From positions 1-38,056 of the forward strand of contig NZ_LNDC01000018.1 in assembly GCF_001870905.1 (NCBI RefSeq): 38,056 bases of DNA. Direction: 5' to 3'. The notes under the pieces are model-generated. The model had not been told where the DNA came from, did not search any database, and saw only the letters and a program-made list of their open reading frames with translations. Source of the DNA: Geitlerinema sp. PCC 9228. GTDB taxonomy: Bacteria > Cyanobacteriota > Cyanobacteriia > Cyanobacteriales > PCC-9228. A program made the translations under genes and the position numbers. Shown one piece after another: positions 1-38,056 of this stretch (within the stretch, counting starts at the first letter, position 1; each line of letters opens with the position of its first letter).

Positions 1-88
1 ACAAATCGTGCCGAAATCCCTGTTTTTGAGCAGATGTAGAAAAACAATCATCGAAACGTCGGCACCATCTCTCAAAACAAGGGGGCAT
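1..88 (-). CDS. IS701-family-like transposase, N-terminal fragment cut by the window edge
   Basis: An open frame on the minus strand starts at ATG 88 and leaves the left edge without a stop, giving 29 residues that begin MPPCFERWCRRFDD and continue AQKQGFRHDL. The pattern WCRRFDD....AQK.GFRH.L matches my memory of the start of cyanobacterial IS701-type DDE transposases, whose next residues are usually YLGGLLG. An in-frame TGA upstream (about 119-121) limits the start. There is no clear Shine-Dalgarno sequence, as is common in transposases. If the call is right, the left end of an insertion sequence lies between here and prmC. I could not define its inverted repeat because the other end is outside the window. 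Confidence 0.6.
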   Translation of the reverse strand, partial: MPPCFERWCRRFDDCFSTSAQKQGFRHDL

Positions 89-324
89 AGCTGCGGGCGT
101 TGTTTCTTTATGGGAGGAACCTCAACGTGAAATGTCTATTTCCTCTACATTTTAGCTTAATTGATTTTTGTTCGTTTTTAAGTCCCGTTAAAAAGTTGCA
201 AGATATAAATGGGGATTTTTATAGGAGCGTTTCTCGAATCCCCCTCTAAAAAAAAGAACTAAAAAATTCCAGAAAATCATTTTTTTAAATGGTATTATAG
301 GTTTTCAGAACTTATCGTAGAAAT
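89..324. other. AT-rich spacer between the transposase fragment and prmC
   Basis: No convincing gene is seen. A hairpin with arms GGGGATT (211-217) and AATCCCC (237-243), followed by an A-rich stretch, could act as a terminator for minus-strand transcription. A TATTAT box at 293-298 could be the -10 element for prmC, but no good -35 is seen. A weak inverted repeat AAATGT/ACATTT lies near 133-155. The insertion sequence end should lie in this stretch, but I cannot place it. Confidence 0.4.
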
Positions 325-1227
325 ATGGCCTCCCTCTTTTCCATCTCCGGATCGCACCTTTGGCAATGGTACCAAAAAGCACGCCAACAGGCAGTGGCCG
401 CCGATATTTCCCCCGACGAGGTGGATTGGCTGTTGCAGGAAATCGCTGGTTTGGATAAACTCACGTTGCGGTTGGGGTCGTTTCGGGAATGGCCGCAAAT
501 CAACTTGCCTTTTACTTGGGAAAGTCTAGAACAAAGCTGGCAGCAACGCTGTAGCCAACGATTGCCAGTTCAGTACATTACCGGTACCACCCCTTGGCGT
601 GGATTTTCGTTGCAAGTCTCCCCCCAGGTACTAATTCCCCGACCGGAAACGGAACTTTTGGTGGATTTGGCAAAAAAATTCAGCCAGGATTCTCCTTTGG
701 CTGCCGGTATTTGGGTGGATGTGGGAACTGGCAGTGGTGCCATTGCCATTGCTTTGGCAAAAGAATTGACAAATGCAACAATTTATGCTACGGAAATCGA
801 TAAAAATGCGCTAGCGATCGCGCAAACCAACGCCAAAAATCTCCTCCCCCCAGACCGCATTACCTTCTACCAGGGGTCTTGGCTGCAACCGCTGGCAAGC
901 GATCGCGGACGCATCAGCGGCATGGTTTCCAACCCTCCCTACATTCCCACGGCAATCGTCCCCACGCTGCAACCGGAAGTCGCCAACCACGAACCCCACG
1001 CCGCTTTAGATGGGGGAGAGGATGGGTTGGACTACATTCGCCACCTCATTGCGATCGCACCTACTTATTTGCATCCCGGCGGAATATTATTATTTGAAAT
1101 GATGGCCGGCCAGGCATCACCAGTACGGGAACTGCTGCAGCAACAAGGCAGCTACCGCGACGTACAAATTTTCCCCGACCTCGCCGGCATCGAACGGTTT
1201 GCCTTGGCGTACAAAAACGACTCGTAG
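325..1227 (+). CDS. prmC: Peptide chain release factor N5-glutamine methyltransferase PrmC (HemK)
   Basis: This cytoplasmic SAM-dependent enzyme methylates the glutamine of the GGQ motif in release factors RF1 and RF2, which improves translation termination. The 300-residue product has the family's expected length. Visible motifs are PVQYITG (81-87), LIPRPETE (103-110), the SAM loop VDVGTGSGAIAIALA (131-145) and the hallmark catalytic NPPY (203-206). The ATG at 325 has no strong Shine-Dalgarno sequence but is the only start giving the full N-terminal helical domain. The DUF255 gene follows 64 bp downstream on the same strand, so co-transcription is possible. Family assignment is firm. Confidence 0.96.
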   Translation: MASLFSISGSHLWQWYQKARQQAVAADISPDEVDWLLQEIAGLDKLTLRLGSFREWPQINLPFTWESLEQSWQQRCSQRLPVQYITGTTPWRGFSLQVSPQVLIPRPETELLVDLAKKFSQDSPLAAGIWVDVGTGSGAIAIALAKELTNATIYATEIDKNALAIAQTNAKNLLPPDRITFYQGSWLQPLASDRGRISGMVSNPPYIPTAIVPTLQPEVANHEPHAALDGGEDGLDYIRHLIAIAPTYLHPGGILLFEMMAGQASPVRELLQQQGSYRDVQIFPDLAGIERFALAYKNDS

Positions 1228-1291
1228 CAGACCGACAAGCGATCGCGATACACTACAGGCAACCAAAGTCGTATTCATAACGAGTTTACCC

Positions 1292-3379
1292 ATGACCAAT
1301 CGCCTCATCGAAACCCAAAGCCTGTATTTGCGCAAACACGCCGAAAATCCCATTGATTGGTGGTACTGGTGCGATGAAGCCTTAAACCAGGCCCGTCAAG
1401 AAGACAAACCCATCTTTTTGTCCATCGGCTATTCCAGCTGCCACTGGTGTACGGTCATGGAAGGGGAAGCCTTTTCCAATCCCCAAATCGCCGAATATAT
1501 GAACGCCAACTTCCTCCCCATCAAAGTAGACCGCGAGGAACGTCCCGATATCGACAGCATCTACATGCAAGCCTTGCAAATGATGACCGGACAGGGAGGG
1601 TGGCCGCTAAACATCTTTCTTTCCCCCGACGACTTGGTTCCCTTCTACGGCGGTACGTACTTTCCCGTGGAACCGCGGTTTGGCATGCCGGGATTCATGC
1701 AAGTTTTGCAAGCCATTCGCCGATTTTACGATACCGAAAAAACCAAGTTGCAGTCGGTCAAACAGGAAATTTACCAAAACCTGCGCCAAACCGCCGTGGT
1801 TCCCGGTACGGGAGAGGAATTTCCCCCGGAGTTGCTGCAAAAAGGGGCCGAGGTCAATACCAAAGTCCTCAGTTTCGAGGGATTTGGCAACAGCTTCCCC
1901 ATGATTCCCTACGCCGAAAACGTCCTGCGTTCCAGTCGGTTTTCCGGGATTTCCCAAGAACACGACCCCAAGCAGGCGGCTGTTCAACGCGGCATAGTTT
2001 TGGCTACTGGCGGTATTTGCGACCACGTGGCAGGTGGCTTTCACCGCTATACTGTGGATGCCACTTGGACAGTTCCCCACTTTGAAAAAATGCTCTACGA
2101 CAACGGTCAGATTTTGGAATATTTGGCCAATTTGTGGAGTGCTGGCATCAAAGAATCGGTTTTCCAAGAAGCCATGGCAGGGATTTTAGCATGGTTACGT
2201 CGGGAAATGACCGCTCCGGAAGGCTATTTTTACGCTTCCCAGGATGCGGATAGCTTTACCAATCCCGACGACGAAGAACCGGAAGAGGGAGGATTTTACG
2301 TTTGGCAGTATCAAGATTTGGAATATTTGCTCGATAGCGAAGAAATGATGGCGCTGGAGTCGGCTTTCACCGTTTCTCCCCAAGGAAATTTTGAAGGTCA
2401 CAACGTCCTGCAACGCCGTACCCGCGACCCCCTCTCCGATGCCGCCAAAAGCGCGCTACGTAAGCTATTCCGTATCCGCTACGGCCACAATCCCGAAGCC
2501 ATCGACACCTTTCCCCCGGCAACCAACAACCAGGAAGCCAAAACCGGCAACTGGGAAGGTCGCATTCCCCCGGTAACCGATACCAAAGCCATTGTTGCTT
2601 GGAATAGTTTAACCATTTCCGGTTTGGCCCGTGCCTATGCGGTGTTGGGAGAAATCGAATACCTGCAACCTGCCGTACGCGCCGCTCAATTTATTTTAAA
2701 CCATCAGTGGGTCAACGGTCGGTTGCACCGGGTAAACTACAACGGCGAAGCGGCGGTTCCGGCCCAAGGGGAAGATTATGCGTTGTTGGTGAAAGCCTTG
2801 CTAGACTTGCATCAGGCTTCCTTGCGCGAGGGAACTGCGGCACAAACTGGCGTGGAAGCGCAAACGTGGCTGGAAAAAGCCATGCAGGTGCAAAAAGAAT
2901 TTGACGATCGCATGTATTGTGTGGAAATGGGGGGATATTTTAATACTGCCGAAGATAGCAGCAACGAATTGTTGGTCCGCGAACGCAGTTACATGGATAA
3001 TGCCACGCCTTCCACCAATGGAGTTGCTGCTGGTAATTTGGTGCGTTTGGCGATGCTATCCCGGGATTTGCAGTATTTGGACCACGCTAAGGAAACCATT
3101 CAATCCTTTGATAAGATTATGACCGAAACGCCACAAGCCTGTCCGGTGTTGTTTTCGGCGCTAGATTGGTATCAGAATTATACGGTGGTGCGTACCAGCC
3201 GCGATCGCTTGGGAGAGTTATTGGGGTCCTATCTACCTGCTTGTGTTTTGCAAGTAGAAAGCGCGCTACCGGCCGGCGCTATAGCTTTGGTTTGTCAGGG
3301 TTTGACTTGCAAAGAGCCTTCCCAAACTCCCGAACATATGTGGGAGCAAATTCAATTTTCCCAAAATCGCCACTTGTAG
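1292..3379 (+). CDS. DUF255 thioredoxin-domain protein (YyaL/SPATA20 family)
   Basis: The 695-residue protein belongs to the widespread YyaL/SPATA20 family, which has an N-terminal thioredoxin-like fold and a C-terminal (alpha/alpha)6 barrel resembling N-acylglucosamine 2-epimerases. Its substrate is unknown. The N-terminus has the family signature: HAENPIDW (16-23), then SIGYSSCHWC with a CxxC pair at C50 and C53, then the stretch KVDREERPDID. The frame is open up to 1199, inside prmC, but the family begins near MTNRLIETQS, so ATG 1292 is chosen. It ends 16 bp before the convergent sbcD gene. The family is certain and the biochemical role is not. Confidence 0.93.
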   Translation: MTNRLIETQSLYLRKHAENPIDWWYWCDEALNQARQEDKPIFLSIGYSSCHWCTVMEGEAFSNPQIAEYMNANFLPIKVDREERPDIDSIYMQALQMMTGQGGWPLNIFLSPDDLVPFYGGTYFPVEPRFGMPGFMQVLQAIRRFYDTEKTKLQSVKQEIYQNLRQTAVVPGTGEEFPPELLQKGAEVNTKVLSFEGFGNSFPMIPYAENVLRSSRFSGISQEHDPKQAAVQRGIVLATGGICDHVAGGFHRYTVDATWTVPHFEKMLYDNGQILEYLANLWSAGIKESVFQEAMAGILAWLRREMTAPEGYFYASQDADSFTNPDDEEPEEGGFYVWQYQDLEYLLDSEEMMALESAFTVSPQGNFEGHNVLQRRTRDPLSDAAKSALRKLFRIRYGHNPEAIDTFPPATNNQEAKTGNWEGRIPPVTDTKAIVAWNSLTISGLARAYAVLGEIEYLQPAVRAAQFILNHQWVNGRLHRVNYNGEAAVPAQGEDYALLVKALLDLHQASLREGTAAQTGVEAQTWLEKAMQVQKEFDDRMYCVEMGGYFNTAEDSSNELLVRERSYMDNATPSTNGVAAGNLVRLAMLSRDLQYLDHAKETIQSFDKIMTETPQACPVLFSALDWYQNYTVVRTSRDRLGELLGSYLPACVLQVESALPAGAIALVCQGLTCKEPSQTPEHMWEQIQFSQNRHL

Positions 3380-3395
3380 GGAAGTTTTGCCTATT

Positions 3396-4787
3396 TTAAA
3401 ACAGGCGCAACTGTTCTCTATCTGTATTTGGATGCTCCGAACGGTCTTGGCTGTTGCTATTGGTGCGATCGCTTTGACCGTTTTGACTGTTTTCAGAATT
3501 GCTGGGAATTGACGTTTGGCTGGGGAAAGGAGCGACATCGCGATCGCTTTGGGGGGCGTCCACCGTCTCTCCTTCCTCCTCAGCCAGCATTTGTTTGGCT
3601 GCTGCCAGCATATCCTCGCGCAAGTCTTTTAAATCTTCCCGTTGGTCTAAGTAAGTAGACAAAGCAGCGATGGGGTCCAACGATTGGTGTTGGGCAAGTT
3701 CCGGCATGCGGGGTCTAGCCAGCTGGCTAACCAACTCCGGTTGGATGCGGTAGCTGTGGGCATCGGCTAGAGCCTTGTGTAAGGTAGCATCGTCGATTTG
3801 TTCCAACTGGTCGGAACGCAATTTATAAATCAACCGAACCACAGCACCGGTGAACTTTTTACGCTGAATAGCTTGCAAGAGTTTCTCTTGTGGGGCTTCG
3901 GACTCCGATAAATCCACGGAAATGGTACAAAAAGAACGGGCAGGGAGGGGACAAAATCCCCATTCCACATTGCCTTTTTCTAATTTGGCGAGGACGTAGC
4001 CTTTTTCCTCTTTTTCTTCGCTAAAATCTACCCGTTCGATGCTGCCCGGATAGATAACGGGAGGATGGTCGCAAAGGACTTGATGCTTGTGAACGTGACC
4101 CAACGCCACGTAGTCAAAACATTCGCGGGCAACAAGAGACAGGGGGATAGAAAATCCTTTACTGACAGCCAGCAATCGTTCGGCACCAAAACGAGCGTTG
4201 TCCATCATTAAGTGAGCGAGCAAAATGGTGGGAATCTCAGGATCGAGCTGGCGAATTTCCCCTTCCAAAGCCACCCGCAAGCGTTCCACCAGCATATTGT
4301 TCACTTCTTCGAGGGATAACCCTTCTGTAGACCGCCGCGTGAGGAGGGTAGACCGGGTAACCCAAGGCAGCGTCACCACCTGAACCGGACCGTTGGAGGT
4401 TTCGATGCGGTGGGTAGCCAAGCGATCGCCCACAACCATGCCGGGAACGCCCAGGGTACGATAGATACACAGACTAGCCCCACCCTGGCCTTGGGAATAT
4501 TGGTCGTGGTTGCCCACCAACAACACCGCGGGAATATTGGCATCTGCCAGGCGACGAAACTGGCTGGCAAAAGCTTCTTGGATGTAGGGAGGAGGAGTGG
4601 CATCGGGAAAAGCATCGCCACCAAATACAACCAAGTCCACCGGTTCTGCCAAAGCGCGATCGATACTAAGGCTGAGGGTCGCAACGAAGTCTTCCAGGCG
4701 CGTGTTTAAACCAGTTTCGGGATTCACTTTGCCGTGGCTGAAACCACTGCCTAGGTGAACATCAGATAAATGTAAAACGCGAATCAT
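3396..4787 (-). CDS. sbcD: SbcD/Mre11-type DNA repair exonuclease
   Basis: This is a calcineurin-like metallophosphoesterase, the nuclease subunit of the SbcCD (Mre11-Rad50) complex that processes DNA ends and hairpins. Metal-binding motifs appear in order: LSDVHLG (D9, H11), GGDAFPD (D58), GNHDQ (N93, H94), H192 in LLAHLM, and GHVHKH (H231, H233). At 463 residues it carries a polar, Ser/Asn/Asp-rich tail after about residue 420 that looks disordered. The start ATG 4787 opens directly into the first strand MIRVLHLSDVH. The partner SbcC is not in this window, so the complex is inferred from family knowledge. Confidence 0.9.
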   Translation of the reverse strand: MIRVLHLSDVHLGSGFSHGKVNPETGLNTRLEDFVATLSLSIDRALAEPVDLVVFGGDAFPDATPPPYIQEAFASQFRRLADANIPAVLLVGNHDQYSQGQGGASLCIYRTLGVPGMVVGDRLATHRIETSNGPVQVVTLPWVTRSTLLTRRSTEGLSLEEVNNMLVERLRVALEGEIRQLDPEIPTILLAHLMMDNARFGAERLLAVSKGFSIPLSLVARECFDYVALGHVHKHQVLCDHPPVIYPGSIERVDFSEEKEEKGYVLAKLEKGNVEWGFCPLPARSFCTISVDLSESEAPQEKLLQAIQRKKFTGAVVRLIYKLRSDQLEQIDDATLHKALADAHSYRIQPELVSQLARPRMPELAQHQSLDPIAALSTYLDQREDLKDLREDMLAAAKQMLAEEEGETVDAPQSDRDVAPFPSQTSIPSNSENSQNGQSDRTNSNSQDRSEHPNTDREQLRLF

Positions 4788-5096
4788 GCTAAAACTACCA
4801 CACTGCTTTTTGATTTTTGTTTGGTTTTCTGGTCAAAAAACATTTTTTTGTATTCTATAAGCAATACTAGGGAAAAACCAATAAAAATTGTAGGAAGAGC
4901 CAATGCAACCAGCTATTTTGCGGCGCAGGGATGGGATGGCCTGTCCGGAAATGCCGAGTCAGTGAAGACAAACAGGATTTTTTTTACCCCCGCCGCCCTA
5001 TTACCGCTTTGGATCGGGCTTCCCCTATTGCCGCGATCGCGCCAGAATATTTACGGGTATTGTAGGGGCGAAGGAAAATTCCGCCCCCAAGGCTAG
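4788..5096. other. Spacer between cysH and sbcD
   Basis: No gene is supported. The plus-strand open frame here has no family features. Next to the cysH stop lies a GGGGCG/CGCCCC hairpin, listed separately. The rest has short homopolymer runs and one HIP1-like site near 5034-5041. The promoter of sbcD (minus strand) should lie near 4790-4870, where the sequence is AT-rich, but no box is clear. Confidence 0.4.
5065..5087 (-). terminator. Hairpin just after cysH, GTAGGGGCG-type palindrome
   Basis: The arms GGGGCG (5065-5070) and CGCCCC (5082-5087) flank an A/T-rich loop about 10 nt past the cysH stop on the minus strand. There is no U-run, so termination would be weak or factor-assisted. The arm sequence recurs in other spacers of this window (near 15351, 15447, 27671 and 33007), so it may also be a dispersed repeat. 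Confidence 0.5.
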
Positions 5097-5828
5097 CTAA
5101 ACGTGAATGCCGCATTCTAGCTTGCCCATGCCGCGCCAGCGACCAGCACGTTCGTCTTCCCCTTCGCGCACGGGAGTCGTGAGAGGTTCGTCGCCAATAC
5201 TGGGATAGCCTTTCTCGTGGAGAGGATTGTAGGGAACGTTGTGCTGGCCAGCATATTCCCAACTGGCTTGGCGGGTCCAAGCAGCGAGGGGATTGACCTT
5301 AACTCGTCCTTTCGCATCCAATTCAAAGACTGGCATGTTGGCGCGCGTGGCGGCTTGGTCGCGACGACGACCGGTAATCCAAGCCACGGTGTTTAGTTCG
5401 TCCAATCCCCGGTGAAGGGGTTCGATTTTGGTCAAGTGGTGGAATTGTTGTACGTCTTTTTCCCAAAGGGCTTCGCCGTGTTTGGCGGCAAATTCCTCGC
5501 GGTTGTTGACGTCGGGGGTTTTGTAAACTTGCAGGTTGAGATTGTATTGTTCTTTGGCGCGCTCTACCAGTTCCAAAGTTTCCGGAAAATGATGCAGCGT
5601 GTCCAAAAAGATGACCGGAACTGGGTTTTGGGGGGATAGTTTCCGATATAGCAAATCGGTAATCACCATGTCGTCGATGTTGAACGCACTGGTTTGCACC
5701 AAACCAGTAGGTATATTTTCTACACACCAGGCTAGAATTTCTCTAGGATGGGCATTCTCAAAGCGTTGGTTGAGTTCGTCCAGGTCAAAACCAGGAGTGC
5801 GATCGGTAACGTTTAGAGTCGAGACCAT
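5097..5828 (-). CDS. cysH: Phosphoadenylyl-sulfate (PAPS) reductase CysH
   Basis: The enzyme reduces PAPS to sulfite with thioredoxin or glutaredoxin electrons in assimilatory sulfate reduction. The 243-residue protein shows the PP-loop-like SAFNIDDMV (47-55), FLDTLHHFPET (74-84), TGRRRDQ (152-158), LHEKGYPSIGD (203-213) and the C-terminal catalytic KLECGIHV (C239). The only other cysteine is C35. The extra CC...CxxC cluster that ligates 4Fe-4S in APS reductases is absent, which favours PAPS as substrate. The start ATG 5828 has AAGGA five bases upstream. It is divergent from the glutaredoxin-like gene at 5959, with a 130-bp shared promoter region. Confidence 0.94.
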   Translation of the reverse strand: MVSTLNVTDRTPGFDLDELNQRFENAHPREILAWCVENIPTGLVQTSAFNIDDMVITDLLYRKLSPQNPVPVIFLDTLHHFPETLELVERAKEQYNLNLQVYKTPDVNNREEFAAKHGEALWEKDVQQFHHLTKIEPLHRGLDELNTVAWITGRRRDQAATRANMPVFELDAKGRVKVNPLAAWTRQASWEYAGQHNVPYNPLHEKGYPSIGDEPLTTPVREGEDERAGRWRGMGKLECGIHV

Positions 5829-5958
5829 GCTATCCTTCTACGCTAACTTTTCAACAGATTTACGGATTGCTCGCTGCAATCCACCGATTAGATTATCATG
5901 CTTTCCACGTTTATTATACACAAAACACACATAATCCGGTCGGAAAATGGGAGATTTT

Positions 5959-6222
5959 ATGAAATTGATTTTGTACAGCAAGCCTGGATGCCACTTGTGC
6001 GAAGGTTTGCAGGAAAAATTGGAACAGGTGGAAAATCCCCAAATTTCTTTGGAGATTCGCGATATTACGACCCGCGATGATTGGTTTGCTGCTTACCAAT
6101 ACGCAATTCCAGTTTTGGTCCAAGAAACGTCGCCAGGAGAACAGGTGCGATTGCCTCGCCCTTCTCCGGGGATTTCTGTGGAACGGTTGGCGAGGATGTT
6201 GCGCGAGTATGAGCAGGGGTGA
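5959..6222 (+). CDS. Glutaredoxin-like thiol protein (DUF836 family)
   Basis: A small thioredoxin-fold protein beginning MKLILYSKPGCHLCEG, with a CxxC redox pair (CHLC) and the cis-Pro region IPVLV. This is the pattern of the cyanobacterial glutaredoxin family/DUF836 proteins. I chose ATG 5959 (87 residues) because GGGAG lies at correct spacing just upstream and the family starts at this point. An in-frame ATG at 5947 would add only MGDF. The role is presumed thiol-disulfide exchange, and the partner is unknown. It faces away from cysH, an enzyme that needs thiol reductants, but co-function is only suggested by position. Confidence 0.85.
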   Translation: MKLILYSKPGCHLCEGLQEKLEQVENPQISLEIRDITTRDDWFAAYQYAIPVLVQETSPGEQVRLPRPSPGISVERLARMLREYEQG

Positions 6223-6344
6223 TGGGAGCGTGGGGGATGTGGGCAATTGGTTGTGTTTTGCGATTTTCTCAATCTCCCAAGGTTTCTATCTCCCCATCTA
6301 CATCTATAGATATAGACAATAGGCAGACAAATTGAAGAGGAACG

Positions 6345-7835
6345 ATGGAACTTCAAGAATTGTTGGATGTAATCTCCGATCGCATTGGTTTGGCAGAAGT
6401 TCCCCAGGTGACGGGGGATGTGAAACGCCTATGCACAAATTCCCACATTTGTCAACAGGGAGATTTATTTTTGGGCATGCCAGGTACGCGGGTTGATGGG
6501 GGTGAGTTTTGGCAGGGAGCGATCGCTTCGGGGGCGATCGCAGCTTTGGTCTCTCGCCAGGCTTACCAGCAGGTTCCCCCACAATTTCAGGAAATAGTGA
6601 TTCCGGTAGATGATATGGTCGCTGCCTGCGCGGAGGTGGCGGCGGCATTTTACGGGCATCCTACCCAAAAACTACGCATGGTGGGCGTGACGGGAACCAA
6701 TGGCAAAACCACCACCACTCACTTAATTGAGTTTCTATTGCAAAAGGCGCAGCAACCAACGGCTTTGTTAGGAACGCTGTATGCCCGCTGGCCGCACCAT
6801 CAGGAAACAGCAGTTCATACCACCCCTTTTGCCGATCGGTTGCAACAGCAGCTGTCCCAGGCTTACGCAGCGGGGGCGCGGTCGATGGTGATGGAGGTGA
6901 GTTCCCACGCCTTGCAGCAGGGGCGGGTGTTGGGCTGTCAGTTCGACGTAGCGGTGTTTACCAACCTCAGCCAAGACCATCTAGATTTTCACAAAACCAT
7001 GGAAAATTATTTCGAGGCCAAGGCGTTGCTGTTTTCTAAAGGGTATTTGCGGGGTCAGGCAATCGTTAATGTGGATGATGCCTACGGCCAGCGTTTGTTG
7101 GAACGGTTGGATCCGCAGTCGGTTTGGCGCTACAGCTTGACCGATAGCAGCGTGGAATTGTATCCCTACGATTTGCATTTGCATCCCGATGGGGTGACAG
7201 GGAAAATCCATACGCCTCACGGAGAGGCAGATTTATCGCTACCGGCGATTGGACGATACAACCTAGCCAATGCCCTAGCAGCGGTGGGGGCAGCATTGCA
7301 ATTGGGAGCAGATCTAGAAGCGATCGCGGCGGCGTTGCCCCAATTTCAGGGAGTTCCGGGGCGAATGGAAAAAGTCCAGGCAGACCCCAACCAGGATCTC
7401 ACCGTGGTAGTGGATTACGCCCACACCCCCGATAGTTTGGAAAATGTCTTGCAAGCCATGCGACCCTACGTAGCGCGAGAGTTGGTGTGTGTCTTTGGCT
7501 GCGGAGGCGATCGCGATCGGGGCAAACGTCCCATCATGGGGCAAATTGCCGCGCAACTGGCAGACCGGGTGGTGGTGACTTCCGACAATCCCAGAACCGA
7601 AGACCCGGAAACCATTTTGCAAGATATCTTGCAAGGCATTCCCGAAGGGGTTTCTCCCGAAGTAATTTGCGATCGCGCTAGTGCCATTTCCCATGCCATC
7701 CAAACCGCCCAGCCAGGGGATAGCGTTGCCATTGTTGGCAAAGGTCACGAAGACTATCAAATTATTGGTACGGAAAAAATTCATTTTGACGACCGCGAAC
7801 AGGCGCTCCAGGCACTCCGAGAAAGGAATTGGTAG
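6345..7835 (+). CDS. murE: UDP-MurNAc-L-Ala-D-Glu:meso-diaminopimelate ligase MurE
   Basis: This cytoplasmic ATP-dependent ligase adds meso-diaminopimelate to the peptidoglycan precursor. The 496-residue product shows the N-terminal UDP-binding domain, P-loop GTNGKTTTTH (117-126), the Lys that is carbamylated in the family (K226 in YFEAKALLF), VDYAHTPDSL (356-365), the DAP-specifying DNPR (414-417) and a C-terminal KGHEDYQ segment. The DNPR motif points to diaminopimelate rather than lysine. The start ATG 6345 has AGAGGA with good spacing. It appears to be a single gene, not part of a mur/dcw cluster, as is common in cyanobacteria. Confidence 0.97.
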   Translation: MELQELLDVISDRIGLAEVPQVTGDVKRLCTNSHICQQGDLFLGMPGTRVDGGEFWQGAIASGAIAALVSRQAYQQVPPQFQEIVIPVDDMVAACAEVAAAFYGHPTQKLRMVGVTGTNGKTTTTHLIEFLLQKAQQPTALLGTLYARWPHHQETAVHTTPFADRLQQQLSQAYAAGARSMVMEVSSHALQQGRVLGCQFDVAVFTNLSQDHLDFHKTMENYFEAKALLFSKGYLRGQAIVNVDDAYGQRLLERLDPQSVWRYSLTDSSVELYPYDLHLHPDGVTGKIHTPHGEADLSLPAIGRYNLANALAAVGAALQLGADLEAIAAALPQFQGVPGRMEKVQADPNQDLTVVVDYAHTPDSLENVLQAMRPYVARELVCVFGCGGDRDRGKRPIMGQIAAQLADRVVVTSDNPRTEDPETILQDILQGIPEGVSPEVICDRASAISHAIQTAQPGDSVAIVGKGHEDYQIIGTEKIHFDDREQALQALRERNW

Positions 7836-7924
7836 ATTTTGTCAACCGAGAAAATACGTAGAGATTTCCTAACACATCTTCATATTTCCTGACGGTGCCT
7901 GTGGGGATCTTGTATCTTGAAAGG

Positions 7925-8035
7925 ATAGTAGGTGTCTCTCCCCCCACTGCTTTTCTACCAATGCGGATGAGGAGATGGGGAGATAGATGAGATACCCTTG
8001 TTTCTCCCATACTCCCGTGCCTCCCCAGCTCGGTC
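7925..8035. repeat. Imperfect GGGGAGA/TCTCCCC-type inverted repeat
   Basis: The spacer between murE and the kinase gene holds TCTCCCCCC, then GAGGAGATGGGGAGATAGA, then CTCCC twice and CTCCCC. These pyrimidine and purine blocks can pair in several registers. Similar blocks occur at 6227-6297 and at 18090-18170, so this looks like a dispersed palindromic repeat. The exact limits are uncertain. Confidence 0.4.
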
Positions 8036-8059
8036 GCCGATCTTAACCATGTTACGCTT

Positions 8060-9535
8060 ATGACTGCACTACCAGTTTCAGGGCTATCTTTATACCAACA
8101 AGCCTGCCAACACCAACCGCCGCCGCGGTCTTTGCAGCTAAGCCCAGCCACCCTCCATTCCGCAAAAACCGTGTTGGTGGATTGGTTGATGGAGTCGGAA
8201 CACTCCGCAACGCTGCTATTAAAATTTCCCCAAGGCAGGGGATGGCAAGTTACCCAAGACCGCTTGCTGAAAAAAACCGATGCGCGCCATCGCGTGTGTA
8301 TTTTTCAAGCCAAACCAACCACTCCCGATGGCGAGGAGGAAGAAGATATTTCCCAACCCTTGACTTCCCCATCAGATATTTTAGACAACAATTTCGCCGA
8401 CAATGGGGAATCTTCCTCACCAGTAACGTTTTTTTCCCTCTCTGCACGCAATCCCTACCTGCGTCGCGAATATTTTTTAATTGGCTATACAGAAACCACC
8501 TGCGGCGCGGTTATTGCCCATCGACCCCGTTCTGCCAGTGCTCAAACCCAGAAAAAATCCTATAAAGGACCGCTACTGACATTGCTTTCCCTAGACAGCC
8601 GCATGGTAAAGGCCTTGGTGGATACCTTGATGCCACTGATTCCCGAGGCGGAACGTGCTTATTTGCCTTCACCCGAGGTGCAGGCGTTCGGAAATAACGC
8701 CTTTGCCGAAATGTTGTGGTGCCAGCAAATCAAGCAACAAGAACAAGTGCGTCGCACCATGCTCAGCTACCGCCAACAAGCGCGGGAACTGGACACTCTA
8801 CAGAGCGAAAATACCGCCTTGCAAGAATCTCTCACTTGGAAGGATGAGTTTATCAACCAATTTTCCCAAGAATTGCGGACACCAGTCACCAATATGAAAA
8901 CTGCCCTGTCGCTACTCAACTCTGCCCAGTTGAAAGCATCGCAGCGGGAACGCTACATTCAAGCCCTCCAACAGGGATGCGATCGCCAAAATTCTCTCAT
9001 TGAAGGGGTTGTGGAACTACAAAGGTTGGAAACATCGGCACCACAACATCGGTTGGAACCCATTCACCTAGCGGAGGTAATTCCTGGTGTGGTCAGTACC
9101 TTTCAACCGGTAGCCCAGGAAAAATCCATTTCCCTGGCTTATACTATTGGCGAGGAATTGCCACCGGTGGCTTGCGTGGTGGGATGGCTGCGCAAAATTG
9201 CCATCGAACTACTGAACAACAGTATTCGCTTCACGCCGGAAAACGGTAGAATTTGGGTATATACCCAAGAAAAAGACGACAAGGTGGTCATTTCGTTTCA
9301 AGATACCGGCATTGGCATTCCCCACCGAGAAACTTACCACATCTTCGAGCGTTTCTATCGGGTTCGCCACCAAAATTCGGGATTTGAATCGCAAGGGGCA
9401 GGATTGGGGCTCACCATTGTACAGCAGTTGCTTTCCCACTGTGGCGGTTCTATTGCCGTCAAAAGTCAGGCAGGAAAAGGGTCCACTTTTACGGTAACCT
9501 TACCCGTATATCGAGATCGTGGCAGCGTTAGGTAG
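8060..9535 (+). CDS. Histidine-kinase-like sensor with Gln in place of the H-box His
   Basis: The 491-residue protein has a soluble N-terminal region (about 1-200), possibly a DICT-type sensory domain, a coiled coil (about 225-262), a HisKA-like dimerisation segment and a complete HATPase domain. The ATPase has the N-box ELLNNS (383-388), G1 DTGIGI (415-420), F-box FERFYR (429-434) and G2 GAGLGL (446-451). The H-box reads FSQELRTP: residue 270 is Gln (codon CAA) where the phosphorylated His normally sits. So it may bind ATP but cannot autophosphorylate at the usual site. No transmembrane segment is seen. The GUN4-domain gene begins 1 bp after its stop. The DICT assignment is tentative. Confidence 0.85.
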   Translation: MTALPVSGLSLYQQACQHQPPPRSLQLSPATLHSAKTVLVDWLMESEHSATLLLKFPQGRGWQVTQDRLLKKTDARHRVCIFQAKPTTPDGEEEEDISQPLTSPSDILDNNFADNGESSSPVTFFSLSARNPYLRREYFLIGYTETTCGAVIAHRPRSASAQTQKKSYKGPLLTLLSLDSRMVKALVDTLMPLIPEAERAYLPSPEVQAFGNNAFAEMLWCQQIKQQEQVRRTMLSYRQQARELDTLQSENTALQESLTWKDEFINQFSQELRTPVTNMKTALSLLNSAQLKASQRERYIQALQQGCDRQNSLIEGVVELQRLETSAPQHRLEPIHLAEVIPGVVSTFQPVAQEKSISLAYTIGEELPPVACVVGWLRKIAIELLNNSIRFTPENGRIWVYTQEKDDKVVISFQDTGIGIPHRETYHIFERFYRVRHQNSGFESQGAGLGLTIVQQLLSHCGGSIAVKSQAGKGSTFTVTLPVYRDRGSVR

Positions 9536-9536
9536 T

Positions 9537-10028
9537 ATGAGACAGGGAGCAAGTGTCGATTGCAGCTACTTACACCAGTTATTAGTTGCAGAAAACTGGC
9601 AACAAGCCGACCGGGAAACCGCCGCCCTGATGCTACGCGCGGCAGGCAAACCCGACCAAAATTGGTTGGACAATGCTGATGTGGAAAACTTTTCTCGCTC
9701 GTTTTTACAAACCATCGATCGCTTGTGGGTAAAACATTCCCAAGGGAAATTTGGTTTTAGCGTCCAGTACCAAATTTGGCAGGAGTTGGGCGGTTGTATT
9801 GATTGGGAAACTACCTGCCACCTGGGCGATCGCTTGGGATGGCGTCAGGGCGATCGCTGGTTGAGTCTCCAGCAAATTCACTTTTACCAGGACGAATCTA
9901 CGCCACGGGGGCATTTGCCTTGGATAACTTGGTGCCATCTTTGGTTTTGGGGCGGTGCCATGGGGATTTTATTCTCCCCTTTGCTGACCCGATGGCATAC
10001 CAATCAAGACGAATTCTCAATTTTTTGA
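9537..10028 (+). CDS. Stand-alone GUN4-domain protein
   Basis: The 163-residue product is nearly all GUN4 domain: the block AENWQQADRETAALML, then WLDNADVENF, IDRLWVKHSQGKFGFSVQ, GDRLGWR and GHLPW match the family. GUN4 proteins bind protoporphyrin IX and Mg-protoporphyrin and, in the true Gun4, stimulate magnesium chelatase. Here the extra N-terminal helical domain of the chelatase-associated cyanobacterial Gun4 is missing, so this may be a porphyrin-sensing paralogue. I chose ATG 9537, one base past the kinase stop, over GTG 9519, which overlaps the kinase gene. The tight spacing suggests translational coupling. A strong hairpin follows the gene. Confidence 0.88.
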   Translation: MRQGASVDCSYLHQLLVAENWQQADRETAALMLRAAGKPDQNWLDNADVENFSRSFLQTIDRLWVKHSQGKFGFSVQYQIWQELGGCIDWETTCHLGDRLGWRQGDRWLSLQQIHFYQDESTPRGHLPWITWCHLWFWGGAMGILFSPLLTRWHTNQDEFSIF

Positions 10029-10067
10029 TCTAGATAGCAAAAAGTTTGCAAGAAATAATCGGTGTAT

Positions 10068-10105
10068 TTTTCTGGAGATACTTCACGAAGGGTCTCCCCA
10101 GAAAA
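10068..10105 (+). terminator. Terminator hairpin after the kinase-GUN4 pair
   Basis: Arms TTTTCTGG (10068-10075) and CCAGAAAA (10098-10105) pair perfectly, with a further AGA/TCT extension inside. The A/T-rich outer arms mean it could end transcription from either direction. Confidence 0.65.
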
Positions 10106-10257
10106 TCATTGTTTTTCAAGAAGTCCTAGAATACCCAATCCGAGATGGGCAAACCACAATTATTCTGTAGGGAGTTAGGGTACTATCCCTAAGCTTTGGC
10201 AGGCTCAGCACAAGCGTTTTTTTGTGGGTCTACATACATCGGATTTGGTATACCCCT

Positions 10258-10288
10258 TGTGGTCCCCCAGAGCCAGGGGGATGCCACA
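10258..10288 (-). terminator. GC-rich hairpin after the ndhF-ndhD-chpXY operon
   Basis: Arms TGTGG and CCCCC (10258-10268) pair with GGGGG (10276-10280) and CCACA (10284-10288). It lies about 18 nt past the chpXY stop on the minus strand. No U-run follows. Confidence 0.55.
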
Positions 10289-10305
10289 GCCACAGGTCCA
10301 ATCGC

Positions 10306-11607
10306 TTACCGATAATCCTGGCTTTGAATATCCCGCAAGCGTGCTTCCGGACGCAGGAACCGGTCCATTTGCGCTTCAAAAAAGCGGCGATTGGCCATTA
10401 AATGTTCCGGATTGGGGTCGTCGAGGGGATACAGCAGGGCCGTTCGCAGGGCTTGAATCACTGCAGAAGTGACGCAATACATGGAACGCTGGAACGTAAT
10501 CCCCAATTGGATGAGCATATCGTCCTCCTTGCGACAGTGCTGGCGGTAGTAGTCCACCAGATAGTCCGGCAAGAAGTGATACATATCTTGCATTAACAAA
10601 GTAGGCGGAATGCCTGCTGTTCCCACGGGAAATACATCCGCATAGAGAATGCCGTAGTGAAAATCCTTTTGCTGGTCGGGAACCTCCTTAGCTTGGGCAT
10701 TGTAAGATTTGGTTCCCCGAAAAGGGGCCGTCCGGTAAAAGACCGCTTCCACATAGGGCAAAGCCGCTTCGTAAAGCCACATAAACCCTTTGGATTTGGG
10801 GATGATTTCGTAACATTCCCCGTCGATGTAAACATGGTGGTAAATGGGGCGACCGGCAGCAATGAAAATGGCATTGACCAAGAAATTCATGGCATCGGTA
10901 ACAGTTTTAAATTCGCCAGCATCGTAGCGATCGCTCATTTCAAAAAACACCGGTGCCATCACTTCCCAAAACAATCCCAAATTGGCATAGTACGACATTT
11001 CCCGAACTTGTTCGTAAAACATTTCCGGGAACAATTTGTACAGCCCCAGCATCAAAGGATTGTTTTTAAAATAGGCTTTAATGGCGCGATCGGCGTTGGC
11101 TTTGTATTCATCGCTTTCTAGATATTCGTCGAATTTACCCCCCATATTTTGATGCCAAAGCATGGCTTTCATACAGGCTTCGGCAAATTCCATATTAATG
11201 CGATCGTGATACCAATGGTGCAGGAGTTTGGGGATATTTTTCTTAGTCTCCCCTCTTTTCATAAATTCAATCAGTTCCGGATGCGCCTTGCCATCACCTT
11301 TTTGCCAAACGCGATAGTCGGCATTTTCCCCAGCGTAGTGATTTTCCAAATCCAAATATTCCTGGGGCAAAAAGTATTTAAAGAAAGGTACGGGATTGAG
11401 AAAAACCCGTTCGGCAATGTACAGCAAATCCCGCCAGTAGAAATCCATAGGAACGGCATAGGCTTTGTAAATGCCGATAATTTGCATCAAATTTTCCGGC
11501 GTATCCGGCAGCATAGCACCACCGGCTTCCAGGCGATGGATAATCTCCGCAAATTCGTGATTGGATGGGGGGATTTTGGCTTTAGGTTCGGCGATATTTT
11601 GCACCAT
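10306..11607 (-). CDS. CO2 hydration protein of the ChpX/ChpY (CupB/CupA) family
   Basis: The 433-residue protein matches the ChpXY family. It is the catalytic subunit that, with NdhD3/F3 or NdhD4/F4, makes the NDH-1MS complex converting CO2 to bicarbonate on the thylakoid or plasma membrane. Supporting stretches are FYWRDLLYIAERVFLNPVPFF near the N-terminus, WYHDRINMEFAEACM, YHHVYIDGECYEI and a C-terminal FLPDYLVDYY, many of them rich in His, Asp and Glu. ATG 11607 is chosen because GAGG lies six bases upstream; the longer TTG start at 11619 is unlikely. It follows ndhD with no real gap. I cannot tell ChpX from ChpY by eye. The lack of a cupS-like gene downstream slightly favours the constitutive ChpX (CupB) type. 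Confidence 0.92.
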   Translation of the reverse strand: MVQNIAEPKAKIPPSNHEFAEIIHRLEAGGAMLPDTPENLMQIIGIYKAYAVPMDFYWRDLLYIAERVFLNPVPFFKYFLPQEYLDLENHYAGENADYRVWQKGDGKAHPELIEFMKRGETKKNIPKLLHHWYHDRINMEFAEACMKAMLWHQNMGGKFDEYLESDEYKANADRAIKAYFKNNPLMLGLYKLFPEMFYEQVREMSYYANLGLFWEVMAPVFFEMSDRYDAGEFKTVTDAMNFLVNAIFIAAGRPIYHHVYIDGECYEIIPKSKGFMWLYEAALPYVEAVFYRTAPFRGTKSYNAQAKEVPDQQKDFHYGILYADVFPVGTAGIPPTLLMQDMYHFLPDYLVDYYRQHCRKEDDMLIQLGITFQRSMYCVTSAVIQALRTALLYPLDDPNPEHLMANRRFFEAQMDRFLRPEARLRDIQSQDYR

Positions 11608-11622
11608 AGTTGACCTCAAAAG

Positions 11623-13128
11623 TTACTGCTTTTCTTCCCAAACAACAGCCACTTGTTCGCTAGGGGACTCGTAGAGATTGGCTGCCAAATTGTTGGTGGT
11701 GGTTTCCATCCAGCTAACCAACCAATTGGGTTGAATGCCCAGAAAGAAAATGGTTGCCGCTAGAATGTAGGCGGGAATTCTTTCAGACCGGGTTACTTGT
11801 GGGTAGTAGGCGCGTTGGTTGTCTAATTTGCCAAAACAAGTGCGGTTGAGCAGAATCACGAAATAGACAGCGGTCAAGCCGGAAGCGATAATACAAACCA
11901 GCGTGGGAATGGGGAAAATGGAGAAACTTCCTTGGAAAATGATAAATTCCGCTGCGAATCCCACCAAGCCAGGAATGCCTGCACTAGCCATCCCCGCTAC
12001 AATCAACAAAGCACTGGTGAGGGGTAAACCGCGGATGGGATTGAGCAAACCATTGAGAACGCCGCGATCGCGGGTACCAGCTTTGACTTCTACAATCCCC
12101 ACCAAATGGAACAGCAGAGCGAGAATCAATCCGTGGCTCACCATTTGCGCCACCGAACCCAGAATACTCAAACGAGTACCAGCGGCAGCAGCCACCAAGA
12201 TATATCCCATGTGACCGATGGAACTGTAAGCCACCATGCGTTTGATATCTGTTTGTGCGATCGCGCAGACAGCACCGTAAACCACGCTCAGGGTTCCCAC
12301 TGCTGCCAATCCGGGGGCAACCAAGGACCAAGCCTCTGGGAACAATCCCAAACCAAAACGAACCAATCCGTAAGTTCCCAACTTGGCTAAAATACCGCCC
12401 AACAAAATCGCAATCGGGGGCGATGCCTCCACGTAAGCATCGGGCAACCAAGTATGTAAGGGAACCAGCGGAATTTTGATACCAAAACCCACCAGCAGCA
12501 AGCTAAGGAACAACAATTGTGCTTGGAGGGCAAAGCCTTGGGTAGCAATTTCGCTATAGTCAAAGCTACTGGCATCGCTCAGCAAAGTCATACCAAAGAA
12601 AGCCGCCAGAACCAACAAACCGGATACGGCGGTATAAAGTAGGAACTTCATGGAGGCGTAGCCGCGCTTTTCACCGCCCCAAATGCCCACAAGCAGGTAA
12701 AACGGAATCAGTTCCAACTCGTAAAATAGGACGAACAAGAGCAAGTTCTGAGCCAGAAGCGCGCCCATAATCCCGGCGCTAGCTAGGAAAATTAAGGCAT
12801 AGTATAGGCGAACGCGGGGTAGGTTGGTATCGCTACAGAGAATGGCAATCCAAGTTAGCAAAGCGCCCAGAACCACTAAGGGCATGGATAGACCATCGAC
12901 GGCCAAACTGTAGCTTAGTCCTACCAGTTCCACCCACCAGTAATGTTCGCTAAATTGCAGTTCGGGGCTGGTGATGTCGAAGCCAGCCAACAACCACAGC
13001 GACCAACCAAGTAAGGCGATCGCAACGACTTGGGAAATGTTTCTGACCGTGGCAGCGTTGACCGATTTCGGCAAAACCGCGATCGCGATCGCCGCCACCA
13101 GAGGAATGGCAATCAGGGCACTTAGCAT
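11623..13128 (-). CDS. ndhD: NADH dehydrogenase-like subunit NdhD (D3/D4 CO2-uptake type)
   Basis: A 501-residue proton-pumping membrane subunit, homologous to complex I NuoM, with about 14 predicted transmembrane helices. Typical stretches are LLFVLFYELELIPFYLLVGIWG, the KIPLVPLHTWLPDAYVEASP motif and KRMVAYSSIGHMG. Conserved Glu and Lys residues of the channel are present in these segments. Its position between ndhF and chpXY marks it as the CO2-uptake form (NdhD3 or NdhD4) and not the respiratory NdhD1. Start ATG 13128 has AAGGA upstream at a rather long distance. The intervals are 31 bp to ndhF and a few bases to chpXY, so this is one operon. Confidence 0.95.
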   Translation of the reverse strand: MLSALIAIPLVAAIAIAVLPKSVNAATVRNISQVVAIALLGWSLWLLAGFDITSPELQFSEHYWWVELVGLSYSLAVDGLSMPLVVLGALLTWIAILCSDTNLPRVRLYYALIFLASAGIMGALLAQNLLLFVLFYELELIPFYLLVGIWGGEKRGYASMKFLLYTAVSGLLVLAAFFGMTLLSDASSFDYSEIATQGFALQAQLLFLSLLLVGFGIKIPLVPLHTWLPDAYVEASPPIAILLGGILAKLGTYGLVRFGLGLFPEAWSLVAPGLAAVGTLSVVYGAVCAIAQTDIKRMVAYSSIGHMGYILVAAAAGTRLSILGSVAQMVSHGLILALLFHLVGIVEVKAGTRDRGVLNGLLNPIRGLPLTSALLIVAGMASAGIPGLVGFAAEFIIFQGSFSIFPIPTLVCIIASGLTAVYFVILLNRTCFGKLDNQRAYYPQVTRSERIPAYILAATIFFLGIQPNWLVSWMETTTNNLAANLYESPSEQVAVVWEEKQ

Positions 13129-13159
13129 AGTCGAAAAATTCCTTACAATCCTTCCTCAC

Positions 13160-15022
13160 TTATGAAGAAATCACAATGGAAGCGTTGGACAGCAGCGACC
13201 AAGACACCATTAGACCAAGCAAAGCAACGCCAACGACAATGGTGAAGGCATAAAATTGGGTTTGCCCGGAAACGTTGTACCGCAAGCTCTGACCGCTAAA
13301 TATGGTTGCCAAGCCTACTAGATTTACCAAACCATCCACAACATAGCGATCGATCCAGGAAATAAGTTGCGAGACAATTCCCACAATGGAAACAATGGTG
13401 AAGCGGTACAGTTTGGCAGTGTACAAATCCTGAGCCAGCAATTCTTGCAAAAATTGCGGTTGCAAGCGTACGGGTTTTTTCCAGTTGGGGTTGAGATAAA
13501 TCAAACCGCCCAATTGCATGCCCATATATGTGGTGAGCAACAACAAAGCGATCGCTGGTTTGTTCAGGTCTTCCCAGGAGGGCAGCAAATTCCACTGCAA
13601 CAGGAATAAAGGCAAATGCAGGGCAAATCCCATTTGAATTGTTGTGGGCAGAACCATTGCCCACAGAACCTCCGGAGAGCGTTTGGTCATTTCCTGGGGC
13701 TGACCGGCAAACATCAGACCAAATACCCGGGTCATACCGAAAGCGGTCAAACCGTTCACCAGCAACACCACACCCACCAACAGGGGTTGGCTTTGCCACA
13801 GATTGCTAGCCATTTGCAACAGTGCCCAGAAACCGCCCAAGGGAGGAACCGCCACCAGAGAGGCAGTACCGACAAGAAAGCTCAGTCCCACAATCGGACG
13901 GCGCGACCACAAACCGCCGTATTGGGTGAGGTCTTGGGTAATATTGTTGGCAAGAATACAACCAACACAGGCGACCAACAAAGCCATGGCCATGCCATAG
14001 GTCAGCAGTAGAATATAGGCAACGTTGATTTCCCCGGTCCCTACGGCGATAAAAATCAAGCCCATGTAAGCGCTGGTGGTGTAGGAGAGGGTTCGCTTAA
14101 CGTCAATTTGGGCAATGGCAATCAAAGAAGTGCCAATGGCAGTAGCCGCGCCAATCGCGATCGCTGCTGACGTTCCCACCGAAGAGAGGGAAATTACTGG
14201 TTCTACTTGAATCAGCACCCACGCTCCGGTGGCTACGACAATCGTATTGCGCAGAATTGTAGCCGGAATTGGACCTTCCATAGCTTCGTCCAGCCACAAA
14301 TGCAAGGGAAATTGGGCGCATTTGCCCACCGGACCGGCAAGCAAAGCCAAACTCAGCAACGTAGCGGTGGTGGGAGACAAATCGGCGTTTTCTGCCCAAA
14401 CTGCCAACTCGCCGAAATCCCAGGTCCCCGCTAGGGGTAAGATGGCAACAACACCCATGAGCAAAATCAAGTCGCCCACCCGCTTGGTCAGGAACGCATC
14501 CCGCGCTCCGGTGACCACCAGGGATTGGTTGAACCAAAATCCAATCAGTAGATAGGTGCCTAAAGTGAGAATTTCCAAAACAACGTAGCTGAAGAAGAGG
14601 GAGTTGCAAAGCACTAGGGTACTAATGCCAGCTTCAAATAAAGCCAGCAAAGCATAAAATCGCGCCCATCCCCAGTCCATTTCCATATAGCCAATGGCAA
14701 AGACTTGGGCGATGAGGTTCAGACCGGCGATGACAATGAGGGCAGCGACGGTCATGACGGAAACCTTTACAGAAAAGTCAATTTGCAATCCCGCCGCATC
14801 CAGCCAGTTGACAGAGAAAAAATAAGGAGGGCGATTGAGAGTTGCTGGTAACGCCAGCACGCTGTGTACCAAGGCAACAAACGTGGTGATAATGTTAATG
14901 TATCCGGCGGGTCTTGGACCGGTACGCCGAATAATACCAGGAGACCACGGCAGTCCCAAAACTGCCCCCAACAGGGCATACAATGGCACAAGCCAGATGG
15001 TCTGACTGCACAGTTCTGCCAT
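13160..15022 (-). CDS. ndhF: NADH dehydrogenase-like subunit NdhF (F3/F4 CO2-uptake type)
   Basis: The 620-residue membrane subunit, homologous to NuoL, is the first gene of the operon. It shows many hydrophobic helices, the channel motif QFPLHLWLDEAMEGPIPAT and KRTLSYTTSAYMG. The form HLWLDEAMEGP followed by ILRNTIVVATGAWVL differs from the respiratory NdhF1 (usually [24 protein letters not shown]) and fits the NdhF3/F4 CO2-uptake isoforms. Start ATG 15022 has GAGGA six bases upstream. There is no adjacent ndhR/ccmR regulator gene, which often sits beside ndhF3 operons. Confidence 0.94.
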   Translation of the reverse strand: MAELCSQTIWLVPLYALLGAVLGLPWSPGIIRRTGPRPAGYINIITTFVALVHSVLALPATLNRPPYFFSVNWLDAAGLQIDFSVKVSVMTVAALIVIAGLNLIAQVFAIGYMEMDWGWARFYALLALFEAGISTLVLCNSLFFSYVVLEILTLGTYLLIGFWFNQSLVVTGARDAFLTKRVGDLILLMGVVAILPLAGTWDFGELAVWAENADLSPTTATLLSLALLAGPVGKCAQFPLHLWLDEAMEGPIPATILRNTIVVATGAWVLIQVEPVISLSSVGTSAAIAIGAATAIGTSLIAIAQIDVKRTLSYTTSAYMGLIFIAVGTGEINVAYILLLTYGMAMALLVACVGCILANNITQDLTQYGGLWSRRPIVGLSFLVGTASLVAVPPLGGFWALLQMASNLWQSQPLLVGVVLLVNGLTAFGMTRVFGLMFAGQPQEMTKRSPEVLWAMVLPTTIQMGFALHLPLFLLQWNLLPSWEDLNKPAIALLLLTTYMGMQLGGLIYLNPNWKKPVRLQPQFLQELLAQDLYTAKLYRFTIVSIVGIVSQLISWIDRYVVDGLVNLVGLATIFSGQSLRYNVSGQTQFYAFTIVVGVALLGLMVSWSLLSNASIVISS

Positions 15023-15350
15023 AGAGATTCCTCAATAGTGACGTTGCTTCGGACGGTTGGCGCAAAAATGAAAAGTTTTATTGCGTTTCTTAAAGGATTC
15101 GTCCCTAGCTTACCGGGTTTTTCTTAAAAAGGTAAAGATAAGAAACGCTATTTTTTCTAATCCTTAGTATAAAGCTGTTTAATGCAAAAAGAGGCGATCG
15201 CATCCAGAAAGCGTTATTGGTGGTTGTTGTTGCCTCTACGATCTAGTAGGGATGGGTTGAAAAACTTAATAAAAATTAACAAAAATGGGTAGGTTCCGAC
15301 GTAGCATCTGAAAAACAATAAATAATTTTTGGGAATTTCTCGATTTCCCT

Positions 15351-15380
15351 GGTAGGGGCGCAACGCGTTGTCCTCCTACC
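15351..15380. repeat. GGTAGGGGCG palindrome
   Basis: The outer arms GGTAGG and CCTACC pair, and the inner CAACGCGTTG is self-complementary. It belongs to the same repeat type as the hairpins near 5065, 15447, 27671 and 33007. Confidence 0.5.
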
Positions 15381-15446
15381 AAAATCTTCCAATTATTTCT
15401 GGCAGATTTTTACGGAAATGGTAGGAAAAACCTGCAAAAAATAAGA

Positions 15447-15476
15447 AGTAGGGGCACTTCACAAAATACCCCTACT
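15447..15476 (-). terminator. AGTAGGGG/CCCCTACT hairpin after the UbiH-type gene
   Basis: Perfect 8-bp arms at 15447-15454 and 15469-15476, about 32 nt past the stop of the FAD hydroxylase on the minus strand. A plausible terminator, and a member of the TAGGGG repeat group. Confidence 0.55.
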
Positions 15477-15507
15477 CGCGTCGGATTGATGGTTACACTC
15501 AAACAAA

Positions 15508-16749
15508 TTATCGAGGCAACCCATCAGCTAGTCCCATGGCATACTCAATCAAGACCTTTTTGACAGGCAGGAAACGATCGATGCCGACCAATCCCAAATC
15601 CCGCATCCACTGTAACGGTAACCAGTCATTGGAAAAAACACGATTGGCCAGGTCAGTAGCTGTTAATACGGTTTCGTTGTCCGGCTGGCGCTGTTGCTGG
15701 TAGCGTTGCAGTAAGTCGCGATCGCCCAAGTCTTTCCCTTGAATGTGTGCTTCTATCAGCAAAGACGATAAAGCTGCCACATCGCGCATACCCATATTAA
15801 ATCCTTGTCCGCCTACAGGATGGGTTGCATGAGCAGCATCGCCAATTAAAGTCAGGCGCTGGGCGGCATACTGGCGTACGTGCTGGCGGCGGGGAACGTA
15901 GCAAGAGCGGGGGGTAATCGATCGCAATTGACCCATTTCCTTAGGCAGGCGCGGCTGCATGGCTTCCATAAAAGCTCGGTCGTCGAGAGACATCAAGCGA
16001 TCGCGCTCTTCCTTTTTCGCCGTCCACACCACACAGCTGCGAGATAAATCCGGTGCCTCTGGCGATGGGGTCATGGGCAAAACAGCAAAAGGACCGCTGC
16101 GGTGAAAGCGTTCGTATCCGGTTTGGCTGTGAGAAAATTCGGTGGTAACGTTGCTAACAATCAGCACTTGGTCGTATTCTACCGAATTCATGGGTAAGTT
16201 GGCCCACTGGCGTACCCAGGATTGTCTGCCGTCAGCGCCCACAAGTAATTGAGCGGTTAGGGGCTGTTCTTTGCCGTCCCAATCTAAAAGCACTTCCACG
16301 CGATCGCGATGGGTGGCCATGGACTTAATTTTAGCCGGGCAGAACGTGTGTACATCCGTTTGTTGGGCTAAAACTTGCTCCAAAGCATTGCTGGTCACCC
16401 AATTTTCCACTACATATCCCAGAGCCTCTACTTGAATCTCTTCCCGGCGTAAGGTGGCTACCAAAGGAAATTGTTCGTCGGAGATTTGTACTTGTTCGAT
16501 GGGAGAAACCCCCAGCGATCGCATGACTTTCCAAGCACCAATGCGGTCCAAAATCTGTACCGATCCCAGGGCAAGAGCGCTGGCTCTGCCGTCATCACCA
16601 TTAACTCTTTCTTGGCGGGTTTTGGCTTCAATAATTCCCACTCTCAGAGACGTTTGTCCCAAAGCGGCTGCTAGGGAGGAGCCAACCATACCCGCTCCCA
16701 CAATTAGTACGTCGTATTCCAGTTCTTGGTGACCGTTTTTTTGGTTCAT
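15508..16749 (-). CDS. UbiH/VisC-type FAD-dependent hydroxylase
   Basis: This flavin monooxygenase family includes UbiH, UbiF and COQ6, which hydroxylate polyprenyl phenols in quinone synthesis. In cyanobacteria a role in plastoquinone or related aromatic metabolism is possible but not shown by the sequence. Visible motifs are the FAD-binding VLIVGAGMVGSSLAAALG near the N-terminus, the DG motif in LLVGADGRQSWVR, and the second FAD motif GDAAHATHPVGGQGFNMGMRD. The chosen ATG 16749 (413 residues) has AGGA five bases upstream and begins just before the first strand. The open frame reaches 16842 but the extra residues look unlike the family. No membrane segment is seen. Confidence 0.88.
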   Translation of the reverse strand: MNQKNGHQELEYDVLIVGAGMVGSSLAAALGQTSLRVGIIEAKTRQERVNGDDGRASALALGSVQILDRIGAWKVMRSLGVSPIEQVQISDEQFPLVATLRREEIQVEALGYVVENWVTSNALEQVLAQQTDVHTFCPAKIKSMATHRDRVEVLLDWDGKEQPLTAQLLVGADGRQSWVRQWANLPMNSVEYDQVLIVSNVTTEFSHSQTGYERFHRSGPFAVLPMTPSPEAPDLSRSCVVWTAKKEERDRLMSLDDRAFMEAMQPRLPKEMGQLRSITPRSCYVPRRQHVRQYAAQRLTLIGDAAHATHPVGGQGFNMGMRDVAALSSLLIEAHIQGKDLGDRDLLQRYQQQRQPDNETVLTATDLANRVFSNDWLPLQWMRDLGLVGIDRFLPVKKVLIEYAMGLADGLPR

Positions 16750-16861
16750 AGCGTTCCTAGCAACCTCAGAATAAGAAAAAAATTGACGAAAGTTTGGGGA
16801 TACTCCTGTTACTAATGGTTGAGTGCGTTTGGAATTTGACAAAAATAGATATGATTAGGGA

Positions 16862-17293
16862 CTATCGATTGAGAAATCCCCCAGCTGGATGGCCCCGTTT
16901 TCCTCGCCGCATCCGGCGACCGCGATCGCTACGGCGACCTCCGTTTCTCCCAAACAACTGACGATTGGGAACATGCTCCGGCTGGGAATTATCCAAATAA
17001 TCTCGAACGGCGGCTTCGGGATCGGTTTTTGCTGTGGCGATTGGCTGAATTCCCCGACTTTGCAGGTGGCGTTGCAATCCCCAACCAAAGTTGCGAGCAA
17101 GTAACGCTTGGATGCCGTCGAGGGGGTGGTTGGCTTGGGGAGACGTTTCGTGGAAAGATTGTTGGGGAGATAGTTCTAAAAACTGTTGGTCGCGAATTTC
17201 TCCGTTCTCGCACTCGTAAACCCAAAACCGGCGGCAATGTCCGGTATGCGCGGTAATTTGATGTTGGTTTTGGCTGGCAACGGCAATTTTCAT
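16862..17293 (-). CDS. NifX/NafY-like protein (dinitrogenase FeMo-cofactor domain)
   Basis: The 143-residue protein begins MKIAVASQNQHQITAHTGHC and contains FGWGLQRHLQSRGIQPIATAKTD, matching the NifX/NafY/NifB C-terminal domain (PF02579), which carries Fe-Mo cofactor precursors in nitrogenase assembly. Many such genes sit in genomes without nitrogenase and their role is then unknown. No other nif gene is in the window. The last 30 residues are very rich in Arg and Gly, possibly a basic tail. The start ATG 17293 overlaps by 4 bases the stop of an upstream open frame (17290-17541). Confidence 0.8.
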   Translation of the reverse strand: MKIAVASQNQHQITAHTGHCRRFWVYECENGEIRDQQFLELSPQQSFHETSPQANHPLDGIQALLARNFGWGLQRHLQSRGIQPIATAKTDPEAAVRDYLDNSQPEHVPNRQLFGRNGGRRSDRGRRMRRGKRGHPAGGFLNR

Positions 17294-17541
17294 GATTTCC
17301 CTCCTAGGTGAGGAAAGTTTGCAAGTGGCACCAGTACGGATACAGTAGGCGAGACGATTTCTCTAGGAAAGCCGCAGCACGGAGAGTGCCACAATGGGGA
17401 AGCAGCCTGGGTTGTCATTTTGCAAGCAGGAAGGTGAAATTGCGTCTCACGTACTGGCTGTACTCGCTGCCACTGCAAACCGTTGGCAAGCAGGACAGAA
17501 GCTTCTATCCCTGCTTGCGTGAAACTGATAATGATTCTCAT
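17290..17541 (-). CDS. Doubtful 83-residue ORF overlapping the NifX-like gene
   Basis: An open frame starts at ATG 17541 (MRIIISFTQAG) and its stop overlaps the next start as ATGA, a pattern of translational coupling. However, I recognise no family, and its first codons coincide with a Fur/Zur-like box (17526-17540). The AGGA before the start is only one base away. It may be a chance frame, with the region being a regulated leader instead. A reading on the opposite strand (17308-17562) is equally unconvincing. Confidence 0.25.
   Translation of the reverse strand: MRIIISFTQAGIEASVLLANGLQWQRVQPVRETQFHLPACKMTTQAASPLWHSPCCGFPREIVSPTVSVLVPLANFPHLGGKS
17526..17540. promoter_or_regulatory. Fur/Zur-type box
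   Basis: TGATAATGATTCTCA matches the 7-1-7 inverted repeat TGATAATNATTATCA known for cyanobacterial Zur and Fur-family sites, with one mismatch. It lies 233 bp upstream of the NifX-like start and 134 bp upstream of the plus-strand gene at 17674, so it could control either. Metal-dependent regulation is inferred only. Confidence 0.45.
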
Positions 17542-17673
17542 GTCCTATTTATTACTTTATAGCGATTAAGGAAAAATGTCAATCTCTCTAGCCAAATTAG
17601 GAAAAAATTGGGTTGGCAAAATCCCTACACAGCCGGCAAACTAGAAAACAAAGTTCTTTAAACCAAAGTTCCC
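17541..17673. other. Spacer upstream of the coiled-coil gene
   Basis: This AT-rich spacer should hold the promoter of the gene at 17674. No clear -35/-10 pair is seen. With the doubtful ORF at 17290-17541 set aside, the gene-free stretch is 17294-17673. Confidence 0.35.
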
Positions 17674-18075
17674 ATGAGGGTTCGCCATCTCAAACCTTGG
17701 CAAAGGGCGATCGCGATGGGATTGGCGTGGCTAGTAGCGATCGCTATCATTATCGGCAACGCCAAAGCAGAAGCATCGGCCTTAGAATCGCGCCTTTCCC
17801 GCCTGGAAAACACTGTTTTTTCCCTGCGATCGCAAATTAGCAGTCTAGAACGAGAAATCCGCCATCTGCAGCGCCAGCAACGCAGCAACCAACCACCACC
17901 AACCACCACCCCCCAACCATCCCCCAACCGCAACATACCGCCATCGGATATTCGCGACGACCCCATGTTCGACCGCCTAGCCACTCTCGCCATCGAACTC
18001 AAACAACGTCTGAATAAATTAGAAAATCGGGTGGAAACCCTGGAAAATGAGCTCGATATTGATGCTCAGAGATAG
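17674..18075 (+). CDS. Membrane-anchored coiled-coil protein of unknown function
   Basis: The 133-residue protein has a basic start, a hydrophobic segment (about 10-29, AIAMGLAWLVAIAIIIGNA) that is a signal anchor, a heptad-rich coiled coil (about 36-70), a Pro/Thr/Gln linker with PPPTTTP (about 73-93), and a second coiled coil near the C-terminus (about 107-128). Similar small proteins are found across cyanobacteria, as far as I recall, but have no assigned function. The start ATG 17674 sits right after a spacer and gives a good signal. It is probably anchored in the plasma membrane and exposed to the periplasm. Confidence 0.78.
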   Translation: MRVRHLKPWQRAIAMGLAWLVAIAIIIGNAKAEASALESRLSRLENTVFSLRSQISSLEREIRHLQRQQRSNQPPPTTTPQPSPNRNIPPSDIRDDPMFDRLATLAIELKQRLNKLENRVETLENELDIDAQR

Positions 18076-18089
18076 TATAGGCGTGTACC

Positions 18090-18170
18090 GAGCGTACCGA
18101 GGGTGGGAGATTAGGAGATTTAGGAAATAAATTTATTTTTGTCTCCCATGTCTCCATGCTCAGCACGCTC
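18090..18170. repeat. Large imperfect palindrome between convergent genes
   Basis: The left arms GAGCGT, GAG and GGGAGA (18090-18110) pair in order with TCTCCC (18142-18147), CTC (18159-18161) and ACGCTC (18165-18170). The loop is AT-rich with an A/T run. It sits between two convergent genes, so it probably acts as a two-way terminator and may be a MITE-like repeat of the GGGAGA type. Confidence 0.55.
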
Positions 18171-18178
18171 AGTATGCC

Positions 18179-18817
18179 CTACTTAACAAACACCGTCAAA
18201 ACCACCGGTCCCAACAACGTATAATGTCCTATCGTCTGCAAACCAGCTCCCAGTCCCATCTCTTCTCGCTTCGACAACCCGTAAAAGCGCATTTTTCCAG
18301 CAGCGGCTTGTAATTGAACTTGCTCTGTTTGCCGTTGCCAGACAAAATCCACCAGGTAGTAGCAACCGCCGGGTTTGAGAACTCGATGAACTTCCGAGAG
18401 AACTGGTTCGGGATGGGGATAGTGGAGAAAACTGATGGTATTGAAAACGGCGTCAAATTGGGCGGTGGTAGCTCGAATGGCTTCCGCACTGCCTTGGATG
18501 AAAATCAAACGCGGCGATGGGGTGGTGTCTTTTGAAAATCGCGGTTTGGAACGCCTGGCTTGGCGCAGCATTTCCGGTGATGGATCGATGCCAATGCCGT
18601 ATAGTTGGGGGTAGCGCTCGCTCAAACGTCGCAGCAACCGTCCGGTACCGCATCCCAAATCCAAGACTTGAGGCGTTTCCGGCAAGTCTACATACGCTAG
18701 CAGCCGTTGGTGGATGGCTTGGTAAAAGACTGTGGGAAACAGGCGGTCGTAAAATGGTGCCCAGCGATTGAAAAGTTCTATTTTCTGTTGTTGTTCTTGG
18801 TTGGTGGTAGCAGACAT
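18179..18817 (-). CDS. Class I SAM-dependent methyltransferase (UbiE-like)
   Basis: The 212-residue protein has SAM motif I VLDLGCGTGRLL (near 55-66), the acidic loop after GIGIDPS, and VLKPGGCYYLVDFVW. It begins with an N-terminal helix FNRWAPFYDRLFP typical of UbiE/COQ5-like enzymes. The substrate is not shown. It may act on a quinone, lipid or other small molecule. The gene is convergent with the coiled-coil gene, and no operon partner is obvious. The start ATG 18817 has no strong Shine-Dalgarno sequence but yields the standard N-terminus. Confidence 0.85.
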   Translation of the reverse strand: MSATTNQEQQQKIELFNRWAPFYDRLFPTVFYQAIHQRLLAYVDLPETPQVLDLGCGTGRLLRRLSERYPQLYGIGIDPSPEMLRQARRSKPRFSKDTTPSPRLIFIQGSAEAIRATTAQFDAVFNTISFLHYPHPEPVLSEVHRVLKPGGCYYLVDFVWQRQTEQVQLQAAAGKMRFYGLSKREEMGLGAGLQTIGHYTLLGPVVLTVFVK

Positions 18818-18981
18818 AGGTATTGGCTGGTTGGCAATGGTTGAATTTGGTCAAGCTCTAGAAAAAATTGTACTCGTTCTGGCAGAATAAATTGGATCCT
18901 AATTAGCAGTTGCTCGCGATCGCGCTAACCTGTACGCTATTTGGCAAAACGAATATCAATTGTTTGCACGCTAAGCCATTT

Positions 18982-19335
18982 ATGAACGAATTCACAGACT
19001 TTCTCAAACACAAATTTGCTTTCGTAGCCATTGGAGAATTTCAACCAGGCAAATTTGAAGAGGCAAAGGAACTCTACTCCCAAGCAGTTTCCACCTACAT
19101 GCAAGGGTTTCAAGGAGCGTACTTGCTGCAAAAACCCGGTACCGACAAAGGCATCGCCGTCATTTTTTGGGATAGCCTGGAAAACATGCAAGCCAACGAA
19201 AACGAAGAGTACCAGAAAATTCTGCAAAAAATGAATCCTTTGTTTGCCTGCGCGCCAGAAACCGATGTGTACGAACTGGTGAGCGAGATTCCCCCCTCAC
19301 AACCGCACAGTCGCGAACCAGACCATACCGTCTAG
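18982..19335 (+). CDS. ABM/dimeric alpha-beta-barrel-like small protein
   Basis: The 117-residue protein looks like a monooxygenase-type (ABM) ferredoxin-like domain: FAFVAIGEFQPGKFEEAKELY, then FQGAYLLQKPG, then a strand IAVIFWDS and a helix with ENMQANENEEYQKILQ. These domains are small dimers found in quinol monooxygenases and heme-degrading or unrelated proteins, so the function is unknown. ATG 18982 is preferred because the longer frame from 18910 adds residues that do not look like the domain. The next gene begins about 45 bp downstream. Confidence 0.6.
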   Translation: MNEFTDFLKHKFAFVAIGEFQPGKFEEAKELYSQAVSTYMQGFQGAYLLQKPGTDKGIAVIFWDSLENMQANENEEYQKILQKMNPLFACAPETDVYELVSEIPPSQPHSREPDHTV

Positions 19336-19380
19336 CATGGGTGAAAGCAAAACAACAGCTATCGATTGTAGGGTGGGATT

Positions 19381-20337
19381 TTGGCAAACATCAACCAAAA
19401 CACAACCAATCCTTCGCACAATTCCCAATTAGGCAGGCAGCGAGATTGGATCTGGCGGGGATGGCAAATTCGCTATACGAGTTTGCCACCTCAATTCCCC
19501 ACCGAACAGACCCTGCCAATTCTCTTTTTACACGGATTTGGTGCCCAGTTGGGTCAGTGGCGTCGCAACCTGCTGCCTCTCAGCAAACGCCATCGCATCT
19601 ATGGGTTGGATTTTCTCGGGTTTGGAGGTTCGCAAAAAGCCCCAGCCAACTACAGTATCCCGTTTTGGGCGGAATTGGTGTACGATTTTTGGCAGACGTG
19701 GATTGGCGAACCAGTAGTTATCGTCGGTCATTCCTTGGGATCGGCGATTGCGCTGCGTGCGGTAGCCGATTTCCCGCATATGGCCCGTGGCTTGGCCATG
19801 GTGACTCTTCCCCAGGTAGAACCGGCACCGCGGTGGGTACAGGGATTGGTCAATATTTTGGCGACTCCCATCACCATTTTTCCCATCTTACAATTGGCAC
19901 GGCAGCCCTGGTTCCTGCGGCGATCGCTGTTGGGAATTTACCAGCGTCGGGAACTGGTAGACCAAGAGTTGGTCGATTTATTTGCCACTCCCCCGCGCGA
20001 TCGCGGTACCCTAGGCGTGTTAACCCGATTGGTGCGTGCCAGTAGCCAACCCAGTTACGGCAGTGCGGTAGCGCCTTTGCTCGCCCACGTTGGGGTGCCC
20101 ATCCTGCTACTATGGGGAAAATGCGATCGCGTGGTTCCCCTAGCGTCCGTGCGTCCGTACCTGCAACAAAATCCCCGGGTCCAACTTGTAGAAATTGACG
20201 GTGGCGGTCACTGCGTTTACGACGAACAAGCAGAAATCGTCAACCAAACCCTGCAAGCATGGCTCGAACGAGAACTTTTCCCAACCGCCAACCAGCAACC
20301 AAGGAGTGAGACAATCGATCGTGATGCGACAAATTAA
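19381..20337 (+). CDS. Alpha/beta hydrolase
   Basis: The 318-residue protein has the alpha/beta hydrolase core: oxyanion region LFLHGFGAQLGQW, nucleophile elbow GHSLGS with its Ser, an acid in KCDRVVP, and the His in GGGHCVYDE. It resembles cyanobacterial hydrolases of the esterase or haloalkane-dehalogenase type. The substrate is unknown. No in-frame ATG exists upstream because TAG lies at 19369, so TTG 19381 is the probable start, with AGGGTGGGA just before it. The 3' end overlaps the next gene by 14 bases, so the two are likely co-transcribed. Confidence 0.88.
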   Translation: MANINQNTTNPSHNSQLGRQRDWIWRGWQIRYTSLPPQFPTEQTLPILFLHGFGAQLGQWRRNLLPLSKRHRIYGLDFLGFGGSQKAPANYSIPFWAELVYDFWQTWIGEPVVIVGHSLGSAIALRAVADFPHMARGLAMVTLPQVEPAPRWVQGLVNILATPITIFPILQLARQPWFLRRSLLGIYQRRELVDQELVDLFATPPRDRGTLGVLTRLVRASSQPSYGSAVAPLLAHVGVPILLLWGKCDRVVPLASVRPYLQQNPRVQLVEIDGGGHCVYDEQAEIVNQTLQAWLERELFPTANQQPRSETIDRDATN

Positions 20338-20746
20338 CTTCCTGCTGATTTTCATCTTTTGCCTGGCCCTCGTTATTTTCGGCATTCGCAACACCGATCC
20401 CGTCACCATTCATCTGATTCCCGGTTTGGATATTCAACCTCCCCTCTCCATTGCCTTAATTCTTGCTTTGGGACTGGGTGCCGTGCTAGCCTGGATATTT
20501 AGCCTTTGGGTGCGCTTGCAACAAAGCTTGGAATCCCTACCCCAAAAACGCAAAATCAAAAAGCAAGAACAACGCATCCAACAGCAAGAAGAAAGCATTC
20601 AAACCCTCAAACAGGAATTGGAAAAAGTACAAGCCAACACCCAACCGCAGCTGCCTCCCGACGAATCCCAAAATAACGAGCCTTCCTCCCAAACCAACGC
20701 CACCGAACCAGCAGCTACAGAATCGCAAACACAGGCAACCCAGTAA
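20324..20746 (+). CDS. LapA/DUF1049-type membrane protein
   Basis: The 140-residue protein starts with a membrane helix MRQINFLLIFIFCLALVIFG, then a motif VTIHLIPG, a second helix (about 38-60), a basic coiled coil rich in Lys, Gln and Glu, and a Gln/Thr/Asn/Pro-rich tail. This is the LapA-domain plan: two membrane helices and a cytoplasmic coiled coil. E. coli LapA acts in lipopolysaccharide assembly. The role here is unknown. The ATG overlaps the hydrolase gene end, and the gap to scpA is 12 bases, so this gene may be in one operon with both. Confidence 0.82.
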   Translation: MRQINFLLIFIFCLALVIFGIRNTDPVTIHLIPGLDIQPPLSIALILALGLGAVLAWIFSLWVRLQQSLESLPQKRKIKKQEQRIQQQEESIQTLKQELEKVQANTQPQLPPDESQNNEPSSQTNATEPAATESQTQATQ

Positions 20747-20758
20747 TTTATACCTAGC

Positions 20759-21601
20759 ATGTCCAAAGCGCTGGGAATTCTGACCCAACTTTCTCAAAGC
20801 ATTTCGCAAATCATCGAACGCGCACAACGGGGAGAAATTGACCCCTGGGATGTGCGCGTCATCGAGGCGATTGACCGCTACCTCAGCCAGTTGGATTTTG
20901 CCACCCAAAGCGATTTAAGAGTTCAGGAGCAAGAACTTTCCCTCAGCGGTCAGGCTTTTTTGCAAGCCTCCATGCTGGTATTGCTGAAAGCCGACCGATT
21001 GGATTTGTTGGCAAGTTTGGAGGCGGAGGAAACCGAAGCAACAGCAGATGGGGAAGCGGAGTTAGATGCCACCGCCAACGGGAGCGAACCCTCCCTGCCA
21101 CCCCGTCTGGAAAAATACCTGCGCCGCCGCGGAGTGGCCCCCAAACCCCAAAAACGGCAAGCTTCTCTGGAAGAATTGCTGGCACAGCTGCAAAAAGTGG
21201 CGCAGGTGATGCAGGAAAAACCCCAAAAGCCGCGGCAAAAGCGCCGCAGCCACCGGCAAAATCGCCTGCGGACCGTCCAGTCTATTACGCGGCTGACCCA
21301 GGAAGAAAACGTAACCGAAACCGCCGCCGCCTTGGAAAAGTTTTTGCAGGAAAACTGGCCTTCCCTAGCAGCGGAAACTTCCTGGCTATCGTTGGAACAT
21401 CTTTTGCTGGCTTGGTCGCGGGGAAACGAAATGCAGGAGGAGAAAGTGCGGGTCTTTTGGGCCTTGTTGGTGCTATCGGCTCAGTCTAAAGTGGAGTTAT
21501 GGCAGGAACGTTTCTATGGGGATATACGCATGCGCTGGTTGGAGGCCCCGGTTTCTCAAAACCAGCGATCGCTGTCAGCTCCCCCATCCGCCTCCAAATA
21601 A
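20759..21601 (+). CDS. scpA: Segregation and condensation protein A
   Basis: ScpA is the kleisin subunit that bridges the heads of SMC and, with ScpB, condenses and segregates the chromosome. The 280-residue product shows the N-terminal kleisin segment, including EIDPWDVRVIEAIDRYL, and a long acidic and basic linker with poly-Arg stretch KRRSHRQNRLR. The C-terminal winged-helix-like segment is less clear. It is close to the length of cyanobacterial ScpA. The start ATG 20759 begins 12 bases after the LapA-like gene. Neither smc nor scpB is in this window. Confidence 0.85.
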   Translation: MSKALGILTQLSQSISQIIERAQRGEIDPWDVRVIEAIDRYLSQLDFATQSDLRVQEQELSLSGQAFLQASMLVLLKADRLDLLASLEAEETEATADGEAELDATANGSEPSLPPRLEKYLRRRGVAPKPQKRQASLEELLAQLQKVAQVMQEKPQKPRQKRRSHRQNRLRTVQSITRLTQEENVTETAAALEKFLQENWPSLAAETSWLSLEHLLLAWSRGNEMQEEKVRVFWALLVLSAQSKVELWQERFYGDIRMRWLEAPVSQNQRSLSAPPSASK

Positions 21602-21975
21602 AGCAAATGTAAATTTTCGGTAAGATTCTATAAAAATTTCGCCAAAAGAGACGGAATCAACCAAATTTTTGCTGCTGAAACCAGCAAGTTGTTTTAGAGT
21701 ATGATGGTAAAGCCTGAATTGGTTTTCCTGAAAGCAGTTCATCCCGCCTGGTTTTCCGGAAAACCACCAATGAAAAGTTCCAGCCAACTTAGCCGTCAAA
21801 ACGAAGGCGATCTACCACTTGCCGTTTCCAGTCGGATACGAGCAGCATGCTTGAATATGCTTGTATGCAACTCAACACCAGTTGCCGGTAGTTCGCTCGT
21901 TACTTGTTCAGGCTTGTGTAGGTTCATCAGAACGGTGTCTGCTGCTGAGCGGGAGTTGTTAGCGGGTAAGATCGA
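21602..21975. other. Spacer upstream of the nucleotidyltransferase gene
   Basis: No gene is supported. It contains a TATGAT -10-like box near 21700, a TTGCTG/CAGCAA hairpin near 21670-21690, and an 18-bp perfect palindrome at 21749-21766. A plus-strand frame over 21701-21979 has no family features. The promoter of the downstream gene is likely here. Confidence 0.4.
21749..21766. repeat. 18-bp perfect palindrome
   Basis: TGGTTTTCCGGAAAACCA reads the same on both strands with no spacer. A related half-site TTGGTTTTCC lies just upstream (about 21719-21728). It could be an operator for a dimeric regulator, or the base of a cruciform. No factor can be named. Confidence 0.5.
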
Positions 21976-23160
21976 ATGAAAGCCATGATTCTGGCAGCGG
22001 GGAAGGGTACCCGCGTTCGCCCCATTACCTATAATATTCCTAAACCCATGATTCCCATCCTGGAAAAGCCAGTGATGGAATTTTTGGTGGAATTGCTGCG
22101 CCAACACGGCTTCGACCAAATTATGGTCAATGTTAGCCACCTGGCGAGGGAAATTGAAAACTATTTCCGCGACGGCCAGCGATTTGGCGTGCAATTGGGA
22201 TACTCGTTTGAAGGGTACATTGACGAAAAAGGTACCCTGGTCGGGGAAGCCTTGGGATCGGCTGGCGGCATTCGTCGCATCCAAGATTTTCATCCCTTTT
22301 TCGACGATACGTTTGTGGTATTGTGCGGCGATGCGCTGATCGACTTGGATTTGAGTGCTGCGGTCAAGTGGCACCGGCAAAAAGGCGCGTTGGCTACGGT
22401 AATTCTCAAGCCAGTTCCCAAGGACCAAGTGTCCAGCTACGGCGTGGTATCCACAGACGAGGAAGGTAGAATTCAAGCATTTCAAGAAAAACCCCCGGTG
22501 GAAGAAGCCATCAGCACCGATATCAACACGGGAATTTATATTTTTGAACCGGAAATTGTGGACTACATTCCCTCCGGTCAAAAATACGATATCGGTGGCG
22601 AACTGTTTCCTAAGTTGGTGGAAATGGGTGCGCCTTTCTACGGTCTGAGTATGGACTTTCAGTGGGTGGATATTGGCAAAGTGCCGGATTACTGGCGCGC
22701 CATGTGTGGCGTTTTGCAAGGGGATATCCGCAACGTTCCTATTCCAGGTAAGTGCGTGGCACCAGGGGTTTACACGGGACTCAATGTAGCGGTGAACTGG
22801 GATAAGGTGGACATCCAAGGTCCGGTCTTTATCGGTGGTATGACCAAGATTGAGGATGGTGCCAAAATTATCGGTCCGGCGGCGATTGGTCCCAACTGCC
22901 AAATTTGCAGCGGTGCTACGGTGGAACGCAGTGTGATTTTTGAATATTCCCGGCTGGGTCCTGGTATCCGTTTGATGGACAAACTGGTCTTTGGACGTTA
23001 CTGCGTGGACAAAACCGGCGCTACCATCGACGTACAAGCGGCGGCTTTGGACTGGTTGATTACCGATGCGCGCCATACACGACCGACACCACCACCGGCA
23101 GAAGGCAAAGCGATCGCGGAATTGCTCAACGGAGAACCAGAAGAAGGGTTTTCTGGGTAA
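21976..23160 (+). CDS. Sugar-1-phosphate nucleotidyltransferase (mannose-1-phosphate guanylyltransferase type)
   Basis: The 394-residue protein has the N-terminal nucleotidyltransferase fold with LAAGKGTRVRPIT, KPMIPILEKP, a VVLCGDALID loop, the AFQEKP segment, and a C-terminal left-handed beta-helix of hexapeptide repeats from about 250 onward. This plan fits bacterial GDP-mannose or glucose-1-phosphate nucleotidyltransferases, enzymes that make activated sugars for polysaccharides. The base (GTP, ATP, TTP) cannot be fixed by eye. It ends before a hairpin (23170-23204) and a convergent methyltransferase gene. The start ATG 21976 opens straight into the first strand. Confidence 0.88.
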   Translation: MKAMILAAGKGTRVRPITYNIPKPMIPILEKPVMEFLVELLRQHGFDQIMVNVSHLAREIENYFRDGQRFGVQLGYSFEGYIDEKGTLVGEALGSAGGIRRIQDFHPFFDDTFVVLCGDALIDLDLSAAVKWHRQKGALATVILKPVPKDQVSSYGVVSTDEEGRIQAFQEKPPVEEAISTDINTGIYIFEPEIVDYIPSGQKYDIGGELFPKLVEMGAPFYGLSMDFQWVDIGKVPDYWRAMCGVLQGDIRNVPIPGKCVAPGVYTGLNVAVNWDKVDIQGPVFIGGMTKIEDGAKIIGPAAIGPNCQICSGATVERSVIFEYSRLGPGIRLMDKLVFGRYCVDKTGATIDVQAAALDWLITDARHTRPTPPPAEGKAIAELLNGEPEEGFSG

Positions 23161-23169
23161 GGAATGTCC

Positions 23170-23204
23170 CCAGGGGGAGGGAAAGCGATGCTTCCTCCTT
23201 CTGG
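23170..23204. terminator. Two-way terminator hairpin
   Basis: Stem elements CCAG/CTGG, GGAGG/CCTCC and AAGC/GCTT pair in order around loop GAT, between convergent genes ending at 23160 and 23228. Confidence 0.6.
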
Positions 23205-23227
23205 AAATGAGCGCTGTCTGTTGGAAA

Positions 23228-23878
23228 TTATTTGCGATCGGCGATCGCGGCGTAGAAGGGATCTCCCTGAAACAACCCCAGGTAAAACAACAAATTAGGA
23301 GTGGCAGAAGGTTCCGCGATCGCTTCTGGAGTGCCAAATCCACCGGCGTTTTGGAAATATCGTTTCACCAACTCCAAACGTTCGCGGTCGTCAGCTTCCC
23401 GCCAGGCAGCAATGGCCTTTTGATAAAACATGCGGTTGGAAAAACTCACAATCGCCACGCCACCAGGCACGAGAACTCGACGAATTTCGGCAAACACTTT
23501 TTCTGGATATTGCAAGTACTGCACGGAAACGGCGATCAAAACCGCATCAAACCTGGCATCGGCGAGGGGTAGCTGGGGATTGGCATTGAGGTCTTGCACG
23601 AAATAGCTGCTGAGTTGGGGATTTTTCGCCAGTTCCTCCCGATTCATGCCGTGACCCACCACTTCTGTGTAGGGAACATCCTCGGGAAGATGGGAAACCC
23701 AACTACTCATCAAATCCAACACCCGGCCGTGAGAGGGGATGCGATCGCGGTAGAGTTTCTTTAGGCGGTCAATGAACCCTTCATCCACGTGGGTAACAAA
23801 ACGGGGAAAGGCATAAAATTGACTGTCATCGCTGGGATCGAGTTGGTTGCGGTCTTGCGGTTGCAGCAGCATGGACAT
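23228..23878 (-). CDS. Class I SAM-dependent methyltransferase
   Basis: The 217-residue protein has RVLDLMSSWVSHLP in place of the usual GxGxG loop, then VVGHGMNREEL, the strand DAVLIAVSVQYLQYPEKVFAEI and VLVPGGVAIVSFSNRMF. It is a SAM-binding fold with an unusual motif I (DLMSSWVSH), as seen in a subgroup of cyanobacterial and algal methyltransferase-like proteins. The substrate is unknown. ATG 23878 is chosen; the open frame continues upstream to 24040 but overlaps the phytochrome gene. It lies 77 bp after the phytochrome stop on the same strand, so co-transcription is possible. Confidence 0.82.
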   Translation of the reverse strand: MSMLLQPQDRNQLDPSDDSQFYAFPRFVTHVDEGFIDRLKKLYRDRIPSHGRVLDLMSSWVSHLPEDVPYTEVVGHGMNREELAKNPQLSSYFVQDLNANPQLPLADARFDAVLIAVSVQYLQYPEKVFAEIRRVLVPGGVAIVSFSNRMFYQKAIAAWREADDRERLELVKRYFQNAGGFGTPEAIAEPSATPNLLFYLGLFQGDPFYAAIADRK

Positions 23879-23955
23879 CGAAGCAAAGGGCAGTACGTTT
23901 CCTAGTTTAGATCCAAATACATGCAAACAGTTAGCAACAAGACCGCGATCGCCAC

Positions 23956-26454
23956 CTAAGCTGATTTTTCCGCTACCGGCTGCTGCTGGATAGGAATCTC
24001 CATAACAAACTCGGTTCCTTTCCCCGGTTCTGAATGACATGCAATCCTGCCGTGGTGTTTTTCCACCACAATCTGATGGCTAATCGCCAATCCCATCCCC
24101 GTTCCTTTATCCCTCGATTTGGTGGTAAAGAACGGTTCAAAAATCCGCTCGCGGTCTGATGCGGAAATCCCGGCACCATTATCTTGGATGCAAACCTGCA
24201 CCCAACCATTGCCTTCACCTTGCCCGATCGACTCGGTGGCAATCTTAATTTGACTGGGATTGGCTTTTTTCTCTTCCTGAGAGCGATGGCGATCGCGCTC
24301 TTCCAACGCATCCAACGCATTCACCAGCAAATTCATAAACACCTGATTGAGCTGGGAAGGATAGCATTCCACCAGCGGCAAATCGGCGTATTCCTTCACC
24401 ACCTGTACCGCTGGGCGATCGGCGCGCGCTTTCAACCGGTGATTTAAAATCAACAGGGAACTATCGATCCCCTCGTGGATATCCACTTCTTTCATATCCG
24501 ATTCATCTACCCGGGAGAAGCTGCGCAGCGACTGTACCAAACCGCGGATGCGTTCGGCACCAACTTGCATGGAAGAGAGAATCTTCGGCAAATCTTCCTT
24601 CAAAAACTCCAGGTCAATTTCCTCAGCATCGGCAGCAATTTCTTCCCCAGGATCGGGATAGTGCTGCTGGTACATTTCCACCAAATCAATCAAATCTTGA
24701 GCGTAGGTATCCGCATGGGAAAGATTGCCGTAGATAAAATTGACCGGATTGCAAATTTCGTGCGCCACCCCAGCTACCAACTGACCCAAGCTAGACATTT
24801 TCTCATTTTGCACCAACTGGGCCTGGGTGCGCTGCAGTTCGTCTAAGGTCATTTGCAGCTTTTCAGCTTTCTCCCGTTCCCGTTTTTCCGATTCTTGCAG
24901 GGCTTTATTGATTTGAGCTAGTTTCTGAAACTGATGCAGCACAATTTTGATAATGGCATTTTGCAGTTGGGTGGCCGCTTCGATTTCTCCTTTCTGCCAG
25001 GGGAGGGACTTGCAGCGGACCTGTTCTTTCCACTCCTGGAAGGAATTTTGCGGCGAAGGCTCGTCGTCGCTGCTGCGATCGGGTACGTAATGGGGATTTC
25101 TTCCCCAAGTAACCGTCTGGATAACTTCCGGTCGGAACCACATGACATATTGGTGGGGCGCGATCGCGATCGCGAGCAGTCCGCTGGCTATATCTTTATA
25201 AGTCTCCGCCTCAGGAATATGTTTGACCAGCGAATCGGTAGAAAACACATCTCGATGCTGACCATCCAGCCAGCGAGCAATATTTTCCACTTGTTTTTTC
25301 GACGGTGTCTTGCCCACCAACTTGCACTCGCCATCCAAACAAATGGCTGCCCCATCTGTCTTGCCAATTTCCAGGAGATTAGGCTGGTATTTCATCAAAC
25401 CATCCACAAAATTCCCTTCCTGGAACATGTACTCAATCAGCTGGTTTTGCACCGTTTTCAAGTGTAACTGGTAAGCGTAGTCCTCTTGATTTTCCTTGTA
25501 AGGAAGGTGTAAAGATAGCACTTGGGCTAAAAACTCGCAAGCCGTGCGAATTTCGTAGGGAATGTACTTGCGCTGGTAGTGATGGCAAGCCACCAACCCC
25601 CACAATTGCCCATCTTTGATAATAGAAATGGACATGGAAGCACTCACTCCCATATTTTGGAGGTAGCGCACGTGGCGCGGCGAAACGCTTCTCAGCACCG
25701 AATAGCTTAAATCCAGTGGCTGCCCGGTATGGGCGTGGCGTTCGGGAACTACAGAAACCGCTGCGTAGTTGGCATCGGGAATAATGCGCAACCAATTTTT
25801 CAAATACAGCGCCCTCGCCTGCGGGGGAATATCCGTACTGGGATAGTGCAATCCCAAATAGGAAGGAATATCCTGACCGCAGTCTTCTCCCACCACCACA
25901 CCATGCTCTTCGTGATTAAACTTGTAAACCATGACCCGGTCAAACCCAGTCAAATTGCGAATTTCCTTGGCTACAATTTGACACAAGCTGTGGAAATCCT
26001 GTGCCTTTTGAATCCTGGTTGCAGCATTGCGTACGGGATGGTACAGATCGAGAAATTCTAGAGATTGTTTGGAGGCGGTGGGTTCTAGTTCTAAAAATAG
26101 GGAATCTTGCGTACGGTGGAGAATGCCATTGTACCAACCATGTCCGCGGTGGGATGAAATGGATAGGGAAATGGGATTAACTTCGGCTAAGGTTTCTGCG
26201 TTCGCGATCGCGTCTTTGAGATTTTCCACCTGAAAGCGATTGAGCAAACAAGTTAAATCCTTTTGCAACAACGATTCCGCCGGCACGCCAAAGAAATCTT
26301 TGGTATTGGTACTAGCATGAAGAATTTGCAAATCCGGCTCTTGCAAAACCAATAAAATCCCGTGGGGTTGAATCGAACCGGGAATGTGAATGGGTTCTTT
26401 TTGACAGTCAATTAATTCTACAGTTGGTGACTCTAGGAGCGCGCTTTTACTCAC
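23956..26454 (-). CDS. Bacteriophytochrome-type sensor histidine kinase
   Basis: The 832-residue red/far-red photoreceptor has PAS (about 15-125), GAF (about 140-315), PHY (about 330-500), a coiled coil (about 510-550), HisKA with AHEICNPVNF (H565) and a full HATPase (DNGAGI, GTGMGLAI). The bilin-binding Cys is C17 in DCQKEPIHIPGSIQPHG, as in biliverdin-type bacteriophytochromes. The Cph1-type GAF cysteine is absent: the site reads SPRH (R260, H261). D208 of the DIP motif and H292 are kept. The PHY tongue reads PQNSF (468-472) instead of PRxSF. Start GTG 26454 has GGAG upstream. No response regulator is adjacent. Confidence 0.92.
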   Translation of the reverse strand: MSKSALLESPTVELIDCQKEPIHIPGSIQPHGILLVLQEPDLQILHASTNTKDFFGVPAESLLQKDLTCLLNRFQVENLKDAIANAETLAEVNPISLSISSHRGHGWYNGILHRTQDSLFLELEPTASKQSLEFLDLYHPVRNAATRIQKAQDFHSLCQIVAKEIRNLTGFDRVMVYKFNHEEHGVVVGEDCGQDIPSYLGLHYPSTDIPPQARALYLKNWLRIIPDANYAAVSVVPERHAHTGQPLDLSYSVLRSVSPRHVRYLQNMGVSASMSISIIKDGQLWGLVACHHYQRKYIPYEIRTACEFLAQVLSLHLPYKENQEDYAYQLHLKTVQNQLIEYMFQEGNFVDGLMKYQPNLLEIGKTDGAAICLDGECKLVGKTPSKKQVENIARWLDGQHRDVFSTDSLVKHIPEAETYKDIASGLLAIAIAPHQYVMWFRPEVIQTVTWGRNPHYVPDRSSDDEPSPQNSFQEWKEQVRCKSLPWQKGEIEAATQLQNAIIKIVLHQFQKLAQINKALQESEKREREKAEKLQMTLDELQRTQAQLVQNEKMSSLGQLVAGVAHEICNPVNFIYGNLSHADTYAQDLIDLVEMYQQHYPDPGEEIAADAEEIDLEFLKEDLPKILSSMQVGAERIRGLVQSLRSFSRVDESDMKEVDIHEGIDSSLLILNHRLKARADRPAVQVVKEYADLPLVECYPSQLNQVFMNLLVNALDALEERDRHRSQEEKKANPSQIKIATESIGQGEGNGWVQVCIQDNGAGISASDRERIFEPFFTTKSRDKGTGMGLAISHQIVVEKHHGRIACHSEPGKGTEFVMEIPIQQQPVAEKSA

Positions 26455-26696
26455 TACTTATGTCTCCGTGCAACGACATACTTAATAGAAAACTTGTTAA
26501 GAGATGGTTAAATAGACATATCTATGTTTTCTATTTTACTATGTATGTTGGCAAATAGCTACCTCTGGTAGCCGTTATGTGTTAATATTTCGTTATATCA
26601 TCGAATTTTGGTTAATACGTTTCCGCGGTCAATTGCCAGAAATTGAGCTTGACATTTCCCATAGATTCAGCAGCAATCCGGAAACATTAACAAAAA

Positions 26697-27641
26697 TTAA
26701 TCTTTTCGTCGCCGCTCAATACTTAAAGCAGCAATTCCAATGGTTACCAGAAGAACACCCAAAACTTGCCCTGGCTGTAAAGTTTCTCGTAAGAGCAGCC
26801 AAGCCAGCAAGCTGGTAAAAACTGGTTCGCTCGCGCCCACCAAAGCAGCAGTCGGCGCTCCGACCAAACCAATTCCCATATTGTGAAACAACAAACCCGC
26901 TAGCGTCACTGCCCCCGAAAGTAAACTCCAAAAAAGTAGTGGTATTTGCGTACCTACCGGCGGCGAAATTTGCAACCAGACAATACTAATACTTGTAAGC
27001 AAAAACATTATAAAAAACGCTATCAAAGAAAAAGGAATAGGATGCACCCAACGCAAACACTGCTGGGCAATCGTAGCGTAACCAGCAAATCCAACACCAG
27101 CAGCAAGTGCAGCCAAACTTCCTACCAACAAATTGCCCTCACCGTGAAACTGGAAATGGCCAGTTGCTGCCACCAAACCGAATAAAACGACAAGCATAAT
27201 CCCACTGCGAAACTTACTTGGGCGCGCACCGAACCAAACCCAAGCCAAAACAGCAGCCGCCACCGGATGGATAAAAAACAACGTAATCGCAATCCCAGCC
27301 GGAACATTTCCAATAGCAAAATAGAGCAAAAGGACATTAACAAAAAAAATCCCACCGCTCAAAATATTTAACCACAACCACCGACGTTTTTCCGCTACCA
27401 AAACCAAAGTTTTAATATCAGCAAACGTAGGAGAATAAAATTTAAACGACAGCAACGCCAACAGCAGCACCATCACCAACGTGCGCCACTGCACAAAAAG
27501 CAACGTATGAGCAAAATCTGCTGGCAACACATCCCCCACCCAATATCCCCCAAACCAACTGCCCTGAAAAAGGACTCGCACGAGAACATTTTCCACAGCC
27601 AGAAAGATGGCTGCCATTAGCATGACCGCAATTCCACTCAT
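26697..27641 (-). CDS. DMT-superfamily transporter (EamA domains)
   Basis: The 314-residue protein has about ten hydrophobic helices in two EamA halves, with no signal peptide beyond the first helix. Proteins of this family export or import metabolites, amino acids or drugs. The substrate is unknown. The second half ends with LLVTIGIAALSIERRRKD, a positive C-terminus that should be cytoplasmic. The start ATG 27641 is preferred over a TTG two codons upstream. It lies downstream of glutathione reductase, but the hairpin between them suggests separate transcripts. Confidence 0.87.
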   Translation of the reverse strand: MSGIAVMLMAAIFLAVENVLVRVLFQGSWFGGYWVGDVLPADFAHTLLFVQWRTLVMVLLLALLSFKFYSPTFADIKTLVLVAEKRRWLWLNILSGGIFFVNVLLLYFAIGNVPAGIAITLFFIHPVAAAVLAWVWFGARPSKFRSGIMLVVLFGLVAATGHFQFHGEGNLLVGSLAALAAGVGFAGYATIAQQCLRWVHPIPFSLIAFFIMFLLTSISIVWLQISPPVGTQIPLLFWSLLSGAVTLAGLLFHNMGIGLVGAPTAALVGASEPVFTSLLAWLLLRETLQPGQVLGVLLVTIGIAALSIERRRKD

Positions 27642-27670
27642 AGGCAAGCAAATCCCGAAGCCAAAAAAGA

Positions 27671-27700
27671 GCTAGGGACGAACCACCATTCGCCCCTAGC
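27671..27700 (-). terminator. Hairpin after glutathione reductase
   Basis: Arms GCTAGGGACGAA (27671-27682) and TTCGCCCCTAGC (27689-27700) pair over 12 positions with one A-C mismatch. Located 46 bp past the gor stop on the minus strand. The arm sequence is the TAGGGGCGAA repeat type. No U-run. Confidence 0.6.
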
Positions 27701-27745
27701 AGAACTTACAATTATGCCGTGTCCATAGCGACTTGGCAACCGCCA

Positions 27746-29089
27746 TTACATAGTGACAAATTCCTCAGCAGTGGATGGGTGCAGTGCCATGGTAGCATCG
27801 AAATCTTTCTTCGTAGCCCCCATGGTGACCGCCACAGCAACGCCTTGGATAATTTCCGCCGCATCTTTGCCAACGGCATGAGCGCCCAAAACGCGGTCAT
27901 TTTCTTTATTGACCACCAATTTCAAGACCACCCTTTCCTCGGCACCAGTGAGGTTGTGGTACAAAGGTTTGAACCTAGCGCGGTGAATCGCCACCCGGTC
28001 TTCTCCCAATTCTTCGATGGCACCTTCTTGGGTATAGCCAACACTGCAAGCTTCTGGGTCGCCAAAAACTGCCGTTGGAATGTTGTCGTAGTTCGTGTGG
28101 CGGGGTTTGCCGGCAAATTCGGTATCGACAAAGGCGCGACCTTCATCAATGGCAACCGGGGTTAGGTTGGCGCGGTCGGTGCAATCGCCAACGGCAAAAA
28201 TATTGGGTTGGCTGGTTTGGCTGTAGGCATTGACGGCAATGGCATCGTTTTTCACTTCCACGCCGGCATTTTCCAAGCCGAGGTTTTCCAGATTGGGTTT
28301 TCTTCCTACAGCATACAGCACTCCGTCTACTTCCAGAGTTCCGGCTTTCTCTCCCGCCAGGGTAAGCTGCAATCCGCCATTGCTTTTTTCAATTTTCTCG
28401 ACTGTGGTATTGCTGTATACGCTAATACCGTTGCGCGTCATGCCTTCTTGTAATTCCCGACGCACATCGCCGTCAAATCCCCGGAGAATGTAATCGCGGC
28501 GGATAATTTCGGTGACTTGGGTTCCCAAACCGTTCATGATACCGGCAAATTCTACGCCGATGTAGCCACCACCCACAACAGCCAAGCGTTTGGGTTGTTC
28601 GGACAGACCAAACATATCCCGGGAGGTCCAAACATGCTCGATGCCGGGGATGGGAAGTTTGACAGGCTTGCTGCCGACGGAGATTAAAATTTTATCGGCA
28701 GTGATTTTTTTCTCGCCGACGGCAACGGTGTGGCTATCCACCAAAACTCCCCTACCGGAGATGAGGTCCACACCAGCTTTTTCTAAATTGCTAATATGGC
28801 GATCGCTGAGGCGACGCACTTCTTTGTCTACCGCCGAAATTAAATACTTCCAGTCAAATTTGGGACCTACTTTTTCCCAACCGTATCCCACCGCATCTTG
28901 GAACAGGTGGGAAAAACGCGACGCATAGACCATTAATTTTTTGGGAATGCACCCGCGCAGAACGCAAGTTCCCCCTACTAAGTCGTTTTCTACGATTGCA
29001 ACCTTCGCTCCGTAGGATGCGGCGCGTTTGGAAGCAGCAAGACCACCAGAACCTGCTCCGATAACCAGCAGATCGTAATCAAAAGCCAT
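27746..29089 (-). CDS. gor: Glutathione reductase
   Basis: The NADPH- and FAD-dependent enzyme reduces glutathione disulfide in the cytoplasm. The 447-residue protein has the FAD motif VIGAGSGGLAASKRAA, the redox-active disulfide GGTCVLRGCIPKK (C42, C47), the second dinucleotide motif VVGGGYIGVEFAG, AVGDCTDRANLTPVA and the C-terminal catalytic HPSTAEEF (H437). The form TCVLRGCIPKK is typical of cyanobacterial and plant enzymes. The start ATG 29089 has AAGGAG upstream. It is a single gene, with a class II aldolase-like gene 79 bp upstream on the same strand. Confidence 0.93.
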   Translation of the reverse strand: MAFDYDLLVIGAGSGGLAASKRAASYGAKVAIVENDLVGGTCVLRGCIPKKLMVYASRFSHLFQDAVGYGWEKVGPKFDWKYLISAVDKEVRRLSDRHISNLEKAGVDLISGRGVLVDSHTVAVGEKKITADKILISVGSKPVKLPIPGIEHVWTSRDMFGLSEQPKRLAVVGGGYIGVEFAGIMNGLGTQVTEIIRRDYILRGFDGDVRRELQEGMTRNGISVYSNTTVEKIEKSNGGLQLTLAGEKAGTLEVDGVLYAVGRKPNLENLGLENAGVEVKNDAIAVNAYSQTSQPNIFAVGDCTDRANLTPVAIDEGRAFVDTEFAGKPRHTNYDNIPTAVFGDPEACSVGYTQEGAIEELGEDRVAIHRARFKPLYHNLTGAEERVVLKLVVNKENDRVLGAHAVGKDAAEIIQGVAVAVTMGATKKDFDATMALHPSTAEEFVTM

Positions 29090-29168
29090 AATTTGTCTAA
29101 CTCCTTGTTGCTTGCTAGCAGATAAACTGCCCCACCTTTTATTCTAGGGGACGCTTGCATTCATTACT

Positions 29169-29786
29169 TTATTGTATAGCTTTATAGTAATGTAACAAAA
29201 CCTGCGCTGCCGCTTCCAAACTTCTACCTACGGCAATTACGCCATCTTGGTGACCGGCAGTCGCCAGAATGCCATAACGCATCAAATCTTCGTAGTCAAA
29301 CAAACGCCAGATTTCCTGGGCCATTTCCGGGGTTCCGTAGGGAATTTCCTCCCGGGTTGTGGGAACCGAAAACAAAAGTTGCTGCCACAGTTGGTGGTGG
29401 TGTACGTGAATGACCCCACCGACACTGGTGTTGTATGTATAAATAGCCGCGTGGGTTAAAGACTCCGAAGAGGGTTTCGCCGGACCCACGCAGGTAAGAC
29501 GGTTTTCGGGAATGTTAAATTGAGTGACGAGGGTGTAACCTTCCGGGGAGAGATGGGCGATGTTTCCAGTCTGGGTGCCAGAAATCACGAATTGAAAAGA
29601 GTTGTTCCACCGCATGCTAATATTGCCAAAACCAATTCCATCTTCCCCAACGCCAATCAAACCCAATTCGTACATGCGATCGCGCCAAGCCATCAGCGAC
29701 TGCAAGCGAGAGGCTGTAAAAGCCCTATCTTGATGCCAGTCGCATTGAAATTTAATCACACCTTCATCAAGCATTTCGTTTCCCAT
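29169..29786 (-). CDS. Class II aldolase/adducin-family protein
   Basis: The 205-residue protein has the family core: GFGNISMR (52-59), the acidic SSES loop with E108, HVHHHQLW (127-134) and H179. The His and Glu residues are placed as in the zinc-binding site of fuculose- or ribulose-phosphate aldolases and related dehydratases. The substrate cannot be told. ATG 29786 is used; a second in-frame ATG at 29774 has a better GGGAA spacing and would shorten the product by four residues. It is divergent from the HAD phosphatase gene, sharing a short promoter region. Confidence 0.83.
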   Translation of the reverse strand: MGNEMLDEGVIKFQCDWHQDRAFTASRLQSLMAWRDRMYELGLIGVGEDGIGFGNISMRWNNSFQFVISGTQTGNIAHLSPEGYTLVTQFNIPENRLTCVGPAKPSSESLTHAAIYTYNTSVGGVIHVHHHQLWQQLLFSVPTTREEIPYGTPEMAQEIWRLFDYEDLMRYGILATAGHQDGVIAVGRSLEAAAQVLLHYYKAIQ

Positions 29787-29860
29787 TCAGCCAATTTTCC
29801 TCAACAAAAACAACCGTTGCGCAATAGGCTGCAGTACGAACACAGATAGCCAACAAGCCA

Positions 29861-30499
29861 ATGACTCCTCAAGCGATTCTTTTTGATTTTGACGGTACCA
29901 TTGCAGATACCTTAGAAGTAATTGTTCGGATTACCAATCGCCTCGCGGACGAATTTGGCTATCCACCTACAACCCCCGAGCAGCTTGTCTATTTGAAAAA
30001 TATCAGCTCCCGGCAAATCTTGCAAAACGCTCAAGTTTCTATCTTCCAGCTGCCTTTGCTCCTGCGACGGGTACGCCAGGAAATGAAACAAGAAATTCCC
30101 CAAGTTCAACCCATTGCTGGCATGCCATTGATATTGAAACAACTGCAACAAGAATCCCACTTACAGCTGGGAATTGTCACCTCCAACCAAGAAAACAATG
30201 TGCGCCTTTTTCTAGAGACCCACCAACTTAGCCATATTTTTTCTTTTATTAGATCGGGAAGGACGCTTTTTGGCAAGCACAAACTCCTCAAAAAAGTGCT
30301 CAAACAAGAAAATCTCGCCCCTGAAAACGTTTTCTACGTTGGGGATGAAACCCGCGACATTGAAGCGGCTCGAAAAACACAGATTGCCTCGGTTGCCGTT
30401 ACTTGGGGGTTCAACTCCCAGCAAATTCTCCAAACCTACCACCCAGATTTTTTAATTTCTCACCCCCAGGAATTATTGGAAATCGTACAAAATTGGTAG
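29861..30499 (+). CDS. HAD-family phosphatase (phosphoglycolate phosphatase-like)
   Basis: The 212-residue protein has the HAD motifs: DFDGTIADT (nucleophile D9, acid D11), the motif II Ser/Thr in LGIVTSNQ, KLLKKVLK (motif III Lys) and motif IV VGDETRDIEAAR. A four-helix cap follows motif I. It resembles phosphoglycolate phosphatase, but other small phosphates are possible. The start ATG 29861 follows a spacer of 74 bp. A good promoter for cobH overlaps the first bases past its stop, so cobH has its own transcript. Confidence 0.85.
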   Translation: MTPQAILFDFDGTIADTLEVIVRITNRLADEFGYPPTTPEQLVYLKNISSRQILQNAQVSIFQLPLLLRRVRQEMKQEIPQVQPIAGMPLILKQLQQESHLQLGIVTSNQENNVRLFLETHQLSHIFSFIRSGRTLFGKHKLLKKVLKQENLAPENVFYVGDETRDIEAARKTQIASVAVTWGFNSQQILQTYHPDFLISHPQELLEIVQNW

Positions 30500-30505
30500 T
30501 TCGGT

Positions 30506-30534
30506 TTGGCAAAACGGATACCATATCCTAAAAT
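30506..30534 (+). promoter_or_regulatory. Sigma-70-type promoter for cobH
   Basis: TTGGCA (30506-30511), a 17-bp spacer, and TAAAAT (30529-30534) match five of six positions at each consensus box. It lies in the short gap between the HAD and cobH genes. Confidence 0.6.
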
Positions 30535-30572
30535 ACACCTGACATCTTTTCTCTATCCTTTCCATCACCAAC

Positions 30573-31202
30573 ATGCAACTCCATCCTATTGCCGCAGAAA
30601 GTTTTGCTATTATCGATCGCGAAATTGGCGAGCATAACTTTACTCCCCAGGAATATGCCATCGTTCGTCGTGCCATTCATTCCACGGCTGATTTCGACCT
30701 CAAACATTTATTTTGCTTTGAAAACCAAGCTATCGCTACTGGTATTCGCGCCATACAAGCAAACACACCTGTGATTACTGACGTGCGTATGGTGGGCGTG
30801 GGCATTCACAGGACCCTCTCCCAGGCTGGTAAATCCGCTCCCCTGTGTGCGTTGGATTATCCGGGTGAGGGCACAACCCGGACCGCTGCCGGTATTACTC
30901 ATTTGCTGGAAATGTATCCCAACGGGATTTTCGCCATCGGCAATGCTCCTACGGCGTTACTGGCGATTGTGGATGCCATCGAACGCAAAATGGCGGCACC
31001 GGCTTTGGTTATTGGCGTTCCTGTCGGGTTTGTGGCGGTGGAAGCAGCGAAGGAGGCATTGGCGCATACCCAAGTTCCGCAGATTCGCGTCACCGGCCGC
31101 AAAGGGGGATCGGCGATCGCAGCGGCGATTGTGAATGCTTTGGTCTTTTTAGCAGCAGAAAAGAAAACGGACGAGCGATCCGGCGATGGAGAAAATCGAT
31201 GA
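30573..31202 (+). CDS. cobH: Precorrin-8X methylmutase
   Basis: The enzyme moves a methyl group between ring positions of precorrin-8X to give hydrogenobyrinate in cobalamin synthesis. The 209-residue protein has the family features IVRRAIHSTADFD with the catalytic His (H36), VITDVRMVGVGI and the C-terminal RKGGSAIAAAIVNAL. No other cobalamin gene or B12 riboswitch is nearby. The start ATG 30573 is preceded by an AT-rich stretch and the promoter at 30506-30534. Confidence 0.93.
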   Translation: MQLHPIAAESFAIIDREIGEHNFTPQEYAIVRRAIHSTADFDLKHLFCFENQAIATGIRAIQANTPVITDVRMVGVGIHRTLSQAGKSAPLCALDYPGEGTTRTAAGITHLLEMYPNGIFAIGNAPTALLAIVDAIERKMAAPALVIGVPVGFVAVEAAKEALAHTQVPQIRVTGRKGGSAIAAAIVNALVFLAAEKKTDERSGDGENR

Positions 31203-31472
31203 TTGTGCTCTCGACAAGCCTCCAGCACTTCCTGTATGGGGATTGCCGCATATTCTAGCAATTTCGTTAGAGACAATTTTACGGCTGCCCTGTTTTAAAT
31301 CTTGGTTTTTTTCACCCAGATTGGGTCTTTCACTGGTTTTCCCCTGGGAGTTTCGCGGATACAAGTTGGTTTGATTTCCCACCAGTACGGGTTTTGTTAT
31401 TTCTCAAATCGGAAATTTCGGCAATTGTTTGACGACTTCCCGCACCCGCTGGCTCAGTTAACATATTATCGC

Positions 31473-31536
31473 TATAAATAACAGAAGGCCATCGGGATAA
31501 CCAAGGGAACGATCGGGCGCTTCCCTTGTTTTTTTT
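31473..31536 (+). ncRNA. Candidate small RNA bounded by promoter-like box and terminator
   Basis: A TATAAA-like -10 box (31473-31478) precedes a short stretch that ends in the terminator at 31502-31536. A transcript from about 31485 would be roughly 52 nt. The -35 element is poor, so the region may instead be the late terminator of cobH. Candidate status only. Confidence 0.35.
31502..31536 (+). terminator. Intrinsic terminator
   Basis: Arms CAAGGGAA (31502-31509) and TTCCCTTG (31521-31528) pair perfectly and are followed by eight T residues. This is the best intrinsic terminator in the window. Confidence 0.8.
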
Positions 31537-31611
31537 GTCTGGGGTTGCTTGCTTGGGATCCTTTCTATTGGGATTTTAGAGTTTTTGAAAAATTCATGTC
31601 AATTAACAGTT

Positions 31612-31758
31612 CTATGGCGATGGGCAACGACAGGTACAATTGGTATATTTGGCGGTAGATGGTTCGGTGGTGGTTTCTGGCGCTAAAATTTTGTTCAATC
31701 CTTCCGCAGCACCCACCGTTGCCAATCCAATGACCAACAACACGCCAAGCATTTTCAT
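31612..31758 (-). CDS. Short protein with hydrophobic start and CxCxC tail
   Basis: This 48-residue frame begins at ATG 31758 with AAGGA spaced six bases upstream. It starts MKMLGVLLVIGLATVGAAEG, a likely signal or membrane segment, then a Thr/Glu/Pro-rich stretch, then a cysteine cluster C41, C43 and C45 before the end (NCTCRCPSP). I recognise no family. The cysteine-rich tail could bind metal or form disulfides outside the cytoplasm. No longer frame in the region has similar support. Confidence 0.5.
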   Translation of the reverse strand: MKMLGVLLVIGLATVGAAEGLNKILAPETTTEPSTAKYTNCTCRCPSP

Positions 31759-31867
31759 TAGATTTCCTTTGAAACCAGCTACGAGCCAAAAATACCATAA
31801 AAATATAATTGCGATCGCGCTGCTTTCTTGGTAGCGTATCTAACAGCAAAGCTGCCCTAGCACTGCC

Positions 31868-32803
31868 GTGTATATTAGCGTTGTTATTCCCACCTACAAC
31901 CGACAACCCATCTTGCAAAAGTGTTTGCAGGCGCTAGAAGAGCAACAACTATCGCCGGAGATGGCTGGATACGAAGTGGTTGTGGTTGATGACGGTTCTA
32001 CCGATAGCTCCTACAGTTGGTTCTGCCAGCATCAAAGCCAGTTTCCCCATGTGGTATGGTACCAGCAAGACCACCAAGGTCCGGCGGCCGCACGCAATTT
32101 GGGAGTGCAACGGGCGCGAGGAGATATTATTGTGTTTATCGATAGCGATTTGGTGGTGACGCCGACTTTTTTGCAATCCCACAGCCAGGCTTTACTTGCC
32201 GCTAGCCGCCGGCAGCAAAAATCCCCACAAACGGCTCCTATTTTTACCTACGGTCGGGTGGTGAATACCTGCAATTTCCACAACCCAACTGCGGAACCTT
32301 ACAAAATTACTGATTTTTCTGCTGCTTATTTTGCCACGGGAAACGTTGCGATCGCCAAGCATTGGATCCAGCAAGCTGGGTGGTTCGACACGCGGTTCCA
32401 GTTGTATGGATGGGAAGATTTGGAGTTGGGGGTACGCTTAAAAAAATTAGGTCTCAAACTCATCCCCTCTCCGCAGGCAGTTGGCTACCACTGGCATCCA
32501 CCTTTTTCCCTGGACCAGCTACCGGCTTTGGTGGAAAAAGAGGTGCAACGGGGGCGCATGGGGGTGTTATTCTATCAAAAGCATCCCATTTGGGAAGTGC
32601 GTTTGGCTATCCAAATGACCTGGCTGCATTGGATGTTGTGGGGATTGCTGTCTGTTGGCGGTTTGTTGAACGAACGAACCATGGCACCTTTTTTGCAGTG
32701 GCTCATCGACCGGGGAAAACCGCAACTGGCGTTGGAGATTTCTCGGATTTTTCTTAACTGGTACAACGTACGTGCGGTGTATGCTGCCTATCGGGAATTG
32801 TAG
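31868..32803 (+). CDS. Family 2 glycosyltransferase
   Basis: The 311-residue protein has the GT-A fold start YISVVIPTYN, DDGSTDSS (41-48), the DxD-like IDSDLVV (91-97) and, in the second half, GWEDLELGVRL with a catalytic-type Glu-Asp. The last 60 residues include a hydrophobic segment. It would transfer a sugar from a nucleotide sugar to an acceptor in cell-surface polysaccharide synthesis. The donor and acceptor are unknown. The only in-frame start is GTG 31868, since TAA lies at 31841, and it has no clear Shine-Dalgarno sequence. Confidence 0.9.
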   Translation: MYISVVIPTYNRQPILQKCLQALEEQQLSPEMAGYEVVVVDDGSTDSSYSWFCQHQSQFPHVVWYQQDHQGPAAARNLGVQRARGDIIVFIDSDLVVTPTFLQSHSQALLAASRRQQKSPQTAPIFTYGRVVNTCNFHNPTAEPYKITDFSAAYFATGNVAIAKHWIQQAGWFDTRFQLYGWEDLELGVRLKKLGLKLIPSPQAVGYHWHPPFSLDQLPALVEKEVQRGRMGVLFYQKHPIWEVRLAIQMTWLHWMLWGLLSVGGLLNERTMAPFLQWLIDRGKPQLALEISRIFLNWYNVRAVYAAYREL

Positions 32804-32822
32804 CGATCGCGATCGTTTTTTC

Positions 32823-32852
32823 TAGACAGCAACCCAGTATATGTGGGATAAT
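32823..32852 (+). promoter_or_regulatory. Promoter for tRNA-Thr
   Basis: TAGACA (32823-32828), an 18-bp spacer and GATAAT (32847-32852) match five of six positions at each box. The start would be near 32860, about 28 nt upstream of the tRNA. Confidence 0.5.
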
Positions 32853-32887
32853 ATAGATTTGGGAAGTTGCTACAATAGCTTTCGCGC

Positions 32888-32958
32888 GCTGGTGTAGCTC
32901 AGTGGTAGAGCACCCGCCTTGTAAGCGGACGGTCGTCGGTTCAAATCCGACCACCAGC
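32888..32958 (+). tRNA. trnT-TGT: tRNA-Thr (anticodon TGT)
   Basis: A full cloverleaf: 7-bp acceptor GCTGGTG/CACCAGC, D-arm GCTC/GAGC, anticodon loop CTTGTAA with TGT reading ACA codons, T-arm GTCGG/CCGAC with TTCAAAT. The outermost anticodon-stem pair is a C-A mismatch. CCA is not encoded. Confidence 0.97.
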
Positions 32959-33006
32959 TTTTTTTCTATACATATGATTTTCTAGATTTTGATTTTAAAA
33001 ACGATA

Positions 33007-33027
33007 GGGCGCACAAAGGGTGCGCCC
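33007..33027. terminator. GGGCGCAC/GTGCGCCC hairpin after the tRNA
   Basis: Perfect 8-bp arms at 33007-33014 and 33020-33027 around loop AAAGG, downstream of tRNA-Thr and of the minus-strand gene at 33089. A likely two-way terminator and a member of the TAGGGGC repeat group. Confidence 0.6.
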
Positions 33028-33088
33028 CACATACTACTGCTCGATCCCTCGTCGTTCATGGTTGTCTGAGCGTACAATCCTTACTAAA

Positions 33089-33415
33089 TTACATGGCGAA
33101 AGCGGTTGGTGTTGCTAAAATCTCGAACTCGGTAGGTTCGGGTTCGCTCTCAGGAGCGTCATCTTCTGCCGGCGTTACCAACATGGAATCGCTCGCACGA
33201 ACCACCAAATTTCCTTGTTGCCATTCCCGTCGCCACTGGCGTCCGAGTTTCCAAGCGTGAAATTTGATCGCGTTCCAACGGGGATTGGCAGGATATCCAG
33301 CAAAACCCGACCGCAAAGCGGGGATGCTTGCGTTGGGAAGCGATGTGGTTACCAGAATGTTTTCCCGCAGGTCCACCACTTTGTGGGTCCGTTGTTGGTT
33401 GACTGCTCTAACCAT
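33089..33415 (-). CDS. Conserved cyanobacterial hypothetical protein
   Basis: The 108-residue protein has a basic Arg/Lys-rich first half (VRAVNQQRTHKVVDLREN), a Trp-rich middle (WNAIKFHAWKLGRQWRREW) and an acidic Glu/Pro-rich tail. I recognise no domain. ATG 33415 is chosen because AGGAGG lies eight bases upstream, a strong Shine-Dalgarno sequence; GTG 33424 would put the start inside that site. Probably soluble. The strong ribosome site suggests it is well expressed. It faces the sigma-like gene across a 393-bp structured spacer. Confidence 0.75.
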   Translation of the reverse strand: MVRAVNQQRTHKVVDLRENILVTTSLPNASIPALRSGFAGYPANPRWNAIKFHAWKLGRQWRREWQQGNLVVRASDSMLVTPAEDDAPESEPEPTEFEILATPTAFAM

Positions 33416-33808
33416 TGGTGTCACCTCCTTATTGTTTTTCCGTAGCGTTCAATTCGGTTCTTTGACCTTACCCACCATTTTATATATCTTAACAAGAAAA
33501 AACAATCCCCAAAATGGCTTTTTTTGGGATTTTTCTGGAGGGATTTTTTAGTAGAAAAGGCATGCAAAAAATTCGGCGTGCGGGCGTTGTAGCTCGCGAT
33601 CGCCGTTTTGCCATTGGGAAATTTCCTGTTAAAAAAATTGGGGGGTCGATCGAAAAGCGATCGCAACTGGCTTTATCAACCAGTCGAAACAAGCTATCCT
33701 AGGTTTAGGATTCCCCAATTCATGATTGGTTACCGGAAGATCCGGGACCATCTTCGAGAAGAGTCACCATCGCTTGACGGCTAGCAGACGAGGAAAGACT
33801 ATCCTACT
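33416..33808. other. Long divergent spacer with structured RNA
   Basis: No gene is supported between 33416 and 33808. It holds a hairpin GCATGC/GCGTGC (33560-33581), a perfect palindrome GGAAATTTCC (33617-33626) and the cloverleaf-like element at 33636-33752. The promoters of both flanking genes should also be here. Confidence 0.5.
33636..33752 (+). ncRNA. Cloverleaf-like predicted RNA structure upstream of the sigma-like gene
   Basis: An outer 8-bp stem AATTGGGG (33636-33643) with CCCCAATT (33713-33720) encloses three hairpins: CGATCG/CGATCG (33647-33663), ACTGG/CCAGT (33666-33684) and ATCCTA/TAGGAT (33696-33711). A fourth hairpin follows with CCGGA/TCCGG and outer GGT/ACC, GAT/ATC (33724-33752). 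It is not a tRNA: no T-loop or anticodon. It could be a leader of the gene at 33809, a riboswitch, or an independent RNA. Strand is uncertain. Found by eye only. Confidence 0.4.
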
Positions 33809-34420
33809 GTGTCTTTGGCGTTTTCCTGTCCCGAACTCAATCACCCCCTCATTCAGTCGCTGTTTCACCAGAGCGATCGAGATTTGCTCACGCTTTTCCA
33901 GCGCTATCCCGACCGGGGGAAATACTTTACGGCTCTTTTTTGTCGTTACGCGCCAGTGGTTTATTCGCTCATCCACCACGGCATGAAATCTCCCGTACAG
34001 GCAGATTATTTATTTGCCTTAACGTGGCGGCATATTTACCACGAAATGCTGGGATTGGACCTGCATGGCAACGCTGCTGGAGAGAGCTTTAACCTACAAA
34101 ATTGGCTGGTGGATTTAACGGGTTTTTGTATCAACCAAACCGAGCTACCACCAACCGAGGAAATTCATTATTCTTTGGAGGCAGCACCACCTCCGTTGTG
34201 GTGTTACTTGCAGCTGGCGCTCAATCGGTTGCCCCCCCGCATGCGGCTGATGGTGGTTATGGCCCAAACCTTTCGCTGGAGCGAAACCAGAATTGCTGCT
34301 TATCTGCAAGCGGAAGGAGAAAATATTTCACCAGCGCAGGTCTGGCAAGAGTTACAGCAAGGATACCAACAGTTGGAAGCGGAGTTGCCGGACGATATTC
34401 GCGAAATTTACACTAATTGA
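33809..34420 (+). CDS. Sigma-70-like protein (conserved in cyanobacteria)
   Basis: The 203-residue protein has a helical N-terminal part, DLLTLFQRYPDRGKYFTALFC, followed by WRHIYHEML (sigma region 2-like) and a C-terminal helix-turn-helix-like block LNRLPPRMRLMVVMAQTFRWSETRIAAYL (region 4-like). This order suggests a group-4 or sigma-like DNA-binding protein, though the resemblance is weak and it may be a diverged paralogue. The only start is GTG 33809, since TAG lies at 33782, with GAGGAAAG about 12 bases upstream. Its stop overlaps the convergent gene by 8 bases. Confidence 0.6.
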   Translation: MSLAFSCPELNHPLIQSLFHQSDRDLLTLFQRYPDRGKYFTALFCRYAPVVYSLIHHGMKSPVQADYLFALTWRHIYHEMLGLDLHGNAAGESFNLQNWLVDLTGFCINQTELPPTEEIHYSLEAAPPPLWCYLQLALNRLPPRMRLMVVMAQTFRWSETRIAAYLQAEGENISPAQVWQELQQGYQQLEAELPDDIREIYTN

Positions 34421-34892
34421 ACACAATAGCACCATTTTCCTGAATTGTCAGTACCCGACGGTCCGATTCTTGCTGGTCTGTGGGGCGAAAATGGATAATC
34501 GCGACGCCGGGAGTGGCGGGAACTTCCGGTTCTACCAAAATAAATCGACCGTTGGGACGGTAAAAATTGATGCTTACTGGTGCTTGCAAAGCGGGAAGGG
34601 TTACTTGAGAAGAACCGTCTAACGTCCGCTGACCAGTTTCTCCAAGAACTTCGTAGTATACTTTGCCGGCGATTTGGTTTCTTAACTCAATGGTGACCAA
34701 GCCATTGGTTAGGGATACATTGGCTACGGGAAGGGATTCGGGGGGAAGGGATTCGCTCGCTTCGGTTTCTTCGGTTGTTTCGGTATCTGATTGTGCCCCA
34801 ACCGTGGTGGGTAGGTAGAGAAAAGTCAAACTACTTGCCAAGCCAGTTAAGGCAAATGTGGTTAGCTGCTGCTGGATGTTTCGGTCTGCCAT
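34413..34892 (-). CDS. Secreted protein of unknown function
   Basis: The 159-residue protein has a signal peptide (basic start, hydrophobic core FALTGLASSLTFLYL, cleavage near VGAQS), an acidic Thr/Glu/Ser-rich stretch (about 36-56) and a beta-rich C-terminal half with GLVTIELRNQ and RFILVEPEVP. I recognise no domain. It is likely exported to the periplasm or cell surface. Start ATG 34892. It is convergent with the sigma-like gene with an 8-base overlap at the 3' ends, and divergent from the DUF4214-repeat gene. Confidence 0.75.
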   Translation of the reverse strand: MADRNIQQQLTTFALTGLASSLTFLYLPTTVGAQSDTETTEETEASESLPPESLPVANVSLTNGLVTIELRNQIAGKVYYEVLGETGQRTLDGSSQVTLPALQAPVSINFYRPNGRFILVEPEVPATPGVAIIHFRPTDQQESDRRVLTIQENGAIVFN

Positions 34893-35124
34893 AGGGTTGG
34901 TTCCTGGTTTGATAAGAGGGGGAAGATGGTGGCTGTCTGGTTATTTTCCCATGCTTCCATGCTTGGTGGTTTCGATTTTCTGAAGTTTTTAGAAGATGGC
35001 CGGTTAAAAAAAAAGTTGCCTATATATCCTGGATGCAGGGAAAAAATAGGAAAATGGGGATGAAAATTGGCAAAATCATCCTATTTGTACGGAAAATATT
35101 CCTTTTGAACTTTAAATCTCTCGT

Positions 35125-35748
35125 ATGAATTTCTTATATTCTAGCTTCGTTCAAAAAAACCGTCCTGTTGCTGCTGGTATGGTGCGGATGGCAACCATGG
35201 CAGTGGCGGTTGTTCCCATGCTGCCACCCACCGCGATCGCTTTTTTTCCAGCCACCGTACAAGCACAATCGGAAGCGCGGGAACTCGTGGAAGACCCAGA
35301 AACCCGCATTCGGCAAATGTACGAAGAAATGACTGGGGAGGAACCGACCCCAGAGATAGTTGAGAAATATTTGCAAGCACGCGATCGCGGGTGGCGTTTC
35401 GATCGCATTCGCCGTCGTATGGCGGGGTCGTCGGCAGCACAAACGGCTGTGGAAACCATTTACCAAGAAATTTTAGAGCGCCAACCGGAGGACGAGGTAT
35501 TGGGTTCTTGGTTGGAAGCCTTGGCGGAAGGATGGACCCTCGACGAAGTGCGCGAAGAAGTCGCCAATACCTTGGAAGCCAAAGCACTGATTAACCGCAT
35601 TTATCAAGAAGTGCTCGACCGCCAAGCAGATTATAAGGGGATCCAAACTTGGACCGATGCTTTGGCGAGAGGATGGACCCTCGCAGAAGTACGCGAAGAA
35701 ATTGCTGCCAGTGCGGAAGCGCGCGAAAATCGGGAATCAGAAGAATGA
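35125..35748 (+). CDS. Secreted DUF4214-like repeat protein
   Basis: The 207-residue protein has a signal peptide with a probable cleavage site near residue 47 (VQAQS), then three related segments at about 59-105, 108-152 and 155-200. The second and third carry IYQE(I/V)L(E/D)RQ, then a Trp, then GWTL(D/A)EVREE. This is the DUF4214 pattern (LYREVLGR.PD...), found in bacterial surface and S-layer associated proteins. Such repeats are usually part of long adhesins; here they form nearly the whole mature protein. Start ATG 35125. Function unknown. Confidence 0.75.
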   Translation: MNFLYSSFVQKNRPVAAGMVRMATMAVAVVPMLPPTAIAFFPATVQAQSEARELVEDPETRIRQMYEEMTGEEPTPEIVEKYLQARDRGWRFDRIRRRMAGSSAAQTAVETIYQEILERQPEDEVLGSWLEALAEGWTLDEVREEVANTLEAKALINRIYQEVLDRQADYKGIQTWTDALARGWTLAEVREEIAASAEARENRESEE

Positions 35749-35787
35749 CAACTAACTGTTTTGGTGGCAACTGGGAAAGAACGGCTG

Positions 35788-35808
35788 CGGCCAGATAAGA
35801 TATGGCCG
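35788..35808. terminator. CGGCCA/TGGCCG hairpin after the DUF4214 gene
   Basis: Six-bp arms at 35788-35793 and 35803-35808 with a 9-base loop, about 40 bp after the DUF4214-repeat stop. No U-run, so it is weak. Confidence 0.35.
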
Positions 35809-35873
35809 AATCGGGTGAAAATACAAAATATACCCATACAATTCGATCGATCTATTAGATAGGCAAGAAGAAT

Positions 35874-37088
35874 ATGGTTGGTTTTTGGCTCGCAATCGGT
35901 ATGTGGGGAGTGGCTTCTGTGGTTTGGGTGGAGGTCGTACGGGATACGTACCACGCCCTAGCTCACGCCATTCCCTGGCTTTTACGCTTGCATAATTGGC
36001 ACCATCGGGTGTTTCGTCCGGATTTAACCCCGGTTAGCACGCAAATTTACCGCCAAGCTCAGTGGTACAATGACGTACCGGAGTCTTTGGTGATGATTTT
36101 CTCGAGTCTAATTTTTTGGGCGATCGCGTTTTGGGTGTCTCCCCAGGCACACTGGGGCGCTTTGGCAGGGTCAGCGTATGCGCTGAGTTTTCTCGCTGGG
36201 GCGATCGCGCGTGGTAGTGGGATTCCTGGCGCTGCGGAAATTACGGATTTGACCCACGCACCGGGCCCCTTTGCCCACCCTCCCAGCAACTGGTTCGTCA
36301 ATCGTTCTTATCACTGGCGACATCATTTTGACAATCAAAATGCTTATTTTAGTGGGGCTTTTGCTTTGGTAGACAAAGTTTTGGGCACGGCGCTTTCCCT
36401 CAAGGGCAAAACCGTAGCCGTGACGGGGGCTTCGGGAACCATGGGGCGATCGCTGCTGTACCATTTGCACCGCAACGGTGCCAAACCCATTGCTCTGTCG
36501 TCGAAACCGGACCCGGTTTCTATTGAGGTGAACGGCGAGTCGGTGGCACTGAAAACCGTTTGCTGGCAGGTAGGCGCAGAAGAGCAACTGGCGGAATTTT
36601 TGGAAAAAGTCGATATTTTGGTGCTCAATCACGGTATCAACGTGCATGGGGATCGAACCAAAAATGCGATCGCGCAATCTTACGAAATTAATGCTTTTTC
36701 CAGTTGGCGGCTAATGGAACTGTTTTTAACTACCGTGAAGACCAATGCCCAAATGGCTAAAAAAGAGATTTGGGTGAATACTTCAGAAGCAGAAGTGAGT
36801 CCGGCTTTGAGTCCCCTATACGAACTCAGCAAGCGTACTCTGGGGGATCTGGTGACCCTGCGGCGGTTGGATGCCCCCTGTGTTATTCGCAAAATTATTT
36901 TGGGCCCGTTTCGCAGCAACCTCAATCCCATTGGGGTGATGTCGGGAAATTGGGTTGCCAAACAGGTGGTGAACGCCGCCAAACGCGACACCCGCAATAT
37001 CATTGTCACCATCAATCCCCTGACTTGGGTGGCATTTCCCATCCGCGAGTTTGCGGTTTCTTTGTACTTTCGCTGGTTTAGCCGTTAA
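35874..37088 (+). CDS. Bifunctional sterol desaturase/short-chain dehydrogenase-like protein
   Basis: The 404-residue protein joins two domains. The N-terminal half has membrane helices and the His clusters of fatty acid hydroxylases and sterol desaturases: H27, H31, HNWHH (40-44) and HWRHH (147-151). The C-terminal half is an SDR: TGASGTMG (184-191), the NHG-like LNHGINV, and a YxxxK in LYELSK. The fusion is conserved in cyanobacteria and plants as far as I recall, but its substrate is unknown; it may oxidise a lipid. The membrane part should anchor it. Start ATG 35874. Confidence 0.88.
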   Translation: MVGFWLAIGMWGVASVVWVEVVRDTYHALAHAIPWLLRLHNWHHRVFRPDLTPVSTQIYRQAQWYNDVPESLVMIFSSLIFWAIAFWVSPQAHWGALAGSAYALSFLAGAIARGSGIPGAAEITDLTHAPGPFAHPPSNWFVNRSYHWRHHFDNQNAYFSGAFALVDKVLGTALSLKGKTVAVTGASGTMGRSLLYHLHRNGAKPIALSSKPDPVSIEVNGESVALKTVCWQVGAEEQLAEFLEKVDILVLNHGINVHGDRTKNAIAQSYEINAFSSWRLMELFLTTVKTNAQMAKKEIWVNTSEAEVSPALSPLYELSKRTLGDLVTLRRLDAPCVIRKIILGPFRSNLNPIGVMSGNWVAKQVVNAAKRDTRNIIVTINPLTWVAFPIREFAVSLYFRWFSR

Positions 37089-37876
37089 ACCCCGGTGGAA
37101 GGAAAGGAAAGCAAATAGCGTACTAACTCGCAAAAGCCTTCTCCTTCTGCGGCAGCGGTGATGTAGGTGGGTAGGTGATTCATGCGATCGCGGTAGGGGA
37201 GAAGGTTGGCTACCCCCACAGAGAGGGGAAATTTTTTCGGGTCGAACAGGGATTCGTCGTTGGGACTGTCGCCGACGGTTAAAACGCGATCGCGCGAGCA
37301 ATCGGGAAAATCCACCGCCAGCAAACATTGCAACCCCGTTGCCTTGTCTTGTTGGGGTGGTTTGATATGGCACTGTACCGCAGAGTACGTAAATCCCCAC
37401 CCCAATTCCTGGCAAAACTGTTGGATGTTCGGTATTTCTCTCGGGGGAATATTTTGGACGTCAAACGTCCAATCGCTTATGCGGAAGCCGTTGTCGGTGG
37501 ATGCTTGCAGGTAAGGAAAGCGCGCTTGTAGTTTGGCAAAGGCATCGGCAAGTTTTTGTCGGTGGGAGGAAATATCGGCAATGGGGGTTAAAAAACGCGG
37601 TGGATGGCTATTGGCGGGATAAAATAAACCGCCATTTTCCGCGATCGCGCCGTAAACTGGTAAATAGGTCGTCAATCCGCTCACCCAACCGGCCGAACGA
37701 CCTGTTACGATAAGAGCAGGAATGGGCTTTTTTTGTAAATTTTGGAAGGCTTGCAATACCTGCGTCGTCAATTTGCCGCTTATGGTAAGGGTGCCATCCA
37801 TATCGGTAGCCAGCAGGCAAGTAGCAGCAAGTTTGGTGGCATTGTTGGTAGATAAACGTAGTGGACGCCGTTTCAT
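37085..37876 (-). CDS. HAD-IIB-type phosphatase
   Basis: The 263-residue protein has LATDMDGTLT (HAD motif I, two Asp), VTGRS (motif II), a cap domain and TVGDSPNDE (motif IV). The type IIB cap and VTGRS sequence resemble sucrose-phosphate, mannosylglycerate or trehalose-phosphate phosphatases. The substrate is not known. The start is uncertain: ATG 37876 is chosen; another ATG at 37906 is possible. A TTGACA-17-TATGAA sequence (37872-37900) overlaps the start and would place transcription inside the gene. It ends four bases into the stop region of the desaturase-SDR gene. Confidence 0.78.
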   Translation of the reverse strand: MKRRPLRLSTNNATKLAATCLLATDMDGTLTISGKLTTQVLQAFQNLQKKPIPALIVTGRSAGWVSGLTTYLPVYGAIAENGGLFYPANSHPPRFLTPIADISSHRQKLADAFAKLQARFPYLQASTDNGFRISDWTFDVQNIPPREIPNIQQFCQELGWGFTYSAVQCHIKPPQQDKATGLQCLLAVDFPDCSRDRVLTVGDSPNDESLFDPKKFPLSVGVANLLPYRDRMNHLPTYITAAAEGEGFCELVRYLLSFPSTGV

Positions 37877-37972
37877 AACACATTTCAATACAAATGTCAA
37901 GGGCATCCCCAACCGAATCGTTGGGACGCAGCCTTCCTAACAGAAAGCTCGTTGCCGGTTGCTTGTCCTCAA

Positions 37973-38029
37973 GACTAACCTAATCACTGTACAAAAATCG
38001 ACATTCGTGTTGATTGCGTTCGGTTAGTC
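37973..38029. repeat. Nested inverted repeat at the right edge
   Basis: Outer arms GACTAACC (37973-37980) and GGTTAGTC (38022-38029) enclose a hairpin with arms AATCGACA (37996-38003) and TGTTGATT (38008-38015), one G-T pair and loop TTCG. This may be a structured RNA or the end of a mobile element. The window ends before its neighbours can be seen. Confidence 0.4.
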
Positions 38030-38056
38030 CAGCCTTGGTCTCGTAGCAGACTCCGT

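Follow-up and report, generated by a model that had tools for sequence, protein, structure and literature searches.

Pseudo-histidine kinases have mostly been studied as lone oddities. Among the described systems, ChpT and Spo0B combine a DHp carrying the His with a CA-like domain that does not bind ATP. DivL of Caulobacter has the HisKA-HATPase fold with a non-His phospho-site (Tyr550), is conserved, and is thought to depend on partners (PMC4211667). In Pseudomonas, signalling is altered when two different histidine kinases, RetS and GacS, heterodimerize (PMC12189002). For the cyanobacterial kinase Hik2, exchange of the His for Gln abolishes autophosphorylation labelling, and any single Gly-to-Ala change in G1 or G2 abolishes autophosphorylation, while CSK of the green lineage, in which the His is replaced, is reported to act in a Ser/Thr-kinase-like manner (PMC4751278).

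The window, the whole stretch of 38,056 nucleotides from Geitlerinema sp. PCC 9228 that was analysed, encodes a protein (A) comparable to DivL in its kinase fold and family-conserved non-His residue, which assign it to the pseudo-histidine kinases. A carries DICT instead of PAS, Gln instead of Tyr, and fully conserved ATP boxes where DivL binds ATP weakly. Unlike DivL, it is frequently encoded next door to a paralogue (B) whose defect is the opposite one. B, a putative phosphotransfer protein, resembles ChpT and Spo0B in its His-bearing DHp and lost ATP site, but its N-terminal region is long and DICT-like, and its kinase H-box is still recognizable. The A-B pair recalls RetS-GacS as a combination of two different kinases, but RetS inhibits GacS, and the complementary loss of His and ATP site is absent there. 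Hik2 is, like A, a soluble cyanobacterial kinase, but has GAF instead of DICT, retains the His and all ATP boxes, and has no link to murE. In the window, A and its parts are located as follows.

8060-9535, forward strand: protein A (491 aa), a pseudo-histidine kinase of the order DICT, long helix, HisKA without the His, HATPase_c (Pfam, 155-member alignment, AF2 model)
8084-8524, forward strand: DICT sensory domain of A, residues 9-155 (Pfam PF10069, E 4e-18; own-genome DICT search)
8840-9034, forward strand: HisKA dimerisation domain of A, residues 261-325 (Pfam PF00512, E 7e-10)
8867-8869, forward strand: codon 270 of A, CAA (Gln) instead of the phospho-accepting His (sequence, family column)
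9185-9508, forward strand: HATPase_c domain of A, residues 376-483 (Pfam PF02518, E 1e-25)

Gene calls are mechanical ORFs, and the homologue sets were chosen by similarity. The H-box stretch with Gln270 reads FINQFSQELRTP. An earlier sequence-only reading had noticed this Gln (CAA) and intact N, G1, F, and G2 boxes, and both observations hold in the ORF 8060-9535, the boxes being N387, D415xG417xG419, F429/F432, and G446xG448xG450. Its description did not include the N-terminal DICT, a known cyanobacterial sensory domain. In the single-chain AF2 model of A (mean pLDDT 88.6), the DICT domain is followed by an extended helix (214-286) and a DHp-CA fold of the ordinary kind, with no transmembrane domains evident. 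The best PDB matches by Foldseek are HK853 (E 6e-20), ATP-bound kinases such as 4u7o (TM(target) 0.82), and DivL (4q20). A therefore has the four ATPase boxes and the fold of a canonical HisKA sensor kinase, and lacks its phospho-accepting His.

The suspicion that the Gln could be a family-wide trait was borne out by the homologue alignment. Family A was assembled as 155 members, drawn from 24 relatives in the order, 80 named loci, 30 class-level loci, and 20 chosen lower-scoring matches. The residue-270 column contains 137 Q, six R, four L, four E, two A, and two H, so that the His is missing in 153 of the 155, including all 24 relatives found elsewhere in the order. Q or R also occupies the site in five additional, diverged members. 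In the window genome itself, all 37 other readable histidine-kinase H-boxes (among the 40 best-scoring regions) have His. Taken together, these counts indicate that Gln270 did not arise by chance, and the family-wide loss rules out a local loss in the window genome. The two members with His, L108 (Fischerella muscicola) and L192, have it (CAT) amid sisters with Gln (CAA/CAG), as apparent returns, so Gln cannot be an absolute requirement. When the residue-270 column was omitted from tree building, the family A branch had an SH-aLRT support of only 75 and the His/Gln trait needed three changes, which would fit one loss and two returns, although change counts leave the direction unfixed.

The ATP site is strictly conserved. 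N387, D415, G417, F429, F432, G448, and G450 are identical in 155/155 members, so that the site is under strong selective constraint and A is not simply decaying; the intact residues also argue against weak ATP binding. E271, the neighbor of the lost His, is kept in 151/155 and T274 in 119/155, with Ile, Met, Ala, or Gln replacing the latter in about 26 members. P275, A282, Y299, and E354 are invariant as well, and K280 and R298 are each found in 154/155. The HisKA helix NMKTAL..QRxRYL is conserved across the family, and most of the conserved DHp positions of A are variable in the ordinary kinases of its own genome. Judged by sequence, family A appears to consist of cyanobacterial, usually single-copy, soluble DICT pseudo-histidine kinases with a complete ATP site and no phosphate acceptance at the H-box. 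By the precedent of the Hik2 His-to-Gln mutant, A should not autophosphorylate on His.

The surroundings of A are also conserved, beginning with two genes upstream.

5947-6222, forward strand: glutaredoxin-like gene, conserved upstream of murE
6345-7835, forward strand: murE, the conserved upstream neighbor of family A

Among 75 loci with enough sequence, murE lies upstream within 2.5 kb on the same strand in 49, and the usual order is that of the window, with cysH on the other strand followed by the glutaredoxin-like gene, murE, and A. Synechocystis Hik10 (slr0533) presumably also lies near murE. However, the published scheme of Hik10 shows transmembrane domains (PMC3264485), none of which are evident in A, and Hik10 was rejected as a known member of family A.

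Downstream, the recurrent neighbor is a convergent gene that encodes B. Profile comparison aligned 365 columns of A and B, including half of DICT (99.5%, E 2e-23), which makes B a distant paralogue of A. Its defect mirrors that of A. The H-box HE[VI][RK]TP is complete in 40/40 B proteins, with His, E+1, and T+4 present in all 40, whereas G1 (DxGxG) and G2 (GxG) are found in 0/40 and the N-box Asn is kept in 26/40. Pfam finds HisKA in B, and HATPase_c at E 0.18 at best or not at all. The single-chain AF2 model of B is of moderate quality (pLDDT 72), and its best fold match is the RetS-GacS co-complex 7n0e. By their residues, A is ATP-competent without a His and B offers a His without ATP boxes, and the two together have one complete set of kinase parts. 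The Hik2 mutants suggest that neither should autophosphorylate alone. By analogy, B resembles the phosphotransfer proteins Spo0B and ChpT, and A may be one ATP-competent partner or regulator of it.

At 21 of the 69 loci from named genomes whose sequence extends far enough, A and B are convergent and no more than 3 kb apart, often with 3' ends less than 100 bp apart; such pairs come from at least 14 named families. About 0.02 such loci would be expected if the genes were unlinked, although the loci share ancestry and are not independent. An ancient inverted duplication may also have left the two genes side by side. The B gene of the window genome lies on another contig (C103, about 24.2-25.8 kb), unlinked to A, again with the His present and G1/G2 absent. 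Of 291 genomes of the class, 120 carry A at E<=1e-120 and 274 carry B at E<=1e-50. B was present in 119 of the 120 A-bearing genomes, the exception being a 1060-contig assembly. The Fisher p of this co-occurrence is 0.002, uncorrected for relatedness, and it says little because B is near-universal.

B is present even in genomes of 1.7 Mb. Among the source genomes of 30 B proteins, all chosen for having no A match at E<=1e-120, five proved to have a diverged A. The other 25 had B alone (E<=1e-55), still with the His and without G1/G2. B must therefore have phosphate sources other than A, unless A is a regulator, and an obligate dependence of B on A is ruled out. In two small-genome picocyanobacteria (L295 of G060, L296 of G109), a rodA-like gene is followed by B and then by psaD- and trpE-like genes. 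The rodA-like gene beside B and murE beside A hint at a link to the cell wall or growth. In a further genome (G111, L297, 3023-5903, reverse strand), B stands in a one-strand row with a HisKA-HATPase kinase of 238 aa and a REC-GerE regulator; the H-box of this kinase, HQLRNPLTAL, is Hik2-like.

That two proteins with opposite defects are so often encoded side by side points to their acting jointly as a single kinase. In the model that we favor, to which we give close to an even chance, A supplies ATP catalysis to the His of B in trans, within a hetero-oligomer under DICT control. We infer a physical association of A and B through their DHp helices, in which the DICT domains would sense a signal, the ATPase domain of A would phosphorylate the His of B in trans, and the phosphate would pass from B to a response regulator as the output. 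The broader possibility of a natural split histidine kinase, in which A and B must meet for phospho-His to form and B is a near-universal phosphotransfer hub fed by A where A is present, is held tentatively and somewhat short of an even chance. The sequence-only reading had proposed that A works as an ATP-dependent switch or acts through a partner, not by His phosphorylation; this core survives, with no His autophosphorylation expected and B as the most likely candidate partner, but the porphyrin signal that it attached does not. If true, a widespread, old pair of mirror-defect paralogues would be a direct, testable case of a homodimeric enzyme turning into a heterodimer, whether obligate or facultative. 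The perfect H-box of B, a protein found in nearly all cyanobacteria that has no ATP site, would then be explained, and the pair would add an unrecognized signalling layer in photosynthetic bacteria. Kinase counts based on HATPase_c or His alone may miss or misread proteins such as A and B.

The main competitor of transphosphorylation, which we consider rather unlikely but by no means negligible, is that A acts as a DivL-like, ATP-dependent allosteric regulator, whose shape would change on ATP binding or hydrolysis and whose DHp would dock onto B, another kinase, or a response regulator, with no phosphate transferred, while B, like Spo0B or ChpT, is fed by other kinases. The many genomes with B and no A favor it, as does the row in G111 with its short kinase and regulator. 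DivL, recovered among the Foldseek matches of A, is moreover a working pseudo-kinase with Tyr at the site, whose kinase activity is not needed (PMC4211667), and the long conserved DHp helices in the model of A may resemble a docking surface. However, DivL binds ATP poorly (PMC4211667), whereas the ATP-box residues of family A are 100% conserved and E271 97%. Pure docking would not need such conservation, and the invariant ATP site and E271 thus favor transphosphorylation from A to B. The conservation of E271 can also be read in another way. HisKA phosphatase chemistry uses residues H+1 (Glu) and H+4 (Thr/Asn) and does not require the His, so that E271 and T274 would suit a dedicated response-regulator phosphatase. 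The replacements of T274 should end this activity in the members concerned, which weakens a strict phosphatase role for all of family A, and we regard this role as improbable. That A is decaying and functionless is hardly credible: the catalytic His is gone and A is missing from over half of the sampled cyanobacteria at the strict cut-off, but the ORF and ATP boxes are kept in at least 14 families, and 17 positions are invariant over the 155 sequences.

An alternative of a different kind, which originated with the sequence-only reading, couples A to the gene that follows it.

9537-10028, forward strand: GUN4-domain protein, 163 aa (Pfam PF05419, E 2e-36; PDB 1z3x, E 3e-21)

Its ATG (9537) lies one base past the stop of A (TAG, 9533-9535), as described before, and this spacing suggests co-transcription in the window genome, where a lineage-specific joint use of the two genes may exist. 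On this basis, A and the GUN4 protein had been proposed to form a porphyrin-linked sensor, an idea that now appears very improbable. Among the about 155 homologues examined, an adjoining GUN4 gene is absent from every other family A locus, which rules out GUN4 as a conserved partner of A. With flanks of up to 10 kb, a GUN4 gene lies near only one of 80 other loci (L114, where it sits 1.6 kb downstream and runs the other way), and none is found within the 10 kb flanks of the nearest relative on the tree (Laspinema, L116). The neighborhood comparison that had been suggested as a check thus finds a pair unique to the window genome and points to a chance link. An own-genome search gave 21 GUN4 matches, which makes a chance neighbor of A plausible; if the genome is taken to have about 15 GUN4 and about 60 kinase genes, chance alone would give roughly 0.1 kinase-GUN4 neighbors. 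The matches, with contigs C21, C28, C48, and C149 among their locations, include several that are tandem or share one frame, and a few are interrupted by stops, so that the domain is amplified and partly decaying there.

At the bilin motif, the GUN4 protein beside A reads GHLPWITWCH (W-I-T-W-C-H at the motif), where Synechocystis Gun4 has GHLPLLNALR, and Leu stands in place of Trp192. The motif lost here, LxNxLR, is the bilin-binding motif of GUN4 (PMC10156173). With this key motif missing, porphyrin binding by this GUN4 protein is not expected, and we rejected it. A chlorophyll-type Gun4 with the motif (LSNQLR) is encoded on another contig (L001) of the same genome. The GUN4 protein beside A is closest to the GUN4 domains of longer proteins, a type reported in combination with kinases, caspases, and TIR domains (PMC7159879, PMC1262709). 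The GUN4 gene beside A is probably incidental and would stand outside the A-B mechanism. We found no description of a DICT and GUN4 combination or of an A-B pair in the open-access literature; earlier ones may exist elsewhere.

A promoter scan near the genes gave matches at chance level, and terminator-like sites fall inside the ORF. Convergent with the kinase-GUN4 pair runs a row of CO2-uptake genes (10306-15022, reverse strand), consisting of ChpXY, a CO2 hydration protein, and then two genes for NDH-1 subunits that by eye resemble NdhD and NdhF. Further along the window, a phytochrome-type sensor kinase with PAS_2, GAF, PHY, HisKA, and HATPase_c domains is encoded at 23956-26454 on the reverse strand.
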